This document shows positions 1-64,000 of a stretch of 64,000 nucleotides of DNA, piece after piece. The notes below the pieces were generated by a model. That model saw only the letters and a list, made by a program, of their open reading frames with translations. It searched no databases and had not been told where the DNA came from. Position numbers and translations under genes: made by a program. How positions within the stretch are numbered: position 1 is the stretch's first letter; each line of letters starts with the position of its first letter. The stretch covers positions 51,165 to 115,164 of the forward strand of contig CANQWD010000004.1 in NCBI GenBank assembly GCA_947627465.1, written 5' to 3'. The stretch is from an uncultured Clostridia bacterium. Its GTDB lineage: Bacteria > Bacillota > Clostridia > Oscillospirales > Ruminococcaceae.

Positions 1-1
1 C

Positions 2-79
2 GAGGAAATAAGCCGAAAACTGACAAGGGAGTTTGCCCAAAAAAGAAAAGCAGCCGCCGAAAAACGCGGAGAGGAATAA
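2..79 (+). CDS. C-terminal tail of an upstream gene, possibly coaD
   Basis: An open frame enters from the left edge and stops with TAA at 77-79. Its last 25 residues are highly charged (Lys/Arg/Glu rich) and read as the end of a soluble protein. It ends 24 bases before the next start, so the two are probably co-transcribed. In many Clostridia the next gene's family sits directly after coaD (phosphopantetheine adenylyltransferase), so coaD is the contextual guess. The tail itself carries no diagnostic motif, so the identity is inference only. Confidence 0.45.
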   Translation, partial: EEISRKLTREFAQKRKAAAEKRGEE

Positions 80-103
80 TTATCGGGAAAGGACAAAATC
101 ATC

Positions 104-616
104 ATGGAAAACAACTATGCAATAGAGGAACTTATAGACGCTCTTGAGGATCTTATTCACGACGCGGTGCGCGTGCCGTTCGGCAAAAAGAGCATGATCG
201 ACGTTGACAAGGTAGCCGATATAGTATCAGACATCAGAATAGCTCTGCCTACGGAGATCAAACAGGCGCAGAACGTCGTCGCCGACAAAAACAACATAAT
301 CGCCGACGCTAAGCGCGAAGCCGAACTTATTATACGCAAGGCCGAACAGCGCCGCGCGGAGCTTATCGATAACAACGAAATTATGAAAGAGGCGCAGCGC
401 CGTTCCACGGAGATCATCAGACAGGCGCAAAATCAGGCTATTGACACTCGCGCGTCCACTACCGAATTCGCCGACAAGATGCTTGGAAAAATAGAGACTT
501 TGCTTGCCGACGATATCAACAAGATCAGAGTTCTCCGTACCGGAATCAGCGGTTCTATGAACGGCATTCCCACGCCCCCTCAAAACATTGCTCCTCTTGA
601 AAAACCGGGAGAATAA
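104..616 (+). CDS. Coiled-coil 'ATPase subunit-like' protein of the coaD neighbourhood
   Basis: A 170-residue protein that is mostly helical, with a long central Ala/Glu/Lys/Arg-rich coiled coil (about residues 60-125). It resembles the small clostridial proteins annotated loosely as 'ATPase' or V-ATPase subunit H-like that follow coaD: an N-terminal helix, then an ALPxEIKQA segment, then EA/KA heptads. The family has no proven function; the coiled coil is DivIVA/subunit-H-like and gives no enzymatic motif. No signal peptide or membrane segment is visible. The start follows a weakly purine-rich stretch (GGGAAAGGA) upstream. A hairpin at 637-687 followed by a T-rich stretch probably ends the transcript. 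Confidence 0.6.
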   Translation: MENNYAIEELIDALEDLIHDAVRVPFGKKSMIDVDKVADIVSDIRIALPTEIKQAQNVVADKNNIIADAKREAELIIRKAEQRRAELIDNNEIMKEAQRRSTEIIRQAQNQAIDTRASTTEFADKMLGKIETLLADDINKIRVLRTGISGSMNGIPTPPQNIAPLEKPGE

Positions 617-636
617 ACGTCTGTTTTTTATCTTTT

Positions 637-687
637 GGGCATCTCTAAAAATCTCGTTTGAGCAAAAACCGGTTTTTAGAGGTGCCC
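637..687 (+). terminator. Hairpin terminator made of a dispersed inverted repeat
   Basis: The arms GGGCATCTCTAAAAA and TTTTTAGAGGTGCCC pair (one G-U) and are followed by TTTTATAATTTT, so this can serve as a rho-independent terminator for the gene ending at 616. The same arm sequence also bounds a larger element at 37169-37276, so it is probably a small repeat family recruited as a terminator. Confidence 0.65.
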
Positions 688-705
688 TTTTATAATTTTG
701 ATATC

Positions 706-769
706 CGCATTTCAAAACCAATGATTTCTCCCCCGCGAAGCGGGAGAGAAAATGTTATTTTGAAGTGCG
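706..769. repeat. Short nested inverted repeat
   Basis: The outer arms CGCATTTCAAAA (706-717) and TTTTGAAGTGCG (758-769) pair with one mismatch and enclose an inner palindrome built around CCCCGC-GAA-GCGGG. It lies just upstream of the sigK promoter region. Its architecture (outer arms plus a GC-rich inner hairpin) is like that of the element at 37169-37276, but the sequence differs. Confidence 0.45.
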
Positions 770-782
770 ATTTTTATGTAAT

Positions 783-842
783 ACTGCCCAAGCGTTGTCG
801 AATATAATAATTTATCGCAGACTTTTGTCGAACTTCGGGAGG
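783..842 (+). promoter_or_regulatory. Upstream region of the sigK 5' half with two Spo0A-box-like sites
   Basis: Two direct copies of TGTCGAA occur at 796-802 and 826-832, 30 bases apart (about three helical turns). The second, within TTTTGTCGAAC, matches the Spo0A box TTTGTCGAA exactly; the first has one difference. A sigma-E-like promoter can also be drawn (AATACT, 15-base spacer, AATATAAT at 801-808), but this is a weak match. A ribosome binding site GGAGGG (837-842) precedes ATG 848. Spo0A control of sigK would differ from B. subtilis, where SigE and SpoIIID act. Confidence 0.45.
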
Positions 843-847
843 GCTTT

Positions 848-1219
848 ATGGGTATTTTACTGCTTAAACTGGCACTGCAAAATTTGTTATTTTTCGGGCT
901 GCATTTTGAGGGAAAAAATATGTTCCCAAAACAGCTGTCGTCAAAAGAGGAGGCTGAATGTATCAAGGAAATGTCGGAGGGAAACGAACAAGCCCGCAAT
1001 AAGCTGATAATTCATAATTTGCGGCTGGTGGCTTATATCGTAAACAAAAATTATCCCGACGCCCGCGACCCCGACGACCTTGTGTCTATCGGAACTATCG
1101 GACTTATCCGCGCCGTTGAGACTTTTGATTTCCGAAAGGGAAATCAATTCAGTACTTATGCTTCAAAATGTATAGATAATGCTATTGCACACTTTCGGAA
1201 ACATTTCCTTGCAGCTTAA
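848..1219 (+). CDS. sigK: Sigma-K, N-terminal half (interrupted gene)
   Basis: This encodes the first part of the late mother-cell sporulation sigma factor. Residues 1-24 are a hydrophobic pro-sequence (LLLKLALQNLLFFGLHF) that in the family is removed by SpoIVFB. Then come FPKQLSSKEE and region 2 (ARNKLIIHNLRLVAYIV, DLVSIGTIGLIRAVETFD, FSTYASKCIDN). The match to sigma-K ends at CIDN (codon 1178-1180); the last 12 codons (AIAHFRKHFLAA) are read into the inserted element. Regions 3-4 are missing here and found at 7933-8292. Joining at the shared TAAT gives a 233-residue protein that aligns to B. subtilis SigK across the junction without a gap. Alone, this half lacks -35 recognition and should be inactive. 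Confidence 0.9.
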   Translation: MGILLLKLALQNLLFFGLHFEGKNMFPKQLSSKEEAECIKEMSEGNEQARNKLIIHNLRLVAYIVNKNYPDARDPDDLVSIGTIGLIRAVETFDFRKGNQFSTYASKCIDNAIAHFRKHFLAA

Positions 1220-1248
1220 ATGCCTGTCAAAGCGGGCGTATATCAATA

Positions 1249-2892
1249 TTATTCGCACGCCGCCTTGATAAAAATATGCGCGTTTTCTCCGTCCCACTCT
1301 ATGCGGTCGATTATCTGCCGCATAAAATTGCGCTTCTCAACTACCGTTAAGCTATCGAAACACTCTTTGAATTTTTTCAGCGAGTTCAGAATATTGTCGA
1401 TAAGATTATCTCGCTCGATATTTTCCGCGCCGACAGACACAAGTTCGGTAATCTCTTTTTTGAGCGTTTTTATTTCTCCGTCAAGGCTCTCTATTTCGGC
1501 TTTAGTGTAAGAGACCATTGCCGCGCTGTCTTCGGATTTGGCGAGAGCTTCCATTAAATTAGCGATCATTTTTTGCTTTACGGCGATCTGCTTTTGCAGG
1601 TCGGATATTTTTTCGGAATTGTCGGCGGCGCTGTTATTCGAATGTTTCATCAATAAATTCAACTGCTTTCCCACAACCGAATTCGGCTGACTGAATTTCA
1701 GGATCTCGTCGCAAATTAACTTGTCTAGCACGTTTCCGTTGACGTTTTTCATCTCGCATTTCGATTTGCGCGAACGCTCTTTAAATTCGCACATATAGCA
1801 AAATGTTTGAGTGCTGTCGGCGTTTTTTCGCTTGTTGGAATTGACGCGCGGGCGCATTATACTGCCGCAATTCGCACAGCGGACAAGTCCCGAAAAAATG
1901 CTGATCTCGTTTCGCACGGGACGGTAAAACGTTTTGTGCGCGTTCTCTCCTATCAAATTCTGCGCCTTTATCCATACGTCCGAGGGGATAATTCCCGTGT
2001 GCTTTCCCAGTGCGATTATCCATTCCTCCGGGGGAGTTCGGCGCTGCTGTCTGCCGGTTTGAGCGGTTCGGCGAAACGGCATAAGACCGCGCTTGCCGTC
2101 CGTTTCGGACAGCTCGAAGCAAACGCTACTTGAAAGGTCGTTGAAATAATCAATAGCGGATTTATCGGCAATACAATAAACGGGGTTTTTCAGAATATCT
2201 TTGACTGCCCGCAGGCGAAATTCGCGCCTCTCGCGGGTCTTTATATCGTGTTGAATAAGCCAAGCTGCGACTTTTGTCATTGACTGAAATTCCAAGAATT
2301 TTTCGTAGATCATTTTAACGGTTTTTATTTCGGCGGGCACTTGTTTTAACTTATACGCGGAGCGTTTTTTGCCCTCGCCGTCGATTATCTCCGTTTTTTC
2401 ACCGACATACCCGAGCGGCGTCACACCGCCGAGCCAGCGCCCGGTTCGCGCCAGCAAAATAAGATTATCGCGTACTCTTTCGGCAATGGTTTCGCGCTCC
2501 AACTGCGCGAAAACCGCCGCTATATTCATCATTGCTCTGCCCATTGAGGTCGAGGTGTCGAACTGCTCCTTTATGCAGATAAACGCGGTGTGCATACCGT
2601 TCAGCTCTTCGATAAGGTTCGCGAAGTCGCCGACGTTGCGGCTTATCCTGTCCAAGCGGTAAACGACTATGCAATCGAAAGGAGCTTTTTTCGCTTCGGT
2701 CATCATCGCGCGGAACTGCGGTCTGTCAAGGTTTTTCGCGGAAAATCCCTCGTCTTCGTAAATAAAAATCTCATTGTCCGCCGCTTCGGGGAAATGACTT
2801 GAAATGTACTCTCGGCAAAGCTGTATCTGGTTTCCTATGCTCTCGCCTTTGCCCGTGAATTTCGATTTTCTGGAATATATAGCGGTCTTCAT
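1249..2892 (-). CDS. Large serine recombinase (SpoIVCA-type), sigK element
   Basis: A 547-residue large serine recombinase. It has an N-terminal catalytic resolvase domain (about 1-145) with the nucleophile serine in AIYSRKS and the conserved DGFSAKNLDRPQF and YRLDRISR motifs. A recombinase domain follows (LGYV near residue 162 onward), then a zinc-ribbon with CANC and CYMC cysteines (about 335-385). A C-terminal coiled coil (about 410-500) is the type that controls synapsis in phage integrases. It is convergent with the sigK 5' half and ends 29 bases from that half's stop, the usual integrase position next to the attachment site. AAAGGAG precedes ATG. By family and location it should excise the element to rebuild sigK; the closest role model is SpoIVCA / C. 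difficile CD1231. Confidence 0.92.
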   Translation of the reverse strand: MKTAIYSRKSKFTGKGESIGNQIQLCREYISSHFPEAADNEIFIYEDEGFSAKNLDRPQFRAMMTEAKKAPFDCIVVYRLDRISRNVGDFANLIEELNGMHTAFICIKEQFDTSTSMGRAMMNIAAVFAQLERETIAERVRDNLILLARTGRWLGGVTPLGYVGEKTEIIDGEGKKRSAYKLKQVPAEIKTVKMIYEKFLEFQSMTKVAAWLIQHDIKTRERREFRLRAVKDILKNPVYCIADKSAIDYFNDLSSSVCFELSETDGKRGLMPFRRTAQTGRQQRRTPPEEWIIALGKHTGIIPSDVWIKAQNLIGENAHKTFYRPVRNEISIFSGLVRCANCGSIMRPRVNSNKRKNADSTQTFCYMCEFKERSRKSKCEMKNVNGNVLDKLICDEILKFSQPNSVVGKQLNLLMKHSNNSAADNSEKISDLQKQIAVKQKMIANLMEALAKSEDSAAMVSYTKAEIESLDGEIKTLKKEITELVSVGAENIERDNLIDNILNSLKKFKECFDSLTVVEKRNFMRQIIDRIEWDGENAHIFIKAACE

Positions 2893-3020
2893 TTTACTGC
2901 TCCTTTCTGCGGTTATTTTAGATTATAATATTTTTATGGAAGATATGTCTAAAAATGCGTTTCGTGTAATTATGTACAAACTCCGCCGCATATTATAAAA
3001 ATGCCAAGGAGTTGACAGCA

Positions 3021-3215
3021 ATGTCCAAGTCTCAGAAAATAAACGTTATTATACATTTGCCCGAGGACAAGAGATCACTTGAAGCGCTTCAAGAGAAAAC
3101 GAACGAGCTGTTCTGCAAAATCGTGGAAAAGAAGTTAAAAAACGCCGGTCTCTCCTACAAAGAAAGAGCCTATGTGGTAAAGAAGATCATCGAGAATTTG
3201 AAATCCGCTGCATAA
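3021..3215 (+). CDS. Small helical protein of the sigK element; candidate recombination directionality factor
   Basis: A 64-residue protein, predicted almost entirely helical and basic, with no domain I can name. ATG 3021 is chosen because AAGGAG (3006-3011) lies 9 bases upstream; a TTG at 3012 is in frame but overlaps the end of that site. The gene is divergent from the recombinase and shares its upstream region. In C. difficile the skin element encodes a small protein (CD1234) that acts as directionality factor for excision. Size and position suggest the same role here, but I see no sequence proof. A CATATTAT box upstream (about 2987-2994) could be a sigma-E -10, weakly. Alternative: a small DNA-binding regulator of the recombinase. 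Confidence 0.6.
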   Translation: MSKSQKINVIIHLPEDKRSLEALQEKTNELFCKIVEKKLKNAGLSYKERAYVVKKIIENLKSAA

Positions 3216-3221
3216 TTTTAA

Positions 3222-3349
3222 GGCAACACCGCGCGCGAAACGCGGTCTTTGTGCGGTGTTGCTTGAACAAAAAAACGCGGAAGAAGATTCTCCGCGTTTT
3301 TGTTTGCGTAAAAAGATCGAAACGCGGGAATTTAAACGTTCCCGCGTTT
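3222..3349. terminator. Three consecutive hairpins between convergent genes
   Basis: Three inverted repeats follow one another. GGCAACACCGC pairs with GCGGTGTTGC (3222-3262). AAAACGCGGA pairs with TCCGCGTTTT (3272-3300). AAACGCGGGAA pairs with TTCCCGCGTTT (3320-3349). The middle one has A and T runs on both sides, so it can terminate in both directions. They separate the 64-residue gene from the mannanase 3' end. The last two share an AACGCGG core, which suggests duplication. Confidence 0.65.
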
Positions 3350-3380
3350 CATTTGCCATTATGTTATTTTGTGCTTGCGA

Positions 3381-6300
3381 TTATCCGGGATAGCAGCAGC
3401 ATACGGAGTAAACCGTGATGCCGTCGTCCTTTGCTCCGACATTGATCCTGTCGAGGGATCCGAAATCGGAACCAAACGCGCTTACCATATCCTTGTAGCT
3501 GAACTTCGCATAATTGTGACCGTTGGCAGTGCCGTTTTCAAACGACTGAACCTTTGCCCAATTTGCGCCGCCCGACCAGCTTTGCAGAATAAGCTCAAGA
3601 TCGGAACCGGTGTACTCTACATAGAAGTAGCTGTCAGAAGTAATGGAGCTTGCCTCGAATTTGCCGCCATTCTTTGCAAGGTCAATGCTTACTGCCTGAC
3701 CCCACGCGCCGCAGCTCGCTTCGCCCCAGAATGCCGATACATAAGGATCGCTTTCCGTGGGCTTGTCATCGTCCTTATCGTCGTCCTTGTCGTCATCCTT
3801 GTCGTCATCCTTGTCGTCATTGCCGCTGTCGCCGCCGGTTACATAACTTGCGCTGTAAACAGTTATAGCGTCCTCAATTGCCGCAATATGGAATCTGTCA
3901 AGCTTGCCGCTGAAATCGGAAGAACCGAATTCGCTTACCATATCTGCATAGCTGAACTTAGCATACTTGTGACCGTTTGCGCTGCCTGTTTCATAAGGAG
4001 TTACACGCGCCCAGCCTTCAGCGCCCGACCAGCTTTGAAGGATCAATCCAATGCTGCCGTCGCCTTTGTATTCAACATACACATAACCGTCTTTGGTAAA
4101 TACAGACGGATCGAAGTCGCCGCCGATCTTCTTGGTATCAAGAGATACCGCTTGATTCCATGCGCCGCAGGACGCATTGCCGCTGAAGAAGTTCGTTGTT
4201 TCTTCCTTATCGTCATCGCCTGTGGGAGCGATAACTTCTGTTTTGAGCGTTGCTCCGCATACCGTACACTCGGTATGCTTAGAACCGCTTGTTGTTGCGG
4301 TGGGCTTCTTATCAACAATCCAATCGCTTTCGTTGTGTCCCTTTGCGTGAATGGTTTCGGTGTAAGTGTCGCCGCAGTCGCCGCAAGTATACGTTATAAT
4401 TCCATCTGTTGTGCAAGTCGCTTCCTTAGTGATCTTGGAAGTATAATTGTGAGTGTGGGGCTTTATGGGATCTACAAACTCGCGCTTCTCGGTATGACCG
4501 CATCTTTCGCACTTGTAGATCGAATAACCCGCTTCGGTTTCGGTAGGCTCTACCTTGCTTGAGAACTTCATATCGTGTCCAAGAGAGGGAATAGCCTCTG
4601 TATATGTATCGCCGCATTCACATGTAAATGTAACGGTACCCTGTTCGGTGCAAGTTGCCGATTTTGTTACCTTAGACGTATAGCTGTGTACATGAACGTC
4701 GCCGCCCTTATTAACGGTAAGCGTAAATACCGCTTCTTTATCGTTGCTAAATTTGAATACGAGATCATAAGTACCGTTATCAAGTGTTGCAAGATATTGA
4801 CCGTTTATCATTGTCTGACTGCCGTTAACGGAGTAATCAACACCGCCTACAAGCGTCTTATTGCCGTTGGAAACGGAATCTACGCTCTTTCCGTTAAGCA
4901 CAAGATCAACTCTGACGCCGGAGGTTTTGCCGTCATAAGTTCCGCTTGTATTGATGATGTATGGATCAAGGTCGATAGGCTTATCGTCCTTATATCCCAT
5001 AATGTTATCTAAATAATATACGCCTGTTGTAACACTGCCGCCGTTGCCCGCATAAAGCGAGAACTGGTTGATTTTGGTCGTATCAAGCTTTGCGTTGCTG
5101 CTTTCCTGCCAACTTGCGAGCTTGAACTCGTCAAACGGAACCTTAATGGTTTTAACACCCGTAAAATCTACCGTGATGTTTTTCTCGAAATATTTGTCGT
5201 TAGCGTCGCGCAGCTGCAAAGTGAAGCTGTTGCCCGAACCGTCGCCCTCGATATCAAACGAAATGCCTTTGAACGAGCTCATATCTTTAGCCGCTATCGG
5301 GTGGTTAACGCCGCAATATCCATCGCTGCCTGCAACGTTATAGGTAAATGCCAAAGCCTTGCTGCCGTTTTTGTCAACAAGCTTAAGACCTACCTCATTA
5401 CCGCCCTCATTCTTGGAATATGCCGCCCAAAGATCGTCGTCGCTCTCATATTTCTCGAACGTATCAAGCTCGTCGAGACCAGTCGTATCGGAAACGGCAA
5501 CGTTCAATATGCTGTCCTCGCCCTCATAGAAGTCAAACGTGATCTCTTTCGCGCCCGTTTTCAAGGTCTTGAGGAAAGACGCGCTGATAGTAACCGTATC
5601 GCCGTCTACAGTGTAATCGGAATTTTCGGAGAGTTTCTTGCCGTCAAACAAAAGTCCTCTAAACTCGCTTGTTTTCTTGTCCATTGTAATAACAATGTCA
5701 CTGCAGGACTTGGGGTTTATGTCGACAGAAACGTCCGTAGGAGAAATTGTGGGTTTGGGAAGCTGGCTGTCCATTGTTATAACGGAGAACTTAGGAGAGT
5801 TGCCCGCCGTCATAATGATCTTCGCGCTGTGCTTTGTAAGCTCTTTGTCCTTAAGGAACGAAGACTTGATTTTAATGGTGTTTCCGTCCTTTGTGTAGTT
5901 GGAGCTTGAAAGCGTTTTGCCGTCAAATTCAACGCCGTTTATACTGCCCTCGTTGACTGTTACTTTTACTGTAACATCCTGTCCCGAAGCTCTGTCATAA
6001 GTATATTCGGACTGATCTGTGATGTTGATAATGTTCTTTTCGTTCATTATCTTAGCGGTGCCCATAAGAAGTTTTCTTGTGGACTCCGTCGCCGTTCCCT
6101 CGGGACCGTAAACGGTGTAGCCGTCATAGTCTTGATAAAGGCTTCCGTCATCGAGGTAAGAAGCGATCATCCAATAGTTGAAGCCCTGATATTCGATATC
6201 CTCGAACGTCTTGCCCGTAATTATATCCATCCACTTCTGATAAGTAGAATCGCGCTTGGTTTTATCGGTAAGACCAAATTCTTCAAAGATAACGGGCTTA

Positions 6301-7379
6301 TTGTATTTTTGTGTGGTTTCGGCATGGCGCTTGATCCAATTCGTATCGTCCTCGCCGCTGTCGCCGAATTTCAAGCCCCATTGATCCACATACATGTGAG
6401 GCGTACCGAAGTCAACGGTTTTCAAAGACATCAGCTTATCGAAATCCGCGCCTTCATAGCCGGAATAGGGGTAGTTGGGAAGTCCGGAAGAATTTATTTC
6501 GTTTCCGCTCAGATTGTAAAATCCCTCGTCGCCGACAGATACCATGTGATTGGGATCAAGAGATTTTACATAAGCGCTCATTTCCTTTACCCAATTATAA
6601 AGTATATCGTCCTCGCAGCCGATATCGGCAGGACAGCGCGGCTCGTTGGAAAGTTCCCAAGCAAATACTGCCGAAGAATTCTTTAAAGTCTCGCCGGTAT
6701 AATAATTTTTGTGGTTAAGGAGAGTTTTAACGTAGTCTTTATACCAGCCTTTCATTGTTTCGTTAGTATAAAACTCACAACAATCGGTTGTTTGTACTTT
6801 ACCGGAGGATACCGATTTACCTTGCAGCATCTGATACCATTTTACATACTGACCCATGCCGCCGAACGCTTCCCAATAGTTGGTGAACGTAATGATAAGC
6901 TTCATATCATGTTCTTCGGCTTGTTTGATAATGTAATCGAGGCGGCGCAAACCGTCCGCGCCCTCGTTGACCTTGGGCTTTTTCTCGTCGTCATCCCAAT
7001 ACTGGAAGTATATGCCGTCTTTTTGACCGTCACCGTCGTTATTGCCTTCAAACACAGGATAACCGTTTTTGTCTACTTTGCCGGTTTTTCTGCCGACATC
7101 AAGGTTGCCCCAAATTCTTATTACCTTAAGTCCCATATCCTTTGCGTTGTCAAATACATTTTTGACTTCGCTGTCGGACTTGTACGTAAGATAATAGCAG
7201 TTAGTGCCTCCATAGTAGTACGGACTTCCATCGCACATAAAGCACCCGTTGTCTGCATAAACAAAATCTTCGGGATAAGTTTGTGCAGAAGTAATGCGAT
7301 TTATCAACGGAATTGATGCTGCCACAACTACTGCTGCAACTGCGCCCGAGACAAACCGTTTCATGAATGTTTTACCCAC
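3381..7379 (-). CDS. Secreted multimodular GH5 endo-beta-1,4-mannanase
   Basis: A 1332-residue exported enzyme. The signal peptide is at about 1-32. A GH5 (subfamily 7 mannanase-like) catalytic domain spans about 38-450, with GGTNCYYL, the acid/base in WELSNEPR (E246), GTPHMYVDQWG and the nucleophile in FEEFG (E367). Two X2-type Ig-like modules follow (about 455-540 and 545-635), then a CBM11/CIA30-like beta-sandwich (about 640-790) and a third X2 module. Next are Cys/His repeats of the CxxC...H(T/S)Y type (about 890-1060). Two duplicated C-terminal 100-residue modules (SCGAW...QAVS, LILQSWSG) are joined by an Asp/Lys linker and are probably carbohydrate binding. The GTG start at 7379 is preceded by AAGGAGG, 8 bases away. 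It is cargo inside the sigK element. Mannan is the likely substrate; glucan activity cannot be excluded. Confidence 0.88.
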   Translation of the reverse strand: MGKTFMKRFVSGAVAAVVVAASIPLINRITSAQTYPEDFVYADNGCFMCDGSPYYYGGTNCYYLTYKSDSEVKNVFDNAKDMGLKVIRIWGNLDVGRKTGKVDKNGYPVFEGNNDGDGQKDGIYFQYWDDDEKKPKVNEGADGLRRLDYIIKQAEEHDMKLIITFTNYWEAFGGMGQYVKWYQMLQGKSVSSGKVQTTDCCEFYTNETMKGWYKDYVKTLLNHKNYYTGETLKNSSAVFAWELSNEPRCPADIGCEDDILYNWVKEMSAYVKSLDPNHMVSVGDEGFYNLSGNEINSSGLPNYPYSGYEGADFDKLMSLKTVDFGTPHMYVDQWGLKFGDSGEDDTNWIKRHAETTQKYNKPVIFEEFGLTDKTKRDSTYQKWMDIITGKTFEDIEYQGFNYWMIASYLDDGSLYQDYDGYTVYGPEGTATESTRKLLMGTAKIMNEKNIINITDQSEYTYDRASGQDVTVKVTVNEGSINGVEFDGKTLSSSNYTKDGNTIKIKSSFLKDKELTKHSAKIIMTAGNSPKFSVITMDSQLPKPTISPTDVSVDINPKSCSDIVITMDKKTSEFRGLLFDGKKLSENSDYTVDGDTVTISASFLKTLKTGAKEITFDFYEGEDSILNVAVSDTTGLDELDTFEKYESDDDLWAAYSKNEGGNEVGLKLVDKNGSKALAFTYNVAGSDGYCGVNHPIAAKDMSSFKGISFDIEGDGSGNSFTLQLRDANDKYFEKNITVDFTGVKTIKVPFDEFKLASWQESSNAKLDTTKINQFSLYAGNGGSVTTGVYYLDNIMGYKDDKPIDLDPYIINTSGTYDGKTSGVRVDLVLNGKSVDSVSNGNKTLVGGVDYSVNGSQTMINGQYLATLDNGTYDLVFKFSNDKEAVFTLTVNKGGDVHVHSYTSKVTKSATCTEQGTVTFTCECGDTYTEAIPSLGHDMKFSSKVEPTETEAGYSIYKCERCGHTEKREFVDPIKPHTHNYTSKITKEATCTTDGIITYTCGDCGDTYTETIHAKGHNESDWIVDKKPTATTSGSKHTECTVCGATLKTEVIAPTGDDDKEETTNFFSGNASCGAWNQAVSLDTKKIGGDFDPSVFTKDGYVYVEYKGDGSIGLILQSWSGAEGWARVTPYETGSANGHKYAKFSYADMVSEFGSSDFSGKLDRFHIAAIEDAITVYSASYVTGGDSGNDDKDDDKDDDKDDDKDDDKPTESDPYVSAFWGEASCGAWGQAVSIDLAKNGGKFEASSITSDSYFYVEYTGSDLELILQSWSGGANWAKVQSFENGTANGHNYAKFSYKDMVSAFGSDFGSLDRINVGAKDDGITVYSVCCCYPG

Positions 7380-7412
7380 CGCGTTTTCCTCCTTAACTTA
7401 AAAACACACTTT

Positions 7413-7514
7413 AGTAATCGTTTTCAGTTAACCTAATATTAACTGTGATTTTATTTTATCACAGCTTTTGATTTAAGTCAATATAATTTTCAAAAAATGT
7501 GTAATCGTTTTCAG
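7413..7514 (-). promoter_or_regulatory. Mannanase promoter with two cre/LacI-type operators and a palindrome on the -10
   Basis: On the minus strand the -35 TTGACT (7477-7482) and -10 TAAAAT (7454-7459) are 17 bases apart. Two copies of TGAAAACGATTAC lie on either side: 7501-7514 matches the CcpA cre consensus TGWNANCGNTNWCA fully, and 7413-7426 differs at the last base. A palindrome CTGTGAT-N8-ATCACAG (7444-7465) covers the -10. This points to repression by CcpA or a LacI-family sugar regulator, plus a second regulator. It shows ordinary nutrient control of a gene sitting inside a sporulation-excised element. Confidence 0.7.
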
Positions 7515-7917
7515 TTTTTCTCTGTTTGTTACAATTTTCCAACTCTATCTTTGTTGATTATTGCTATATGTTATTTTCAAAGTAGAAAATTTTAGGTAAA
7601 TGCTCATAATATTTACCTAATCTGTTAGGTAAATATCAGCTTATAATTTACTTAAATTATAGAGCTACATTACTTAAAATATTTTTGGCAGTATTTCTTT
7701 GTACCTCGCATGACGGAGAAAACAGCCGAATATATTATTCATATAATCACCGCGTCTTGTTCTGTTGATCAAGAGCCGCTGAACGCTTGTCCGATCTCCA
7801 AGGGGTAAGCTTTTCAAAATCGGACGAGAACAAAAGTGCGCGGGCGGGGTATTTTGTTCCGACGACCCTACATTATTATATAAGCGGCGCTGCAAGCGTT
7901 TCCGTTGATGTGTAATA
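7515..7917. other. About 400 bases without a supported gene at the right end of the element
   Basis: The part to about 7660 is AT rich with short repeats of TTTACCTAA / TTAGGTAAA, including the inverted pair TAGGTAAATGCTCATAATATTTACCTA. The remainder has higher GC content. A 73-codon open frame on the minus strand (7674-7895) has no ribosome binding site and I do not accept it as a gene, although this stretch could be a dispersed repeat. The right attachment site is expected at the end, near 7920. Confidence 0.4.
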
Positions 7918-7932
7918 GCTAATCAAATAAAA

Positions 7933-8292
7933 ATGCATTTTCGCAAAATCAAGCATCAGCAAAACGAGCTTAATTTATTCGATCCTATCGAAAACGACGG
8001 CGAGGGAAACGCTCTGACTTTGGCGGATATTTTCGCGAGCGAAATTAACGTTGAAAAGAACGCGGAGCTTACCATTTACTCCGAAAAGCTGTACAAATTC
8101 ATTAAAGAAGAACTCACCAAACGCGAGCGGGAGATAATATGCAAGCGCTATGGGATCCCCGATCTGGACGGAAGCGTATGCAAGCCCATGCCGCAGCGCG
8201 AGATCGCCAAGGAAATGAGAATTTCACGAAGCTACGTTTCAAGGATCGAAAAAAAGGCGCTCCAAAAGCTTAGGGCGCGGTTTGAGGAATAA
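7933..8292 (+). CDS. sigK: Sigma-K, C-terminal half (interrupted gene)
   Basis: This encodes sigma-K from the end of region 2 through regions 3 and 4. It has MHFRKIKHQQNELNLFDPI, DGEGNALTLADIF, then the -35 recognition helix-turn-helix REREIICKRYGI...QREIAKEMRISRSYVSRIEKKAL. The coding frame is open upstream through ANQIK to the inferred junction at 7920-7923. There is no ribosome binding site before ATG 7933, so the half is likely translated only after excision joins it to 848-1180. The protein lacks any region 2 by itself. It corresponds to SpoIIIC of B. subtilis. Excised product: 233 residues, against 241 in B. subtilis. Confidence 0.92.
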   Translation: MHFRKIKHQQNELNLFDPIENDGEGNALTLADIFASEINVEKNAELTIYSEKLYKFIKEELTKREREIICKRYGIPDLDGSVCKPMPQREIAKEMRISRSYVSRIEKKALQKLRARFEE

Positions 8293-8348
8293 GCGAGGAG
8301 CGCCGCGCTTTATGAGGTCGAAAACTCGGATTTTTACGGAAAAGTATA

Positions 8349-8377
8349 TTGACAAAAATCGAGAAATGAGGTATAAT
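8349..8377 (+). promoter_or_regulatory. Sigma-A promoter of alaS
   Basis: TTGACA (8349-8354) and TATAAT (8372-8377) are separated by 17 bases. The leader to ATG 8456 is about 70 bases, too short for a T-box, so alaS is not under tRNA-sensing control here. Confidence 0.85.
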
Positions 8378-8455
8378 AAAATATGTATGTATTTTTGGGA
8401 GAAGCGGTTTGAGATCTCCTGTAAAGCGAAAGCCATGTGAAAGGACGTAAAGATT

Positions 8456-11083
8456 ATGAAATGGATGGGACTTAACGATCTGCGCGAGAGTTATTTGAAG
8501 TTTTTTGAGAGCAAAGGGCATTTGAGACTGCCCAGTTTTCCGTTGGTGCCGCCCGCGGACGACAACTCTATTTTGCTGATAAACGCGGGTATGACGCCGC
8601 TTAAAAAGTATTTTCAGGGTATCGAGGAGCCGCCGCGCCACCGTGTGACGACCTGTCAGAAGTGCATTAGAACGCCCGATATCGAGAATGTTGGACACAC
8701 TTCGAGACACGGCACTTATTTTGAGATGCTCGGCAACTTCAGCTTCGGCGACTACTTCAAGCATGAGGCTATTTCGTGGGCTTGGGAGTATCTTACAAAG
8801 GTGCTTGAGATACCTGAGGAAAAGCTCTGGGTCACTATTTACGAACAGGACGACGAAGCGGGCGACATCTGGGCGAACGAGATAGGCGTGCCGCGCGACC
8901 GCATCGTAAAGCTCGGCAAAGCCGATAACTTCTGGGAGCACGGCAGCGGTCCCTGCGGTCCGTGTTCCGAGATCCATTTCGACCGCGGCGAGAAGTACGG
9001 TCCTTTAAACAGCTTTGAGGAAGCCGAGGAAAACGACCGCATTATCGAAATCTGGAACAACGTTTTCACGCAGTTCGATAACGATGGCAAGGGCAACTAC
9101 ACTCAGCTTGCCACAAAGAATATAGATACGGGAATGGGTTTGGAACGTCTCGCGTGCGTAATGCAGGGCGTGGACAACCTTTTTGAAGTCGATACCGTTA
9201 AGAATATAATGGGCAAGATCTGCTCGATTATCGGCGTGAATTATCACGACGACGATAAAAAGGACATCTCTATCCGAGTTATCACCGACCACATTCGCTC
9301 CACAACGTTTATGGTGGGCGACGGTATTCTGCCGTCCAACGAGGGCAGGGGCTATGTTCTGCGCCGCTTGCTCCGCAGAGCCGCTCGTCACGGCAGACTG
9401 CTCGGTTATCACAACGCGTTCCTGTACGAGGTTTGCGACACCGTAATCGACGAGAACCTGTCCGCTTACCCCGAACTCGGCGAGAAGCGCGCCTATATTA
9501 AAAAGGTTATCCAAACCGAGGAGGAGAGCTTCTCCAAGACGATCGACAAGGGCACGGAAATTCTCGGCGAGATGATAGAAAACCTCAAGAAAACGGGCGA
9601 GAAAACCCTTAAGGGCGAGGACGTTTTCAAGCTTCACGATACTTACGGATTCCCCGTAGACCTCACAAAAGAGATACTTCACGAAAACGGCTTTGAAGCG
9701 GACGAAAAGGGCTTCGAGGAGTGTATGAAAGTCCAGAAGCAGACCGCGCGCGAGAACAAAAAACTCGGCGGCGGCTGGGATAACGCGAAAAATTCCGAAC
9801 TGGACAAGTTTACCACCGAATTTGTGGGCTACGATACCCTTGAATTCGAAACGAAAATACTCGCGATCACCAAAAACGGCGAGATTTCCGATTTGTGCGG
9901 CGCGGGCGACGAAGTCGGCGTTATTATCGAGAAAACTCCGTTCTACGCGGAAATGGGCGGACAAGTCGGCGACCGCGGCTCTATATGCAAGGGCGGTTCG
10001 GACATTATCGAGATAAGCGACACCAAGAAGCTCGGCGGCGGACAATTTATGAGCTTCGGCAAGGTTATTTCGGGCGGATTTTCCGTTAATGACGGCGTGA
10101 CCGCGAGAGTTGACGCGAACTCCCGCAAGGCTACCGAGAGAAATCACACCTGCTGTCACATTTTGCAGGCGGCGCTTCGCGAGGTGCTCGGCGAACACGT
10201 TCATCAGAGCGGCTCTTATGTAGACCCCTACCGCTGCCGTTTCGACTTCACGCATTTCAGCGCGATGACGAAAGACGAAATAGCGCGGGTTGAGCAAGCC
10301 GTAAACGCCGAAATTCTGAAAGCGGTTCCCGTAGTTACCGAGGTTCTGCCGATAGAAGAAGCGAAGAAAAAGGGCGCCATGGCGCTGTTCGGCGAGAAGT
10401 ACGGCGACACCGTGCGCGTTGTTTCCGTGGGCGATTACTCTACGGAATTCTGCGGCGGTACGCACCTCAAAAATTCCGCCGAAGCGGGCTTGTTTAAGAT
10501 AGTAAGCGAAAGCTCTGTAGCAAGCGGCGTGCGCCGTATCGAAGCGGTTACGGGCGCGAATACGCTTAATTTACTGTACGATACTCTTGAAACCGTGGAT
10601 AAGGCGGCTGCGGTTCTCAAAACGCAGAACTCCGAGCTTGTGAACCGTTTGACAAGCGTGATGAGCGAACTTCGTGAAAAGGACAAGAAGATAGAGCAAA
10701 TGCAGCAGGCGGCGGCTAACGCTCAACTCGGCAATCTGGACGAGACGGACGTCCTCGGCGTGAAAGTCATCACGGCGGCGTTTGACGGCACGGGCGCGGA
10801 CGGCTTGCGCAAGATCGGCGACGGCTTGGCGGACAAGTACGACTGCTTTATCGCGGTTCTCGCGGGCACTAACGAGGGAAAGAGCAACATTCTTTGCAAG
10901 TGCTCCAAGAGCGCGGTGGCAAAGGGTGCGAACGCGGGTACTATCGTTAGAGAAGTCGCGGCTGTCGCGGGAGGAAAAGGCGGTGGAAAGCCCGATCAGG
11001 CTATGGCGGGCGTGCCCGACGCTTCCAAGATACCCGAAGCGCTGAAAGCTGTCGGCGAGATAGCGGGCAAATATATCAAGTAA
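8456..11083 (+). CDS. alaS: Alanyl-tRNA synthetase
   Basis: An 875-residue class II aminoacyl-tRNA synthetase that charges tRNA-Ala. It shows the N-terminal aminoacylation domain (LRESYLKFFESKGH, RHGTYFEMLGNFSFGDYFK, GSGPCGPCSEI, TGMGLERLACVMQ). The editing domain has its zinc ligands (RNHTCCHILQAALREVLG and FCGGTHLKNSAEAG). A coiled coil (LREKDKKIEQMQQ) leads to the C-terminal glycine-rich tRNA-binding domain (GGKGGGKPDQAMAG). Length matches the family. AAAGGA precedes ATG. It is transcribed away from the sigK fragment by its own promoter. Confidence 0.98.
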   Translation: MKWMGLNDLRESYLKFFESKGHLRLPSFPLVPPADDNSILLINAGMTPLKKYFQGIEEPPRHRVTTCQKCIRTPDIENVGHTSRHGTYFEMLGNFSFGDYFKHEAISWAWEYLTKVLEIPEEKLWVTIYEQDDEAGDIWANEIGVPRDRIVKLGKADNFWEHGSGPCGPCSEIHFDRGEKYGPLNSFEEAEENDRIIEIWNNVFTQFDNDGKGNYTQLATKNIDTGMGLERLACVMQGVDNLFEVDTVKNIMGKICSIIGVNYHDDDKKDISIRVITDHIRSTTFMVGDGILPSNEGRGYVLRRLLRRAARHGRLLGYHNAFLYEVCDTVIDENLSAYPELGEKRAYIKKVIQTEEESFSKTIDKGTEILGEMIENLKKTGEKTLKGEDVFKLHDTYGFPVDLTKEILHENGFEADEKGFEECMKVQKQTARENKKLGGGWDNAKNSELDKFTTEFVGYDTLEFETKILAITKNGEISDLCGAGDEVGVIIEKTPFYAEMGGQVGDRGSICKGGSDIIEISDTKKLGGGQFMSFGKVISGGFSVNDGVTARVDANSRKATERNHTCCHILQAALREVLGEHVHQSGSYVDPYRCRFDFTHFSAMTKDEIARVEQAVNAEILKAVPVVTEVLPIEEAKKKGAMALFGEKYGDTVRVVSVGDYSTEFCGGTHLKNSAEAGLFKIVSESSVASGVRRIEAVTGANTLNLLYDTLETVDKAAAVLKTQNSELVNRLTSVMSELREKDKKIEQMQQAAANAQLGNLDETDVLGVKVITAAFDGTGADGLRKIGDGLADKYDCFIAVLAGTNEGKSNILCKCSKSAVAKGANAGTIVREVAAVAGGKGGGKPDQAMAGVPDASKIPEALKAVGEIAGKYIK

Positions 11084-11098
11084 AATTTGGAGGGTAAA

Positions 11099-12226
11099 AT
11101 GGCTGTAAACTCTACACACACACGGCATTCATTTGAAATTGATTGCAAGAACGAACTGAAAAGCGGCAGAAATTACGAGCTTGATTTTTTGAAACTCGTA
11201 ATGGCAGTGTTGGTGTTTGTTACGCATACGCATTCATTTGTGTCAAAGGATTCCTCGCTTTACGGATATTTAACTCATTTCGGTCCGGCGAGCGTTCAAT
11301 TCTTCTTTATTATTTCGGGAATGCTTATGGCGAACAGCATTGTGAAGCAGGGTGAAGTTGAAGATTGTGGCAAGCGTTCGGCGCAATATGTGGTGAATAA
11401 GTATAAGGGAATGTTTTTGCCGCTTACGGTGGCATTGTTCATTGTTATTGTAATTCAACTGGCGGTTAAGATTCTTTCCGGTACGAGTGTTTCAAATTGT
11501 TTGAAGTACGTTATAAACGCCATACCCGAATTTTTTATGGTTCAGCTGTGCGGCACTTATGTCGCATACAACAGACCTGTTTGGTATATTTCGGCAATGC
11601 TTTTGTGCATGCTGCCGCTGGCTTATATGTTGTTCCGCAGGAAACAGTTCACATTGTATGTTTTCGCGCCGATAACGGCGTTGTGCACTTTGGGTTTTAT
11701 GTCTCAAACCGATGTGAAGTGGTCTGTGCTTACCGCGGAGAAGATGTACGGCGCGGTGACCGGCGGCGTTATTCGCGGAATGTGCGGCTTATGCTTCGGC
11801 ATTTGCGCGTATACGATCTACGACAAAATCAAGAACATGGAGTTTGATAAGCAAAAGCGCATAAAACTTACGGTGTTGGAAGTCTTTCTGTATGCGGTTT
11901 ATTACTTTGTTTTGATTTTTTCGAGATTTGGAAATCAGTCGTATATGACCGTGTGGCTGCTGCTGCCGATCGCCATAGCTATAACGTTCAGCGGCAAGAG
12001 CTATGTCGCACGGCTGTTTGAATTCCGTTGGATGAGATTTTTCGCGCCGCTGTCGCTGAGCATTTATCTAAATCATCACGCGGCGCGCGTGGTGGTGACG
12101 AATTTTTATCCCGGTCGCGGATACTTGCAGAGTTCCGCAATCATGGCGGTCTATACCGTCGGATTTTGCTTGTTGAATTATATTGTTGTAAGCGCCATAA
12201 AGCGCTTGAGAAAAAAAGGAGCGTAA
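11099..12226 (+). CDS. Acyltransferase 3 family membrane protein
   Basis: A 375-residue integral membrane acyltransferase (OafA/WecH-type, Pfam acyltransferase 3). About ten hydrophobic segments are present, with the family signature near the start (GRNYELDFLKLVMAVLVFVTHTH, FIISGMLMANSI). The His of the VTHTH segment is the likely catalytic histidine. These enzymes transfer acetyl or other acyl groups to surface glycans or lipids; the substrate here is unknown. ATG 11099 is preferred over an upstream TTG because GGAGG (11089-11093) is 5 bases before it. It follows alaS by 15 bases and is followed by a broken paralogue. Confidence 0.8.
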   Translation: MAVNSTHTRHSFEIDCKNELKSGRNYELDFLKLVMAVLVFVTHTHSFVSKDSSLYGYLTHFGPASVQFFFIISGMLMANSIVKQGEVEDCGKRSAQYVVNKYKGMFLPLTVALFIVIVIQLAVKILSGTSVSNCLKYVINAIPEFFMVQLCGTYVAYNRPVWYISAMLLCMLPLAYMLFRRKQFTLYVFAPITALCTLGFMSQTDVKWSVLTAEKMYGAVTGGVIRGMCGLCFGICAYTIYDKIKNMEFDKQKRIKLTVLEVFLYAVYYFVLIFSRFGNQSYMTVWLLLPIAIAITFSGKSYVARLFEFRWMRFFAPLSLSIYLNHHAARVVVTNFYPGRGYLQSSAIMAVYTVGFCLLNYIVVSAIKRLRKKGA

Positions 12227-12300
12227 ACTTTCATTGTGAAAGGAACTTTTAAAGCGTTTTTCTATGCTTAAGGCGCTCCTGTATTATGGAGGAATAAATA

Positions 12301-13443
12301 TTGAAAAACGCACAAAGTTCGTGTGAAAGCGGCTCGATGAAACAAGGCGGCAGAAACTACGAGCTTGATTTTTTCAAGCTAATGTTTGCGATAATAATAT
12401 TCTTTTATCATATGAGAATCTTTTTGTCAAAGAATGATCCCGCAAGAACAGCGTCAAATCACCTTGGCACATATTGCGTGCATTTTTTCTTTATTGTATC
12501 GGGAATGCTGATGGCAAACAGTATCTCAAAGCAGAACATCACCGAAAACTTCGGTAAAGCCTCGATAGATTTTGTAATGCGCAAGTTTAAGGGCTTATTT
12601 GGAAAAATACTGTTGGCTTTGTGTTTTGTACTGCTGGTTGACGTTTTCATCTATGTCGGCAGCGGCGCCCCAAAAGGAATATCGGGAATAGGGGAGATAC
12701 TTGTAGAAACCGTGTAGGAGCTGTTAATGATCAAGATGAGCGGCGTTTACATTGAAAACAATTTAGTGACATGGTATATTTCGGCAATGCTTCTGTGTAT
12801 GCTGCTGTTGGCATATATGCTTTACAAGAAAACAGATTTCACGCTTTATGTTTTTGCGCCGTTGGCGGCGGTGTTCCTTTTGGGATATATGTGCCAAGCT
12901 GACGGAAAGTTTACGTTTTTTGATTTGTCGGGCGCATACGGTTTCTTTTTGGGCGGTATATACCGAGCGTTTTGCGGTTTGTGTTTCGGAATTTGCGCTT
13001 ATACAATGTACAAAAAAATAAACCGCATTGAATTTAACAAACGAAAACGAATACTGCTTACAATATTAGAGATGTTGCTGTATGCGCTGTATTTTTATGT
13101 AATATGTTTTTCCGGGTGGGGAAACAGGTCATATATGAGCGTTTCTTTGCTGCTGCCGATAGCTTTGGCTATAACTTTCAGCGGCAAGAGTTATGTTGGG
13201 GCATTGTTTAGGTTCAATTGGATGCGGTGCTTTGCGCCGCTGTCGCTGTTGATTTATTTAAATCAAGTGGCGCCCCGCACATTTGTGTCACATTACTTCA
13301 AGGGAAAAGGATATTCATTTTGCTTGGCGGTATCCGCCGCAATGACAGCGGTATTTTGTATTTTGAGTTGGATAATATTACGCTTATGCAAAGCGCTTTG
13401 GGAAAAGAAACTGAAGCCCGCTTTAAATAAACCGGATATTTGA
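12301..13443 (+). pseudogene. Acyltransferase 3 paralogue interrupted by one in-frame amber codon
   Basis: Residues 1-138 (12301-12717) and the frame continuing at 12718-13443 are one acyltransferase 3 gene. Both parts align end to end with the neighbour at 11099 (GRNYELDFFKLMFAIIIFFYH, FIVSGMLMANSI, VTWYISAMLLCMLLLAYML). A TAG at 12715-12717 lies where the paralogue has Pro in IPEFFMVQL; the frame is otherwise continuous. The TTG start at 12301 has GGAGG 8 bases upstream. It is most simply a recent nonsense mutation; a sequencing error, suppression, or two split polypeptides are alternatives. A second ATG at 12727 has only a weak ribosome binding site. Confidence 0.8.
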
Positions 13444-13452
13444 GGAGGAAAT

Positions 13453-13791
13453 ATGGACTGTTTGTTTTGTAAAATAATCGCGGGGGAGATACCCTCGACA
13501 AAGGTTTACGAGGACGATAAAATATTGGCGTTCCGCGACATCAACCCGCAGGCGCCCGCGCATATTCTCGTTATCCCGAAAGAGCATATCGGCGGCGTAG
13601 ACGAGCTGAACGCGGAGAACTCGGGCGTTGTCGGGTATATTTTCGCAAAAATCGCCGAGATCGCGAGACAAGAGGGGCTTAAGGACGGTTACCGCGTAGT
13701 GTCAAACGTCGGAGAGCACGGCTGTCAGAGCGTTCGGCACTTGCATTTCCACATTTTGGGCGGCAAACAATTGAACGGGAATATGGTATGA
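13453..13791 (+). CDS. HIT family nucleotide-binding protein
   Basis: A 112-residue HinT/Fhit-type protein. It starts with CLFCKIIAGEIPSTKVYEDD and ends with the histidine triad HLHFHILGG, the phosphoramidase/nucleotidyl-hydrolase active site. The two CxxC-type cysteines (CLFC) bind zinc in many bacterial HINT proteins. GGAGG precedes ATG. The stop overlaps the start of holA (ATGA), so the pair is translationally coupled. Physiological substrate in bacteria is uncertain (purine phosphoramidates, lysyl-AMP). Confidence 0.93.
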   Translation: MDCLFCKIIAGEIPSTKVYEDDKILAFRDINPQAPAHILVIPKEHIGGVDELNAENSGVVGYIFAKIAEIARQEGLKDGYRVVSNVGEHGCQSVRHLHFHILGGKQLNGNMV

Positions 13792-14873
13792 AAATAACGG
13801 AACAGGCTCTCGGCGCGGATATCAAGGCGGGAAAGCTCGCGCGGGTCTATCTGCTTTACGGCGAGGAGGATTTCCTTATTCGTATGTATACGGATAAGCT
13901 TGTAAATCTTGCCGTTCCTTTTGAACAGCGGGAGATGAATTTTCGTAAGTACTCGCTTGTTCCGGGCGCGGATAAGGGCAACCGCGAGGACAGACCGCCG
14001 AAGATCGACGAGCTTTCGGATTTCGCGGACAGTCTGCCGTTTTTCGCCGAGCGCAAGTGCGTTTTGCTGAAAAATTTCGATCCCGACTGTCTCGAAAAGG
14101 ACGAGTTTGAGAATTACACCGCGCTCCTTTCCGACATTCCCGACACGTCCGTTATAATTATAACGCGCGAGAACGTTGAGGGAGACCCGAAAAAGTTTAA
14201 GGAAAAAATCGGCAAGGCGCGTATGAAAAAGCTTATCGAGGCGGCGGACAAAAACGGCGTCGTCTGTGAGCTGGCTCGGTTTTCCGAAGCGAAAACAGAG
14301 GGTATGGCTATCGCGAAGTGCCGCCGCGCGGGCTGTGAGCTTTCAAACGCCAACGCCGCTTATCTTTCGGAATGCGTGGGCGGCAGTCTGTCGCTGCTGC
14401 AAAACGAGACCGAGAAGCTGTGCGCCTATCGGCAAAGCGGCGAGATAACGCGCGCGGATATCGACGCTCTGGTGCCGAAGCGCGTGGAATCAAATATCTA
14501 CGACCTTGCCAAGGAGCTTTTTTCGGGGCGCACGGGCAAGGCTTTGAAAATTTTGGACGCGCTTTTCATTCAGCGCGTAGAGCCGATAATCATTATGGCA
14601 ACGCTTTCGGGACATTTTGTCGACCTATACCGCGCAAAGCTGGGACAGGCGGCAAGGAAGTCCTATTCCGAAGCCGCGTCGGTTTTGAACTACGGGAGAC
14701 GCGCGTTTGTTATGAAGAACGCGTACTCGGCGGTGCAAAAGCTCTCGGTGACTTATCTCGCCGACTGTATCGCGATACTTTACAATGCCAACCGTCTTTT
14801 GAATTCCTCCAAAGCCGACCGCCGTCAGCTTATAGAGCGGGCGATAGTGGAAGTAGCGGCGCTGCCGAAATAA
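13788..14873 (+). CDS. holA: DNA polymerase III delta subunit
   Basis: A 361-residue clamp-loader delta subunit. The sequence opens with VYLLYGEEDFLIRMYTDKLV, the HolA signature. A NPF-like beta-clamp opening region follows (LPFFAERKCVLLKNF), then an AAA+ lid and collar (CVGGSLSLLQNETEKLCAY, VPKRVESNIYDLAKELFSGR). No Walker A motif is present, as expected because delta does not hydrolyse ATP. It overlaps the HIT gene by four bases. Confidence 0.93.
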   Translation: MKITEQALGADIKAGKLARVYLLYGEEDFLIRMYTDKLVNLAVPFEQREMNFRKYSLVPGADKGNREDRPPKIDELSDFADSLPFFAERKCVLLKNFDPDCLEKDEFENYTALLSDIPDTSVIIITRENVEGDPKKFKEKIGKARMKKLIEAADKNGVVCELARFSEAKTEGMAIAKCRRAGCELSNANAAYLSECVGGSLSLLQNETEKLCAYRQSGEITRADIDALVPKRVESNIYDLAKELFSGRTGKALKILDALFIQRVEPIIIMATLSGHFVDLYRAKLGQAARKSYSEAASVLNYGRRAFVMKNAYSAVQKLSVTYLADCIAILYNANRLLNSSKADRRQLIERAIVEVAALPK

Positions 14874-14880
14874 TTTATGA

Positions 14881-14989
14881 TGTACAATTGACAATTGCGG
14901 TGGCGGCTTCGCCGCTTTGTTTTAGATTGTATGCAGATTTAAGCGATGCGTCGGCGTTTTGATACGCGGATATAACTGTCAATTGTACA
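14881..14989. repeat. MITE-like element with 13-bp perfect terminal inverted repeats
   Basis: TGTACAATTGACA (14881-14893) and TGTCAATTGTACA (14977-14989) bound 83 bases that hold an inner hairpin GGCGGCTTCGCCGC. A further TGTCAATTGTA follows directly at 14991. A truncated relative (GTACAATTAACAAT) is found at about 22820. No coding capacity. It fills the gap between holA and rnmV. Confidence 0.65.
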
Positions 14990-15013
14990 CTGTCAATTGT
15001 AATCGGGGGGGTT

Positions 15014-15601
15014 ATGGTCAAGATAAAGCAAGCCGTGATAGTCGAGGGCAAGTATGACAAAATACGGCTCTCGAACGTTATCGACGCGGTGATAGTGCCC
15101 GTGAACGGCTTCTCGATATACAAAGATAAGGAGACAGCGGAACTTATCAAAACGCTTGCTCGGACTACCGGGATAGTGATACTTACCGACAGCGACAGCG
15201 CGGGCTTTCAGATACGCAATAAAATAAAAGAACTGGCTCGGGACGGCGAGGTAATTCACGTTTACGTGCCCGATATCAAGGGCAAGGAGCGACGCAAGCG
15301 CGAACCTTCAAAGCAAGGTTTGCTGGGCGTCGAGGGCATTTCGGACGGGATATTGCTAGAAGCGTTCCGAAATGCGGGAGTGATCGCGGAAAAGTCGGAG
15401 AGCCGCGGAGAGCCTATCACCAAAGCCGATTTTATGGACTTGGGGCTTATCGGCGCGGACGGCTCTTCCGAAAAGCGCGCGGAGCTGCAAATGCGGCTGA
15501 AGCTTCCGAAGCGGCTTTCGGCAAATATGCTTTTGGAGATACTTAATGTGATGTATTCGCGCGATGAATTTTTTGATCTTATCGAAAGGGGAACAGCCTA
15601 A
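15014..15601 (+). CDS. rnmV: Ribonuclease M5
   Basis: A 195-residue TOPRIM nuclease that trims 5S rRNA precursors. The N-terminal TOPRIM motif is clear: AVIVEGKYDKIRL with the catalytic Glu, then IVILTDSDSAGFQIRNKI, the DxD acidic pair. The C-terminal half (GLIGADGSSEKRAELQMRLKLP, SANMLLEILNVMYS) matches the DUF4093 domain of RnmV. The start is ATG 15014 behind a run of seven G (15004-15010), and the next gene starts at the stop (TAATGG). Confidence 0.9.
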   Translation: MVKIKQAVIVEGKYDKIRLSNVIDAVIVPVNGFSIYKDKETAELIKTLARTTGIVILTDSDSAGFQIRNKIKELARDGEVIHVYVPDIKGKERRKREPSKQGLLGVEGISDGILLEAFRNAGVIAEKSESRGEPITKADFMDLGLIGADGSSEKRAELQMRLKLPKRLSANMLLEILNVMYSRDEFFDLIERGTA

Positions 15602-17082
15602 TGGTTTTTTCGGGACTGACGTTTATGCTGGCGTTTTTGCCGATAGTTTTGATATTGTACTACATAGTGCCGAAAAAGGGTAAAAACATTGTTATTTTGG
15701 TAAGCGGTCTGCTTTTTTACGGTTGGGGCGAACCGCTTTACGTGTTTGTGATGATACTTAGCACGTTTATAGATTACACGGCGGGCAGAATTATGGACAA
15801 AAACGACGATAAGCCAAAAGTCCGAACGGCGTGCCTGCTTATCTCTGTTATAATGAATTTGAGCCTGCTTGGGATCTTCAAATATTCGGATTTTCTCGTG
15901 AATTCGATAAACGGGTGGTTCGGACTTGATATTACCAACCCGTTCGTTAGGCTGTTCAACGCGATGTTTAAAGGTATCAACGGCGAAATTGACAAGCTGC
16001 CGATGCCTATCGGGATAAGCTTCTTCACGTTCCAGTCAATGAGTTACACGATCGACCTGTACCGCCGCAAGATAAAGGTGCAGAAAAGCGCCGTTAGTTT
16101 TATGGCGTTCGTGACGCTGTTCCCGCAGATAGTAGCGGGACCTATCGTGCGTTACGAGGACGTTCAGAACGAACTGGACGACCGTTCGATCACCGAGGAT
16201 ATGGTGGGAAGCGGCATTTCGCGCTTTATCACGGGCTTGGGCAAAAAAGTCCTTATCGCGGACAATATCGGCGCTTTATGGGATTCCGTCAAGGCTATCG
16301 AGCTTTCAAGCCTTACCGCGCCGGAAGCATGGCTCGGGATACTCGCGTTTACGTTTCAGATCTACTTTGACTTTTCGGGTTACTCCGATATGGCGATAGG
16401 CTTGGGAAAGATGATGGGATTTAATTTCCCCGAGAACTTTAATTATCCTTATATGTCGAAGTCTATAAGCGAGTTCTGGCGGCGCTGGCACATGACGCTC
16501 GGCGGGTGGTTCAAGTCGTATCTTTATTTTCCTCTGGGCGGCTCGAGAAAGGGCTTGCCGCGCACCGTTATCAATCTTCTGATAGTATGGACGGTTACGG
16601 GCATCTGGCACGGCGCTTCTTGGAATTTTATGATCTGGGGCGCGTATTTCGGCGTACTTATCGTCTTGGAAAAGCTGTTTTTGGGCAAGATATTGGATAA
16701 AATACCAAGCTTTTTCAGTTGGCTCTACACGTTCGTTTTGGTAGTTATCGGCTGGGTAATGTTCGATTACGTGCCTGCGGGGACCGTGCATTTTTCGGAG
16801 GTATTCGGTCGGATATTCGGATATGTCGGTGTGATGTTCGGTGCGAACGGCTTCCATATAAGCAATTTCGCTGTAAATGCTTTGGTGAACTACGGCGTTA
16901 TTTTCGCGGTCTGCATTATCGGCAGCACCGACACACTCAAACGCATAAGCGCATACATTAAAGAAAAGGCTCCGAAGTGGACGCTTTACGGATATCCGGT
17001 TGTTCAGACCGCGGTAATGCTCGCGAGTGTCGCGTTTATCACCACCTCAAGCTATCACCCGTTTCTTTACTTCAACTTTTGA
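15601..17082 (+). CDS. MBOAT family O-acyltransferase (AlgI/DltB type)
   Basis: A 493-residue polytopic membrane protein with about 11-12 hydrophobic segments. MBOAT features: FFTFQSMSYTIDLYR, FPQIVAGPIVRYEDV, FWRRWHMTLGGWFKSYLYFPLGGS and the catalytic histidine in WHGASWNFMIWGAYFG. AlgI-type MBOATs pass acetyl groups across the membrane to an extracytoplasmic partner. The next gene encodes a DHHW/AlgJ-type protein, so the pair probably O-acetylates an exported polysaccharide. DltB is less likely because dltA, C and D are absent. Confidence 0.93.
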   Translation: MVFSGLTFMLAFLPIVLILYYIVPKKGKNIVILVSGLLFYGWGEPLYVFVMILSTFIDYTAGRIMDKNDDKPKVRTACLLISVIMNLSLLGIFKYSDFLVNSINGWFGLDITNPFVRLFNAMFKGINGEIDKLPMPIGISFFTFQSMSYTIDLYRRKIKVQKSAVSFMAFVTLFPQIVAGPIVRYEDVQNELDDRSITEDMVGSGISRFITGLGKKVLIADNIGALWDSVKAIELSSLTAPEAWLGILAFTFQIYFDFSGYSDMAIGLGKMMGFNFPENFNYPYMSKSISEFWRRWHMTLGGWFKSYLYFPLGGSRKGLPRTVINLLIVWTVTGIWHGASWNFMIWGAYFGVLIVLEKLFLGKILDKIPSFFSWLYTFVLVVIGWVMFDYVPAGTVHFSEVFGRIFGYVGVMFGANGFHISNFAVNALVNYGVIFAVCIIGSTDTLKRISAYIKEKAPKWTLYGYPVVQTAVMLASVAFITTSSYHPFLYFNF

Positions 17083-17100
17083 GAATGAACGGAGGTAAAA

Positions 17101-18315
17101 ATGAAGAATTTTAGAATGACGCCGAATAAGCTGATGATCGCGCTTTTTGCGGCCGTGCTGTGCGGAACCTCTTTGACTACCGTGATACTCCCCAAAAAGG
17201 AGAAAAGCGAGAACGAGAACAGGTACCTCGCCCAAATGCCGAGCGTTGTGAATACCAAAAAGCTGCAGTCCGCCGAAAATCCCGCCGACGTGTGGAATTC
17301 CGTGAAGTGGCAGTATATTAACGACAGGACGGGCAGCGCGTTCAAGGACGATTTTGAGACCTATCTGTGCGACCATTTGGCGGGGCGCGAGACTTGGGTC
17401 AAGGCTTCAAACGGCATACAAAGGCTGTCGGGAAAACAGGAGATAAACGGCGTTTATACCGTAGACGACCAAATGATACAGCTTTTGAAACCATTCGATC
17501 AGGAGCAGTTTTACGATAATTTAAACGCGATAAACGATTTCGCGGGGCGCTTCCCCGAAAAGCAGATGTTTATGATGATAGCTCCGACGGTGCAGGAGCT
17601 TTTTACGAACAAGATACCGAGCTATATGGATTTTTTAAGCGAAAGAGTGGTTATCGATACGGCGTATCACGCGCTGACAAACGTCGGCACTATCGACTGC
17701 CGCAGCTACCTTTCAAGCAGCGAGGACGAATACGTCTATTACCGCACCGACCACCATTGGACGAGCTTGGGCGCGTTCTACGCGTATCAGTCGGCGGCGA
17801 AAGCGCTCGGCTACGCGGCTTACGGCTACAATTCATTTAATATAGAGACAGCAAGCGAGGATTTTCGCGGAACGCTTTACAGCAAGACACTCGACGACAG
17901 CGTAACTCCCGACAGCATCGAATACTTCACTCCGGCGAATAACGAGCCGAAAATAAAGATGACCTGCGTGGACGGCGATAAAGTGAGCGAATACGACAGC
18001 CTTTACGTCCGCGATTTCTTGAACGAAAAGGACAAATATTCGAGCTTTACGGGCAGCAATGTTCCGCTCGTTACGATAGAGACCGACGTTGAAAACGACA
18101 AGACGCTTCTTATCGTTAAGGACAGCTACGCGCATTCGCTGGTGCCGTTTTTGGCTAATCATTACAGCAAAATAGCAATGGTGGATATGCGGTATATCAG
18201 CACGGATTTAAATCAGCTTATCGATCTTGACGAATATTCTCAGGTGTTGTTTATGTATAACGCGGAAACGTTTGTCGAGGACGGAAACTTAACGAAGCTG
18301 GGTCTTACAAAATGA
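17101..18315 (+). CDS. DHHW/AlgJ-like polysaccharide O-acetylation protein
   Basis: A 404-residue protein with one N-terminal membrane anchor (about 10-28) and an extracytoplasmic SGNH-hydrolase-like domain. It has YYRTDHHWTSLGAFYAY (the DHHW motif) and KDSYAHSLVPFLANHY, the Ser of the second motif. AlgJ/AlgX-type proteins accept acetyl groups from the MBOAT partner and place them on glycans. GGAGG precedes ATG 17101. The gene follows the MBOAT by 18 bases and overlaps rluD by four bases. Confidence 0.9.
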   Translation: MKNFRMTPNKLMIALFAAVLCGTSLTTVILPKKEKSENENRYLAQMPSVVNTKKLQSAENPADVWNSVKWQYINDRTGSAFKDDFETYLCDHLAGRETWVKASNGIQRLSGKQEINGVYTVDDQMIQLLKPFDQEQFYDNLNAINDFAGRFPEKQMFMMIAPTVQELFTNKIPSYMDFLSERVVIDTAYHALTNVGTIDCRSYLSSSEDEYVYYRTDHHWTSLGAFYAYQSAAKALGYAAYGYNSFNIETASEDFRGTLYSKTLDDSVTPDSIEYFTPANNEPKIKMTCVDGDKVSEYDSLYVRDFLNEKDKYSSFTGSNVPLVTIETDVENDKTLLIVKDSYAHSLVPFLANHYSKIAMVDMRYISTDLNQLIDLDEYSQVLFMYNAETFVEDGNLTKLGLTK

Positions 18316-19157
18316 CGCGCGAGCTTGAATTTACCGTGTCGGAGAGCGAAAACGGAGAGCGCGCCGAAAAGTTTTTGCAAAATCTGGGCTTTTCGCATAA
18401 ACTGATAACAAGGCTGAAAGCGCGCGGCGGTCTTACGCGCGGCGGCGAGATACTTCGCACCGTGGATATTCTCGGCGCGGGCGACGTCGTTAAAGTACGT
18501 ATAGACGACAGCGGCGCAGTTGTGCCCAATCCCAATATAAAGGCGAAGATCGCGTTTGAAAACGAGGACGTCGTGATCTTTGACAAACCGCCGAACCTTG
18601 CCGTTCACCCGTCGATCGTTCATTATGCCGATACATTGGGAAATCTTTACGCGGCGCTTTATCCCGAAAGCGCGTTTCGTCCCGTTCACCGCTTGGATAA
18701 GGACACATCGGGGCTTATCGTCTGCGCGAAAAACAAACTCGCGGCCGCCGTTTTACAGGACGGTATCGAAAAGACATATTATGCAGTCGTAAGCGGCGAT
18801 ATCACGGACGGCGGCGAAATAAACGAGCCGATAGGCAGAGCGGACGGCAGCATTATCAAGCGCGAGGTGCGCGCGGACGGACAGTCTGCTTTAACGCTTT
18901 ATAAGCCCGTCTTGCGAAGAAACGGCAGAACGCTTTTGGAGATAACGCTGAAAACGGGCAGAACTCACCAAATACGCGTACACTTTGCGTATATCGGCTT
19001 TCCGCTTTGCGGCGACGAGCTATACGGCGGCGACCGTTCGGATATCGGGCGGCAAGCGCTGCACTGCGGAAAAATGCGTCTTAGGCTTCCTTTTTCGGGG
19101 GAAAGCGTTAACGTGGAAAGCCCGCTGCCCGAGGATATCGCGCGGCTCTTATCGTAA
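18312..19157 (+). CDS. RluA/RluD family pseudouridine synthase
   Basis: A 281-residue RNA pseudouridine synthase. The N-terminal S4-like RNA-binding domain (about 15-75: ERAEKFLQNLGFSHKLITRLKARGG) leads to the catalytic domain. That domain has HRLDKDTSGLIVCAK with the catalytic Asp, and LKTGRTHQIRVHFAYIGFPLCGDELYGG. Members modify 23S rRNA or tRNA; which site this one modifies cannot be read from the sequence. The start overlaps the DHHW stop (ATGA), a genomic rather than functional link. Confidence 0.92.
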   Translation: MTRELEFTVSESENGERAEKFLQNLGFSHKLITRLKARGGLTRGGEILRTVDILGAGDVVKVRIDDSGAVVPNPNIKAKIAFENEDVVIFDKPPNLAVHPSIVHYADTLGNLYAALYPESAFRPVHRLDKDTSGLIVCAKNKLAAAVLQDGIEKTYYAVVSGDITDGGEINEPIGRADGSIIKREVRADGQSALTLYKPVLRRNGRTLLEITLKTGRTHQIRVHFAYIGFPLCGDELYGGDRSDIGRQALHCGKMRLRLPFSGESVNVESPLPEDIARLLS

Positions 19158-19190
19158 AGACCGCCGAGGAAATTGAACGGAGATGTTAAT

Positions 19191-19790
19191 ATGAAAGTAA
19201 AATACGCGTTTTTAGCGCTTGCGCCGACGATCGCCGCGCTGCTTTGCGGCTGCGGGAGCGGTCTGTCGTATCAAAGCGGATTGGTAACGATAAAAAACGC
19301 AAATATCGATCTGAGTTACCCGAAAGATTGGGAGACGTTATCGGGCGACGAGGTCTACGGCGAGTTGTATGAAGCTCTTTCGGAAGAATACGGTTCCGCG
19401 GAGGAATTGAAAAAAATGTATGAGGACAACGGCGAACGTTTGCTGTTTAAGGCAAAAACGCCGGGAGGAGAAGCGTCCGCTCTGTTTTCGGAGGCGAACA
19501 GGGGCGATACCACCGCAAAGGAGCTGCTGAGCGCCGCGAAAAACGCGTTGGTCATGAATGTCAATTCGGCGGGGTATCATGCCGAAAGCTCGCTTGAGGA
19601 AAAGACCTGGGGCGGCGTTTCGGGTGTTATGATGAGCGTTGGCGTGAGCGAAAAGAAAGGCGAGCCGGCGATGTTTGAGGAGCGTGAGTTCTGCTTTGAG
19701 CGCGGCGAGCTGGTTTACTCGCTGAAAATTCATATAGACAGCGGATATGAAAGCGAAGCCGAGGGCGTGGAAATATCCGCATTAGAGTAG
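19191..19790 (+). CDS. Predicted lipoprotein of unknown function
   Basis: A 199-residue exported lipoprotein. It has a basic start, a hydrophobic helix and a lipobox ending LLCGC near residue 22. ATG 19191 is chosen because CGGAG (19178-19182) lies 8 bases upstream; the frame opens earlier at a TTG. The mature part (LVTIKNANIDLSYPKDWETLSG...) begins like small PsbP-type or DUF lipoproteins, but I do not recognise a family. It follows rluD by 33 bases and may be in its operon. The run of T/A after the stop has no clear hairpin. Confidence 0.7.
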   Translation: MKVKYAFLALAPTIAALLCGCGSGLSYQSGLVTIKNANIDLSYPKDWETLSGDEVYGELYEALSEEYGSAEELKKMYEDNGERLLFKAKTPGGEASALFSEANRGDTTAKELLSAAKNALVMNVNSAGYHAESSLEEKTWGGVSGVMMSVGVSEKKGEPAMFEEREFCFERGELVYSLKIHIDSGYESEAEGVEISALE

Positions 19791-19870
19791 TTTTGACACA
19801 AAAACAGTCGTTATCTTGCCTAAAAAAACAAAAAAAATCTGTGATTTTTTTAGAAAATTTCCAATAGTAC

Positions 19871-19899
19871 TTGATTTATTTGCTTGGATATTGTATAAT
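19871..19899 (+). promoter_or_regulatory. Sigma-A promoter of the PilZ gene
   Basis: TTGATT (19871-19876), 17-base spacer, TATAAT (19894-19899). It starts the c-di-GMP-related run of genes. Confidence 0.75.
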
Positions 19900-19966
19900 A
19901 ATATTCGGATAATTATGTAATGCGATATTACTCCAAGTGCAAAATACATTATAGAATAGGGGTTTG

Positions 19967-20653
19967 ATGCGTTTGATATTTGGAAGTAAGGTGATAAAGG
20001 TCGAAGTTCTTGATGAGAAAGACAGGCTTTTGGTTACCTCGGAAAAGGGCTTTACGCTTCCCCAAAATATGATGTCCGACGAGGACAGCATAGTTATCAT
20101 AAAGGGCAGAGATCTGCCGGAGCTTGACAGGAACACTATAGTTTCAGTCGTCACTACCACTAAAAGAGCTGACAGAATAAAATATCCGGGCGCGGTATCC
20201 ATGTCTATGGATACGCAGCTGAATGTAAAGATACTTCATTCCAACGATTCTCAGCTTCTCAAGGAACGACGCAGATATTTTAAGGTAAAGGTCGTGGAAA
20301 GCGGCAGGGCGCTTTTTTATGTGAGGGATGAAAAAACCGTGCGGTTTGAGGAGCCTGTTGAGATCAAAATGCTGGATATAAACGTCGGCGGGGTTTTCAT
20401 CGCGTGCGAGGATAACGAATTTATGGAAAACGACCTCGTTTGCTTAGACATAAATCTGTTTATAGACAATCCGCTGAACGCGGCGGCCAGGGTGCTGAGG
20501 GTGCAGCGCAACGCAGACGGCTCCATACAGGGCTACGGGTGCGAGTTTCAGGGGCTTACAGCGGCGCAGGAGGATCTTATCGGAAGATATATTCTGAAAG
20601 TACAGACCGAGATCCGCGCCAAAAAGACCGGGTTGGATGAACGCTTTAGTTGA
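19967..20653 (+). CDS. PilZ domain protein, YpfB/DgrA-like
   Basis: A 228-residue cytoplasmic protein with an N-terminal YcgR-N-like beta domain (about 1-90) and a C-terminal PilZ domain (about 97-215). The c-di-GMP signature is altered. The RxxxR loop reads ERRRYFKVKV, with Lys at the second Arg, and DxSxxG reads DINVGG, with Asn for Ser. Binding may therefore be kept or weakened. The next gene is a diguanylate cyclase, which supports a c-di-GMP role, perhaps in motility or surface attachment. ATG 19967 is preferred to the TTG one codon upstream. Confidence 0.85.
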   Translation: MRLIFGSKVIKVEVLDEKDRLLVTSEKGFTLPQNMMSDEDSIVIIKGRDLPELDRNTIVSVVTTTKRADRIKYPGAVSMSMDTQLNVKILHSNDSQLLKERRRYFKVKVVESGRALFYVRDEKTVRFEEPVEIKMLDINVGGVFIACEDNEFMENDLVCLDINLFIDNPLNAAARVLRVQRNADGSIQGYGCEFQGLTAAQEDLIGRYILKVQTEIRAKKTGLDERFS

Positions 20654-20767
20654 TAATGAAATCTTGATCATACAGAGGAAAAAACGGACGTTTTTATACG
20701 GTCTGTGAATATCCGTTCATTATAAACTATAACTATATATCATTATATAATGCTAGGGGGATGAATA

Positions 20768-22813
20768 ATGAAGAAAAAGAGTTTGAGATTTGGACTTATT
20801 GGTATATTGGTCGTGTTCGCCGTAGTTCCTGTGCTTATTTTGGGCGTTGTGGGAACGTTTTTGATCATCGGCTATACCAATAATTCAAGAATGGGTGAGC
20901 TGTCCGATATTTCGCTGACCAAGGCGGGCGTTGTGAATACGATTTTCGAGAGCTATCAGTCAACGGCAACGGCGCTGGCTAAAATGGACGATGTTATTGA
21001 AAACGCCCAGAACGGCGGTTCGGGCGGACTGTCTAAGATAAAAGCGGTCGGCGATAAAAACCCGGATATATACGATACGCTCATTGTCGGATCCGATGGT
21101 TCCATAATTGTTTCAAATCTGAACAAGCAGACGGGAACGTTTGAGAACTTCAACGCCGACAACATGCCCGCGGTATCGGGGGTTTTGTCGTGGGAACAGT
21201 ACGGCTTTGATACATTTTTCGTGTCTCACGAGATTTACGCGGATCCCGATAACAAAACGGGCGGTCTGCTGGGTTACATTTGTCTGATCATCAATCCCGA
21301 ATCTGTCGATACGAGCGAAAGTCCGGTCGCGAACAATCTTATGACCGCTTTGGGAGGAACATATCTCGGTGAAAAGGCGCACCTCGCGCTTGTCGACACC
21401 GACGGTAATGCGATAAACTCCGACGGCAGCGGAAAAATCATGAAGTCCGCGCAGGTGGATTCCGCATTGGTAAGCGAGACCAAAAAAATATTCGACAAGG
21501 TAAAGACCACAACATCCGATAAAGACGCCTCAAAGAATGTTTTCACCGATAAGAGCGGTAAGCTTGCATACGCCGCGGGAGCTATCCCGAATGTTCCGTC
21601 TTGGAGATGGGTGGGCATTGCGGACGCGTCCGGATTTTCATCGTTCTCGTCAAGAACAAACATTGTTGCGTGGATAATTGTTGTCGTTTCCGCGCTTGCG
21701 GCTTCGGCGATCGGTCTTGTCATCGTTGGCAAGTTCGTAGGCAGAATGCAGGAAATTCTTAAGAAAGTCAACAATATCAGCTTCGAGGACGGCATTTCTT
21801 CAATGCGCTTTGACGTTAAGAATGATAAGAGCGAGCTTACGATGATTCAGAACGCTTTCAACGAGTTCTTGGACGAGGTAAACCTCAACAGCCAGCGTTA
21901 CCGCACCATTGCTAACCTGTCCGATAATATGCTGTTTGAGTGGGATTTACACAAGGAAAGTATGTATGTTTCGGATAATACGCTTGCGAAGTTTGCTATA
22001 AACCCCGATATTGCGGGTCTTGCAAACGGACGCTTCTTGGATTCCCTGATGAGCACCGAGGACGCGGATAAGTATAAACGCGATATCAATGCGCTGCTTA
22101 AGAGCAAGGGAAAGATGTCCTCGCAGTATCAAATTCAGACAAAGGCGGGCGCGACTATATGGGCTTCCGTTTCGGCGACGGTCATTACAGACCGCTTGGG
22201 CGAGCCGCTGCGTGTAATAGGCGTCATTACCGATATCGACAACGAGAAGAAGATGGAGCTGCAGCTCTCCGAGCGCGCAAGCATTGACTTCCTGTCGCAG
22301 CTTTACAACAGAAGCACGTTTATCAGAATGCTTACGACCGAGCTTGAGCGCAGAGGTCCTAAGAAAGTCGGCATTATGTTTATAGACGTCGATGACTTCA
22401 AGTTTATCAACGACCGTTACGGACATACCATAGGCGACGAGGTAATTCGTTATGTCGCGGACACTATCCGCAAGAAAGTTGATGACCGCGGCGGTTTCGC
22501 GGGACGCTTCGGCGGAGATGAATTTGTGCTTTGCTACACCAATCAGGAGGATATCGCCAACGCCGAGCAGATCGCTATGGATCTTATCGACGAGCTGTAT
22601 ATGGGCTACACAACGACCGACGGTCAGCTTATAAACGTCAGAGCGTCTATCGGTATATCTTACTGTCCCGATCATACGGAGGAGGTCAACGATCTGCTTT
22701 CGTTCTCCGATACGGCGATGTATTTCGTAAAGAAGAACGGCAAGACCAACTACCACGTTTACGTTCCGGAAGACAGCGAATCGGGCGAGTATATCGACCC
22801 CGAAGGCTATTGA
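20768..22813 (+). CDS. Membrane-bound diguanylate cyclase with Cache-like and PAS domains
   Basis: A 681-residue sensor enzyme making c-di-GMP from GTP. A membrane helix (about 8-32) is followed by a large extracellular Cache-like sensor (about 35-290). A second membrane helix (about 296-318) and a HAMP-like linker come next, then a PAS domain (about 375-490) and a GGDEF domain. The active-site motif is intact (GRFGGDEF at about 581-585). The inhibitory RxxD site is absent: the expected position reads DRGGFAGRF, so product inhibition is unlikely. AGGGGG precedes ATG. It follows the PilZ gene by about 115 bases. Confidence 0.93.
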   Translation: MKKKSLRFGLIGILVVFAVVPVLILGVVGTFLIIGYTNNSRMGELSDISLTKAGVVNTIFESYQSTATALAKMDDVIENAQNGGSGGLSKIKAVGDKNPDIYDTLIVGSDGSIIVSNLNKQTGTFENFNADNMPAVSGVLSWEQYGFDTFFVSHEIYADPDNKTGGLLGYICLIINPESVDTSESPVANNLMTALGGTYLGEKAHLALVDTDGNAINSDGSGKIMKSAQVDSALVSETKKIFDKVKTTTSDKDASKNVFTDKSGKLAYAAGAIPNVPSWRWVGIADASGFSSFSSRTNIVAWIIVVVSALAASAIGLVIVGKFVGRMQEILKKVNNISFEDGISSMRFDVKNDKSELTMIQNAFNEFLDEVNLNSQRYRTIANLSDNMLFEWDLHKESMYVSDNTLAKFAINPDIAGLANGRFLDSLMSTEDADKYKRDINALLKSKGKMSSQYQIQTKAGATIWASVSATVITDRLGEPLRVIGVITDIDNEKKMELQLSERASIDFLSQLYNRSTFIRMLTTELERRGPKKVGIMFIDVDDFKFINDRYGHTIGDEVIRYVADTIRKKVDDRGGFAGRFGGDEFVLCYTNQEDIANAEQIAMDLIDELYMGYTTTDGQLINVRASIGISYCPDHTEEVNDLLSFSDTAMYFVKKNGKTNYHVYVPEDSESGEYIDPEGY

Positions 22814-22899
22814 TAACGTACAATTAACAATAAAAGTGGCGCGCGGCTTGCTTCGCGCGCCCTTATTTGATTAACCAACACTACTTTGGAGGAATCGTT

Positions 22900-23694
22900 T
22901 TGGCAAAAGTAATTGCTGTTACAAATCAAAAAGGCGGCGTCGGAAAGACCACGACCTGTTGTTCGGTGTGCGGAGAATTGGCGCGGCTGGGTTATAAGGT
23001 ACTCGCGGTGGATCTCGACCCACAGAGCAATTTAAGCTTCAGCTTGGGCGTTGAAATGGATGATGATTTCACTATTTACGACGTTATGAAAGGAAATTGC
23101 GAGATAACCGACGCGATTTTTCACGGCGAAGTCTGCGATGTTGTGCCGTCAAATATTCTGCTTTCGGGCTTGGAGCTTGAGATGACGGGCGTTGGACGCG
23201 AATATGTTTTACGCGAACAGTTAAGCGGCGTTTCAAAAAAGTACGATTACATTATCCTTGACACGCCGCCCGCGCTGTCCGTTTTGACGATAAACGCTTA
23301 TACCGCGTCGGACGAGCTTGTTATCCCGATGTTGTGCGAGATCTTGTCGCTTCAGGGCATAGCGCAGCTCAAGCAGACTATTTTCGCGGTGAAGCGTTAT
23401 TACAACAAGTCTTTGTGCGTCCGCGGAATTTTGCTCAACAAGTATAATCCGCGCTACACTCTTACTCAAGATGTGGAGGATCTTGCCGAGGATATTGCCG
23501 AGCAGCTTGGAACTACGATCTTCAATACCAAGATAAGCGCGAGTGTTGCTATTGCGGAAGCTCCCGCGCACGGTGAGAGTATCATCACTTACAGTCCCAA
23601 AAGCAAGTCCGCTCAGGAGTTTAAAGCGTTTGTGAAAGAGCTTATAGAGCCGCATAAGAGCGGCAGCCAAAAGAAAGCGGGCAGTGACAAATGA
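22900..23694 (+). CDS. ParA/Soj-like ATPase
   Basis: A 264-residue P-loop ATPase. The deviant Walker A is KGGVGKTTT at the N-terminus, followed by VLAVDLDPQSNLSFSLG and YDYIILDTPPALS (Walker B). The TTG start at 22900 is supported by GGAGG (22888-22892); the frame opens upstream without a good site. No parB follows. Instead the stop overlaps the start of a ComFB-like gene. Being next to c-di-GMP genes, it may position a polar or envelope complex rather than segregate a replicon. True Soj is the alternative. Confidence 0.85.
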   Translation: MAKVIAVTNQKGGVGKTTTCCSVCGELARLGYKVLAVDLDPQSNLSFSLGVEMDDDFTIYDVMKGNCEITDAIFHGEVCDVVPSNILLSGLELEMTGVGREYVLREQLSGVSKKYDYIILDTPPALSVLTINAYTASDELVIPMLCEILSLQGIAQLKQTIFAVKRYYNKSLCVRGILLNKYNPRYTLTQDVEDLAEDIAEQLGTTIFNTKISASVAIAEAPAHGESIITYSPKSKSAQEFKAFVKELIEPHKSGSQKKAGSDK

Positions 23695-24230
23695 GCGGAA
23701 AGCGTCGCAAATCCGACGGCGCGAAAGCCGTCAAATCCAAAGCGAAAGCCGAGGACAAGCAGCATGGAGAGATCAAGCTTGAGCGCAGCAACAAAACCCC
23801 GCAGGTGATGAGGCTGTTGGAGCAGGACAAAAGCTCGGCAAATCCCGTTATTCTGGCGGGGAAAAGCCGTATTCCGCGTCAGTTAAGCGGCAGAGAGCCG
23901 CTTTCGCGTATCATGAAGCGCGAAATGGGCGAGGAGTTTTCGGATATTGACGGGACCGTTGTGGTAAACCTCACACAGCTTGCCATTGAATACCAAGCTC
24001 CCGAGATACTGGATCGCTTTAACGCGTGCAGCTGCGACAAGTGCGTTGAGGTCTTTTCGCACATTATCGCGGAGCGAGTGCCCGTTAGGTTCGCAAGGAT
24101 AAGCAAGGCGGCGCAGCGGCGCGGTTCCCCGGAACTTACGGAGAGAATGGAGCCTGTGCGCAAAATCGTGCTCTCCGAAATGATACGGGAGCTTATCGGT
24201 AACAAAAAACGCTGCTTCCATGATGAATAA
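23691..24230 (+). CDS. ComFB-like protein
   Basis: A 179-residue protein. The first 75 residues are Lys/Arg-rich and disordered. From about residue 85 it resembles late competence protein ComFB: VVVNLTQLAIEYQAPEILDRFNACSCDKCVEVFSHIIAERVPVRF, with the CxCxxC cysteines. ComFB-type proteins have recently been proposed as cyclic-dinucleotide receptors, which would fit the PilZ and GGDEF genes just upstream; I rely on general knowledge for this. It overlaps the ParA gene by four bases, so the two are coupled. Confidence 0.75.
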   Translation: MSGKRRKSDGAKAVKSKAKAEDKQHGEIKLERSNKTPQVMRLLEQDKSSANPVILAGKSRIPRQLSGREPLSRIMKREMGEEFSDIDGTVVVNLTQLAIEYQAPEILDRFNACSCDKCVEVFSHIIAERVPVRFARISKAAQRRGSPELTERMEPVRKIVLSEMIRELIGNKKRCFHDE

Positions 24231-24246
24231 TTTGGGAATTTTACTG

Positions 24247-24470
24247 TTGAATTTTTGAGAAATATGTGGTATAATAAAGGCTGAGCCTTTATTATACATT
24301 TTTGTCCACGCGCATACGCTCACTTGGTTCGCTCCGCGCGGTAATGGACAATTATACCATAAATTCTCTGATTTTATGGTATAATACATCAGTTGGAGAT
24401 TATGTAAGTATTTTTACGCTTTCAGCGCGTTAAATCAACTTGACACTTTGAAAGCCGCGGTGCATAAAAT
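24247..24470 (+). promoter_or_regulatory. Palindrome-rich control region upstream of mreB
   Basis: The 327 bases before mreB hold no gene but three structured elements. A promoter TTGAAT-N17-TATAAT (24247-24275) runs into a perfect inverted repeat GTATAATAAAGGC-TGA-GCCTTTATTATAC (24269-24297). TGTCCA...TGGACA (24304-24350) encloses a GC-rich stem. ATTATACCATAAA (24351-24363) pairs with TTTATGGTATAAT (24373-24385). TTGACA (24440-24445) with TAAAAT (24465-24470) is a further weak promoter with a 19-base gap. Each palindrome carries TATAAT, so they could be operators or transcript stems. Confidence 0.5.
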
Positions 24471-24557
24471 TTATCTCGCATTTTCGATGAAAACGGAGCG
24501 AGGAAATACACATTCAATCAATACAATTAACACAAAAATTTAACGGGAGTAAAAATT

Positions 24558-25574
24558 ATGGCAGTTGATATAGGAATAGATCTTGGAACGGCAAACATTA
24601 TCATAACCGTCGCGGGCAAGGGCATCGTTTTGAACGAGCCGTCCGTTGTGGCTTATGACCGCAAGAAAAAGGCAGTAGTGGCTGTGGGCACGGAAGCGTA
24701 TAAAATGATAGGAAGAACGCCCGAATATATTGTGGCGGTGCGTCCGCTTAAAGACGGCGTTATTTCGGACAACGATATGACGCAGGCGATGATAAAGGAG
24801 TTTATAAATATCGTAAACAACGGAGTAATGACGCGTCCGCGCGTTGTTTTGTGCGTTCCCAGCTCCGTGACCGATGTGGAGCGTAGAGCGGTCGTTGAAG
24901 CGGCGCTGTCGGCGGGCGCGCGCAAGGTTTTTTTGATTGAGGAGCCTATCGCGGCGCTTATCGGAGCGGGAGTTGATATTTCAAAGCCCAACGGAACAAT
25001 GGTTGTCGATATCGGCGGCGGAACTTCCGATGTCGCTATCGTATCGTTTAACGGAATAGTGCAGTCACGTTCCGTTAAAATGGCGGGGAACAAGTTTGAC
25101 GCGGCTATCGTTCGTATGGTCACGCAGAAATATAAGATACTGATTGGTGAAAAAACCGCTGAAAAAGCGAAAATGGAGCTTGCAAATGTCTTTAACCCGA
25201 CGGGTGAGAAGAAAATGACCATTCGCGGAAGAAACCTGTTAAAGGGTCTGCCCGAGAGCTTGGAAATTACCGATTTGGATATCTATGAAGCGCTTCACGA
25301 CAACGCTATGGAGATCGTGGAGCAGATAAAGCTGGTGCTTGAAAGCACGCCGCCGGAACTGGTGGGCGATATACTCAGCAGCGGCATTTTGCTGACGGGC
25401 GGCGGAGCAATGCTCGGCGGCTTGCCCGAGCTTATTACGGACATAGTGGGTGCGCCTTGTTTTATGGCGGAAAACCCGATCGAGTGCGTAGCCCGCGGCG
25501 TCGACGCGGCGTTCTCGATGTCTAACGATCTGTTGGACGGCTTCGAGCAGGTTCAGCTATACGGATTTCATTGA
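24558..25574 (+). CDS. MreB/Mbl rod-shape actin homologue
   Basis: A 338-residue actin-fold ATPase. Phosphate-1 motif IGIDLGTANIIITV, phosphate-2 VVDIGGGTSDVAIVS and the adenosine motif SGILLTGGGAMLGGL are clear. It polymerises under the membrane to guide lateral wall synthesis. It stands alone without mreCD, which is typical of Mbl/MreBH-type genes, so the paralogue type is uncertain. GGGAG precedes ATG. Confidence 0.93.
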   Translation: MAVDIGIDLGTANIIITVAGKGIVLNEPSVVAYDRKKKAVVAVGTEAYKMIGRTPEYIVAVRPLKDGVISDNDMTQAMIKEFINIVNNGVMTRPRVVLCVPSSVTDVERRAVVEAALSAGARKVFLIEEPIAALIGAGVDISKPNGTMVVDIGGGTSDVAIVSFNGIVQSRSVKMAGNKFDAAIVRMVTQKYKILIGEKTAEKAKMELANVFNPTGEKKMTIRGRNLLKGLPESLEITDLDIYEALHDNAMEIVEQIKLVLESTPPELVGDILSSGILLTGGGAMLGGLPELITDIVGAPCFMAENPIECVARGVDAAFSMSNDLLDGFEQVQLYGFH

Positions 25575-25621
25575 TTTTGGGGCGGTTTTAAACCGCCTTT
25601 TAGTTTAGAAGGAGTGCGGCA

Positions 25622-26953
25622 ATGGAACTGCCTTTTCAGATACAAGAGGTTATTGAACGCTTAGAGACGGCAGGCTTCGAGGCTTATGTGGTCGGCGGCT
25701 GCGTGCGCGACTATCTTATGGGAATAACGCCGCACGACTTTGACGTTGCCACGTCCGCTCTCCCAAATGAGATCGAGCGCGTTTTCGCCGATACAAGAGT
25801 TATCGAAACAGGCATAAAACACGGCACGGTCACAGTATTATATAAGGGAATGTCCACCGAGATCACCACATACCGCGTGGACGGCAGCTACTCCGACGGC
25901 AGACACCCGGACAGCGTTTCGTTTTCACGTAACATTGAGGACGACCTTTCGCGGCGCGATTTTACTGTGAACGGCATTGCCTTTAACCCCAAATGCGGCT
26001 TTGTTGACCCGTTCGGCGGCGCTGACGACATAAAAAAAGGCGTTATCCGCTGTATCGGCGAGCCAGGCAAGCGTTTTGGCGAGGACGCGCTTCGGGTGCT
26101 TCGCGCGCTCAGGTTCTCCGCCGTTCTCGGCTTTCCGATAGACGAACGAACTGCTGAGGCTGTTATAGCGCATGGAAAGGATCTTCGCCGCGTTTCCGCC
26201 GAACGAATTTTCGAGGAGCTTAAACGCCTGCTCTGCGGAAAAAACGTGAAAAGCGTTTTAATGGAGTTTTCAGCGGTTTTCGCGGAGATAATTCCGCCGC
26301 TTAAAGCGGAGATCGGCTACGACCAAGGCTCCAAGTATCATAACAGCACGCTTTACGAACACACCGCGCGTGCCGTTGAAGCCGCGCCGCCTACCGTTGA
26401 AATGCGGTTTGCTATGCTGTTTCATGATTTGGGCAAGCCCGAAACGCGCACAGTCGGCGAGGACGGAGAGTGCCATTATTACGGTCATGCAGAGGTCTCG
26501 GCGGCTATGTCGGACAAGATTTTGCGGAATTTAAAAAGCGATAACGTTTTGCGCGAACGCGTAGTCGAGATAGTCCGTTATCACGATATTCCCGTCGATA
26601 CGTCGCGCAGATATATCAGACGTCAGCTTGCCAAGCACGGCGCGGAGGTTTTCGCAGATATTATGAACGCACATATCGCCGACGATTCGGCAAAGTTCGA
26701 TTTTTGCCGCGAACGTATCCCGAAGATACGCGAAGTTCTTGCCATTGCCGAGGAAATATCCGCCGAAGCGCCGTGTCTTTCCGTGCGGTCGCTCGATATT
26801 TCGGGGAACGATCTGCGCGATATCGTGCCGCCGTCGCCGCTTATGGGCAAGATATTGTCTAAGCTGCTGGACGAGGTGATCGATGAAAAGCTCCCGAACG
26901 AGAAGTCCGCGCTTCTTAAAAGAGCCGCGGAGATAAAAGGCGACATATATTGA
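25622..26953 (+). CDS. cca: CCA tRNA nucleotidyltransferase
   Basis: A 443-residue class II enzyme that adds or repairs the 3' CCA end of tRNA. The head domain has GGCVRDYLMGITPHDFDVATSA with the catalytic DxD. RRDFTVNGIAFNP and the RRxSAERIFEEL neck follow. The C-terminal part has an HD domain (MLFHDLGKPETRT and VRYHD), so phosphohydrolase activity is possible. GGAGTG precedes ATG. Confidence 0.95.
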   Translation: MELPFQIQEVIERLETAGFEAYVVGGCVRDYLMGITPHDFDVATSALPNEIERVFADTRVIETGIKHGTVTVLYKGMSTEITTYRVDGSYSDGRHPDSVSFSRNIEDDLSRRDFTVNGIAFNPKCGFVDPFGGADDIKKGVIRCIGEPGKRFGEDALRVLRALRFSAVLGFPIDERTAEAVIAHGKDLRRVSAERIFEELKRLLCGKNVKSVLMEFSAVFAEIIPPLKAEIGYDQGSKYHNSTLYEHTARAVEAAPPTVEMRFAMLFHDLGKPETRTVGEDGECHYYGHAEVSAAMSDKILRNLKSDNVLRERVVEIVRYHDIPVDTSRRYIRRQLAKHGAEVFADIMNAHIADDSAKFDFCRERIPKIREVLAIAEEISAEAPCLSVRSLDISGNDLRDIVPPSPLMGKILSKLLDEVIDEKLPNEKSALLKRAAEIKGDIY

Positions 26954-27000
26954 CGGCTAATTTTAGTTGTTTTTACCATGGAATTTTACGATGCTTGTTA

Positions 27001-27029
27001 TTGACAAGCGGCTGAGAAAATGCTATAAT
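27001..27029 (+). promoter_or_regulatory. Sigma-A promoter
   Basis: TTGACA (27001-27006), 17 bases, TATAAT (27024-27029). It drives the papain-like hydrolase gene and probably the small gene after it. Confidence 0.85.
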
Positions 27030-27082
27030 ATAAGATAGATAAACTTGTTTGAGAAAACACACCGTATAAAGGGGGACGGAAT

Positions 27083-27640
27083 ATGCCGAACAGAGATATT
27101 TACATAATAGTTTCGCACACGCCCTCGGTGGTTTCAAGGATCATTAAACAATTTACGCATACGCCCTACAATCATGTTTCGGTAAGCTTGGACGCGGGGC
27201 TTGATTATATGTACTCGTTCGGGCGGCGGTATAAATACTTCCCGTGGCTCGGAGGGTTTGTTCATGAGTCGCTTTATTCGGGAACCATAGGACGCTTTAC
27301 GGAAACGGAAGCCATTATACTTAAGATGAATGTGGACGAGGAAGCGTATGACGATATCAGAGGAAAGCTTGAGGATATGTTTGAGCATAAGTATTCTTAC
27401 AGATATGATACTCTAGGCTTGCTTCTGGCGATCTTCGGCAAGTCATTTAAGCGGGATAAGCACTATTACTGTTCCGAGTTTGTGCGCGAACTTCTTGTGG
27501 AGCATGGCATTGAGGATCAAAATAATTTTAATAAGATCGTCCGACCGATGGACTTTTTGGAGCTTCCCGATATACGCGAGGTCTATCGCGGCAGACTGCA
27601 TGATTTTCCGACGCAGTATGAGCGCATACATAACGGCTGA
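27083..27640 (+). CDS. Permuted papain-like (YiiX/YebB-type) cysteine hydrolase
   Basis: A 185-residue cytoplasmic protein with a circularly permuted NlpC/P60 fold. The histidine motif comes first (TPYNHVSVSLDAGLDYMYSFGRR) and the cysteine later (KHYYCSEFVRELLVEHG). Members are predicted amidases or lipid hydrolases; no substrate is known. There is no signal peptide. GGGGG precedes ATG. The next gene starts 20 bases later, so they are likely co-transcribed. Confidence 0.75.
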   Translation: MPNRDIYIIVSHTPSVVSRIIKQFTHTPYNHVSVSLDAGLDYMYSFGRRYKYFPWLGGFVHESLYSGTIGRFTETEAIILKMNVDEEAYDDIRGKLEDMFEHKYSYRYDTLGLLLAIFGKSFKRDKHYYCSEFVRELLVEHGIEDQNNFNKIVRPMDFLELPDIREVYRGRLHDFPTQYERIHNG

Positions 27641-27660
27641 TTTGAACGCGGGGTGATATA

Positions 27661-28002
27661 ATGTTCGGATTTTTGAAGAAAACGAACAAAAGCGAGGCTG
27701 AAAAACGTGCCGAGAGCCTTCCGTTTACCAAAAAGGTGCAGTTCGACCCTATTCCGCTTGAAAGGGTCGAGGAGGAGCTTGTCGGAGATTTACGCGCCGT
27801 GCTGAAATACTCTCCCGTAAATTACTATGCGACTAAAAACAGTTATCTGTTATGCGTGTTCTATTATAATGAGGATTACTCGGAGATCTATATGCGGTTT
27901 GAATCTCACGTCGATGATAAGATGAAAGGCAAAATAGGTTTTTTCTCAATTGATCGCGAACTTTTGCGTGATATTTTGCGGAAATTCGGACAGAATATTT
28001 GA
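27661..28002 (+). CDS. Small conserved-looking protein of unknown function
   Basis: A 113-residue soluble, charged protein. I recognise no family. The N-terminus is basic (MFGFLKKTNKSEAEKR), and the centre has NYYATKNSYLLCVFYYNEDYSEIYMRFES, a beta-rich stretch. GGGGTGAT precedes ATG. It follows the papain-like hydrolase by 20 bases and may be its partner. Confidence 0.7.
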   Translation: MFGFLKKTNKSEAEKRAESLPFTKKVQFDPIPLERVEEELVGDLRAVLKYSPVNYYATKNSYLLCVFYYNEDYSEIYMRFESHVDDKMKGKIGFFSIDRELLRDILRKFGQNI

Positions 28003-28133
28003 ATAATATCAATAATGATAATTATTCCCAAAATTTGCCTAAATCAACAATGTTTGGAGGAATAGTGTAAAATACCACAAGCTGTGTAAATTTCACACAA
28101 CTATCACATAAGCGACATATAACTTACACATAA

Positions 28134-28256
28134 GGCTGTTATAATATAGTTGTTGTAAGAAGTACAACCTAAATTTGATAACCTTTCTTTTCATATAATT
28201 ACCAACCAAACCAGCATCAATGCCCTACGGGAAACCGTGGGGCATTGATGTTTTTT
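28134..28256 (+). ncRNA. Candidate small RNA with own promoter and terminator
   Basis: An extended -10 (TGTTATAAT, 28134-28142) is followed by a 5' hairpin GTTGTA-AGAAG-TACAAC and an unpaired pyrimidine/A-rich linker. A strong rho-independent terminator ends it: CATCAATGCCC (28215-28225) pairs with GGGCATTGATG (28240-28250), followed by six T. No open frame with a ribosome binding site lies inside. A palindrome TGTGTAAATTTCACACA at about 28084-28100 lies upstream and could be an operator. Predicted length is about 110 nt. The -35 is poor. Confidence 0.5.
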
Positions 28257-28416
28257 ACAATAAAATACGGATCTCGGGGAGTTTTGCGGCAATTCGCCGA
28301 AAGCCGACCGCAAAAAATTTTTTTTGCGCCGTCATAATTACAAAATACGCGCGCTCGGCATGATATAATTGGGCTATGACCGAGAACGCTTACTGCGCTC
28401 ATACTAATTTATTGTC

Positions 28417-28531
28417 TATAGCAATCCACGAAAGCAATCCACGAAATGTTTACACAATTTTCAAGCAGCTTTTCCACGGAATATGCGGCATTTGCCGCTT
28501 AGGTGATGTTTGAATTGCGTGGATTGCTATA
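28417..28531. repeat. MITE-like element, TA-flanked 14-bp terminal inverted repeats (copy 1)
   Basis: TATAGCAATCCACG (28417-28430) and CGTGGATTGCTATA (28518-28531) are perfect inverted repeats with TA at both outer ends, as expected for IS630/Tc1-mariner-derived elements that duplicate TA. The left end holds a 13-base tandem duplication of GCAATCCACGAAA. A second element with the same ends but unrelated interior is at 63258-63360. It sits directly upstream of the spoIIA operon. Confidence 0.75.
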
Positions 28532-28643
28532 AGTGCAAGCTGTAATTCAACATAACAGGCTTCTGTTTATGTCAAATTGGTATCGGCTGTTCGGGCGGCC
28601 GGGGGTAAAGATTGTGTTTCGGTCTTTTTATGGAGGTAACGCT

Positions 28644-28955
28644 ATGCTTAAAATATACAACGACGGCAACAGAATAACCGCGGCTATCTCGGGGGATCTC
28701 GATCATCATGCCGCCCGCGAGATACGAACGGAGCTTGACGACATAATAGCGCGTTCACGTCCCGAGCTGCTTATTCTGGATCTCGGCGAAGTGGGATTTA
28801 TGGACAGCTCGGGGATAGGACTTATCTTGGGGCGTTCGCGCTCCGTGAAAGCGGCGGGCGGCGAGCTTCTTATAAAAAACGCGCGCCGTGAGATCGCCGA
28901 GGTCATCAGAATTTCGGGATTAGGCTCGCTTATCGCTATGCAGAATGTCGGGTAA
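28644..28955 (+). CDS. spoIIAA: Anti-sigma F factor antagonist SpoIIAA
   Basis: A 103-residue STAS-domain protein. The phosphorylated serine is in FMDSSGIGLILGR. When unphosphorylated it binds SpoIIAB and frees sigma-F in the forespore. ATG 28644 is chosen because GGAGG (28632-28636) lies 7 bases upstream; the frame is open further but without support. A Spo0A-box-like TGTCAAA (28570-28576) lies upstream with one difference. It is the first gene of spoIIAA-AB-sigF. Confidence 0.93.
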   Translation: MLKIYNDGNRITAAISGDLDHHAAREIRTELDDIIARSRPELLILDLGEVGFMDSSGIGLILGRSRSVKAAGGELLIKNARREIAEVIRISGLGSLIAMQNVG

Positions 28956-28970
28956 AGGACGGAGAGGTAT

Positions 28971-29423
28971 ATGAAAAAAATAATGATAAACGAATGTAAG
29001 GTGCGGTTTCGGGCAATCTCCCGAAACGAGAGCTTTTCGCGTTCGACCGCGGCGGCTTTTGCCATGCAGTGCGATCCCACCGCTTCTGAGATCGCCGAGA
29101 TAAAGACGGCGGTTTCCGAGGCGGTAACGAACGCAATTGTTCACGGCTACCGCGACAGCGCCGGCGACGTGGAAATGATAATGCGGCTATATGAGGACAG
29201 CACACTCTACATACAGATAAGGGACAGGGGCGCGGGGATTGGGGACGTCCACGCGGCAATGCAGCCGATGTTTACGACCGCGCCCGCCGACGAGGAACGC
29301 TCGGGCTTGGGATTTACGGTTATGGAGAGCTTTATGGATAAGGTACGCGTGCGCTCAGCGGAGGGGCGCGGCACGACGGTCACTCTCGAAAAGAAGATAG
29401 GCGGCAAAAGTGGGGCGCGATGA
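28971..29423 (+). CDS. spoIIAB: Anti-sigma F factor SpoIIAB
   Basis: A 150-residue GHKL-fold serine kinase and anti-sigma factor. It has the N box (AVSEAVTNAIVHGY) and the G1 and G2 motifs (IRDRGAGIGDV, ERSGLGFTVMESFMD). It binds sigma-F and phosphorylates SpoIIAA. The C-terminus is slightly longer than in B. subtilis (146). It overlaps sigF by 14 bases, so translation is coupled. Confidence 0.95.
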   Translation: MKKIMINECKVRFRAISRNESFSRSTAAAFAMQCDPTASEIAEIKTAVSEAVTNAIVHGYRDSAGDVEMIMRLYEDSTLYIQIRDRGAGIGDVHAAMQPMFTTAPADEERSGLGFTVMESFMDKVRVRSAEGRGTTVTLEKKIGGKSGAR

Positions 29424-30051
29424 ATTTATCGCGGCTAATCTGCCGCTTGTTCATTCTCTGGCAAACCGCTTCAGAGGGCGCGGAATAGACTACGAGGAGC
29501 TTTTCGCGGCGGGAAGTCTCGGGCTTGTAAAGGCTTATGACAACTTCGACGAGACGCGCGGACTTTGCTTTTCGACATACGCCGTGCCCGTAATTCTCGG
29601 GGAAATAAAACGTCTGTTCCGCGACGGCGGCGCGGTGAAGATGAGCCGTTCTTTAAAGGAAATGTCGCTGAAAGCCGCCCGCGCCCGCGAGGAGCTGTTA
29701 AAAAACGGCAGAGAGCCAACGATCTCGGAGATCGCGGAATATCTCGGCATTTCGCCCGAGGACGCCGCCGAAGCGGTTCAAGCCTCCGCGCCGCCTTTGT
29801 CGCTTTCCGAGCCGGAGGACGGCGGAGAATTGGATATCCCCGAGGAAAGCGCGGAAAACTCAATAATCGACAGGCTTGCTTTACGTCAATGCTTATCAAG
29901 GCTTTGCGAGAGCGACCGTACACTCATCACTCTGCGCTATTTCCGAAACAAGACCCAAACGGAAACGGCGCAGCTTCTCGGAATGTCGCAAGTACAGGTA
30001 TCACGCAGGGAAAGGAGGATCTTGGAAGAACTGCGTGCTTTGCTTACATGA
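29410..30051 (+). CDS. sigF: Forespore sigma factor sigma-F
   Basis: A 213-residue sigma-70 family factor, shorter at the N-terminus than B. subtilis SigF (255). It begins directly at region 2.1 (FIAANLPLVHSLANRFRGRGIDYEELFAAGSLGLVKAYDNFD). Region 2.4 is TYAVPVILGEIKRLFRDGGAVKMSRSLKE, and region 4 is TETAQLLGMSQVQVSRRERRILEEL. The GTG at 29410 lies inside spoIIAB; no in-frame ATG fits. Its place behind spoIIAA and spoIIAB separates it from sigma-G or sigma-B. Confidence 0.94.
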   Translation: MGRDEFIAANLPLVHSLANRFRGRGIDYEELFAAGSLGLVKAYDNFDETRGLCFSTYAVPVILGEIKRLFRDGGAVKMSRSLKEMSLKAARAREELLKNGREPTISEIAEYLGISPEDAAEAVQASAPPLSLSEPEDGGELDIPEESAENSIIDRLALRQCLSRLCESDRTLITLRYFRNKTQTETAQLLGMSQVQVSRRERRILEELRALLT

Positions 30052-30067
30052 ATTGTAATTTCACATA

Positions 30068-30180
30068 TTGACATTTAATATGAAAAAAGTTATAATAAAT
30101 TATAGTAATTAGCCGATATTGGAATGTTTTTCAAGATTCCATATCACGAGCTAATTAAATTTTTTCATATTAGGAGGATA
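30068..30180 (+). promoter_or_regulatory. Strong promoter and structured leader of the repeat protein gene
   Basis: TTGACA (30068-30073), 17 bases, TATAAT (30091-30096): a near-consensus promoter. The leader forms a two-step hairpin: AATTAGC (about 30107) pairs with GCTAATT (about 30151), enclosing ATATTGGAAT...ATTCCATAT. AGGAGG (30172-30177) follows. The stem at the 5' end would stabilise an abundant mRNA; it does not match a riboswitch class I know. Confidence 0.7.
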
Positions 30181-30185
30181 TTTTG

Positions 30186-32477
30186 ATGAGAATATCAAAA
30201 AAGCTTACTGCCACGTTGTTGGCGGCAATTATTGCGGTAAACTCTGTTCCCGTGACCGCATTTGCCGACGGTGAAGGCACTTCGACCGGAACTACGTTGA
30301 ACCCCGGTGTGACAGGTCCTGTTAATCCCGGAGATAGTGATGATGTTAAGCCCGGTAAAGTTGCTGGATTTACCGCAGTTTCGACTGATAAGTCTGTAAA
30401 CTTGACTTGGACGAAAGGCACCGACAAGGTAACAGGTTATGAAGTAAGCCTTACCGATTCTTTTGTTAAGAGCTACACAACCGAGGCAGCTGTTGCAAAG
30501 TGGACTGGTGTTGAACTTTCCGGAAATATGGTTGCAAACTTTGGCTCTGATGATTTGAGCAACGTTGAATCCATTACACTGAAAGCAAATGATAAGATGA
30601 CAAAGTGGGCACTTGGTTTTAACGATCCTACTTACAATTATGTGCAGAGTGATAGTGTAAAGGTTGGTTCAAATGAGAGCGCAGATTTCAATAAGGCAGG
30701 CGATACGCTTGTTATTTCCGCTTCTGAGTTTGCGCAAACATACTGCTACTTTAAGCTCGGCATTGCAGAAGCTGAAGCGGGCGCTGCCATTACATGGACT
30801 GTCAACTATAAGAATGGTTATTCGGAAACCAAGACGGTTGACGCTGACGCTACATCGGCTGCATTTGACGGCTTGAAGGCAAGCACAAAGTATACCGCTT
30901 CTATCGTTGCGGTAAACGGCAAGGCAAAGAGCGACGCCGAGGTCGTTGAGTTTACGACCAAGGCCCCTCCCAAGACCACTTCCAAGCTCAGCATTACGGC
31001 TGGCACAAATGGAACAGTTGCAGTAAAGAAAGGCAGCACCGCTCTTAAGAACGGCGATACCGTAACAGAGGGCGACAAGCTCACTATTACCGCTACACCT
31101 AAGGCAGGCTACAAGGCATCGCTTACCGTTACAGGCGCTACCAAGAACAGCGATGGTACATATACTGTTAATAAGGGTGCTGCGACAGTTGGTGTTAAGG
31201 CGACTTTCGCTATCAAGCAGGCAATCGTTAAGCTCGGTACGGGCGTAACCGTTAAGGCGGGAACTAAGGATGTTGCAAACAACGCTAAAGTAAACGTTGG
31301 CACAACTCTTACAATCACTCCTAAGCCCAACAGCGGCTACAAGGTTTCTAAGGTTACTGTAAACAACAAGACTGTTAACGCGGTTAGTGGCAAGTACACC
31401 TACAAGGTAGGCGTAAATGACACCACCGTAACCATTAAAGCGGCTTTCGTTAAGAAGCAGGCAATCGTTAAGCTCGGTACGGGCGTAACCGTTAAGGCGG
31501 GAACTACGAATGTTGCAAACAACGCTAAGGTAAACGTTGGCACAACTCTTACGATCACTCCTAAGCCCAACAGCGGCTACAAGGTTTCTAAGGTTACTGT
31601 AAACAACAAGACTGTTAACGCAGTTAAGGGCAAGTACACCTACAAGGTAGGCGTTAATGACACCACCGTAACCATTAAGGCTGCTTTCGTTAAGAAGCAG
31701 GCAACCGTTAAGATCGGTACAAGCAAAACCGGTAAGGTTACTGTTAAGGCAGGCAAGACTGCAATTGCAAACAACAAGAAAGTAAACGTTGGCACAACTC
31801 TTACCCTCACTCCCGCTGCAAATAAGGGCTATAAGGTCTCTAAGGTTACCGTAAACAACAAGACTGTTGTTGCGAAGAAAGGCGTTTACACCTATAAGGT
31901 AGGCGCAAATGATACTACTGTAAGCGTAAAGGTTGCGTTTACCGCGATCAAACCCGCTGCAACCAAGAAGATCACGGCTTCCAAGACCATGACTACCGTT
32001 ACTTTGAAGTGGAGCGGCGTTTCCTACGCTACCAAGTACACCGTTACATACAAAGTTGGCAAGAAGACCATTACTAAGACTGCTACTAAGCCCACATTGA
32101 CTGTTACCGGCTTGAAGGCAGGCGCTAAGTACACCTTTACCGTTACCGCTTATAACGGCAATGTTAAGGGCGGCGCAAAGACTCTGAAGAATGTAGCAAC
32201 TTTGAAAGCTCCCGCTAAGGTTGCAAGTCTCAAGGCTTCCGCTGTTAAGACTACCAGCCTTAAGCTTACATGGGCTAAGAACGTAGACGCTAAGAACGGC
32301 TACAAGGTTACTTACAAGGTAAGCGGCAAGACCAAGACCGTTGTTGTTAAGAAGGGCACTTCCGTTAACATCAAGGGCTTGAAGAAGGGCACTAAGTACT
32401 CGTTCACCGTTGTTGCCGTAAACGGCAAAATTAACGGTGCAAAGGCTGTTGTAAACGTAACGACCAAGAAGAAATAA
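30186..32477 (+). CDS. Secreted lysine-rich repeat protein (Fn3 and InlB-B-like repeats)
   Basis: A 763-residue exported protein. The signal peptide (about 1-28) ends VTAFADG. An N-terminal fibronectin-III-like region with a beta-sandwich insert spans about 55-255. Three or four repeats of about 80 residues follow (GTGVTVKAG...VNVGTTLTITPKPNSGYKVSKVTVNNKTV...TIKAAFVKKQ), like the divergent InlB B-repeat (Flg_new_2) family. Two C-terminal Fn3 domains (about 590-763) finish it. There is no LPxTG or SLH motif. The Lys/Val/Thr composition and strongly biased codons (AAG, AAC, GGC, GTT), unlike neighbouring genes, suggest very high expression, perhaps a surface or matrix protein. It has its own promoter and terminator. 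Confidence 0.82.
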   Translation: MRISKKLTATLLAAIIAVNSVPVTAFADGEGTSTGTTLNPGVTGPVNPGDSDDVKPGKVAGFTAVSTDKSVNLTWTKGTDKVTGYEVSLTDSFVKSYTTEAAVAKWTGVELSGNMVANFGSDDLSNVESITLKANDKMTKWALGFNDPTYNYVQSDSVKVGSNESADFNKAGDTLVISASEFAQTYCYFKLGIAEAEAGAAITWTVNYKNGYSETKTVDADATSAAFDGLKASTKYTASIVAVNGKAKSDAEVVEFTTKAPPKTTSKLSITAGTNGTVAVKKGSTALKNGDTVTEGDKLTITATPKAGYKASLTVTGATKNSDGTYTVNKGAATVGVKATFAIKQAIVKLGTGVTVKAGTKDVANNAKVNVGTTLTITPKPNSGYKVSKVTVNNKTVNAVSGKYTYKVGVNDTTVTIKAAFVKKQAIVKLGTGVTVKAGTTNVANNAKVNVGTTLTITPKPNSGYKVSKVTVNNKTVNAVKGKYTYKVGVNDTTVTIKAAFVKKQATVKIGTSKTGKVTVKAGKTAIANNKKVNVGTTLTLTPAANKGYKVSKVTVNNKTVVAKKGVYTYKVGANDTTVSVKVAFTAIKPAATKKITASKTMTTVTLKWSGVSYATKYTVTYKVGKKTITKTATKPTLTVTGLKAGAKYTFTVTAYNGNVKGGAKTLKNVATLKAPAKVASLKASAVKTTSLKLTWAKNVDAKNGYKVTYKVSGKTKTVVVKKGTSVNIKGLKKGTKYSFTVVAVNGKINGAKAVVNVTTKKK
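31215..31694 (+). repeat. Two 240-bp near-identical tandem repeats within the secreted protein gene
   Basis: Units 31215-31454 and 31455-31694 differ at only a few bases. A third, diverged unit starts at 31695. Each encodes one 80-residue repeat. The identity at third positions implies recent duplication or gene conversion, so the copy number may vary between strains. Confidence 0.88.
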
Positions 32478-32515
32478 TCTTGATTATTTCACGGCTGTGA
32501 ATTTATAAAAGCGCG

Positions 32516-32549
32516 AAAGCCGTCTCGAAAGAGGCGGCTTTTGTTTTTT
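32516..32549 (+). terminator. Rho-independent terminator
   Basis: AAAGCCGTCTC (32516-32526) pairs with GAGGCGGCTTT (32531-32541), followed by TGTTTTTT. It ends the repeat-protein transcript. Confidence 0.85.
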
Positions 32550-32591
32550 ATCGGGCGGGAAAAATTATCTGTGCGGTTCTTTGTTTTGGGC

Positions 32592-32620
32592 TTGACAAAA
32601 TTACGGAAACATAGTAAAAT
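32592..32620 (+). promoter_or_regulatory. Sigma-A promoter of the CHAP protein gene
   Basis: TTGACA (32592-32597), 17 bases, TAAAAT (32615-32620). Confidence 0.8.
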
Positions 32621-32670
32621 TAAAGTAAGGGGACAAGCGACGCTTGAGAATAAAAATGGGGGAAATACTT

Positions 32671-33879
32671 ATGAAAAAAATACTTTCGATTATCATAGCG
32701 CTATTTTGTCTGTTTACCGCTGCGGAGCTGTTTTTTCCGACATACAGCGCTTCGGCGGCAACAGAGATCTATATTCCGAGGTGGAAAGCGCCGTCAAAAA
32801 ACAACAAATATTATTATAAGAACAATTTTTTTGAACAGTGCGGCTACGGAATGCCAAACTGCACCGCCTACGCGTGGGGACGAGCGTATGAGATACTCGG
32901 AAAAAAGCCGGATCTTTGTCCAAACGGCGCGGAGAAGTGGTACGATTACAACAAGAAGAATAAAATCTATCCTTACGGAAAAACGCCGAAGCTCGGCGCG
33001 GTAGCTTGTTGGAAAACAAACGAGGGATGGGGTCACGTCGCGGTCGTGGAAGAGATAAACGGTAAGAACGTGACATTTTCGGAGTCGCGGTATGGCGGCG
33101 AGAATTTCCTCACCCTGACTTTCGACCCGACCACGGACAAGGTTTACGGCAGCAGCTACGTGTTTCAGGGATACATTTACATAGGAAATTTCAAACAGCA
33201 CACGCACGATTACGTGTTGACGGGGCAGACGGCAAATCATCCTCATTATAACAAGTATAAATGCACGGTTTGCGGGCTTCAATATACCGATAAGCAGTCG
33301 TCAAACTATGTCAAGGACTGTGCGAAATGCGCTTCGTTGGTAAGACCTAAGAAAACCGCGGGTTTTATCACGACCGCGCAAACCATGACTACTGTCAAAG
33401 TGAGCTGGAAAAAGAACCCGAACGCGACAGCATACAGGCTTTGGACCTCGCTTGACGGCAAAAAATGGAAGCAGGTTGGTGAAGTAAACGCGAAAACGAC
33501 ATCGGCAACGCTTAAGGGATTAAAGGGTAATACGAAATACATAATTCGGCTTGCGGCGATGAACGACACACTTCGCGGTGCATACAGCGATGTTACGGTA
33601 ACGACAGCGAAAAAACCCGATAAACCCACGAATTTCAAGGTGAAAAGCAAAACGTCGACCGCCGTAACTGTAAGCTGGACGAAAAGCCCCGACGCGACGG
33701 GCTATCAAGTGTGGTACTCAACAGACGGGAAAAAGTGGACGAGCTTCCAAAAGCTTGAGGCAAAATATACCTCGGCGACCTTGAAAGGTCTGAAACGCGG
33801 AAAGACCTACAAAATACGCATCGCGGCGATGAACGGAAGCGTTAAGAGCGCATATTCGGATGTGAGCGTGAAGATATAG
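32671..33879 (+). CDS. Secreted CHAP-domain peptidoglycan hydrolase with Fn3 domains
   Basis: A 402-residue exported protein. The signal peptide (about 1-30) ends YSASA. A CHAP domain (about 40-165) has the catalytic Cys in GMPNCTAYAWGRAYEI and His in WGHVAVVEEINGKNV. A Cys-rich segment (about 170-225; YKCTVCGLQYT, CAKCAS) resembles the zinc-type repeats of the mannanase at 3381-7379. Two Fn3 domains close the protein. ATG 32671 is chosen because GGGGGA lies about 8 bases upstream; ATG 32656 is in frame but worse placed. The enzyme is probably an amidase or endopeptidase acting on the wall. Confidence 0.87.
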   Translation: MKKILSIIIALFCLFTAAELFFPTYSASAATEIYIPRWKAPSKNNKYYYKNNFFEQCGYGMPNCTAYAWGRAYEILGKKPDLCPNGAEKWYDYNKKNKIYPYGKTPKLGAVACWKTNEGWGHVAVVEEINGKNVTFSESRYGGENFLTLTFDPTTDKVYGSSYVFQGYIYIGNFKQHTHDYVLTGQTANHPHYNKYKCTVCGLQYTDKQSSNYVKDCAKCASLVRPKKTAGFITTAQTMTTVKVSWKKNPNATAYRLWTSLDGKKWKQVGEVNAKTTSATLKGLKGNTKYIIRLAAMNDTLRGAYSDVTVTTAKKPDKPTNFKVKSKTSTAVTVSWTKSPDATGYQVWYSTDGKKWTSFQKLEAKYTSATLKGLKRGKTYKIRIAAMNGSVKSAYSDVSVKI

Positions 33880-34101
33880 GAAAATTTTGATTTAAAAGTT
33901 TTCCCCTGCCGCAGGCGGGAAAAGCTGTTTACAAATGATTTGCGCGTTCCCTTAGAAGTGCGGTAATGTGGTAATATTGCACAAATTTTCTTATAAATAT
34001 TAATAAACATTTTAAAATCGCGTGACTTTTTCCGAAAATTGTGCTATAATATATTTAGGAATAAATCTGCCGGGCGGCAGACCGAAAGGCAGGCGATTTT
34101 T
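33880..34101 (+). promoter_or_regulatory. Gap with a hairpin and a promoter
   Basis: TTTTCCCCTGCC (33899-33910) pairs with GGCGGGAAAA (33914-33923), a hairpin without a T run that may end or stabilise the CHAP mRNA. GTGACT (34022-34027), 17 bases, TATAAT (34045-34050) is the likely promoter of the next gene. Nothing else is visible. Confidence 0.6.
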
Positions 34102-34698
34102 ATGGCTAACAAAGTTATCACGATCACAAGACAGTACGGCAGCGGCGGGCGCGAGATCGGACAGAAACTCGCGGACGCTATCGGCGTGGAGTTTTTTGAC
34201 AACAAGCTGCTTGAGGTGGCGGCGGGCAGCAGCGGGATCCACAAATCTCATTTCGAGGAAAACGACGAGAAGCGTTCAAACAGTTTCTTGTACTTGCTCT
34301 CAACGACCTACGGGCAAGGCGGAGTGCCTTTTGACGACGCGCTGTTTTTCGCACAGTTGGAGGCTATCCGAAAAATCGCTTCCGAGCAGTCCTGTGTAAT
34401 AATCGGACGCTGCGCCGACTACGCGCTGCGCGATTTCTCAAAGGTCGTCAACGTATTTATAAGCGCGCCGTTTGACGTTCGCGTCAAGCGCGCCGTCGAG
34501 GTCTACGACATAGCGGAGAAGCACGCGGCTGATTACGTAAAGCGCATAGACAAGCAGCGCACGTCTTATTATAATTACTACACCGACAAGCGCTGGGGAC
34601 AGCCGCAGAATTATCATCTCTGCGTGGACAGCTCCGCATTGGGGATTGACGGCACGGTGACGCTTCTTAAGCAGTTCCTTGATGATTTCTACAAATAA
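34102..34698 (+). CDS. Cytidylate kinase-like protein
   Basis: A 198-residue P-loop protein of the clostridial 'cytidylate kinase-like' family. VITITRQYGSGGREIGQKLADAIG is the Walker A with the RxYGSGG form. FFDNKLLEVAA, CVIIGRCADYAL and a LID-like FISAPFDVRVKRAVEVYDI follow. These differ from true Cmk and their substrate is not established. ATG 34102 is at the start of homology; the frame opens 21 codons earlier without support. A 24-base hairpin follows the stop at 34705-34728. Confidence 0.85.
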   Translation: MANKVITITRQYGSGGREIGQKLADAIGVEFFDNKLLEVAAGSSGIHKSHFEENDEKRSNSFLYLLSTTYGQGGVPFDDALFFAQLEAIRKIASEQSCVIIGRCADYALRDFSKVVNVFISAPFDVRVKRAVEVYDIAEKHAADYVKRIDKQRTSYYNYYTDKRWGQPQNYHLCVDSSALGIDGTVTLLKQFLDDFYK

Positions 34699-34704
34699 AA
34701 AATG

Positions 34705-34907
34705 GCGGCTTCGCAAAAACGAAGCCGCTCAGACTGTCGATAAACCCTCATCTACTTCGTCAACCGCCCTCGCGGCAGCCATTAAGGCTAGCCGCGGAGC
34801 GGTTTCAGGGTGGTTGCTTGCAAGCACTCGCGTATCTGAGGGCTTCTCGACAGTCTGAAAAATATGCTTTTTCTACACGCTGGGCGGCTTCGCAAAAACG
34901 AAGCCGC
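34705..34907. repeat. Duplicated hairpin bracketing a MITE-like inverted repeat
   Basis: The same 24-base hairpin (GCGGCTTCG-CAAAAA-CGAAGCCGC) occurs at 34705-34728 and 34884-34907. Between them TCAGACTGTCGA (34729-34740) and TCGACAGTCTGA (34847-34858) are perfect inverted ends of a 130-base element. Its interior has more palindromes (GCCGC...GCGGC). The hairpins could terminate the kinase-like gene on one side and the micro-gene at 34913-34987 on the other. Confidence 0.7.
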
Positions 34908-34912
34908 TTTTC

Positions 34913-34987
34913 TTATTTGTTTTTACCCGTTTTTACGAGTTTTCTGTAGATTTTGTAGGTTTTGTAATAAAGTTTGCTGAATTTCAT
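34913..34987 (-). CDS. 24-residue basic micro-protein
   Basis: A very short open frame on the minus strand. It begins MKFSKLYYKTYKIYRKL, ends KTGKNK, and is rich in Lys and Tyr. Three signals support it: AAAGGAG 6 bases before ATG, a near-consensus promoter 17-base-spaced upstream (35045-35073), and a hairpin 6-29 bases beyond the stop. The peptide could form an amphipathic cationic helix. Possible roles are a membrane-associated small protein, a toxin-like peptide, or the leader of a regulatory RNA. I know no family. Confidence 0.6.
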   Translation of the reverse strand: MKFSKLYYKTYKIYRKLVKTGKNK

Positions 34988-35044
34988 AGCGTTCTCCTTT
35001 ATGTAATGTCCCGTTTGGCTAATGTATATTATGCACCTATATTA

Positions 35045-35073
35045 ATTATACGCCGTGCAGCGACTTTTTTCAA
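35045..35073 (-). promoter_or_regulatory. Sigma-A promoter of the micro-gene
   Basis: On the minus strand TTGAAA (35068-35073), 17 bases, TATAAT (35045-35050). The only gene downstream before the hairpins is the 24-residue frame. Confidence 0.8.
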
Positions 35074-35164
35074 GTGTTAATGTGCATAAAAGTTTTGCGG
35101 ATATCACATTGGAATTTTATACAAACATTTACGGCTCCGCGTTCTCACCGCGAAGCCGCTTACT

Positions 35165-35656
35165 TTATTCGCTAGTTTCGTTGTAGTTGACTTTAATGCT
35201 CAAAGCGCGTTCCAAATCGTTCAAAACCGCTTTTACGTCATCGTAAGTGCCTTTTATAGCGCTGTCGTGAATGAAGTTGTAGGTTTTCTTGTCGCCGATC
35301 TCGGTGATTTTGGTTTTTAGTTCGTCGGCGTTTGCGACCTCTTTGCCGTCAAAGTATATTTTGTCGTTCTCCACCTTAATCTCAATTTCTGTCGATACCT
35401 CGCTCGTTTCGGATTCGGGAACGCTTGATACTATCGAAGTGCCGCCCTCGCCCTCGCCTTTGCCGGCTTCCTTGCCGAAATGAATAAGATCGTTTTTCCA
35501 AAGTATTACCAACACGGCGACCGCAAGAATGATTATCAGCAGAAAAACGGTGCCGAATGACGGACCTTTCCTGCGGCGCTTTTCGTGCTTACGGTGCTTT
35601 TCGGGAGGAGGGGGCGGGGGCTGATGTCCCTCGGGCGGTAAATTCTTGTCGTTCAT
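35165..35656 (-). CDS. ExbD/TolR-like single-pass membrane protein, proline-rich N-terminus
   Basis: A 163-residue protein. The cytoplasmic head is Pro/His/Lys/Arg-rich (PPPPPPEKHRKHEKRRRKG). One membrane helix follows at about 34-54, then an acidic linker. The extracytoplasmic domain (KVENDKIYFDGKEVANADELKTKI...DDVKAVLNDLERALSIKVNYNE) has the ExbD/TolR order of strands and helices. It lacks the membrane Asp of true ExbD. It is the third gene of a set with ExbB-like and ExbD-like proteins and may be the effector or wall-binding part. AAAGGAAA precedes ATG. Confidence 0.6.
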   Translation of the reverse strand: MNDKNLPPEGHQPPPPPPEKHRKHEKRRRKGPSFGTVFLLIIILAVAVLVILWKNDLIHFGKEAGKGEGEGGTSIVSSVPESETSEVSTEIEIKVENDKIYFDGKEVANADELKTKITEIGDKKTYNFIHDSAIKGTYDDVKAVLNDLERALSIKVNYNETSE

Positions 35657-35714
35657 AATTGATTTCCTTTCTTTTGTGAATTGCGGTCACTCGTCGAAAA
35701 AACGATGAAACCGC

Positions 35715-36365
35715 TTAACCCGCTATGGGATTTATACGATAACGGAAATTTCCGTTGTTGGCTTTGGACTCGGCTTCAGCAAGCGCGTTTCCGACCGCTT
35801 CGTAGTCCCTTTGGTAAACCTTGTGTGAATCGTATGTAAACACAACGTAGACTATCGTCTGGTTTTCTGCGTCGTCCAAAACCTTTTGGATATGATCCGT
35901 GACAAATACTTTCATCTTGTTGAGCGAAACGTCAAATTCATCATCATTGTGATTTTCACAAACCTCGGACTGCTCCGATGTTTTCCCGAAAGTCAAGCAC
36001 CGCACCGTGTTGTTGTACTTGTTTTCCAACCCGATATTCAGCACTATCACAACATCGTCAATAGCTTCGTAGCTTGCGAGTTTGTTTTCGGCGGCTTGAA
36101 GCTTTTCGAGAAGCTCCTCGGCTCCGCCCTCGTCGAGCTTACCCTGCGCTTCGGCAAGTTTCTCGGACAGCTCGTCGGCTTTACCGCTCAAATCGTCTAT
36201 CTGCGCCGCCTGCTCGGAATTGACCTGTTGTGCGGAGTTCAGCGCGTTCTGCTTATCGACTATCATCCTGCTGTTTTCTTTCATAACCATAAAAATGATT
36301 ATCATAATAACATCCAGCAGCGACGTAAGCTCGATAATTATATCGCGTCTGCGTCTGCGCCGCAT
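35715..36365 (-). CDS. ExbD/MotB-like stator protein
   Basis: A 216-residue protein with a poly-Arg start (MRRRRRRDIIIELTSLLDVIMIIIFMVM). The membrane helix carries Asp in SLLDVIMI, as ExbD/TolR do for proton passage. A coiled coil (about 45-100) and an extracytoplasmic domain follow (VVIVLNIGLENKYNNTVRCLTFG, TIVYVVFTYDSHKVYQRDYEAVGNAL). No OmpA-type peptidoglycan motif is evident. Its ATG overlaps the stop of the ExbB-like gene (TAATG). Confidence 0.75.
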   Translation of the reverse strand: MRRRRRRDIIIELTSLLDVIMIIIFMVMKENSRMIVDKQNALNSAQQVNSEQAAQIDDLSGKADELSEKLAEAQGKLDEGGAEELLEKLQAAENKLASYEAIDDVVIVLNIGLENKYNNTVRCLTFGKTSEQSEVCENHNDDEFDVSLNKMKVFVTDHIQKVLDDAENQTIVYVVFTYDSHKVYQRDYEAVGNALAEAESKANNGNFRYRINPIAG

Positions 36366-36823
36366 TATCCGTTCCTCTTTTCTTTATCGTGTTCGTGTAT
36401 CAGGTAATCGGCTTCGTCCAAGGCTCTGTCGAGTTTGGGCGAAATGAGCGAGTCCGCCAGTTTAAAAATTATCGCAAAAATCAAGCCCCAAAGCGTTGTA
36501 CGAAGCGCCATTCCGAAGTTAGCGGAGATATCGTCCGCGCCCGTGAGCTTCATCAGCGACCACACCGTGCCGAGAATACCCATAAGCGGGAAAACCGCCG
36601 TGATATTCAGAAAAAGCGTATAGAAAAACGACGCTCTGTCCGAGCTTCTGCTTAAAGCGGCGCTTTCCTCGGCGGTGATAGCGAGGTCGGCTTTTATTCC
36701 GTTGCGCCTGTCCGCTTTTGGGTGGACGAGCTTTTGCAGACTTCCGATCAGCCGCCACGTTATGTAATACACAAAGCCGTTTACTATTCCCAGAATTACT
36801 ATCAGTACTGTTATAAAATCCAT
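36365..36823 (-). CDS. MotA/TolQ/ExbB-like proton channel protein
   Basis: A 152-residue protein with three hydrophobic segments (about 1-24, 65-90, 105-125). The ExbB core is FLNITAVFPLMGILGTVWSLMKLTGADD...NFGMALRTTLWGLIFAIIFKL, matching the LGLLGTVxGM and ALxTTxxGL motifs. Start ATG 36823 fits the length; the frame opens earlier into a repeat element. It leads a three-gene operon with two ExbD-like genes. TolQ/ExbB systems power outer-membrane work in diderms, so a monoderm version must do something else, perhaps wall remodelling or defence. Confidence 0.82.
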   Translation of the reverse strand: MDFITVLIVILGIVNGFVYYITWRLIGSLQKLVHPKADRRNGIKADLAITAEESAALSRSSDRASFFYTLFLNITAVFPLMGILGTVWSLMKLTGADDISANFGMALRTTLWGLIFAIIFKLADSLISPKLDRALDEADYLIHEHDKEKRNG

Positions 36824-36850
36824 TTCGTCACCTAAAGGGTTATTTTGATT

Positions 36851-37011
36851 TATACTCGCCGCTACAGCAAAACGTGCAAAGAACGTCAGGCAGAAATTTT
36901 GTGTGTTGAGGCGGAGGACGCAGCCTTTCTGTCGCAAGGCAAGGACGACAACGAAAACACATGAAATTTATGCCGACAGGATTTGTGCATTTTGCTGTAG
37001 TGGGGAGTATA
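36851..37011. repeat. 161-bp imperfect palindromic repeat element
   Basis: The two halves are inverted copies for about 55 bases. The ends are TATACTCGCCGCTACAGCAA and TTGCTGTAGTGGGGAGTATA, and the next segments (GTCAGGCAGAAATTT / AAATTTATGCCGAC) pair too. It has no coding role. It lies just upstream of the ExbB-like gene, so transcripts entering that gene would carry a long stem. Confidence 0.7.
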
Positions 37012-37168
37012 CGTCTTTCCCTGTCCGATGGGGAATTTTTCACCTTAAAGTATATTATAGCACAAAACTCGTCAAAAGTCAACAGAATATGCAAAGAACT
37101 TGCAAAAAATCCCCGTTGCATAAATTGGAAAAATGTGGTAATATATAATTAAAAAATCGGTCGTTGTA

Positions 37169-37276
37169 GGGCATCTCTAAAAACCTGCATTTCCTTTGGC
37201 TCTCTGCCCCCACTGCGCGGGGCAGAGAGCCAAATAAAAAATATAGGAAAAAAATACATGGTTTTTAGAAGTACCC
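37169..37276. repeat. MITE-like element with GGGCATCTCTAAAAACC ends
   Basis: GGGCATCTCTAAAAACC (37169-37185) and GGTTTTTAGAAGTACCC (37260-37276) form 17-base inverted ends with two mismatches. A central GC-rich hairpin (GGCTCTCTGCCCC / GGGGCAGAGAGCC) fills the element. The left arm equals the terminator-like repeat at 637-651. Confidence 0.75.
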
Positions 37277-37296
37277 TGTAATTAAAAGGAGAAAAA

Positions 37297-37746
37297 ATGA
37301 AAGAAGAAACTACAATAAAAATCGCGCTTTGCGCTACGACGGCGCTTTTGATGTGTTTTCTGGGAGAATTTCCAAACGCGGCGGTGGGCGCGGCAGCTAC
37401 CTTTGCGGGAGATATCGCGGTAATGACGATGTTCACGCTCTATTTCGCGATGATAAAAAACGAGCTTTCGGAAAATTATCCCGAAAGCCGAGCCAAGATA
37501 CGCTGCGCCGCCGAAAGCGTTGAATTAACGCTGAAGATCGCGTTTACGGCGCTGTGCGCGTTGAGCGGCAGTGTGATGATACACGCCGCCGCTCTTATCG
37601 CAAACGTTATTTTTTCAAAGGTGCGCGTTTTTTTTACGCGAGATCCGCATACAGCGCATGGCGTTGACGATCGCGATAACGGACACTCCAACGTCCGCGA
37701 AAACGGCAAGCCACATATTGCCAATGCCGAGCGCCGCGAGAACTAG
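37297..37746 (+). CDS. Small membrane protein overlapping the metal ATPase gene tail to tail
   Basis: A 149-residue protein. Three or four hydrophobic segments lie in residues 1-110 (IALCATTALLMCFLG, AAATFAGDIAVMTMFTLYFAMI, IAFTALCALSGSVMIHAAALIANVIF). AAGGAG precedes ATG, so the gene looks real. I recognise no family. The last 44 codons lie antisense within the 3' end of the P-type ATPase gene, and this charged tail (DPHTAHGVDDRDNGH...) may be a product of that overlap. Confidence 0.6.
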   Translation: MKEETTIKIALCATTALLMCFLGEFPNAAVGAAATFAGDIAVMTMFTLYFAMIKNELSENYPESRAKIRCAAESVELTLKIAFTALCALSGSVMIHAAALIANVIFSKVRVFFTRDPHTAHGVDDRDNGHSNVRENGKPHIANAERREN

Positions 37747-39528
37747 CACCGCTATTTTCACACCGAGCGCGAACACGATGTTTTCCGTGACTATGCGGCG
37801 CGTTTTTCGAGCAATTCGGACGGAAAGCGGGAGATTTTCGATGTTGTCGTTCATCAGAACGATGTCGGCGGCTTCTATCGCCGCGTCTGAACCGAGAGCG
37901 CCCATTGCTATCCCCACGTCCGCGCGGGCAAGCGACGGCGCGTCGTTCATGCCGTCGCCGACGTAGGCTAACGTGCTCTTTGCGGGTTTCGCTTCGTAGA
38001 TCTTCTCGAGAGCCTTTACCTTGCCGTCGGGCAGAAGCTGCGACCTCACCTCGTCCAATCCTATCGTTTCCGCGACCTTTTCGGCGGTGAGCTTTCTGTC
38101 GCCCGTCAGCATAACCGTCTTTTCCGCGCCCAGAGCCTTAAGCTCCGCGAGCGCGGTTTTGCTTTGCTCTTTTATCTCGTCCGCTACAAGGATATATCCG
38201 CGGTAAATTCCGTCTACGGCGCAGTAAACCACCGTTCCAGCCGCTTCCGCTTCCGCAATTTCCAAGCCGATCCGATTCATAAGCCGCGCGTTTCCCGCGG
38301 ATATCTTTTTCCCGTCAACTTCGGCTTCCACGCCGAAGCCGGCGATTTCCCGAGCATTTTCCGCTTTGGGAATTTCGCCGTTAGCTTTAGCCGCTTTAAC
38401 TACCGAAGCCGCTATCGGGTGATTTGATATCTGCTCCGCCGCCGCGCAAAGAGACAAAAGTTCTTTTTCGGAAATGCCTTCGGGGTGGTTTTCCGTGACG
38501 GAAAAAGAGCCTTTGGTAAGCGTTCCGGTTTTGTCGAACACAAACGTTTTCGCTTTGGCAAGCTGTTCAAGATAATTCGCGCCTTTTATCATAATACCGT
38601 GCCGGGAAGCTCCGCCTATCCCGCCGAAATACGACAGCGGCACCGAGATCACCAGCGCGCACGGGCAGCTTACGACAAGGAACGTCAGCGCTCGATAGAC
38701 CCAGTCGCCCCAATCCCATTCGCCCGCGGTAAGTCCGATAACGACTGTCGGAATAACCGCCAGCAGCACCGCCGCGATAACTACGATAGGCGTGTATACT
38801 CTCGCGAAACGCGTGATAAAGTTTTCGGTTGTTGCCTTATTTGCGGAGGAGTTTTCCACAAGCTCCAGAATTTTTGCTACGGTAGAATCGGAATACAGCT
38901 TTGTAACGCGGATCTTAAGAAGCCCGTCGCCGTTTACGCAGCCGCTTATTATTTCGTCTCCCTCGGCGACCTCGCGCAGGGCGCTCTCTCCCGTTAAAGC
39001 GGCGGTGTTCAGACTGCTTGCGCCGAACGTTACAACGCCGTCAAGCGGAACGCGTTCGCCGGGCTTTATCACGACGATATCTCCAACTTGAACCTCGTCC
39101 GGCTCGACCTCTGAAACTTCGCCGTCACGTTCGACGTTCGCGAATTCGGGGTTGATGTCCATCATATCGGAAATGGATCTCCGCGATTTCCCGACTGCCA
39201 CGGACTGGAACAGTTCTCCGACCTGATAGAATATCATAACCGCCGCGCCCTCGCTGTACTCGCCTATTACCATTGCGCCTATTGAGGCTATCGTCATCAG
39301 AAAGTTCTCGTCGAACACCTGTCCGTGCAGAATATTCCACACCGCTTTCAGCAGAACGTCAAAGCCCGCGATAAGATACGCCGCCATAAGCGAAAACGTC
39401 CGCACGAAAAACAGCGGGCTTGTCACGCCCTCGCTTTCGGGGAAGACAATTCCCATCACTAAACCTACCGCGAACACGACCGCCGCGGCGATTATTCGGG
39501 CGAGTGTTTTCTTTTGTTTTCTGCTCAT
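37615..39528 (-). CDS. P1B-type heavy metal-transporting ATPase (CadA/ZntA-like)
   Basis: A 637-residue metal-efflux ATPase. Eight membrane segments are expected. The CPC metal site is SCPCALVISVPLSYFGGIGGASRHGIMIKG, the phosphorylation motif DKTGTLTKG, the ATP-binding HP motif in SNHPIAASV, and the hinge GDGMNDAPSLARADVGIAMG. The N-terminal metal-binding domain is absent; it is encoded separately at 39554-39775. CPC with the LSYFGG context fits Zn/Cd/Pb rather than Cu. The 3' end overlaps a convergent gene by 132 bases. It belongs to an ArsR-regulated operon. Confidence 0.94.
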   Translation of the reverse strand: MSRKQKKTLARIIAAAVVFAVGLVMGIVFPESEGVTSPLFFVRTFSLMAAYLIAGFDVLLKAVWNILHGQVFDENFLMTIASIGAMVIGEYSEGAAVMIFYQVGELFQSVAVGKSRRSISDMMDINPEFANVERDGEVSEVEPDEVQVGDIVVIKPGERVPLDGVVTFGASSLNTAALTGESALREVAEGDEIISGCVNGDGLLKIRVTKLYSDSTVAKILELVENSSANKATTENFITRFARVYTPIVVIAAVLLAVIPTVVIGLTAGEWDWGDWVYRALTFLVVSCPCALVISVPLSYFGGIGGASRHGIMIKGANYLEQLAKAKTFVFDKTGTLTKGSFSVTENHPEGISEKELLSLCAAAEQISNHPIAASVVKAAKANGEIPKAENAREIAGFGVEAEVDGKKISAGNARLMNRIGLEIAEAEAAGTVVYCAVDGIYRGYILVADEIKEQSKTALAELKALGAEKTVMLTGDRKLTAEKVAETIGLDEVRSQLLPDGKVKALEKIYEAKPAKSTLAYVGDGMNDAPSLARADVGIAMGALGSDAAIEAADIVLMNDNIENLPLSVRIARKTRRIVTENIVFALGVKIAVLVLAALGIGNMWLAVFADVGVSVIAIVNAMRCMRISRKKNAHL

Positions 39529-39553
39529 AAGTCTCCTCTTTTTCGGTTTTTTG

Positions 39554-39775
39554 TTACTTCAAAACTATCTCGCAGTCCGGTTCCACCTTTTTGCAGACCT
39601 TAACGGCTTGTTTTACGATATCGTCGAACTTACCGTCGTCCGCTTCAATTGTCATTTTCTGCGTCATAAAGCTGACAGTCGCGTTAGTAACGCCGTCTAT
39701 TTTCTTTATAGCGTCCTCCATTTTAGCGGCGCAGTTCGCGCAGTCCAAGTCGATGAGTTTAAATGTCTTTTTCAT
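39554..39775 (-). CDS. Stand-alone heavy-metal-associated (HMA) metallochaperone domain
   Basis: A 73-residue ferredoxin-like HMA domain with the metal motif LDCANCAAKME, followed by GVTNATVSFMTQKM. The DCxxC form is common in Zn/Cd-type domains. It probably delivers metal to, or regulates, the ATPase immediately downstream, which lacks its own HMA domain. AGAGG precedes ATG. Confidence 0.92.
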   Translation of the reverse strand: MKKTFKLIDLDCANCAAKMEDAIKKIDGVTNATVSFMTQKMTIEADDGKFDDIVKQAVKVCKKVEPDCEIVLK

Positions 39776-39811
39776 AATGATTACCTCTTTCTACGTTCCC
39801 GAGGGAACGAT

Positions 39812-40420
39812 TTATTGTTTTATAATAACCGCGTAACAGCACGGTATTGTACCTTTAATTAACTTCGCCTTGACATCGCCGAGATTTAAGCCTTTAAGAA
39901 AATACACGTAGGAACGCGGCGAAAACTCCGTGCACGGCTCAAAACCGAGCTTTTTGTAAGCGCCGAGCAGCGCTCCCGAAATTTTGGTGTTTTCGCTTGT
40001 CATAAAGGTCGGCAATAGGATTTTTCCGCCCGTTTTCGTCACTCTGTAAAGCTCCTTGACGGCGTTTTCGGGTTTTTTAAGCAAATGCAGAATGTTTCCC
40101 GCGATAACGACGTCAAAGCTTTCGTTTGGCTGTTCTATATGAAATATGTTCGCCCGCGCGAAATCCACGTTGCACACGCCTTGTTTTTCCGCTTTTTGCC
40201 GCGCGATATTCAGCATATTTTCGGAATTGTCCGTGCATAAAACGCTGTCAGCTTTTTTCGCCGCCGCAAACGACAGCTCGCCCGTGCCGCCCGCGCACTC
40301 CAGCACGCTTGAGTGGAACGGCGTGAGTATCGTCGTTAAATCGCACATCTCACGATATACGCTGCCGTTTAATTTTTCCGTAACATCGTAGTATTTCGCA
40401 AATTTGCTCCAAAAGTCCAT
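39812..40420 (-). CDS. Class I SAM-dependent methyltransferase
   Basis: A 202-residue methyltransferase. Motif I is VLECAGGTGELSFAAAKK, with the acidic strand-2 end VLCTDNSENML and FDVVIAGNILHLL. The family is UbiE/Methyltransf_11-like. It lies between the ArsR-type regulator and the metal transport genes and may methylate a metal, metalloid or small molecule, but the substrate is unknown. AAGGAG precedes ATG. Confidence 0.85.
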   Translation of the reverse strand: MDFWSKFAKYYDVTEKLNGSVYREMCDLTTILTPFHSSVLECAGGTGELSFAAAKKADSVLCTDNSENMLNIARQKAEKQGVCNVDFARANIFHIEQPNESFDVVIAGNILHLLKKPENAVKELYRVTKTGGKILLPTFMTSENTKISGALLGAYKKLGFEPCTEFSPRSYVYFLKGLNLGDVKAKLIKGTIPCCYAVIIKQ

Positions 40421-40432
40421 AGTCTTATCTCC

Positions 40433-40789
40433 TTACTCGTTAATATGCTCCAAACCCTGCTTCAAAATCGTATTTACGTGACCGTCCGCAAGAGAGTAAA
40501 ACACCGTTTTTCCCTCTCTGCGAAACCGTACAAGTTCCGCGTTTTTGAGTATTTTCAGTTGGTGCGACACCGCGCTGCTCGTCATTCCGACAGCCGTCGA
40601 TATGTCACATACGCAAAGCTCGCCGCCCGAAAGCGCGCTCAATATCTTTATCCGCGTTGAGTCGCCGAACACCTTGAAAAGTTCCGCCAAGTCTATAAGC
40701 TGATCGTCGTCGGGCATTACCGACTTGATTTTCTCTATTGTGTCCGGGTGCGCGTGTATAAACTCGCAATGTGGGATATCGTTTATCAT
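40433..40789 (-). CDS. ArsR/SmtB-family metal-responsive repressor (CadC/CzrA-like)
   Basis: A 118-residue winged-helix repressor. ELCVCDISTAVGMTSSAVSHQLKILKNAELVRFRREGKTVFYSL holds the ELCVC metal box and recognition helix. The C-terminal helix DGHVNTILKQGLEH has the DxH and H/H ligands of the alpha-5 zinc site. It heads an operon with the methyltransferase, HMA chaperone and P1B ATPase and should repress it until Zn/Cd/Pb binds. Confidence 0.93.
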   Translation of the reverse strand: MINDIPHCEFIHAHPDTIEKIKSVMPDDDQLIDLAELFKVFGDSTRIKILSALSGGELCVCDISTAVGMTSSAVSHQLKILKNAELVRFRREGKTVFYSLADGHVNTILKQGLEHINE

Positions 40790-40805
40790 TTTATCACCTG
40801 CTCAT

Positions 40806-40862
40806 TTGAATAATTGTTCAATCGTTTGATTATATTATACACCCCTTGACGGAGTTTGTCAA
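40806..40862 (-). promoter_or_regulatory. Promoter and operator of the metal operon
   Basis: Minus strand TTGACA (40857-40862), 17 bases, TATAAT (40834-40839). The inverted repeat TTGAA-TAATTG-TTCAA (40806-40821) lies just downstream of the start point, an ArsR-type operator. CCCCTTGAC / GTCAAGGGG (40843-40866) is a palindrome over the -35; on the plus strand it is followed by T runs and could act as a terminator for antisense reading. Confidence 0.8.
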
Positions 40863-40878
40863 GGGGTTTTTGATTTTT

Positions 40879-41565
40879 TTAATTATTTTTTTCGTCGTTA
40901 TCGGACTTTTTCGGTCGTCCGTAAGTAACGTGTTGTTTAATGCTGAGAATTATCAGCACGATAAGAACGATAGGCAGCGCTGATAAGACAAGCAAAAGCC
41001 CCCATTTTATCGGGTGCGCTTCCGAGAGCGTTAAAGTGAGTTTGTTTCCATCTGAAGCGAAAGCATACCCGTTCATCGGAGAATAGCGCACGCTTGCTTT
41101 TTTGGTTACTTCAAGGATATTCCCGTTTTCACCGACGAAAGCAAGTTTGAACTTGTTTCCGCAGCGCTTCCGCAACGTATACATTGAGCTGCCCAAAGGC
41201 ATTTCGGAGACAAGCTCCATTTGTCCGTTCTCGTTGTACTCCAAAAAATTTCCATAACGCAGCGAAAGACTTACGTAATTGTCTTCGTTATAGCTTGCTA
41301 TCTCGCTTTCCTCCGTCACGCCCTCGGGCAGACAGCTCGGCTTTTTGAAGTTGTGTACATAGCGGTCGTTGGAGTTTGGCAGCTTGCCCAATACGTCTAT
41401 GTAAGCCGTGCCCTCGGGCGCGTTTTCGCATTCTATTTCGGCGAGGCGGTTTGAAAAAACGGGTCTGCTCCCGAACGGGCGGTCTATGATCATTAGGCAG
41501 GTGAACAGCGCTAACATCGCTGCAACCGTTATCGCTATCATTGCGCCGTAGGGCTTTCGTTTCAT
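40879..41565 (-). CDS. Membrane protein of unknown function, paralogue A
   Basis: A 228-residue protein with an N-terminal (about 8-28) and a C-terminal (about 188-208) membrane helix and an extracytoplasmic domain between. It starts MKRKPYGAMIAITVAAMLAL and has ENAPEGTAYIDVLGKLP and EIASYNEDNYVSLSLRYGNF. It is a tandem duplicate of the upstream gene (41586-42260), sharing these motifs and a C-terminal VTYGRPK. I know no family. It may be in the same transcript as its paralogue. Confidence 0.75.
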   Translation of the reverse strand: MKRKPYGAMIAITVAAMLALFTCLMIIDRPFGSRPVFSNRLAEIECENAPEGTAYIDVLGKLPNSNDRYVHNFKKPSCLPEGVTEESEIASYNEDNYVSLSLRYGNFLEYNENGQMELVSEMPLGSSMYTLRKRCGNKFKLAFVGENGNILEVTKKASVRYSPMNGYAFASDGNKLTLTLSEAHPIKWGLLLVLSALPIVLIVLIILSIKQHVTYGRPKKSDNDEKNN

Positions 41566-41585
41566 AATATTTCTCCATTTCTTGA

Positions 41586-42260
41586 TTATTTCGTGGAATT
41601 ATCGTGTTTTGGTTTCCCGTAAGTAACGCGTTGACGAGTATAGAGCACAATGAGCGTTATCAACGCGATATGCAGCAGCGCGGAAAGCAGGGCGAGCGGG
41701 AAAACTATCGGCGACACCTCATAGACGCGAAAAGTGAGCAAATCGCCGTTGGCACTAAACAAGTTACCGTGCGTTGGGTCGTAGGCGGTGCGGGCTTTAT
41801 GCGTTACGCTAAGCACCTTGCCGTTTTTATCGACGTAAGCGGCTTTAAAGCCGCCGTAACGACTGCGCAGTTCGGAGAAGTTCCCGTTGGCGGTATTTCG
41901 GATACTTTCGAGATCTCCATGAAAGGAAAATGCGCTGAAATTAGCGTAGTGAAGCGAAAGGCTGACATAGCCGTCCTCGTTGTACTGCGCTATTTCGCTG
42001 TCCTCCGAGATTTTTGCGCCCTCGATAGGCGGTTCGGGCGCACGGAATTTCAAGTAGGCGGGGCTGTCGGTCGGGAGCTTGGCGAGAATGTCTAAATAAA
42101 CCGTGCCCTCGGGCGCGTTTTCGCAGTTCACCGAGGCATAGGATTTGTCAAAATCGCCGTGCCGCCCGATCATGCCGAGCAAGTTCAATAATACTATGAA
42201 TAGAGCTATGATCGCCAAAACCGTTATCGCTATCATTGCGCCGTAGGGCTTGCGTTTCAT
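41586..42260 (-). CDS. Membrane protein of unknown function, paralogue B
   Basis: A 224-residue protein with the same build as its neighbour: MKRKPYGAMIAITVLAIIALF, ENAPEGTVYLDILAKLP, EIAQYNEDGYVSLSLHYANF and VTYGKPK at the end. ATG 42260 has AAAGGAG 10 bases before it and aligns with the start of paralogue A. The frame opens 23 codons earlier without support. The extracytoplasmic part has diverged more than the ends. Confidence 0.75.
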   Translation of the reverse strand: MKRKPYGAMIAITVLAIIALFIVLLNLLGMIGRHGDFDKSYASVNCENAPEGTVYLDILAKLPTDSPAYLKFRAPEPPIEGAKISEDSEIAQYNEDGYVSLSLHYANFSAFSFHGDLESIRNTANGNFSELRSRYGGFKAAYVDKNGKVLSVTHKARTAYDPTHGNLFSANGDLLTFRVYEVSPIVFPLALLSALLHIALITLIVLYTRQRVTYGKPKHDNSTK

Positions 42261-42325
42261 AAGATCACTCCTTTGCTTGATCGTTATGACTTGTTGATTT
42301 GGCTTGTGATAAAAAATCGGCGTGT

Positions 42326-42865
42326 TCATATCAGCACGTTGGGAAATTCGGGACGATGCGCGTGAATAACGTTTAACAAGTCTTTGAAAGCGTCCTTGCG
42401 AAGTTCACCGCCGCTGCACACGACCTCGAACCTCGCGCCGTTTAGCATAGTAAAGCACCCTGTTTCGTGAAAGCCGTTTCGCAGGTAGAATTCCTTTCTG
42501 CGAAGCCTCTGGGCGCTGTTTTCGGCGTTTGCGTCAATTTCCTCAAAATCCAATATTATCTGAAGCCACGGATAAGTCTCGAACAGCTTTTCCAAAGCCG
42601 CTCCGCCGTAGCCTTTGGAACGAACGCGCTTATCTATCGCCAAATAATACACATATCCGCATTTTTTGTTTTTTAAGATAACGGTAAAGCCGACGGGCGT
42701 ATCAACGTCGTATATGCCGAGAACATCCGTGTCGGTATTTGCCGCGAAAGAGAATATCTCGTCCATACTCATTCGTTCCGACAAAGGAAACGCTTCCTTG
42801 TTGATCTGTTCAAAGACTTGCCTGTCTTTGCAATTCGGCTCTAATTTTATTAATTCTATTTCCAA
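42326..42865 (-). CDS. GNAT family N-acetyltransferase
   Basis: A 179-residue acetyltransferase. The acetyl-CoA loop is KRVRSKGYGGAALEKLFE, after the strand YVYYLAIDKR. FYLRNGFHETG closes the fold. The start is uncertain: TTG 42865 has GGGAGG 5 bases upstream, while ATG 42895 has only a weak site; I chose TTG. Substrate unknown. Confidence 0.82.
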   Translation of the reverse strand: MEIELIKLEPNCKDRQVFEQINKEAFPLSERMSMDEIFSFAANTDTDVLGIYDVDTPVGFTVILKNKKCGYVYYLAIDKRVRSKGYGGAALEKLFETYPWLQIILDFEEIDANAENSAQRLRRKEFYLRNGFHETGCFTMLNGARFEVVCSGGELRKDAFKDLLNVIHAHRPEFPNVLI

Positions 42866-43040
42866 TTTATCCTCCCGCTCATAGTAGGTTCGCATAGTTT
42901 CTCTGCAAAGTTAAATTTTCGATTACTTTAATAATAACATATTTTTCATAGAAAAGCGATAACAAAACGGTTACAAATGGTTACAATTAGGTTACAATAC
43001 CGCTGCATACGGGTGAGTGCGAAATAATTGTATAAAACCC

Positions 43041-43069
43041 TTGAAATTTTCGTAAGAACGTGGTATAAT
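43041..43069 (+). promoter_or_regulatory. Sigma-A promoter of der
   Basis: TTGAAA (43041-43046), 17 bases, TATAAT (43064-43069), 40 bases before the start. Confidence 0.85.
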
Positions 43070-43108
43070 ATAAAATGAATATGTATGTAAAAGAAAGAGG
43101 TGAGCGCA

Positions 43109-44425
43109 ATGCAGCTGGTGGCAATAGTAGGCAGACCGAACGTCGGAAAATCCACGCTGTTCAATAAATTGGTGGGTAAGCGGCTCTCAATAGTGGACGA
43201 TACGCCGGGAGTTACGCGCGACAGAATTTACAGCCGCTGCGAGTGGCTCGACCACGAGTTTATGCTGATAGACACGGGCGGTATCGAAGCTAAGACCGAC
43301 AACGTTATCTTGGCGCAGATGAGAGAGCAGGCGTTGCTCGCGATAGAAAGCGCGGACTGCATAATATTTGTGACAGATCTGACAACGGGAGTAACCGCGA
43401 ACGATAAGGACGTGGCGACAATGCTGACGAAATGCGGAAAGCCCGTGGTGCTTGCGGTGAACAAGGACGACAGTATCGGCGAGCCGCCGCCCGAGTTCTA
43501 CGAGTTCTATAATCTCGGGCTTGGAGATCCGATAGCGGTCTCGGCGGTGCACGGTCACGGAACTGGAGATCTTTTGGAGGCGGTTTTCGAGAAAATGCCG
43601 CCCGAAGAAGCCGAGCCTGAGGACGAAAATTCCATTAAAGTGGCTGTTATCGGAAAACCGAACGTCGGAAAATCGTCGCTTATCAATCTGATAGCGGGTG
43701 AGGAGCGCTCCATTGTTTCCGATATTGCGGGAACTACCCGCGACGCGGTGGACAGCGAGGTGATACGCGGCGACAAGAAGTATATCTTTATAGATACCGC
43801 GGGTATGCGGCGCAAAGCAAAGGTCGTTGAGAATATAGAACACTTCAGCGTGCTGAGAGCGCTTATGGCGGTCGACCGCGCGGACGTGTGCGTCGTGATG
43901 ATAGACGCGACGGTCGGCTTTACGGAGCAGGACAGCAAGGTGGCGGGTTACGCTCACGATAAGGGCAAGGCGTGCGTTATCGCCGTGAACAAGTGGGACG
44001 CGGTCGAGGATAAGACCGACAAAACGATGAACGAGATGAAGAAAAAGCTTGAAACGGACTTTTCGTTTATGAGCTACGCGCCGTTCATCTTCATTTCCGC
44101 GAAAACGGGACAGCGCGTTGAAAAGCTGTTCGGAATGATAGACGAGGTTCACGAGCAGCATTCGCGCCGCATTTCGACGGGCGTGCTCAACGATATGCTG
44201 GGCTACGCGACTTCCAGAGTTCAGCCGCCGTCCGACAAGGGCAAGCGTTTGAAACTCTATTATATGACGCAGGCTTCGTCAAATCCGCCGAATTTCGTGG
44301 TGTTCTGCAACAGCAAGGAGCTGTTCCATTATTCGTATCAGCGGTATATCGAAAATCAGATCCGAGAAACCTTCGGTCTTGATAAAACACCTATTAAACT
44401 ATCTGTAAGGGAAAGAGGAGAGTAA
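43109..44425 (+). CDS. der: Ribosome assembly GTPase Der (EngA)
   Basis: A 438-residue protein with two tandem GTPase domains and a C-terminal KH-like domain. GD1: GRPNVGKSTLFNKL, DTPGVTRD, DTGG and NKDD. GD2: GKPNVGKSSLINLI, DIAGTTRDAVD, DTAGMRRK and NKWD. It matures the 50S subunit. ATG 43109 is used because GAGGTG lies 7 bases upstream. It leads a run with a Cys-rich micro-protein, a membrane protein, plsY and gpsA. Confidence 0.97.
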   Translation: MQLVAIVGRPNVGKSTLFNKLVGKRLSIVDDTPGVTRDRIYSRCEWLDHEFMLIDTGGIEAKTDNVILAQMREQALLAIESADCIIFVTDLTTGVTANDKDVATMLTKCGKPVVLAVNKDDSIGEPPPEFYEFYNLGLGDPIAVSAVHGHGTGDLLEAVFEKMPPEEAEPEDENSIKVAVIGKPNVGKSSLINLIAGEERSIVSDIAGTTRDAVDSEVIRGDKKYIFIDTAGMRRKAKVVENIEHFSVLRALMAVDRADVCVVMIDATVGFTEQDSKVAGYAHDKGKACVIAVNKWDAVEDKTDKTMNEMKKKLETDFSFMSYAPFIFISAKTGQRVEKLFGMIDEVHEQHSRRISTGVLNDMLGYATSRVQPPSDKGKRLKLYYMTQASSNPPNFVVFCNSKELFHYSYQRYIENQIRETFGLDKTPIKLSVRERGE

Positions 44426-44427
44426 TT

Positions 44428-44571
44428 ATGAAAAAATGCTGTGGAAAATGTTGTGAAAAGAAATGCAAAAACGGCTGCAAGGGCTGGGTGTCGCTTATCA
44501 TTATGGTAATAGGCTTTGCGGTCGGCGTGCTTATCGGACGCGGTCTTGAGTGGGGTGAGGACGAGTTCTGA
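44428..44571 (+). CDS. 47-residue Cys-rich membrane micro-protein
   Basis: A short gene starting 3 bases after der. The N-terminus has six Cys in 16 residues (KKCCGKCCEKKCKNGC), followed by one membrane helix (VSLIIMVIGFAVGVLIG) and an acidic tail (EWGEDEF). GAGGAG lies 6 bases before ATG. Its stop overlaps the next ATG (TGATG), so it is embedded in the operon and likely translated. The Cys cluster suggests metal or thiol chemistry at the membrane. No family known to me. Confidence 0.8.
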   Translation: MKKCCGKCCEKKCKNGCKGWVSLIIMVIGFAVGVLIGRGLEWGEDEF

Positions 44572-45122
44572 TGCGGGATATCGCAAAGGAGTTTTACCGC
44601 GCGAACCGCTCTTATCCTATTCGTTTTTTAATAGTTACCGTGATATGCGAAGATGTGCTTTGGATATCGGGCACTTTTGTGCGCGAAGTTACGCGGATAC
44701 CCGCGATAATAGTGAGCGCCTTTTTGGTTATCATAACACTGTGGGCGCTGTTTGACGTGCTGACGGCTCCGAAACGCTTTGAAAAGCAGCTTGCACTGCT
44801 GCCCGAAAACGTCGGAGACGAGATATCGGCGGGTCTGGCGGACGCGCATAGGCTCGGCGAGCGGTGGTTTTTGGATAATTATCTGGTATATTTTGCCAAG
44901 CGGAGAATTCAAATTTTGCGCTTTGATGAAATGCGCTCCGCCGACCTCAAAGGAAACAAGCTCTATATCGGTTTGGCGGACGGAAAATCAACGCTGCTGC
45001 CGTTTAACGCGGACGAAAACCCCGCTGTGCTGGTTGCGGTTTTAAGGAGTAAAAACGGGCAAATTTCGGCTTCTGTTGACGGAAGAACCGTGGATTTCAA
45101 TAAAAAGAGGAAAGCTAAATGA
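44571..45122 (+). CDS. Membrane protein of unknown function
   Basis: A 183-residue protein with two membrane helices (about 20-40 and 45-65) and a cytoplasmic C-terminal domain (RFEKQLALLPENVGDEISAGLADAHRLGERWFLDNYLVYF...). It is like small PH-type or DUF domains that follow two helices, but I do not recognise a family. It overlaps both neighbours (TGATG and ATGATC), so it is translationally coupled in the der-plsY-gpsA run. Confidence 0.75.
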   Translation: MRDIAKEFYRANRSYPIRFLIVTVICEDVLWISGTFVREVTRIPAIIVSAFLVIITLWALFDVLTAPKRFEKQLALLPENVGDEISAGLADAHRLGERWFLDNYLVYFAKRRIQILRFDEMRSADLKGNKLYIGLADGKSTLLPFNADENPAVLVAVLRSKNGQISASVDGRTVDFNKKRKAK

Positions 45123-45781
45123 TCTGGATATGCTACATAATAATGCTGGCTGTGCCGTATTTGTTGGCGGGCATGAACTTTTCGATAATCGTCTGCAAGC
45201 TGAAAACAGGCAAAGACATCCGCACAATGGGCAGCGGCAACGCGGGACTTACGAACGCCGTGCGCGTTATGGGAAAGCCATTGGGCGGGATAGTGCTTAT
45301 CGGCGACGTTTCCAAAGCAGCACTTGGCGTTTTGCTTGTCAGAATGTGCTTTTTGTGGATAGGCGGCGTGAATACCGCGGATTACGCTTCGGAAATGAAG
45401 TGGGTCGAATATATGGCGGTGTTTATGGCGATCGTCGGGCACTGCTTTCCGCTTTATTACGGCTTTAAGGGCGGCAAGGGCGTGCTGGCGGCGGTCTCGG
45501 GCATCTTTGTGCTGGATTGGCGCATTGCGTGCATACTTCTCGGCATTTTCATCGTTATCGTCGCGATATCGAAATATGTGTCGCTGGGCAGCATCATCGC
45601 TTCGTCGTGCTTTTTTATCGCGGCGGCGCTGTTCGGATATTTTGTAAATCACGACCCCGCTTGGATAGTCAACACTATCATCGCGGCGTTTTGCGGCTTG
45701 CTTATCGACGTTCGGCATAAGTCGAATATCGGGCGGCTCATAGCTCATAATGAGAAGAAATTCGGTGAAAAAGCAAAGTAA
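45119..45781 (+). CDS. plsY: Glycerol-3-phosphate acyltransferase PlsY
   Basis: A 220-residue membrane enzyme that acylates glycerol-3-phosphate from acyl-phosphate, the first step of phospholipid synthesis. Motifs: KDIRTMGSGNAGLTNAVRVMGK, HCFPLYYGFKGGKGVLAA and a C-terminal HKSNIGRLIAHNEKKF. It precedes gpsA, whose product supplies its substrate. Confidence 0.96.
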   Translation: MIWICYIIMLAVPYLLAGMNFSIIVCKLKTGKDIRTMGSGNAGLTNAVRVMGKPLGGIVLIGDVSKAALGVLLVRMCFLWIGGVNTADYASEMKWVEYMAVFMAIVGHCFPLYYGFKGGKGVLAAVSGIFVLDWRIACILLGIFIVIVAISKYVSLGSIIASSCFFIAAALFGYFVNHDPAWIVNTIIAAFCGLLIDVRHKSNIGRLIAHNEKKFGEKAK

Positions 45782-45805
45782 ATAAAAGAGGTTGGAAGGT
45801 TAAAA

Positions 45806-46807
45806 ATGGCGAAAATTACTATATTGGGCTGCGGCTACGGCACGGCTTTGGGAGTTCTTTACACGAAATACGGTCACGAGGTGACGACTTGGACTAAGTT
45901 TGAGGAGGAGGCGGAAACTCTCCGCCGCGAGCGCGAGCATAAGCACCTGCTGCCGGGCGTTAAGCTGCCCGACGGTTTAAAAGTCACCACCGATCCGAAA
46001 TGCGTTTCGGGCGCGGATGTTGTTGTTGTGTGTATTCCGTCGAAGTTTTACCGCGAGGCTGTTTGTGCCATAAAGCCGTATGTCGACAAGAATACCGTTA
46101 TCGTCAACGCTTCAAAGGGCTTTGAGGAAGCTACGGGCAAGCGCCTATCCGAGCTTATCCGCGCGGAGCTTCCGCAAAATCCCGTCGCGGTTATCACGGG
46201 TCCGTGTCACGCGGAAGAGATCGCGCGGTTTATGCCGACGACCGAGGTCTGCGCGGCTTACGAGCGCGCGACCGCCGAATATCTTCAAAAAACGCTTTCC
46301 AACGAGAGCTACAGAATTTACCTGAACGACGACATTATAGGCTGCGAGTTGGGCGGCGTTTTGAAAAACCCGATCGCCTTAAGCTGCGGAATAGCCCGCG
46401 GAATGGGCTTGGGAGACAACACCGTCGCCGCTATAATGACGCGCGGTATGACGGAGATCACGCGGCTGGGAGTGGCGCTCGGCGCGAACTGGAAAACGTT
46501 CACGGGAATGGCGGGCATAGGCGATCTTATCGTCACCTGCACCTCGGAGCACTCGCGCAATTACCGTGCGGGATATCTCATCGGAAAGGGCATGCCCGCG
46601 GCTGAGGCGGTCGCGAAAGTGGGAACGGTCGAGGGTTATACCAACGCCAAAACCGCTTACCGACTTGCGCTCGATCACAACGTAGATACGCCGATCATAG
46701 AGCAGGTCGTTAGAGTTTGCTACGAGGACGCGGATCCGAAAACCAGTATCGGCGCGCTTATGGGCAGAGCGTCTAAGCATGAGCGTGAGACGTTCTGGAC
46801 GGACTAA
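45806..46807 (+). CDS. gpsA: NAD(P)H-dependent glycerol-3-phosphate dehydrogenase
   Basis: A 333-residue enzyme making glycerol-3-phosphate from DHAP. The nucleotide fold starts ITILGCGYGTALGVLY. ITGPCHAEEIARFMPTT, the catalytic Lys in ELGGVLKNPIALSCGIARGMGLGDN, and TRGMTEITRLGVALG follow. Usual length. It is the end of the der-plsY-gpsA run. Confidence 0.96.
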   Translation: MAKITILGCGYGTALGVLYTKYGHEVTTWTKFEEEAETLRREREHKHLLPGVKLPDGLKVTTDPKCVSGADVVVVCIPSKFYREAVCAIKPYVDKNTVIVNASKGFEEATGKRLSELIRAELPQNPVAVITGPCHAEEIARFMPTTEVCAAYERATAEYLQKTLSNESYRIYLNDDIIGCELGGVLKNPIALSCGIARGMGLGDNTVAAIMTRGMTEITRLGVALGANWKTFTGMAGIGDLIVTCTSEHSRNYRAGYLIGKGMPAAEAVAKVGTVEGYTNAKTAYRLALDHNVDTPIIEQVVRVCYEDADPKTSIGALMGRASKHERETFWTD

Positions 46808-46831
46808 ACTTTATTTAATGGAAGTGATTCA

Positions 46832-47707
46832 ATGAGCGAGAAGATACCCGCGACCCCAAACGAACAAATCAAAAAACTCCGCGAGCGCGGGTGTATCATC
46901 AATGATGAGAATTTAGCCCGCGAAACTCTCAAATACATAAACTATTACCGCCTTTCCAATTACTTCGTGCCGTTTTCCGTAAGCAAAAACAAGTACGAGG
47001 AGGGCACGACTTTCGAGAAGATACTGCAGATCTACGAAATGGACCGCAAATTACGCAGTATCCTGCTCGCCGCTCTGGAGGAAGTCGAAATAACCCTCCG
47101 CGCCGCGATATCCAATTACCACGCGTTGAAATACGGTGCGCTCGGCTATTTGAACCCGTCCTCGTTTGACCGCGCTCATAATCATCAGAGCTTTGTCGCG
47201 CGTATAAATCACCTTATCGAGTCAAACGAGGAGCGCGAGTTCGTTAAGCATTATAAAAAGCAGCATGAGGGCAAGTTCCCGCTTTGGGTCGTTATGGAGC
47301 TGTTCAGTTTCGGCACGCTTGCGTTTTTCTTTAAGGATATGCACAACGTCGACAAAAAGGCGCTGTCGAACGAGTTTTTTAAATGCTCGCCGTCGGAGCT
47401 TGATAACTGGACATTCTGCCTGAACGAGCTGCGGAACTACTGCGCCCACTACAACCGCCTTTACGGGAATCATTTTCCGGTGCTGCCGCGCACGCCCAAG
47501 AACTTCGAGCCGGAGCTTGAAAATAACGTTTTCGGCTACATAATCGTATTAAAGCAGCTTTATCACGACAAGGCGAATTGGAACGAACGGGTCGTAAAGC
47601 CGATCTCACGGCTTATTCGGAAAAATGCCGATGTTGTGAGATTGTCCGATCTCGGCTTTCCGGAGGGCTGGGAAGTGAAGATCGCTTTTGTTGACGAGGA
47701 TAATTGA
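46832..47707 (+). CDS. Abi_2 (AbiD/AbiF-like) HEPN protein
   Basis: A 291-residue abortive-infection family protein. It starts NEQIKKLRERGCIINDENLARETLKYINYYRLSNYF, the Abi_2 signature. The HEPN ribonuclease motif is RNYCAHYNRLYG (RxxxxH) near residue 201. Such proteins cut RNA when a phage infects, and AbiF relatives can work with a small RNA. Here only 24 bases separate it from gpsA, so no such RNA fits upstream. A TerB-domain gene follows by 13 bases, a possible partner. Confidence 0.88.
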   Translation: MSEKIPATPNEQIKKLRERGCIINDENLARETLKYINYYRLSNYFVPFSVSKNKYEEGTTFEKILQIYEMDRKLRSILLAALEEVEITLRAAISNYHALKYGALGYLNPSSFDRAHNHQSFVARINHLIESNEEREFVKHYKKQHEGKFPLWVVMELFSFGTLAFFFKDMHNVDKKALSNEFFKCSPSELDNWTFCLNELRNYCAHYNRLYGNHFPVLPRTPKNFEPELENNVFGYIIVLKQLYHDKANWNERVVKPISRLIRKNADVVRLSDLGFPEGWEVKIAFVDEDN

Positions 47708-47720
47708 TCGGGGTAACGAT

Positions 47721-49658
47721 ATGGGCGAGTTTAAGAAATTTATTCAAACAAACGGAAAATCCTTTGATGAGATCAAGCAGGCAATAAATAAACTCGTGAA
47801 CCGCGCGGTCGATAATGTTGTTGATACCGTGATAAACGACGTGACGGAATTCGCGCCCCGTGAAGTTCGCAAGGAATTGAAGCAAAAAGCGAATTCTGCG
47901 CGTCAAAGCGCCGCGGAGACCGCATGCAAGCCCGAGAAGATACCGCCGAAGCGTCCCGAAAACGAAAACGTTTCTCCCAAATTCGAGTATGCGAAAAAAG
48001 GCGGCGTTCCCGAGAAAAATCGAATATATTATCCGCCCGAATCTCATTCGGAGCATTTGTCGCCGCAGGAGGAGCTTATGCTCTCGAAAATCGGGGAAAT
48101 GCGCGAACTTGAAATATGCGTGCGCGGACACGGAATAGTAAAACGCGCCGTGGAGCTTACCATGCTCGAACAGGGCGCTTTTATGGCGGACGTTGAGGAC
48201 GATTTCGCGCGGAGGGCGTTCTGCGCTTTGCCGCAGCCCGTTTACGCGGCTATGTCCAATTCGCAGCTGCGTACTTTTTTCACTTGGCGCACCGACGTTC
48301 AGCGCGGCAAATTTTTGGAAACGGACAAGCCGTATGTTCTGCTTTACTGCTACGAGCTGCTCAATAAGATCGGCGTAAGCGGCTCTGTCGAAGCGTTTGA
48401 CAAGCTGCTTGAGGTATGGGAGAACTGCAAGGCGTTCGCGCCGTATCTTAACGCGCTCATGCCTCGTTGGTTAAAGGATTTTTACGTGTTCAACGACGTG
48501 ACCGAAAAATATCCCGATATAAACGCCGTTCTCGGAAATGTTTTTGCGGGCGGATACGAGCGTGAGTTTCTCGATATCGAGAGCGGGAATTACTCGGGCA
48601 AGCTTTCTTTTTTGGCGGAGAATACGGCGTATGATATCAAAAACAGCGCGTTTTATACGGAGCAAAACGCGCCGCTTATTGACGCCGCCTGTGAAGCCGC
48701 TTTGCGCTCTTTGGACGAATATTTTTCCGTGCGCGGCATCGAGCTTTCGGAGCTTATATGCGGCAAGCTGAAAAAGGATTACAGTTGGGTGCCGTTTAAG
48801 GACGCGATCGTCAATCTTGATACAACGGACGGTTTCAGACCTTTAAAGATCAGCGCTTCGGAACGCTATTGCGTAAAGCGCGGAGAACCCGCCTTGGAGA
48901 TGTTCGATTTTGCGCCGTCGCGCGGATTTATAGGCTTTCTGCTTAAAAGCGTTGAAGCCGAGCTTCGCATAAGAACGGGCTTTAACCGAAAGATCGTACC
49001 GAAGCTTTCAATGCTACAAAACGATTTTATAAATCGAACCAAAATAACCGAGGCGACCTCCGCACCCGAATTCCTTAAAATCATTCCGAAAGCAGTGGAT
49101 GAATATTGCGATAAGTTCGGGATAAAGCCGCCCGAAAAGCCCTCAAATCGTAAAAATGAGGAAGAACGCGCGTCTTATACAGTTCAAAAGGTAGAGATCG
49201 ACGTTTCAAAGCTCTCGGAAATTCGCGATAAGTCGGACGAGCTTGCCAAAAAGCTGATAATCGAGGAACCGGAGGGATTTGAAGCGGCTGAGGAAATTGC
49301 CGCCCAAATCGGCGAGGACGAGTTTTCCGCGCAGATAGATGGCTTTAAGGAGGAGTTTTCGCCCGCTGAGGAAGAAGAACTGCCGCTGATGTCCGGAAAC
49401 CCGATTTATGAGGAACTGGACGAGGAATGGCAGACGTTTGCCAATAATTTAACGCCGCTGCAAATAAAAGTTTTGGACGCTTTGCAAAAAGGAAACGCGC
49501 GCACGTTCTGCAAGGAAAACGACTTGCTTCCCGAAACCGTTTTCGAGGAGATAAACACCGAGGCTCTTTCGGCGTTTGGAGACGTGGTCGTCGAATGCGG
49601 AGAGCTTGTTCCCGATTACGCGGAGGACGTTGCGAGGATAGTTAATGCTGCAAAATAA
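47721..49658 (+). CDS. TerB-N/TerB-C domain protein
   Basis: A 645-residue protein. Residues 1-130 are charged and helical. A TerB-N domain (about 135-240: PQPVYAAMSNSQLRTFFTWRTDVQRGKFLETDKPYVLLYCYELLNKIG) follows, then a helical middle and a TerB-C-like end (LTPLQIKVLDALQKGNARTFCKENDLLPETVFEEINTEALSAFGDVVVE). These domains are linked to tellurium-resistance and phage-defence gene sets. ATG 47721 is used because GGGG precedes it; the frame opens 11 codons earlier inside the Abi gene. It forms a two-gene unit with the Abi protein. Confidence 0.82.
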   Translation: MGEFKKFIQTNGKSFDEIKQAINKLVNRAVDNVVDTVINDVTEFAPREVRKELKQKANSARQSAAETACKPEKIPPKRPENENVSPKFEYAKKGGVPEKNRIYYPPESHSEHLSPQEELMLSKIGEMRELEICVRGHGIVKRAVELTMLEQGAFMADVEDDFARRAFCALPQPVYAAMSNSQLRTFFTWRTDVQRGKFLETDKPYVLLYCYELLNKIGVSGSVEAFDKLLEVWENCKAFAPYLNALMPRWLKDFYVFNDVTEKYPDINAVLGNVFAGGYEREFLDIESGNYSGKLSFLAENTAYDIKNSAFYTEQNAPLIDAACEAALRSLDEYFSVRGIELSELICGKLKKDYSWVPFKDAIVNLDTTDGFRPLKISASERYCVKRGEPALEMFDFAPSRGFIGFLLKSVEAELRIRTGFNRKIVPKLSMLQNDFINRTKITEATSAPEFLKIIPKAVDEYCDKFGIKPPEKPSNRKNEEERASYTVQKVEIDVSKLSEIRDKSDELAKKLIIEEPEGFEAAEEIAAQIGEDEFSAQIDGFKEEFSPAEEEELPLMSGNPIYEELDEEWQTFANNLTPLQIKVLDALQKGNARTFCKENDLLPETVFEEINTEALSAFGDVVVECGELVPDYAEDVARIVNAAK

Positions 49659-49718
49659 AGCCGCCGCGCTAATTTAATAAAAGCGTAATAATTTCTTAAG
49701 TTTTTCAGAATACATTGT

Positions 49719-49756
49719 TTTCCCCCTTGTGATAGAATTAAATCACAAGGGGGAAA
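49719..49756 (+). promoter_or_regulatory. 15-bp perfect inverted repeat covering the ribosome binding site of femX
   Basis: TTTCCCCCTTGTGAT (49719-49733) and ATCACAAGGGGGAAA (49742-49756) are perfect inverted repeats with an 8-base loop. The right arm contains the Shine-Dalgarno run AAGGGGG, 10 bases before ATG 49764. If transcribed, the stem would hide the ribosome binding site. As DNA it could be an operator. No clear -10/-35 was found here. Confidence 0.7.
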
Positions 49757-49763
49757 TGTTGTA

Positions 49764-50780
49764 ATGTATGAATTTTTAAACTCAAAAAACGCTTTGGAAT
49801 ACGAGAAGTTTGTGAGCACGCACGGCTCGTTTACTCAATCGCTTGAGTGGGCGAACGTTAAGGCGAACTGGGAGAGCGAAGCGGTTATTTCGCGAAACGA
49901 ATGCGGCGAAATAAGCGGGACGTGTATGGCGCTTATCAAAAAAGCTCCGTTTTGCTCGCTTATGTATGCGCCGAGGGGACCCGTGTGCGATTATTCCGAC
50001 GAAACGGCGGTCAGGAATATTGCCGAGGGTCTGGATGCTTTGGCTAAAAAATACCGCGCGTTTGCGTGCGTTTGCGATCCTATTGTCGGAGAGAAGGAGT
50101 TACCCGCTTTGAGAAAAGCGGGATTTACGCGGTGTGATATTCCCGAGGGACGTCTTATCCAATGCCCATTTAACTATGTCCTGAAGTTAATGGGAAAAAC
50201 GTCGGAGGAAGTCTGCGCGGGGTTTAAATCGGATTATCGAAATAGGATAAAAAAAGCGCAAAAACGTGGAGTTTGGTGTGAGGTGTTTCACGGGAAAAAC
50301 GCTTTAGCCGCGCTGCCCGAGTTTTATCGGCTTATGGTGCAAACGGGAAAACACGACGGCTTTCCGATACGCGGCAGTGAGTATTTCGCACGGTTTCTGA
50401 CAGCGCTGCACGGTTCGGAGCTGTTTATGTGCTACGCAGAGATAGGCGGTGTGAAAACGGCGCTTTCGGGGGCTGTTACTGTGAATTACGGCGGGCGTTT
50501 CAGCTATGTTTACGGGGCGTCGAGTGATTTTTGGCGAAATTTTTATCCGAGTTATTTAATGCAGTGGACAATGATAAGATCCGCCATTGAGAGCGGCTGT
50601 GAGGTCTACGATTTTGGCGGAGTGCCGTTTTACCGTGACGATAGCCGTCCCGAATACGGGATGTACAGGTTCAAAAAGGGATTTGGGGGAGAGGTGGCGG
50701 CTTACGCGGGGCAATTTGAAAAAATATACCGCCCGCTCGTAAACCGAGCCGCGGGTATTTTCTCGGCGGCATTGCGATGA
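49764..50780 (+). CDS. FemX/FemAB-like peptidoglycan aminoacyltransferase
   Basis: A 338-residue protein of the FemABX family, which adds amino acids from aminoacyl-tRNA to the lipid II stem peptide. It shows SFTQSLEWANVKANW near the start, a duplicated GNAT-type fold, FKSDYRNRIKKAQKRGV and SYLMQWTMIRSAIESGCEVYDFGGVPF. The coiled-coil arm of FemA is absent, closer to FemX. The residue added cannot be read. Confidence 0.88.
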   Translation: MYEFLNSKNALEYEKFVSTHGSFTQSLEWANVKANWESEAVISRNECGEISGTCMALIKKAPFCSLMYAPRGPVCDYSDETAVRNIAEGLDALAKKYRAFACVCDPIVGEKELPALRKAGFTRCDIPEGRLIQCPFNYVLKLMGKTSEEVCAGFKSDYRNRIKKAQKRGVWCEVFHGKNALAALPEFYRLMVQTGKHDGFPIRGSEYFARFLTALHGSELFMCYAEIGGVKTALSGAVTVNYGGRFSYVYGASSDFWRNFYPSYLMQWTMIRSAIESGCEVYDFGGVPFYRDDSRPEYGMYRFKKGFGGEVAAYAGQFEKIYRPLVNRAAGIFSAALR

Positions 50781-50830
50781 ACTTGCCCCGGATTTTTCGG
50801 TTGTTTTTTCAAAAAGCGCGACAAATTATC

Positions 50831-51026
50831 TTGACAATTTATGACGTGTATGTTATAATAATGTGTAAGAACTGCGACATGATGCCGCTTGCATTCCAAC
50901 CAAACGCTGACTGTTTTTGGAATGGAATGACGCGCAGTCAAAATGTTGATCAATGATTGAAGATCTATTTAGCGGCGGGCGCAATGCGAAGCCGTTTGTT
51001 GTCATTTGCATTTGGGAGGTGGATCT
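50831..51026 (+). promoter_or_regulatory. Promoter and 160-nt leader of the SprA-related gene
   Basis: TTGACA (50831-50836), 17 bases, TATAAT (50854-50859). The leader has a stem CATTCCA...TGGAATG (about 50891-50928) and ends with GGGAGG before ATG 51027. I do not recognise a riboswitch class. Confidence 0.7.
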
Positions 51027-51695
51027 ATGCCGAGAGCTGTTATGGGCGCGGGTGTCGGCGGCGCGTTTGCGGGGGCGTTCGGCGCGGAGAACACGCCGAG
51101 TTCCTCGGAGAAGCTGAGCCAAACCATAGCGCAGCTTGAGCATCAGCGCGACCAATACCGCAATGAAAAATCGCAGTCAAACGACGGCGAGTCGAATAAG
51201 CGCGTAAACGATCTCGAAACGCGCATAAGCAATCTTCAAAAGCGTTTGAATAAGCTTAAAGAGCGTGAGGACGGCGAGTGCCAAACCTGCAAGAACCGAA
51301 AGTATCAAGACGAATCGGACGACCCGGGCGTATCGTTCAAGTCCGCGTCGAAAATCGCGCCGGGAAACGTTGGAGCGGCGGTGCGCGGTCACGAGAACGA
51401 GCACGTTGTGCGCGAACGCGCCAAAGCCGAGCGCGAGGGCAGAGAGGTCGTCTCGCAGAGCGTAGTTATCAAAACCGCGATTTGCCCCGAGTGCGGCAAA
51501 AGCTACGTCTCGGGCGGTGAAACAACGACCGTTACGCGCTCAAAGGTCGATGCGGCGGGGAATATCGAGAATGAAGAAAACCACACTATGCCGACGGATA
51601 AGTCTGACAAGTCCGAAAAAACGGACGACCGTTTCGAGGTCGGATTATACGACAGACAGAGCGAAAAGGGCAGATTTTTCGATGTTACGGTGTAA
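51027..51695 (+). CDS. SprA-related (CJM1_0395-type) metalloprotease-like protein
   Basis: A 222-residue protein. The N-terminus is Gly/Ala-rich (GAGVGGAFAGAFGAE), followed by a coiled coil (about 30-80) with a CQTCKNRKY knuckle. The core is VSFKSASKIAPGNVGAAVRGHENEHVVRERAKA, where HENEH takes the place of a zincin HExxH. SVVIKTAICPECGKSYVSGG ends it with a second CxxC. The family is called SprA-related or putative metalloprotease; function is unproven. ATG 51027 follows GGGAGG. It has its own promoter. Confidence 0.85.
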   Translation: MPRAVMGAGVGGAFAGAFGAENTPSSSEKLSQTIAQLEHQRDQYRNEKSQSNDGESNKRVNDLETRISNLQKRLNKLKEREDGECQTCKNRKYQDESDDPGVSFKSASKIAPGNVGAAVRGHENEHVVRERAKAEREGREVVSQSVVIKTAICPECGKSYVSGGETTTVTRSKVDAAGNIENEENHTMPTDKSDKSEKTDDRFEVGLYDRQSEKGRFFDVTV

Positions 51696-51700
51696 ACCCC

Positions 51701-52071
51701 TTGACAAATCGAAAAAGATGTGTTATAATAAATATTGTAATATTTTAAACGCGTTGAAGGGAAAAAAGACCGCGATTTTATTTTCAGAGAGCCGTTGTTT
51801 GGTGTGAAACGGTAATATATCGCGGGGATAGCTCCTCCCCGAGTGGAGCAGGCGAAAGGGTCATCAAGTAGCTTGCTTCGGGTTCTCCCGTTACAGAGAG
51901 CGGCGTTGTTAGATGCCGATGAGAGGGCGAGTGTTCGTAAAGCGAACACCCTCAAACGGAACAGTCGTTTCGTTCGGGGTCCCGCGAGAGGTCGTCAACG
52001 AGAGTGGTACCGTGGAGTTTTATGCTTCATCTCTCGTCCTTTATTTTAAGGGCGGCAGATGAAGCTTTTTT
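51701..52071 (+). promoter_or_regulatory. Leucine T-box riboswitch and promoter of leuA
   Basis: TTGACA (51701-51706), 17 bases, TATAAT (51724-51729). The leader has the T-box order: AGAGAG near 51786, a specifier loop with CTC (51832-51834; a Leu codon) followed by CCGAG, and the T-box core GTGGTACCGTGG (52004-52015). The terminator GCTTCATCT (52024-52032) pairs with AGATGAAGC (52057-52065) and ends in six T. Uncharged tRNA-Leu would favour the antiterminator and leuA expression. Confidence 0.93.
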
Positions 52072-52105
52072 GTTGCCCGATAATCAAATTACGGAGGTAA
52101 AATTT

Positions 52106-53758
52106 ATGAAATTCGCAAACAAATATCAAAGACGTTATTTTATGCCGCCCTATCCTTGCTTGGATTGGACGAAGAAAGAGTACATCGACAAGCCGCCGAT
52201 CTGGTGCAGCGTAGATCTGCGCGACGGCAATCAGGCGCTGATCATTCCGATGAGCTTGGAGGAAAAGCTGGAGTTCTGGAAATATCTGGTGGACGTTGGC
52301 TTTAAGGAGATCGAGATTGGCTTCCCTGCTGCAAGCGAAACGGAATATGAGTTTTGCCGCACGCTTATTGAAAAAAATATGATACCCGACGACGTTACCG
52401 TGCAAGTCCTCACGCAGAGCCGCGAGCACATAATCAAGAAGACATTCGAGGCTCTGGACGGTTGCAAAAACGCTATCGTTCACCTCTACAATTCTACGTC
52501 CGTGGCTCAAAGAGAGCAGGTGTTCAAGAAATCAAAAGAAGAGATAATCGAGATAGCGACAAGCGGCGCGAAGCTGATCAATGAGATGAACAAGGGTCGT
52601 TTTCGTTTGGAGTACTCTCCCGAAAGCTTCACCGGAACGGAGCCGGAGTTTGCCGCGGAGATATGCAACGCGGTTATCGATATCTGGCAGCCGACCCCCG
52701 ACAATAAAGTAATCATAAATCTGCCCGTAACCGTCGCCGAAAGTATGTCGCACGTTTACGCACAGCAGATCGAGTATATGTGCAAGGAATTGCACTGCCG
52801 CGAGAACGTAGTTGTTTCGCTGCACCCGCATAACGACCGCGGCTGCGGCGTAGCCGATACCGAAATGGGATTGCTTGCGGGAGCGGACAGAGTAGAGGGC
52901 ACGCTTTTCGGAAACGGAGAGCGCACGGGCAATGTTGATATAATCACATTGGCGCTGAATATGTACACTCACGGAGTGGAGCCGAATTTGGATTTCACGA
53001 ACTTGCCCGAGCTTGTGGAGGTCTACGAGCGTTTAACGAGAATGAAAGTAAACGAGCGTTCGCCGTACAGCGGACAGCTCGTATACGCGGCGTTCTCGGG
53101 TTCTCATCAGGACGCTATCGCAAAGGGAATGCATTGGCGCGAGGAAAATAAACTCGAACAGTGGAACGTTCCGTATATCCCCATCGACCCGCACGACGTC
53201 GGCAGAGAGTATGAGGGCGATGTAATCAGAATAAACTCGCAGTCGGGCAAGGGCGGTATAGCGTATCTTCTCGAGCAGAATTACGGAATAATTATGCCGC
53301 CGAAAATGCGCGACGACTTCCGCGGCGTTGTGAAGAACATATCCGACAAGAACCACAAGGAGCTGAAGCCCGCCGAGGTTTACGAGGTGTTCCAAAAAAC
53401 CTACGTCAATATCAAGACAAAGCTGGAGGTCTCCGAAGCGCACTACACACAGGGCGAGCTTATTTCCGCCGAGGTGTCCGTAAAGATAAACGGAGAAACG
53501 CGCAAGCTGCGCGGCGAGGGCAACGGACGTCTTGACGCGGTATCGAACGCGATAAAGGACGCGCTGGATCTGAACTATACGATATCCACCTATTCCGAGC
53601 ACGCGATAGAACAGACCTCAAAGGCGAAAGCCGCTTCTTATGTCGGAATTACAATGCCGAACGGCAAAGTCGCTTGGGGCGTCGGAATAGACACGGATAT
53701 AGTGGTAGCTTCTGTCAAGGCGCTTATTTCCGCGATAAACAATTCGGGGTTGATTTGA
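52106..53758 (+). CDS. leuA: 2-isopropylmalate synthase
   Basis: A 550-residue enzyme of the LeuA type 2 group. It condenses acetyl-CoA with 2-ketoisovalerate, the first step of leucine synthesis. CSVDLRDGNQALIIPMSLEEKLEFW holds the metal and catalytic residues. HPHNDRGCGVADTEMGLLAGADRVEGTLFGNGERTGN and a C-terminal regulatory domain (VKINGETRKLRGEGNGRLDAVSNAIK) follow. ATG 52106 is set by GGAGG 10 bases upstream, outside the T-box terminator. No other leu genes are adjacent. Confidence 0.96.
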   Translation: MKFANKYQRRYFMPPYPCLDWTKKEYIDKPPIWCSVDLRDGNQALIIPMSLEEKLEFWKYLVDVGFKEIEIGFPAASETEYEFCRTLIEKNMIPDDVTVQVLTQSREHIIKKTFEALDGCKNAIVHLYNSTSVAQREQVFKKSKEEIIEIATSGAKLINEMNKGRFRLEYSPESFTGTEPEFAAEICNAVIDIWQPTPDNKVIINLPVTVAESMSHVYAQQIEYMCKELHCRENVVVSLHPHNDRGCGVADTEMGLLAGADRVEGTLFGNGERTGNVDIITLALNMYTHGVEPNLDFTNLPELVEVYERLTRMKVNERSPYSGQLVYAAFSGSHQDAIAKGMHWREENKLEQWNVPYIPIDPHDVGREYEGDVIRINSQSGKGGIAYLLEQNYGIIMPPKMRDDFRGVVKNISDKNHKELKPAEVYEVFQKTYVNIKTKLEVSEAHYTQGELISAEVSVKINGETRKLRGEGNGRLDAVSNAIKDALDLNYTISTYSEHAIEQTSKAKAASYVGITMPNGKVAWGVGIDTDIVVASVKALISAINNSGLI

Positions 53759-53772
53759 ATTCATGATAAAGC

Positions 53773-53809
53773 AAAGGCGCAGGTTATAGATCTGCGCCTT
53801 TTGTTTTTA
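53773..53809 (+). terminator. Terminator of leuA
   Basis: AAAGGCGCAG (53773-53782) pairs with CTGCGCCTTTT (53792-53802), then GTTTTTAT. It also separates leuA from the convergent sulfatase-fold array. Confidence 0.9.
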
Positions 53810-55414
53810 TTGCGGGTTCTCTTTAATATCCCGCGCTGTGATCAAAATGTCTTTATCGCCGTAGGTGGTCTGCCCGAAAACGCGGTCGCGCTGTTCGTCC
53901 TCGCCTATGTCGAAGATCGTCCGCTCTTCGGGTTGTCCGCCCGCAAGCATCAAAACCGTCGGATAAAGATCGTCGTAGCTTATCGGCGCTTTGGATATCT
54001 TAATGCCGGTCTCTGTTTGATGAGCGGGCTTAAACATCAACAGCGGATATTTAGCGTCATAGAGATCATTAAGCCCATGATCTGCAATAAACAGAATATC
54101 GCTGTTGTCGTAAACCCCGTTCTCTTTCAAAATTTTAAGATATTCGTTGACGGTCTTGTTGACTGCCACAGCCTGCTCGACAGGCTCGACCTCGGTCTCC
54201 GAACGCGTAAGCTCACTTGTCACGTCTCTCTTGTGGTGCAGTCCGTAAATATATATAAACTTAAACACGTCCTCATCGGTTTTCGTAAGCTCTCGGGGCA
54301 TATTGTTGTAGAAATTCAGCACGTCGTAGTCGTAATCGCGCAGACCGTGCCGCAGGTCGCTTTTGCCGAATCCGGCGGTGTCCATTTGAAACAGCGGCTT
54401 CATAACCTCGGGCGAGGCTCTGAAAAACGTGAGCTTGTACAGCGATTTGACGTACGCAAAAACATCTTCATACGTCACGTCCTCATATACCACGTTTGAC
54501 GTGTACTTCGCGGAGATATCCGCGGGCGGTGTGGTGATATCGGCGTAGATATTGGTTTTGAAGTTTTTCGCCGCTGTTTCGTAGAATTCCAAATTGACGT
54601 ATTGAGCGTCATACGAGTTTTCAAACGGCACGCCCGTGGTCATATAAGCTATCGAGGGATTTGTCCAGGAGTATTTCCCGACGGTGTTGGAGTAATAAGT
54701 GAAGCCGTCAAATTCGGACAACGCGTCGGGATCTTTTTCCATTGCTTCGTCAAATGCAAACGAGTCGTAAGCGTCGGCGAGCAAAATTATAAGATTTCTG
54801 TTTTTACCGTAAACCTCAATATCCTTGTCGGTGCAGATAGGCGTGGTTTCTCCGAAAAACACCAGCAGAGACTGCTCGGCTTTCCATGACTTTCGCGTTT
54901 TATTAAACGTGACATTAAGACTTATTATCTGAGTGATGACAAGCCCCAGCGACACGAACGTCAATGTGGCGTTAAAGCTTTCGGGAAATTTCCACCGCAG
55001 AATAAACGGCATGGCGACAAGCGCTCCCCAGATAAGAATGTTTAACGCCGCTTTCGGAAAGTTCAACTCATATTGCCTGCCGTCAAGCTCACCCATGTAT
55101 AATGCCAAAAAATTGCTCTGAACATACAAAGCCAATGATATCCCGAAAATAATCGAGCGGAAAATATCGTTCGCTTTGCCTTTTATCAGCATACAGCCCG
55201 CAAACAGCGCCGCGAAAACAACGGCGGAAAGTACCGCCATAAAGCAAATAAGCGGTTTAATCGGAAACGCGATGTCGTTGGCGTTGTTGAAAAACAGATC
55301 GAGCGGCACCGCTAAGCAGATGTCAAACGCCGCGAACAAGCACAGCGCGATATCCATAAGTGCGGTTTTCATCTTGCCGCCCAAATGAAAAGCTTTTTTA
55401 ATTTTTTGGCTCAT
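53807..55414 (-). CDS. LTA-synthase/sulfatase-fold membrane enzyme, array copy 1
   Basis: A 535-residue protein with five N-terminal membrane helices (to about 190) and an extracytoplasmic alkaline-phosphatase-superfamily domain. Metal and catalytic motifs: NLIILLADAYDSF (first acid), YSWTNPSIAYMTTG (Thr nucleophile position), FIYIYGLHH and IADHGLND (metal His/Asp). The C-terminal DLYPTVLMLAGGQPEERTIFDIGEDEQRDR is shared by all five copies. Such enzymes move phosphoglycerol or phosphoethanolamine onto teichoic acid or glycan. Substrate unknown. It is the last copy in transcription order. AAAGGGGAG precedes ATG. Confidence 0.85.
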   Translation of the reverse strand: MSQKIKKAFHLGGKMKTALMDIALCLFAAFDICLAVPLDLFFNNANDIAFPIKPLICFMAVLSAVVFAALFAGCMLIKGKANDIFRSIIFGISLALYVQSNFLALYMGELDGRQYELNFPKAALNILIWGALVAMPFILRWKFPESFNATLTFVSLGLVITQIISLNVTFNKTRKSWKAEQSLLVFFGETTPICTDKDIEVYGKNRNLIILLADAYDSFAFDEAMEKDPDALSEFDGFTYYSNTVGKYSWTNPSIAYMTTGVPFENSYDAQYVNLEFYETAAKNFKTNIYADITTPPADISAKYTSNVVYEDVTYEDVFAYVKSLYKLTFFRASPEVMKPLFQMDTAGFGKSDLRHGLRDYDYDVLNFYNNMPRELTKTDEDVFKFIYIYGLHHKRDVTSELTRSETEVEPVEQAVAVNKTVNEYLKILKENGVYDNSDILFIADHGLNDLYDAKYPLLMFKPAHQTETGIKISKAPISYDDLYPTVLMLAGGQPEERTIFDIGEDEQRDRVFGQTTYGDKDILITARDIKENPQ

Positions 55415-55481
55415 ATTATCTCCCCTTTATTTTTCCGCAGCACACATGTAATGTTTTCGGAAATGATCGCGTCAGAGCTTA

Positions 55482-57107
55482 TTACGGATCTTCCTTAATG
55501 TTCTGAGCCGTTATTTCAATACTATCCGTATCTTGAACATTCAAACCTATCTCATTTATATAGGTCGAACTGAAAAGGCGCGTGCGCTGCTCGTCCTCGC
55601 CGATGTCAAAAATGGTGCGCTCCTCGGGCTGTCCGCTGGCGAGCTTCAAAAGCGTCGGGTAAAGATCGCTGTGGCTTATCGGTGCGTCGGAGACTTTAAT
55701 GCCCGTTTCGGTTTGATGTGCGGGCTTAAACATAAGCAGTGGATATTTTTTGCCGTAGCTTTCGTCAAGTCCGTGGTCCGCCAAAACAAGAATATCGCTG
55801 TTGTCGTAAACCCCGTTATCCTTAAGAATCTTAAAGTATTCGCCTATGATCTTGTTGACGGCGACAGCCTGTTCAAACGGTTCCACCTCTTGCTTCGAGC
55901 GCTTAAGATCGCTCGTCACGTTTCTTGCGGGGTGCAGACCGTAAAGATAAATGAATTTAAACGTGTCCTCGTCGTTTACCGTAAGTTCGCGCGGCATTCT
56001 GTTGTAAAAATTCAGCATGTCGTAGTCATATTCAAGCGTACCGGAGCGCAGATCTTTTCCGAAGTACGCGGTGTCCTCCAAAAACAGCGGTTTCATAACC
56101 TCGGGCATTGTTCTGAAAAAAGTGAGCTTATACAGCGATTTTATATATAACATAAAGTTATCCGAATCGACCTCTTTGTATGCGACGTTTGAGGCGTATT
56201 TCATAGAGATCTCGGCGGGCGGAGCGGTCAAAGCGGAGTAGATGTTGGTCTTAAAGTTTTTCGACACCGTATCATAGAATTCCAAATTGTCGTATTGGGC
56301 GTCCACCGTAGTCTCAAACGGAACGCCTGTGGTAATATAAGCCGTCGCGCAGGTCGTCGCGCAGTATCTGCCGACGGTGTTGGAGTAATATGTAAAGCCG
56401 TCGAACTCCGACAGGGAGTCGGGCGCTTTTTCCATTGTTTCGTCAAATACAAACGAGTCGTAAGCGTCGGCAAGCACCACTATGAGATTTTTGTTTTTGC
56501 CGTATACCTCGATGTCTTTGGCGGTGCACACGGGTTTTGTTTTTCCGTAAAGCACCAGCTCAGCCTGCTCGTCGCTCCAGGACTTTTGACATTTGTTATA
56601 TGAAACGTTAAGGCTTATTATCTGCGTGACGATAATTCCCAAAGACACAAATACCAGCGTAGCGTTAAAGCTCTCGGGAAATTTCCGCCGCAGGACAAAC
56701 GGCACGGCAATAAGCGCTGCCCAGATAAGAATATTCAGCGCGGCTTTTCCAAAACCGACCTCATACCGCTTGCCGTCAAGAATGCTCATATACAGCGACA
56801 GAAGCGCGCTCTGCACGTATAAAGCCAAGGATATCCCGAAGATCAGCGAGCGGTAAATATCGTTGGCTTTGCCGCGAATAAGCATACATCCCGCAAACAG
56901 CACAGCGAAAACAACGGCGGATAACGCCGCCATAAAGCAGATAAGCGGTTTTATCGGGAACGCGATGTCCGCGGTGTTGTTCAAAAACAGATCGAGCGGA
57001 ACCGCAAAGCAGATGTCAAACGCCGCGAACAAACACAGCGCGATATTTACAAGCACGGTTTTCGTCTTGTCTCCCAAATGAAAAGCCTTTTTGTTTTTAG
57101 AATTCAT
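55482..57107 (-). CDS. LTA-synthase/sulfatase-fold membrane enzyme, array copy 2
   Basis: A 541-residue paralogue and the closest relative of copy 1; both begin KKAFHLG and share most membrane residues. Motifs: NLIVVLADAYDSF, YCATTCATAYITTG, FIYLYGLHPAR and LADHGLDES. ATG 57107 follows AAGGAG, and the match to copy 1 begins at this point; the open frame runs back into copy 3 but is unsupported. Its C-terminus has an extra stretch (NEIGLNVQDTDSIEITAQ). Confidence 0.85.
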   Translation of the reverse strand: MNSKNKKAFHLGDKTKTVLVNIALCLFAAFDICFAVPLDLFLNNTADIAFPIKPLICFMAALSAVVFAVLFAGCMLIRGKANDIYRSLIFGISLALYVQSALLSLYMSILDGKRYEVGFGKAALNILIWAALIAVPFVLRRKFPESFNATLVFVSLGIIVTQIISLNVSYNKCQKSWSDEQAELVLYGKTKPVCTAKDIEVYGKNKNLIVVLADAYDSFVFDETMEKAPDSLSEFDGFTYYSNTVGRYCATTCATAYITTGVPFETTVDAQYDNLEFYDTVSKNFKTNIYSALTAPPAEISMKYASNVAYKEVDSDNFMLYIKSLYKLTFFRTMPEVMKPLFLEDTAYFGKDLRSGTLEYDYDMLNFYNRMPRELTVNDEDTFKFIYLYGLHPARNVTSDLKRSKQEVEPFEQAVAVNKIIGEYFKILKDNGVYDNSDILVLADHGLDESYGKKYPLLMFKPAHQTETGIKVSDAPISHSDLYPTLLKLASGQPEERTIFDIGEDEQRTRLFSSTYINEIGLNVQDTDSIEITAQNIKEDP

Positions 57108-57120
57108 GTTGTTACTCCTT

Positions 57121-58710
57121 TTATTGTTCTTCCGAATCCCGCTTAATGTTTTCCGTAACGTCCGTATCGGGCTGATTAAAGTGCCGCGTGCGCTGTTCGT
57201 TCTCTCCAATATCGAATATCGTGCGTTCTTCGGGCTGTCCTCCGGCGAGTTTTAAGAACGTGGGGTACATATCGTCGAAGCTTATCGGCGCGTTGGAGAT
57301 CTTTATCCCGTCCTCGGTTTGATTTGCGGGCTTGTACATAAAAAGCGGATACATTTTTCCGTGGTTGTCCGTAAGCCCGTGGTCAGCCATAACGATTATC
57401 TCGCTGTTGTCGTAAACTCCGTTTTCCTTGAGTATCTTAAAATATTCGTTTAAGGTTTTGTTTACGGCGACAGACTGTTCCTCGGGCGAAACGCCGCTGC
57501 CGCGCTCAAGCTCCGCCGTCACCGTCCGCGGATTGTGCAGTCCGAAAAGATAGATGTATTTGAACACGTTATCGTCGGTTTTTTTAAGCTGACGTGGCAT
57601 ATTGTTATAGAAATTCAGAACGTCGCAGTCGTATTTGTTGGGCGTGTTCGTAAGGTCGATAGATTGCACGGGGTTTTCGCCGCTCGACCAAAACAGCGGC
57701 TTCAAAACCTCGGGCGCGCACCTGAAAAGCGACAGCCTGTAAAGAAAACCGGAATACAGATAAGTGTTGCGAAAATCGATCTTCTTGCAGCTGACGTTAT
57801 CGGCGTATTTTGACGTGACGTAAGCGGGCGGTATCGTGATATCGCTGTAAAAATTCGTCTTGTAGTTTTGCGAGAGCGTCTCAAAGAGCTTTTGGTTTGC
57901 CTCGTAGGACTTGTCTATGCTCCCGTCGATAACGTCCCCCGTCATTATGTAAGCCACGGACGGCGCGGTCCAGAGATATTTTCCCACGGTGTCGGTGTAA
58001 AGGGTAAAGCCGTCGAATTCGGAAACGGAATCGGGCGCGGCTTTCAAAGTTTCCTCAAAGCAAAACGAGTCGTATTCATCGGCGAGTATGATTAAAAGAT
58101 TTTTGTGTTCGCTGTATAAATCAAGGTCGTCGTCGGTGCATACGGGCAAGACCTCGCCCTCCGTTATCAGCGGATAATTTACCGCTCCCCACTTGCTGCG
58201 CATCGTGTGGAACGTGTTGTTCAGCGCTAAGCCCTGAACCGCCGCCAAAGCCGCGCTGACAAATATGATAATGCCCTCGAAGCTCTCGGGAAACTTTTTC
58301 AGGATAACGAACGGCACAGCCAAGATCGCCAGCCAAACCGCCGCGCTCAATATTATCCTCCAAAGTGCGGGGGAATATTTTTCGCCGTTGAGTTCTCCCA
58401 TATTCGCCGCCAGAAAGCTGCTTTGAACATAAACCGCCGCGGATATCCCGAAAATTATCGAGCGGAACATCTTGTTGGCTTTTCCTTTTATCAGAAAGCA
58501 GCATAAGAGCAGCACGGCAAATGCCGCCGCCGTCACGCTCCACAAAAACGCGCTGAGCGTTTTCATGGGGAAAGGCATTTCGGCGGCGTTTGTGAAGAAA
58601 ATATCCATCGGTATGAAAAATCCGATCTCGGAAGCCGCGAAAAAGCACGGCAAAATATATGATATGATTTTACTCAAAGTCTTTGGAAACCGCTTTTTTT
58701 CTTTTGTCAT
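57121..58710 (-). CDS. LTA-synthase/sulfatase-fold membrane enzyme, array copy 3
   Basis: A 529-residue paralogue, intermediate between copies 1-2 and 4-5. Motifs: NLLIILADEYDSFCFEE, YLWTAPSVAYIMTG, FKYIYLFGLHNPR and MADHGLTDN. The membrane part has diverged (ILPCFFAASEIGFFIPMDIFFTNA) but keeps the same layout. GGGAG precedes ATG 58710, one base from the stop of copy 4, so translation is probably coupled. Confidence 0.85.
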   Translation of the reverse strand: MTKEKKRFPKTLSKIISYILPCFFAASEIGFFIPMDIFFTNAAEMPFPMKTLSAFLWSVTAAAFAVLLLCCFLIKGKANKMFRSIIFGISAAVYVQSSFLAANMGELNGEKYSPALWRIILSAAVWLAILAVPFVILKKFPESFEGIIIFVSAALAAVQGLALNNTFHTMRSKWGAVNYPLITEGEVLPVCTDDDLDLYSEHKNLLIILADEYDSFCFEETLKAAPDSVSEFDGFTLYTDTVGKYLWTAPSVAYIMTGDVIDGSIDKSYEANQKLFETLSQNYKTNFYSDITIPPAYVTSKYADNVSCKKIDFRNTYLYSGFLYRLSLFRCAPEVLKPLFWSSGENPVQSIDLTNTPNKYDCDVLNFYNNMPRQLKKTDDNVFKYIYLFGLHNPRTVTAELERGSGVSPEEQSVAVNKTLNEYFKILKENGVYDNSEIIVMADHGLTDNHGKMYPLFMYKPANQTEDGIKISNAPISFDDMYPTFLKLAGGQPEERTIFDIGENEQRTRHFNQPDTDVTENIKRDSEEQ

Positions 58711-58711
58711 T

Positions 58712-60310
58712 CTATTCTCCCTCGGGCAGCTTTGTGCTGTCCGTTATTTTTTCGTCCGTGGCGTCAAAATACCGCGTGCGCTGTTCGTCCTCTCCGATAT
58801 CGAAAATCGTGCGCTCGGCGGGTTCGCCGCCCGCCAGCTTCAAAAGCGTCGGGTACAGATCTTCGTGACTTATCGGCGCGTTTGATACTTTTATGCCCGT
58901 TTCGGTCCGGTGCGCGGGCTTATACATCAAAAGCGGATATTTCACGCTGCCGCTGTCTTTCATTCCGTGATCCGCCAATACCAAAATATCGCTGTTGTCG
59001 TAGATCCCGTTTTCCTTTAGAGCGGCAAAATATTCGTTTAATATCTTGTTGACCGCGACTGCCTGCTCTTTGGGCGACGATTCTCCGCCGGTGCGCCGAT
59101 CAAGATCTTCGGTAATGTTACGCGGCAGATGAAGCCCGTAAAGATAGATAAATTTAAAGCAGCTTTCATCGGTGAAGTCAAAATCACCGTTTATGCTGTT
59201 GTAAAACGCGAGGTTGTCGGGGTAGTAGTTGGTGCTGCCGCCCGACGGGTCGCAAATCTGCCCTATCTCGTCGCCGTATATCAAGAACAGGTTTTTGAGT
59301 ATTTCGGGCATACATCGGAAAAACGTCACCTTATAAAGCGAGCTGTCGACCGCGTATATATCCTCGAATGTTACCTTTCGCAGAATGTAGTTTTCCGCGT
59401 AGTCCTTGAGTATATCTTCGGGAAAAACGCCCGTCGCGCTGTAAATGTCGGTTTTGTATCCCGCTTTTACTTTGTCAAAGAATTCGCGGTTGTCATACGG
59501 CGTTTCGGACGATTTTTTTTCTCCCGTAAAAATATAGTGTATCGCGTATTCGGTGAAACCGTACATTCCCGAAGTGTTTTTGTAGTAGGTAAAGCCGTCA
59601 AATTCCGACAACGCCTCGGGAGAAGCCTCCGATGCCTCGTCAAACGCGGACGAGCCGTATTCGTCGGTGAGAATTATTATAAAATTCTTGTCCTTGCCGT
59701 ATTTTTTAAGATCCTTTGAGGTGCAGACGTAACGTTCGCTGTGGTCGAATATATCTTCGTCTACCGCAAAGGAGCTTGTAATGTTGACGCGCAAAACGGT
59801 AAAGGAAATAAAAAGCGTTATTATCTGGATCGCCAGCACAGCGCCTGAAACGTAATAAACCGCGTCGTTCACCGCTTTGGAGTGTTTCTTCGCAAAAAAG
59901 AACGGAGCCGCGAGAATAATGAGCCACAGTGCGATATTGAGGATAATTCTCCATACGGGAATGCTGTATCGGCTGCCGTCAAGCTCGCCCATATTAACCG
60001 CCAAGAAGTTTCCTTGAATATAGAAAGCGAGCGATACCGAGAACACAACAAAACGTACTGCCGCACCGATCTTGCCCTTTGTTAAAGAACAAGCCGCCAT
60101 CACCGCCGCGAAAGCGACCGCCGTCACCACCGCCAAGGAGCCTGCTGGGTTTATCGGGAACGATATCTCGAAAGCGTGCGAAAGGTAAAAATCCATCGGC
60201 GTAAAAAAGCAAACGTTAAACGCCGCGAACAGGCTCAGTACGGCGTTTTTGATTATCCTTTGACCGTTTTCGCTTTTTTCCCACGCGTCTAAGCGTTTAG
60301 TTAAAGACAA
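58712..60310 (-). CDS. LTA-synthase/sulfatase-fold membrane enzyme, array copy 4
   Basis: A 532-residue paralogue closest to copy 5 (LFAAFNVCFFTPMDF, NMGELDGSRYS). The first motif is altered: NFIIILTDEYGSSAF, where the others have YD(S/T)F, so the first metal site could differ. YGFTEYAIHYIFTG and LADHGMKDS are kept. TTG 60310 is the start because AAAGGAG lies 8 bases upstream and the match to copy 5 begins there. It overlaps the end of copy 5 by 14 bases. Confidence 0.82.
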   Translation of the reverse strand: MSLTKRLDAWEKSENGQRIIKNAVLSLFAAFNVCFFTPMDFYLSHAFEISFPINPAGSLAVVTAVAFAAVMAACSLTKGKIGAAVRFVVFSVSLAFYIQGNFLAVNMGELDGSRYSIPVWRIILNIALWLIILAAPFFFAKKHSKAVNDAVYYVSGAVLAIQIITLFISFTVLRVNITSSFAVDEDIFDHSERYVCTSKDLKKYGKDKNFIIILTDEYGSSAFDEASEASPEALSEFDGFTYYKNTSGMYGFTEYAIHYIFTGEKKSSETPYDNREFFDKVKAGYKTDIYSATGVFPEDILKDYAENYILRKVTFEDIYAVDSSLYKVTFFRCMPEILKNLFLIYGDEIGQICDPSGGSTNYYPDNLAFYNSINGDFDFTDESCFKFIYLYGLHLPRNITEDLDRRTGGESSPKEQAVAVNKILNEYFAALKENGIYDNSDILVLADHGMKDSGSVKYPLLMYKPAHRTETGIKVSNAPISHEDLYPTLLKLAGGEPAERTIFDIGEDEQRTRYFDATDEKITDSTKLPEGE

Positions 60311-61895
60311 AATTATCGCTCCTTTTCGCGCTGTCGGGGATTGTCTCTCCGTTCGATTTGAATGTTCTCGTGCGCTGTTCGTCCTCTTCGATATCGAATA
60401 TCGTGCGTTCCGTGGGTTCGCCGCCGGCAAGCTTCAAGAGCGTCGGATAAAAATCGTCATGACTTATCGGAGCATTGGAAATTTTAACGCCCGTTTCCGT
60501 TTGGTGGGTGGGCTTGTACATCAGCAACGGATATTTCCCGTTGCAGTGATCTTTCACGCCGTGATCCGCCATAAGGAAAATCTCCGTGTTGTCGTAAACG
60601 CCGTTTTCCTTAAGAACGGAAAAGTAGCGGTTGAGAATCTTGTTGAGAGCGATCGCTTGTTCCTTGAACGAAACGGAGTTTTCCGGGGCGCACTCAAGTT
60701 CGCGCGTAAGATTTGTCGGACGGTGAATGCCGTTGAGGTAGATTAGCTTAAATTGATCGCGGTCGGTTATTTCCAAGGTATCGGAAATATTGTTGTAAAA
60801 ATCAAGATCGTCGGAGGAGAACGGAGATTTATCTTTGTCGCTGTTCACGGATTGGTGCAGCGAGGTTTGATACATAAAAAAGTTGTTTTTCAGTACCTCG
60901 GGCATTCCTCTGAAAAAAGTCATTTTGAAAAGCAGACCGTCCACTGCTGAAATGTCGCCGAAATTGACGGGGCGGTTCAAATAGTTTTCGGCGTATTTCA
61001 CGACCGAGTACTCGTTCGGAACGCTCGGTATCGTGTACATATTAACTTCATATTCGTTTTTTAGGGTCTCAAAAAGCGTTTCGTCCGTCCCCGACCCGTC
61101 GGCGGTTTGTTTCAGAAAAAGATACGGCGTCGCGAGGTGCGTGGAATTGTAAGCGCCCACGGTGTTTTGGTAATAAGTGAAGCCGTCAAACTCCGACACG
61201 GATTCGGGACAGTCTTTCACCGCTTCCTCATAGCAAAACGTGTCGTATTCGTCGGCTAAAATAACGAGAATGTTTTTGCCGCCGTATGTGTCTATGTTTT
61301 TTGACGTCACCACTCCGTAATGAAATCCTTCGCTTAAAACGATGTCGTACCTGAAATCGTCGTCCTGTCCCACTTCAAACATTACTCGGGAATAGCACAG
61401 CGTAAATATCTGTATCACCGATATCGCCGCCGATACGTAATAAATAATATTATCGCAGGTCTCCGGGTACTTTTTGCGAATAAAGAACGGCGCCGCCATA
61501 ACGACCGCCCATAACGTGAGACTTAACGCCGCCTTTGGCACGGATGCGGAATATTGATCTCCGTTTATCTCGCCCATATTCAGGGACAAAAAGTTCGCTT
61601 GAATATAAAACGCCAGCGAAAACCCAAAAATCAGCAGACGGAAAACGGCGTTTGCTTTTACGCAGACAAACGTGCAGATCGAAAACAACACCGTAAAAAC
61701 CGCCGCGAAAACGACAAGCAGGGATATGACTATCGGCAAAAGCGGAAAGCTTATCTCAAGCGCGTTTGAAAAAAAGAAGTCCAACGGCGTAAAAAAGCAA
61801 ACGTTAAACGCCGCAAAAAGACACAGCGCGATATTGCGAATAATTCTTTTGCCCTTTTCGCTTTTTTCCCATTCATTGATACGTTTAAAAATCAA
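60297..61895 (-). CDS. LTA-synthase/sulfatase-fold membrane enzyme, array copy 5
   Basis: A 532-residue paralogue, first of the five to be transcribed. Motifs: NILVILADEYDTFCYEE, YNSTHLATPYLFLK (the usual TG is replaced by LK), LIYLNGIHRPT and MADHGVKDH. The C-terminal DDFYPTLLKLAGGEPTERTIFDIEEDEQRTR is nearly invariant across the array. Start TTG 61895 follows GGAG at 8 bases. Confidence 0.84.
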   Translation of the reverse strand: MIFKRINEWEKSEKGKRIIRNIALCLFAAFNVCFFTPLDFFFSNALEISFPLLPIVISLLVVFAAVFTVLFSICTFVCVKANAVFRLLIFGFSLAFYIQANFLSLNMGEINGDQYSASVPKAALSLTLWAVVMAAPFFIRKKYPETCDNIIYYVSAAISVIQIFTLCYSRVMFEVGQDDDFRYDIVLSEGFHYGVVTSKNIDTYGGKNILVILADEYDTFCYEEAVKDCPESVSEFDGFTYYQNTVGAYNSTHLATPYLFLKQTADGSGTDETLFETLKNEYEVNMYTIPSVPNEYSVVKYAENYLNRPVNFGDISAVDGLLFKMTFFRGMPEVLKNNFFMYQTSLHQSVNSDKDKSPFSSDDLDFYNNISDTLEITDRDQFKLIYLNGIHRPTNLTRELECAPENSVSFKEQAIALNKILNRYFSVLKENGVYDNTEIFLMADHGVKDHCNGKYPLLMYKPTHQTETGVKISNAPISHDDFYPTLLKLAGGEPTERTIFDIEEDEQRTRTFKSNGETIPDSAKRSDNFVFN

Positions 61896-61976
61896 TACTC
61901 TAGCTCCTTTATGTTTTTACATGATGTGGATAAAATATTCACCGAACAGTACGGAAATTTGCGCGCAGATCCAAAG

Positions 61977-62369
61977 TCAAAGTTTCGGGTCTGTCCATCC
62001 GCCCTTGCCGAATCGCAGATCTTCATCGTCGAAATTATCATCGGTGTACCCTGTGACCGCGTTCGGGTCTTGGAATTTCGCGTGCAGATACTCGTCCCTT
62101 TCGCGGGCTTCGGTCTCGGCAACTTGCTTATCTATGTACATCTTCACAAGGTGCCGCGCCGCAAATCTCAGCCCGAACGCGATCAAAACAACGAGTATAT
62201 TCAGTATCATCATCACGGTTTGGTTGTGCGAGATAGCTACGGCGCATCCCACGAATCCCGCGATTATCCCGACGACCATCGCAATGTTGCAGGCGGTCTC
62301 TTTATATTCGCCTTTCAAAGCTTTTACAAACACATAAACGCCCAAAACCAAAAAGGCCAAGTCAAGCAT
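61977..62369 (-). CDS. Small membrane protein of unknown function
   Basis: A 130-residue protein with three membrane helices in the first 80 residues (LDLAFLVLGVYVFV, IAMVVGIIAGFVGCAVAI, MMILNILVVLIAFGL) and an acidic cytoplasmic tail. I recognise no family. GAGGTGA precedes ATG. It lies between the 185-residue gene and the sulfatase-fold array in the same direction, so it probably shares their transcript. Confidence 0.75.
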   Translation of the reverse strand: MLDLAFLVLGVYVFVKALKGEYKETACNIAMVVGIIAGFVGCAVAISHNQTVMMILNILVVLIAFGLRFAARHLVKMYIDKQVAETEARERDEYLHAKFQDPNAVTGYTDDNFDDEDLRFGKGGWTDPKL

Positions 62370-62381
62370 AAAATCACCTCT

Positions 62382-62939
62382 TTAAATTTCACAGTCGGGA
62401 ACGCGCGTCGGAAGTTGAAGAATACTTCGAGCAACGCTGTCAAGTTTTGAGACGGAGATACCGTAACGTTTTCGCGGACGCTTGGCGTTCTCCTGTTCGA
62501 TAAGCTTTCGCTTGATCGCGTTCCGTTTAACAATTTTAAAGTAAGCCTCAACGCGGGCTTTTCTATGCAGACGCGCTTTCAATGCTTCTTTGCGCTCCTC
62601 GGCTTCGATATGCTCCGCACGCCGCTGCCGTTCGTCGGGCTTGGTGCGGTATTGCGAAATATCGCCGCTGCGATCGATAACGATAATGCTGTCCTTGCCG
62701 CCGAGCCGTGCCAAATCGTCGATCTTTTGAACCGTTTCCTCGGCAAGCTTCGGGTCTTTGAGCAGCTTTTCCTCGAATTTCGGAGAGATCGCCACAAAGG
62801 TTTCCTTGTTAAAATAAATAGAGCCGTAAGCCGAATCAAGCGCTTCCTCCACAGCTTGCAAAAATCCGCCGCCGTCTGAAAGTTTCACCGAGCGACGCAT
62901 TGACGCAAGTTCATTTAAGTTTTCTGAAATTATCATCAT
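62382..62939 (-). CDS. Charged cytoplasmic protein of unknown function
   Basis: A 185-residue protein. The N-terminal half contains YFNKETFVAISPKFEEKLLKDPKLAEETVQKIDDLARLGG and VIDRSGDISQYR, reminiscent of the clostridial DUF6033 proteins, though I am not sure. The C-terminal half is a long Arg/Lys/Glu helix (ERQRRAEHIEAEERKEALKARLHRKAR). ATG 62939 is set by GGTGA 5 bases upstream; ATG 62951 is also possible. It is the first gene of the leftward operon. Confidence 0.65.
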   Translation of the reverse strand: MMIISENLNELASMRRSVKLSDGGGFLQAVEEALDSAYGSIYFNKETFVAISPKFEEKLLKDPKLAEETVQKIDDLARLGGKDSIIVIDRSGDISQYRTKPDERQRRAEHIEAEERKEALKARLHRKARVEAYFKIVKRNAIKRKLIEQENAKRPRKRYGISVSKLDSVARSILQLPTRVPDCEI

Positions 62940-62999
62940 AATAGTCACCATCCTTATACAATGCCTCCGCCGTACAACAGAAACGCCGCATTTATATAT

Positions 63000-63028
63000 A
63001 GTATAGCACATAACGGTTTGCTTTTCAA
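63000..63028 (-). promoter_or_regulatory. Promoter of the leftward operon
   Basis: Minus strand TTGAAA (63023-63028), 17 bases, TATACT (63000-63005). Seven same-strand genes follow without a clear terminator between them. Confidence 0.75.
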
Positions 63029-63076
63029 TAGAAAATAAAATTTTTTGAAAATTTCGAGAAAATTTTATTAAAATTG

Positions 63077-63257
63077 TTGAAAAAAACAAAATATTGTGAT
63101 ATAATAAAGTATAGTGACATGATGTACAGTAAAACTTTGCTATTAAAAGTTATTATATCGCCGAGAAAGGATATAATGACATAATAATGTATAGTTGTGC
63201 TAAAATGAATGTGCGCCGTGCTTCGTGTTTTGTACGGTGTTGACTTTGTTCGGCCTC
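63077..63257 (+). promoter_or_regulatory. Promoter and leader before the nrdR MITE
   Basis: TTGAAA (63077-63082), 17 bases, TATAAT (63100-63105). It probably was the original nrdR promoter; the MITE-like element at 63258-63360 now lies between it and the gene. No gene is visible in this stretch. Confidence 0.65.
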
Positions 63258-63360
63258 TATAGCAATCCACGAAAATAACGCTGCGATTCAATTAAACGTT
63301 ATAATGCGAGACAGGGGTTTAAAAAGCACTAATGTTGCTATAATTGTGTGGATTGCTATA
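63258..63360. repeat. MITE-like element, TA-flanked terminal inverted repeats (copy 2)
   Basis: TATAGCAATCCAC (63258-63270) and GTGGATTGCTATA (63348-63360) are perfect inverted ends, the same as at 28417-28531; the interiors are unrelated. The right end makes TATAAT (63357-63362) with TTGCTA (63335-63340) 16 bases upstream, a possible outward promoter 25-30 bases before nrdR. Confidence 0.78.
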
Positions 63361-63386
63361 ATGAATTTGTAAGGAGAATAAACACT

Positions 63387-63842
63387 ATGAAATGTCCCGA
63401 ATGCGGCTGTGAAGAAAGCAAGGTAATTGATTCCCGCCCCACCGAAAACAAGGTGCGCCGCCGCCGCGAGTGCATTAAATGCGGCACGCGGTTTACTACC
63501 TATGAGATCATCGAGGAGATACCGCTGATGATCATTAAAAAAGATCATACTATCGAGCCGTTTGACCGCGAAAAGCTTGTGGATAGGCTTTGCCGCGCTA
63601 CGGTAAAGCGTCCGGTGTCTCTGGAGACTATTGAAAACGTGGTGGAGGAGATAGCTGCCGACCTTAAAAACTCCTTGCAGCGAGAGGTAACGTCCGATAA
63701 GATAGGCGAGTTGGCGCTTCAAAAGCTCAAGCAGATAGACGATGTGGCGTATATTCGATTTGCGTCGGTTTATCGTGAGTTCAATGATGTCGACAGCTTT
63801 ATGAAGATCATTTCCGAACTTAAAGACGCCAAAAACCGTTGA
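63387..63842 (+). CDS. nrdR: Transcriptional repressor NrdR
   Basis: A 151-residue repressor of ribonucleotide reductase genes. The zinc ribbon MKCPECGCEESKVIDSR...RRRRECIKCGTRFTTYE is followed by the ATP-cone (IIKKDHTIEPFDREKLVDRLCRA), which senses ATP/dATP. ATG 63387 follows AAGGAG (63371-63376); the open frame starts inside the MITE-like element but is unsupported. Confidence 0.97.
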   Translation: MKCPECGCEESKVIDSRPTENKVRRRRECIKCGTRFTTYEIIEEIPLMIIKKDHTIEPFDREKLVDRLCRATVKRPVSLETIENVVEEIAADLKNSLQREVTSDKIGELALQKLKQIDDVAYIRFASVYREFNDVDSFMKIISELKDAKNR

Positions 63843-63887
63843 TTTTGAAAAAAATAAAAAATTTTTTGAGTATTTTTAAAAAACCCC

Positions 63888-63916
63888 TTGACAAACTCAA
63901 TGGATTATGATATAAT
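63888..63916 (+). promoter_or_regulatory. Sigma-A promoter near the right edge
   Basis: TTGACA (63888-63893), 17 bases, TATAAT (63911-63916). The gene it serves lies beyond the window. Confidence 0.8.
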
Positions 63917-64000
63917 TGAAAAACACTCGGAAAAAGGGTGCAGAAACGGGTCGAAACGAGAGGAAAAACGAAAATTTTTCAAAAAAGTTTTAAAAAACCT

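What the first reader, a model, noticed from the sequence alone, without database searches (positions are those of the whole stretch)
848..8292. sigK split by a 6.7-kb skin-like element carrying a secreted mannanase
Seen directly: a sigma-K N-terminal half and C-terminal half in the same direction, separated by a serine recombinase, a small protein and a 1332-residue GH5 enzyme. Known: skin elements in B. subtilis and C. difficile are excised in the mother cell to build sigK. New here is a glycan-degrading cargo gene with normal vegetative regulation, in a compact element with almost no phage genes. The cargo would be lost from the mother cell only when sporulation starts.
Basis: partly seen in the sequence, partly recalled or inferred. 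Interest (0 to 1): 0.95.

Follow-up and report, generated by a model that had tools for sequence, protein, structure and literature searches.

The report
Mannanase gene inside a sigK-splitting element
In a bacterium with spore-formation genes, a late spore gene (sigK) is cut in two by a 6.7-kb DNA element that carries a recombinase, its likely helper and the gene for a mannan-digesting enzyme; the element is predicted to be cut out, and the enzyme gene lost, only in cells that are making a spore.

Summary
sigK is split at window 1177-1180 / 7920-7923 by a 6,743-bp element with three genes: a large serine recombinase, a 64-residue protein and a 1,332-residue GH5 mannanase with carbohydrate-binding modules. 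Joining the flanks gives a 233-residue SigK like the intact sigK of relatives; the genome search shows no second sigK. The element's arms form an imperfect dyad (20 of 30 positions; 1 of 20,000 shuffles reaches it), as in serine-integrase attP sites. Among 43 genomes of the genus, all 13 with split sigK hold a whole recombinase of this family and none of 24 with intact sigK does (6 undetermined). The small gene has a conserved mother-cell-like promoter, the recombinase a sigma-A-like one. This repeats the C. difficile skin logic. The mannanase keeps a sigma-A-like promoter and LacI-type operator sites as in relatives, where it sits elsewhere, in genomes with intact sigK. Excision itself was not observed. 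New: one host metabolic gene as payload of a three-gene skin-like element. In relatives, four genomes carry the halves in reverse order around 47-59 kb of chromosome, and two carry arrays of spare sigK 3' halves.

The parts
848..1180 (+). sigK 5' half up to the shared TAAT (open frame runs on into the element to 1219)
1149..1208 (.). predicted attL: sigK arm, TAAT at 1177-1180, element arm with ..CGGAAAC
   Evidence: CGGAA at the same place in 13 of 13 attL sites of the genus (read)
1249..2892 (-). large serine recombinase, 547 aa
2922..2951 (-). predicted sigma-A-like promoter of the recombinase (TAGACA-18-TATAAT)
   Evidence: read by eye
2966..2996 (+). predicted mother-cell-type promoter of the small gene (GTAAT-18-CATATTAT)
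   Evidence: pattern in 13 of 14 homologues, 0.01 expected; pattern drawn up after seeing these regions
3021..3215 (+). 64-aa protein, candidate recombination directionality factor
3381..7379 (-). GH5 mannanase with CBM_X2, CBM11, CBM65 modules, 1332 aa, signal peptide by eye (cargo)
7453..7481 (-). predicted sigma-A-like promoter of the mannanase (TTGACT-17-TAAAAT)
   Evidence: recognisable in 4 of 4 other copies compared
7414..7429 (-). LacI-type operator-like site 1 (AACTGAAAACGATTAC)
   Evidence: the label LacI-type is recalled
7501..7516 (-). LacI-type operator-like site 2 (same sequence)
7891..7951 (.). predicted attR: element arm GTTTCCG.., TAAT at 7920-7923, sigK arm
7924..8292 (+). 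sigK 3' half (first ATG at 7933)

Best explanation
A 6,743-bp element sits inside sigK at what has the form of a serine-integrase attachment site, and its own recombinase, helped by a likely directionality factor, is predicted to excise it in sporulating mother cells, which would rejoin sigK and discard the mannanase gene that the element carries. Shown: the split, the junction by comparison with intact relatives, the attP dyad, the in-frame joined product, no other sigK found in the genome, the co-occurrence of recombinase and split, and purifying selection on split halves in relatives. Predicted: the recombinase is made in all cells from a sigma-A-like promoter; the small protein is made in the mother cell from a sigma-E-class promoter and turns the recombinase from integration to excision; the forespore keeps the element, so the spore line keeps the mannanase. 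Inferred: the mannanase is a resident, sugar-regulated gene captured by the element, because relatives hold it elsewhere and the own genome lacks it at that place.
For: Junction and joined frame: (joined SigK 241.8 bits to NF004471; intact sigK of the nearest relative 237.3). attP dyad 20/30, 1 of 20,000 shuffles. No other sigK. Whole recombinase in 13 of 13 split genomes and 0 of 24 intact, Fisher p = 2.8e-10, 6 undetermined left out; the genomes are related, so p overstates independence. dN/dS of split halves 0.02-0.11 in seven of nine half-by-pair comparisons, all seven from the reversed-order clade or the G011-G012 pair; the two G000-G030 ones are saturated at synonymous sites (pN 0.12 and 0.19 against pS 0.79 and 0.80); recombinase 0.07-0.13. 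Small-protein homologues in 12 of 13 split genomes. Promoter GTAAT-N18-CATAHHAT in 13 of 14. spoIVA in 42 of 43 and spoIIID in 38 of 43 genomes, own included. Mannanase copies of 74-77% identity in three genomes with intact sigK, with a like promoter and at least one like operator each. In the own genome the neighbourhood that flanks the mannanase in G016 and G038 is present without it.
Against: No excised junction was seen: an attP pattern has 0 matches in IMG/VR, and the joined SigK finds nothing above 89% identity among the 120 best-listed of 7,999 scored proteins, so no rejoined allele of this species came to light. The small protein has no known family and no convincing PDB relative. Weaker homologues of it (27-32%) stand in G019 and G021, which have intact sigK and no whole recombinase of this family, so the pairing is not strict. 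Its putative -35 (GTAAT) differs from the TCATAAA that I read before spoIIID, and the window's -10 (CATATTAT) differs by one base from CATAATAT there, so sigma-E is a guess by class. The promoter pattern was drawn up from the sequences it was then counted in, and these include near-copies. Own spoIIID scores 109.0 bits, just under the family's cut-off of 111.5.
Confidence: 0.85

Rival explanations
1. sigK is simply broken by a selfish element; the lineage no longer completes sporulation and no excision is programmed.
For: No rejoined allele is found among public proteins and no attP in IMG/VR. The source is an unnamed draft genome, so spores are unproven. Selection on the window's own halves could not be measured (G000-G030 saturated).
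Against: Split halves evolve under purifying selection in relatives (dN/dS 0.02-0.11 where not saturated). The recombinase is whole in 13 of 13 split genomes, whereas the pieces found behind an intact or spare 3' half are cut short (G028, G022). sigE, spoIVA and spoIIID are present.
Confidence: 0.07
2. The two halves act in trans as a two-part sigma factor (region 2 and region 4 proteins), without DNA excision, as recalled for SigO/RsoA of B. subtilis.
For: Both halves are open frames with whole domains, and in four relatives they lie 47-59 kb apart in the wrong order for a simple insert.
Against: No ribosome-binding site is evident by eye before the 3' half start at 7933. The arm CGGAA is kept at a fixed distance from the core in 13 of 13 split genomes, which would serve recombination rather than translation. 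The recombinase accompanies the split in 13 of 13.
Confidence: 0.04
3. The element is an ordinary integrated mobile island that uses sigK as attachment site; the mannanase is passing cargo and excision is stochastic or stress-driven rather than tied to the mother cell.
For: Recombinase relatives of 43-44% lie beside sigK halves in 3 of 80 IMG/VR loci, so the lineage is an integrase lineage. G030 has a 39-kb version with YqaJ/RecE-like and HerA-like genes. Split and intact states alternate on a tree of the genus, at least 6 changes over 34 scored genomes.
Against: The small gene carries a conserved promoter with a CATA-type -10 close to that before spoIIID, which points to mother-cell timing.
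Confidence: 0.15

Closest known systems
skin element of Clostridioides difficile (CD1231 recombinase + CD1234 directionality factor; PMC5025042, introduction and passages seen)
   Same: sigK split, own large serine recombinase, small protein under mother-cell control (72 aa there), recombinase with sigma-A promoter, att sites with inverted-repeat arms.
   Different: 19 genes there, 3 here; no metabolic cargo gene is described in what I read; C. difficile SigK lacks a pro-sequence, whereas here the N terminus looks like one (comparison with B. subtilis recalled); homology of the small protein to CD1234 was not tested.
skin element of Bacillus subtilis (SpoIVCA)
   Same: Recombinase beside the 5' sigK fragment in opposite direction; excision rejoins sigK (as told in PMC10745906 and PMC5025042, passages seen).
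   Different: 48 kb, phage-like; recombinase itself under sigma-E/SpoIIID there, sigma-A-like promoter here.
22-kb island IV in sigK of a B. cereus group strain (PMC10745906, passages seen)
   Same: Non-phage island in sigK, excised in sporulation, recombinase beside the 5' half.
   Different: 22 kb with restriction-modification genes; no glycoside hydrolase in the passages seen.
gin element in gerE of B. cereus ATCC10987 (PMC5595907, abstract, first results section and discussion read)
   Same: Non-phage element in a late sporulation gene, serine recombinase plus helper (GirC, GirX), predicted cut at a central AA.
   Different: Other gene, 31 genes, three recombinases.
sigK-integrated Alicyclobacillus phage MMB025 (PMC13141910, abstract and passages seen)
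   Same: sigK used as attachment site, with a short shared core.
   Different: Whole infectious phage.

Membership tests
skin (sigK-intervening) elements | lies inside the sigK reading frame and divides it | tested here: met
skin (sigK-intervening) elements | exact removal restores an uninterrupted sigK in frame | tested here: met
   (in silico only)
skin (sigK-intervening) elements | carries its own large serine recombinase beside the 5' sigK part, opposite direction | tested here: met
   in the genus the recombinase is on the same contig within about 3 kb of the 5' half in 12 of 13 split genomes, in G034 on another contig
skin (sigK-intervening) elements | att sites with inverted-repeat arms and a short shared core | tested here: met
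skin (sigK-intervening) elements | no second working sigK in the genome | tested here: met
   assembly 97.35% complete
skin (sigK-intervening) elements | excision happens in the mother cell during sporulation | not testable with these tools
   no reads or cultures; negative searches do not decide it
skin (sigK-intervening) elements | directionality factor under mother-cell control (C. difficile type) | tested here: inconclusive
   promoter pattern 13 of 14, drawn up post hoc; no functional test; homology to CD1234 not tested
prophage | phage structural or packaging genes | tested here: not met
   three genes only; the two non-cargo genes scanned against PHROGs, only the integrase matches

The most novel reading that the evidence does not exclude
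In this genus the sigK recombinase has become a reusable developmental DNA-elimination switch whose payload is host DNA. Here each sporulating mother cell throws out a sugar-regulated mannanase gene. In a sister clade the same switch would pinch off 47-59 kb of core chromosome (holding alr, frr, dxr and his genes in the one genome examined) as a circle, and sigK would be rebuilt on that circle, so that the mother-cell chromosome is split in two at every sporulation.
Probability: 0.3. Interest if true: 0.87.

Novelty: new variant of a known kind. Interest (0 to 1): 0.64.

Why it matters
Skin elements have mostly been seen as phage-derived or phage-like islands whose host value is timing of sigma-K. 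A three-gene version of one recombinase, one small protein and one regulated host enzyme suggests the least that such a device needs, and that it can hold a host metabolic gene. The genus offers a natural series: split, intact, reversed order, and arrays of spare 3' halves. With this series one can ask which parts are needed and whether programmed DNA loss in the mother cell is tolerated for any payload. The recombinase, small protein and defined att sites are also a compact candidate integrase kit.

Tried and rejected
Prophage reading: rejected, no phage genes beyond the integrase. Second sigK: rejected, the full-length hit is SigE. Close relatives of the recombinase in public mobile-element records: about 41% in phages, about 40% over the full length in plasmids (44.5% over 58% in one), 45-47% over most of the length in IMG/VR (52% over a part). 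attP search in IMG/VR: 0. Rejoined allele of the species in a protein collection clustered at 90%: none above 89% in the list. PDB relatives of the small protein: none convincing. A first look for the promoter upstream of spoIVA and spoIIID gave 0 of 30 each. The reason was partly my error, since minus-strand loci were not turned, and partly that spoIVA follows another gene closely in the own genome; spoIIID was then read properly. For dN/dS I compared chosen pairs, not all pairs. One orphan copy, G009_C19, has a small deletion that put my ungapped comparison out of register, and its value (dN/dS 0.37) was set aside. Circularity of the contigs with reversed halves: no end overlap in 4 of 4. 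How the reversed order arose was not resolved. The inner 44 kb of the G037 segment was fetched but not analysed. Lateral import of the mannanase from the G026 lineage: not favoured, the tree puts the window copy with G038 at 81/75 support, although synonymous distance is lower to G026 (1.05 against 1.60). Paper searches; no listed title or abstract speaks of a sigK element with a glycoside hydrolase. Most subscription papers are not held. The window beyond about 11,100 was not examined.
Full report
What is there. The window lies at C4:51165-115164 of a 2.52-Mb, 52-contig genome (97.35% complete). Near its left end sigK is in two parts in one direction, 848-1180 and 7924-8292. Between them lie a large serine recombinase (1249-2892, minus), a 64-aa protein (3021-3215, plus) and a 1,332-aa GH5 protein (3381-7379, minus). 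alaS, named by eye, follows at 8456. The GH5 catalytic part matches mannan-active enzymes in the PDB; its further modules are CBM_X2, CBM11 and CBM65. Its N terminus reads as a signal peptide (by eye).

The site. I compared sigK of the genus across the junction. Intact genes read CIDNQIKM(H/Y)FRK. In the window the 5' half leaves this after TAAT at 1177-1180 and the 3' half enters it at TAAT 7920-7923. Joining the flanks gives an uninterrupted 233-aa SigK that scores 241.8 bits against NF004471; the intact sigK of the nearest relative scores 237.3. Both lie under that model's curated cut-off of 252. The element's own arms, GTTTCCG..TGTGTAATAGC and GCTATTGCACAC..CGGAAAC, mirror each other around the central AA: 20 of 30 positions (one arm length tried), reached by 1 of 20,000 shuffles; the host site has 9 of 30. 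That is the usual layout of serine-integrase sites. The element is 6,743 bp.

No other sigK. The own genome has one full-length hit to the SigK model, which is SigE (361.5 bits to the SigE model).

The recombinase goes with the split. Of 43 genomes of the genus, 13 have a sigK 5' half ending in the element arm. 24 have sigK intact across the site; one of these, G039, was read only. In 6 no 5' half was found. A whole recombinase of 59% identity or more is present in 13 of 13 split genomes and 0 of 24 intact ones (Fisher p 2.8e-10; relatedness makes this too small). G028 and G022 have pieces cut short, right behind a 3' half. G036 holds a 40% relative elsewhere. A scan of named records returned 12 recombinase loci of 57-81% identity. 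Eleven hold a sigK 5' half. The twelfth, of G034, shows none in the 3.5 kb readable on that side; the 5' half of G034 is on another contig. Of the 26 named loci at 48% or less, one, a Roseburia MAG, has a sigK 3' half alongside. Titles of the relatives name Oscillospiraceae or uncultured Clostridia MAGs, some from 'Lapin' (rabbit) or water deer samples. The own genome's record is not named to me.

Still under selection. Where the comparison is not saturated, dN/dS is 0.02-0.11 for the 5' half, 0.02-0.03 for the 3' half and 0.07-0.13 for the recombinase (chosen pairs). For the sigK halves these pairs all come from the reversed-order clade or G011-G012. For G000-G030 synonymous sites are saturated (pN 0.12 and 0.19 against pS 0.79 and 0.80). 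The small gene gives 0.19-0.32 on few changes, with one pair uninformative.

The small protein. A profile search of 8,645 short frames from the fetched loci finds a homologue in 12 of the 13 split genomes; in the exception, G010, the contig ends 386 bases upstream of the recombinase. In the window and nine others it is divergent from the recombinase and close to it; in G030 and G027 it lies 3-4 kb away. Weaker homologues stand in G019 and G021, which have intact sigK and no whole recombinase of this family. The upstream region holds GTAAT-N18-CATAHHAT in 13 of 14 genes, against 0.01 expected from the genomic rate. I drew the pattern from these same regions and many of the genes are close kin. 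The -10 of the G035 clade equals CATAATAT, which I read as the -10 before spoIIID of the own genome; the window's CATATTAT differs by one base, and the -35 read before spoIIID (TCATAAA) differs from GTAAT. The window's TGTACAAAC between the boxes fits a recalled SpoIIID consensus with one mismatch; I did not test this. The recombinase instead has TAGACA-18-TATAAT, and the G030, G023 and G010 copies have close matches to TTGACA/TATAAT; in the reversed-order clade I saw no such promoter by eye. In C. difficile the recombinase CD1231 is sigma-A-driven and the 72-aa directionality factor CD1234 is under sigma-E and SpoIIID (PMC5025042, passages). The layout here repeats that logic. No sequence kinship to CD1234 was tested.

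The cargo. Full-length copies of 74-77% identity occur in G038, G016 and G026, all with intact sigK elsewhere. In G038 and G016 the gene follows a purine-nucleoside-phosphorylase-like gene (name by eye). In the own genome that neighbourhood exists at C18 without a mannanase. A promoter of the form TTGAYT-17-TAVRAT and at least one LacI-type operator-like site are found before all five copies compared (the label LacI-type is recalled). In the window both sites read AACTGAAAACGATTAC, and within two mismatches the motif occurs 11 times in the genome against 1 in the reversed control. What lies next to the other sites was not examined. A tree puts the window copy beside the G038 copy (81/75), and G038 is also the nearest genome by sigE plus spoIVA. 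So the payload looks like a resident, sugar-regulated gene that moved into the element. How it moved is unknown.

Relatives show two further arrangements. First, in G031, G035, G037 and G040 the 3' half lies 47-59 kb before the 5' half in the same direction on one contig. In G035 the segment between them is core chromosome by its gene list; nine of its proteins were scanned and match alr, ilvD, an amino-acid-kinase family member, frr, dxr, hisG, hisD, a HisA/HisF family member and a peptidase M3. attL-attR recombination there would release that segment as a circle carrying the joined sigK. The standard order is seen on one contig in G000 and G030. The other 7 of 13 split genomes have the halves on different contigs or lack one. 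The contigs are not circular by end overlap. G013, with intact sigK in the neighbourhood the joined gene would have, falls inside this clade, but on sigE alone. Second, G019 holds an intact sigK and seven further 3' halves, and G009 four; TTTCC of the element's P arm stands at its place in 8 of these 11. In G019 the seven differ from its own intact 3' half by dS 0.75-1.2 but dN 0.02-0.03, so they are not recent duplicates. I read them as arrivals from different lineages, each having carried a working replacement 3' half. G028 and G022 fit this, with a cut-short recombinase right behind a 3' half.

What was not shown. No rejoined or circular form was found. Spore formation by the species is inferred from genes: spoIVA and a spoIIID match just under its cut-off are present in the own genome, and an M50-like frame 48% identical to one I took by eye for SpoIVFB.

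Novelty. Skin elements of 22 kb and 48 kb and a 19-gene one are described, as is the 31-gene non-phage gin in gerE, and a whole phage in sigK of Alicyclobacillus (PMC10745906, PMC5025042, PMC5595907, PMC13141910; parts seen). In the searches no listed title or abstract describes a glycoside hydrolase as cargo of a sigK element or a three-gene element. I therefore call it a new variant of a known kind.

Noticed in passing
L041/L042 (G035:C2:37243 and 85148); also G031, G037, G040: sigK 3' half lies 47-59 kb before the 5' half, same direction, with core genes between (read in G035); excision would put joined sigK on a chromosomal circle.
   Followed up: partly
L052-L057 (G019), L049-L051 (G009): Seven and four extra sigK 3' halves, 8 of 11 with TTTCC of the element's P arm upstream; near-identical protein in G019 but strong synonymous divergence: likely replacement halves brought by successive elements.
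   Followed up: partly
L069 (G028:C122:5615-6272): A cut-short recombinase directly behind an intact sigK, opposite direction.
   Followed up: partly
L291, L292, L293 (IMG/VR): Recombinases of 43-44% identity adjacent to sigK halves in viral contigs.
   Followed up: partly
L155 (Roseburia MAG, 3238-5294): A 37% recombinase directly beside a sigK 3' half; the lone case among the 26 distant genome-contig loci.
   Followed up: no
window 848-940: The SigK N terminus is hydrophobic and resembles the B. subtilis pro-sequence (recalled); an M50-like protease frame is at G000:C1:194017.
   Followed up: partly
L237 (G038:C1:42929-51448): Two tandem mannanase copies behind a purine-nucleoside-phosphorylase-like gene.
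   Followed up: partly
L042:7504-10110 (G035): Biotin synthase (Pfam) and, by eye, bioY and birA-like genes between the sigK 5' half and the recombinase: another possible metabolic payload.
   Followed up: partly
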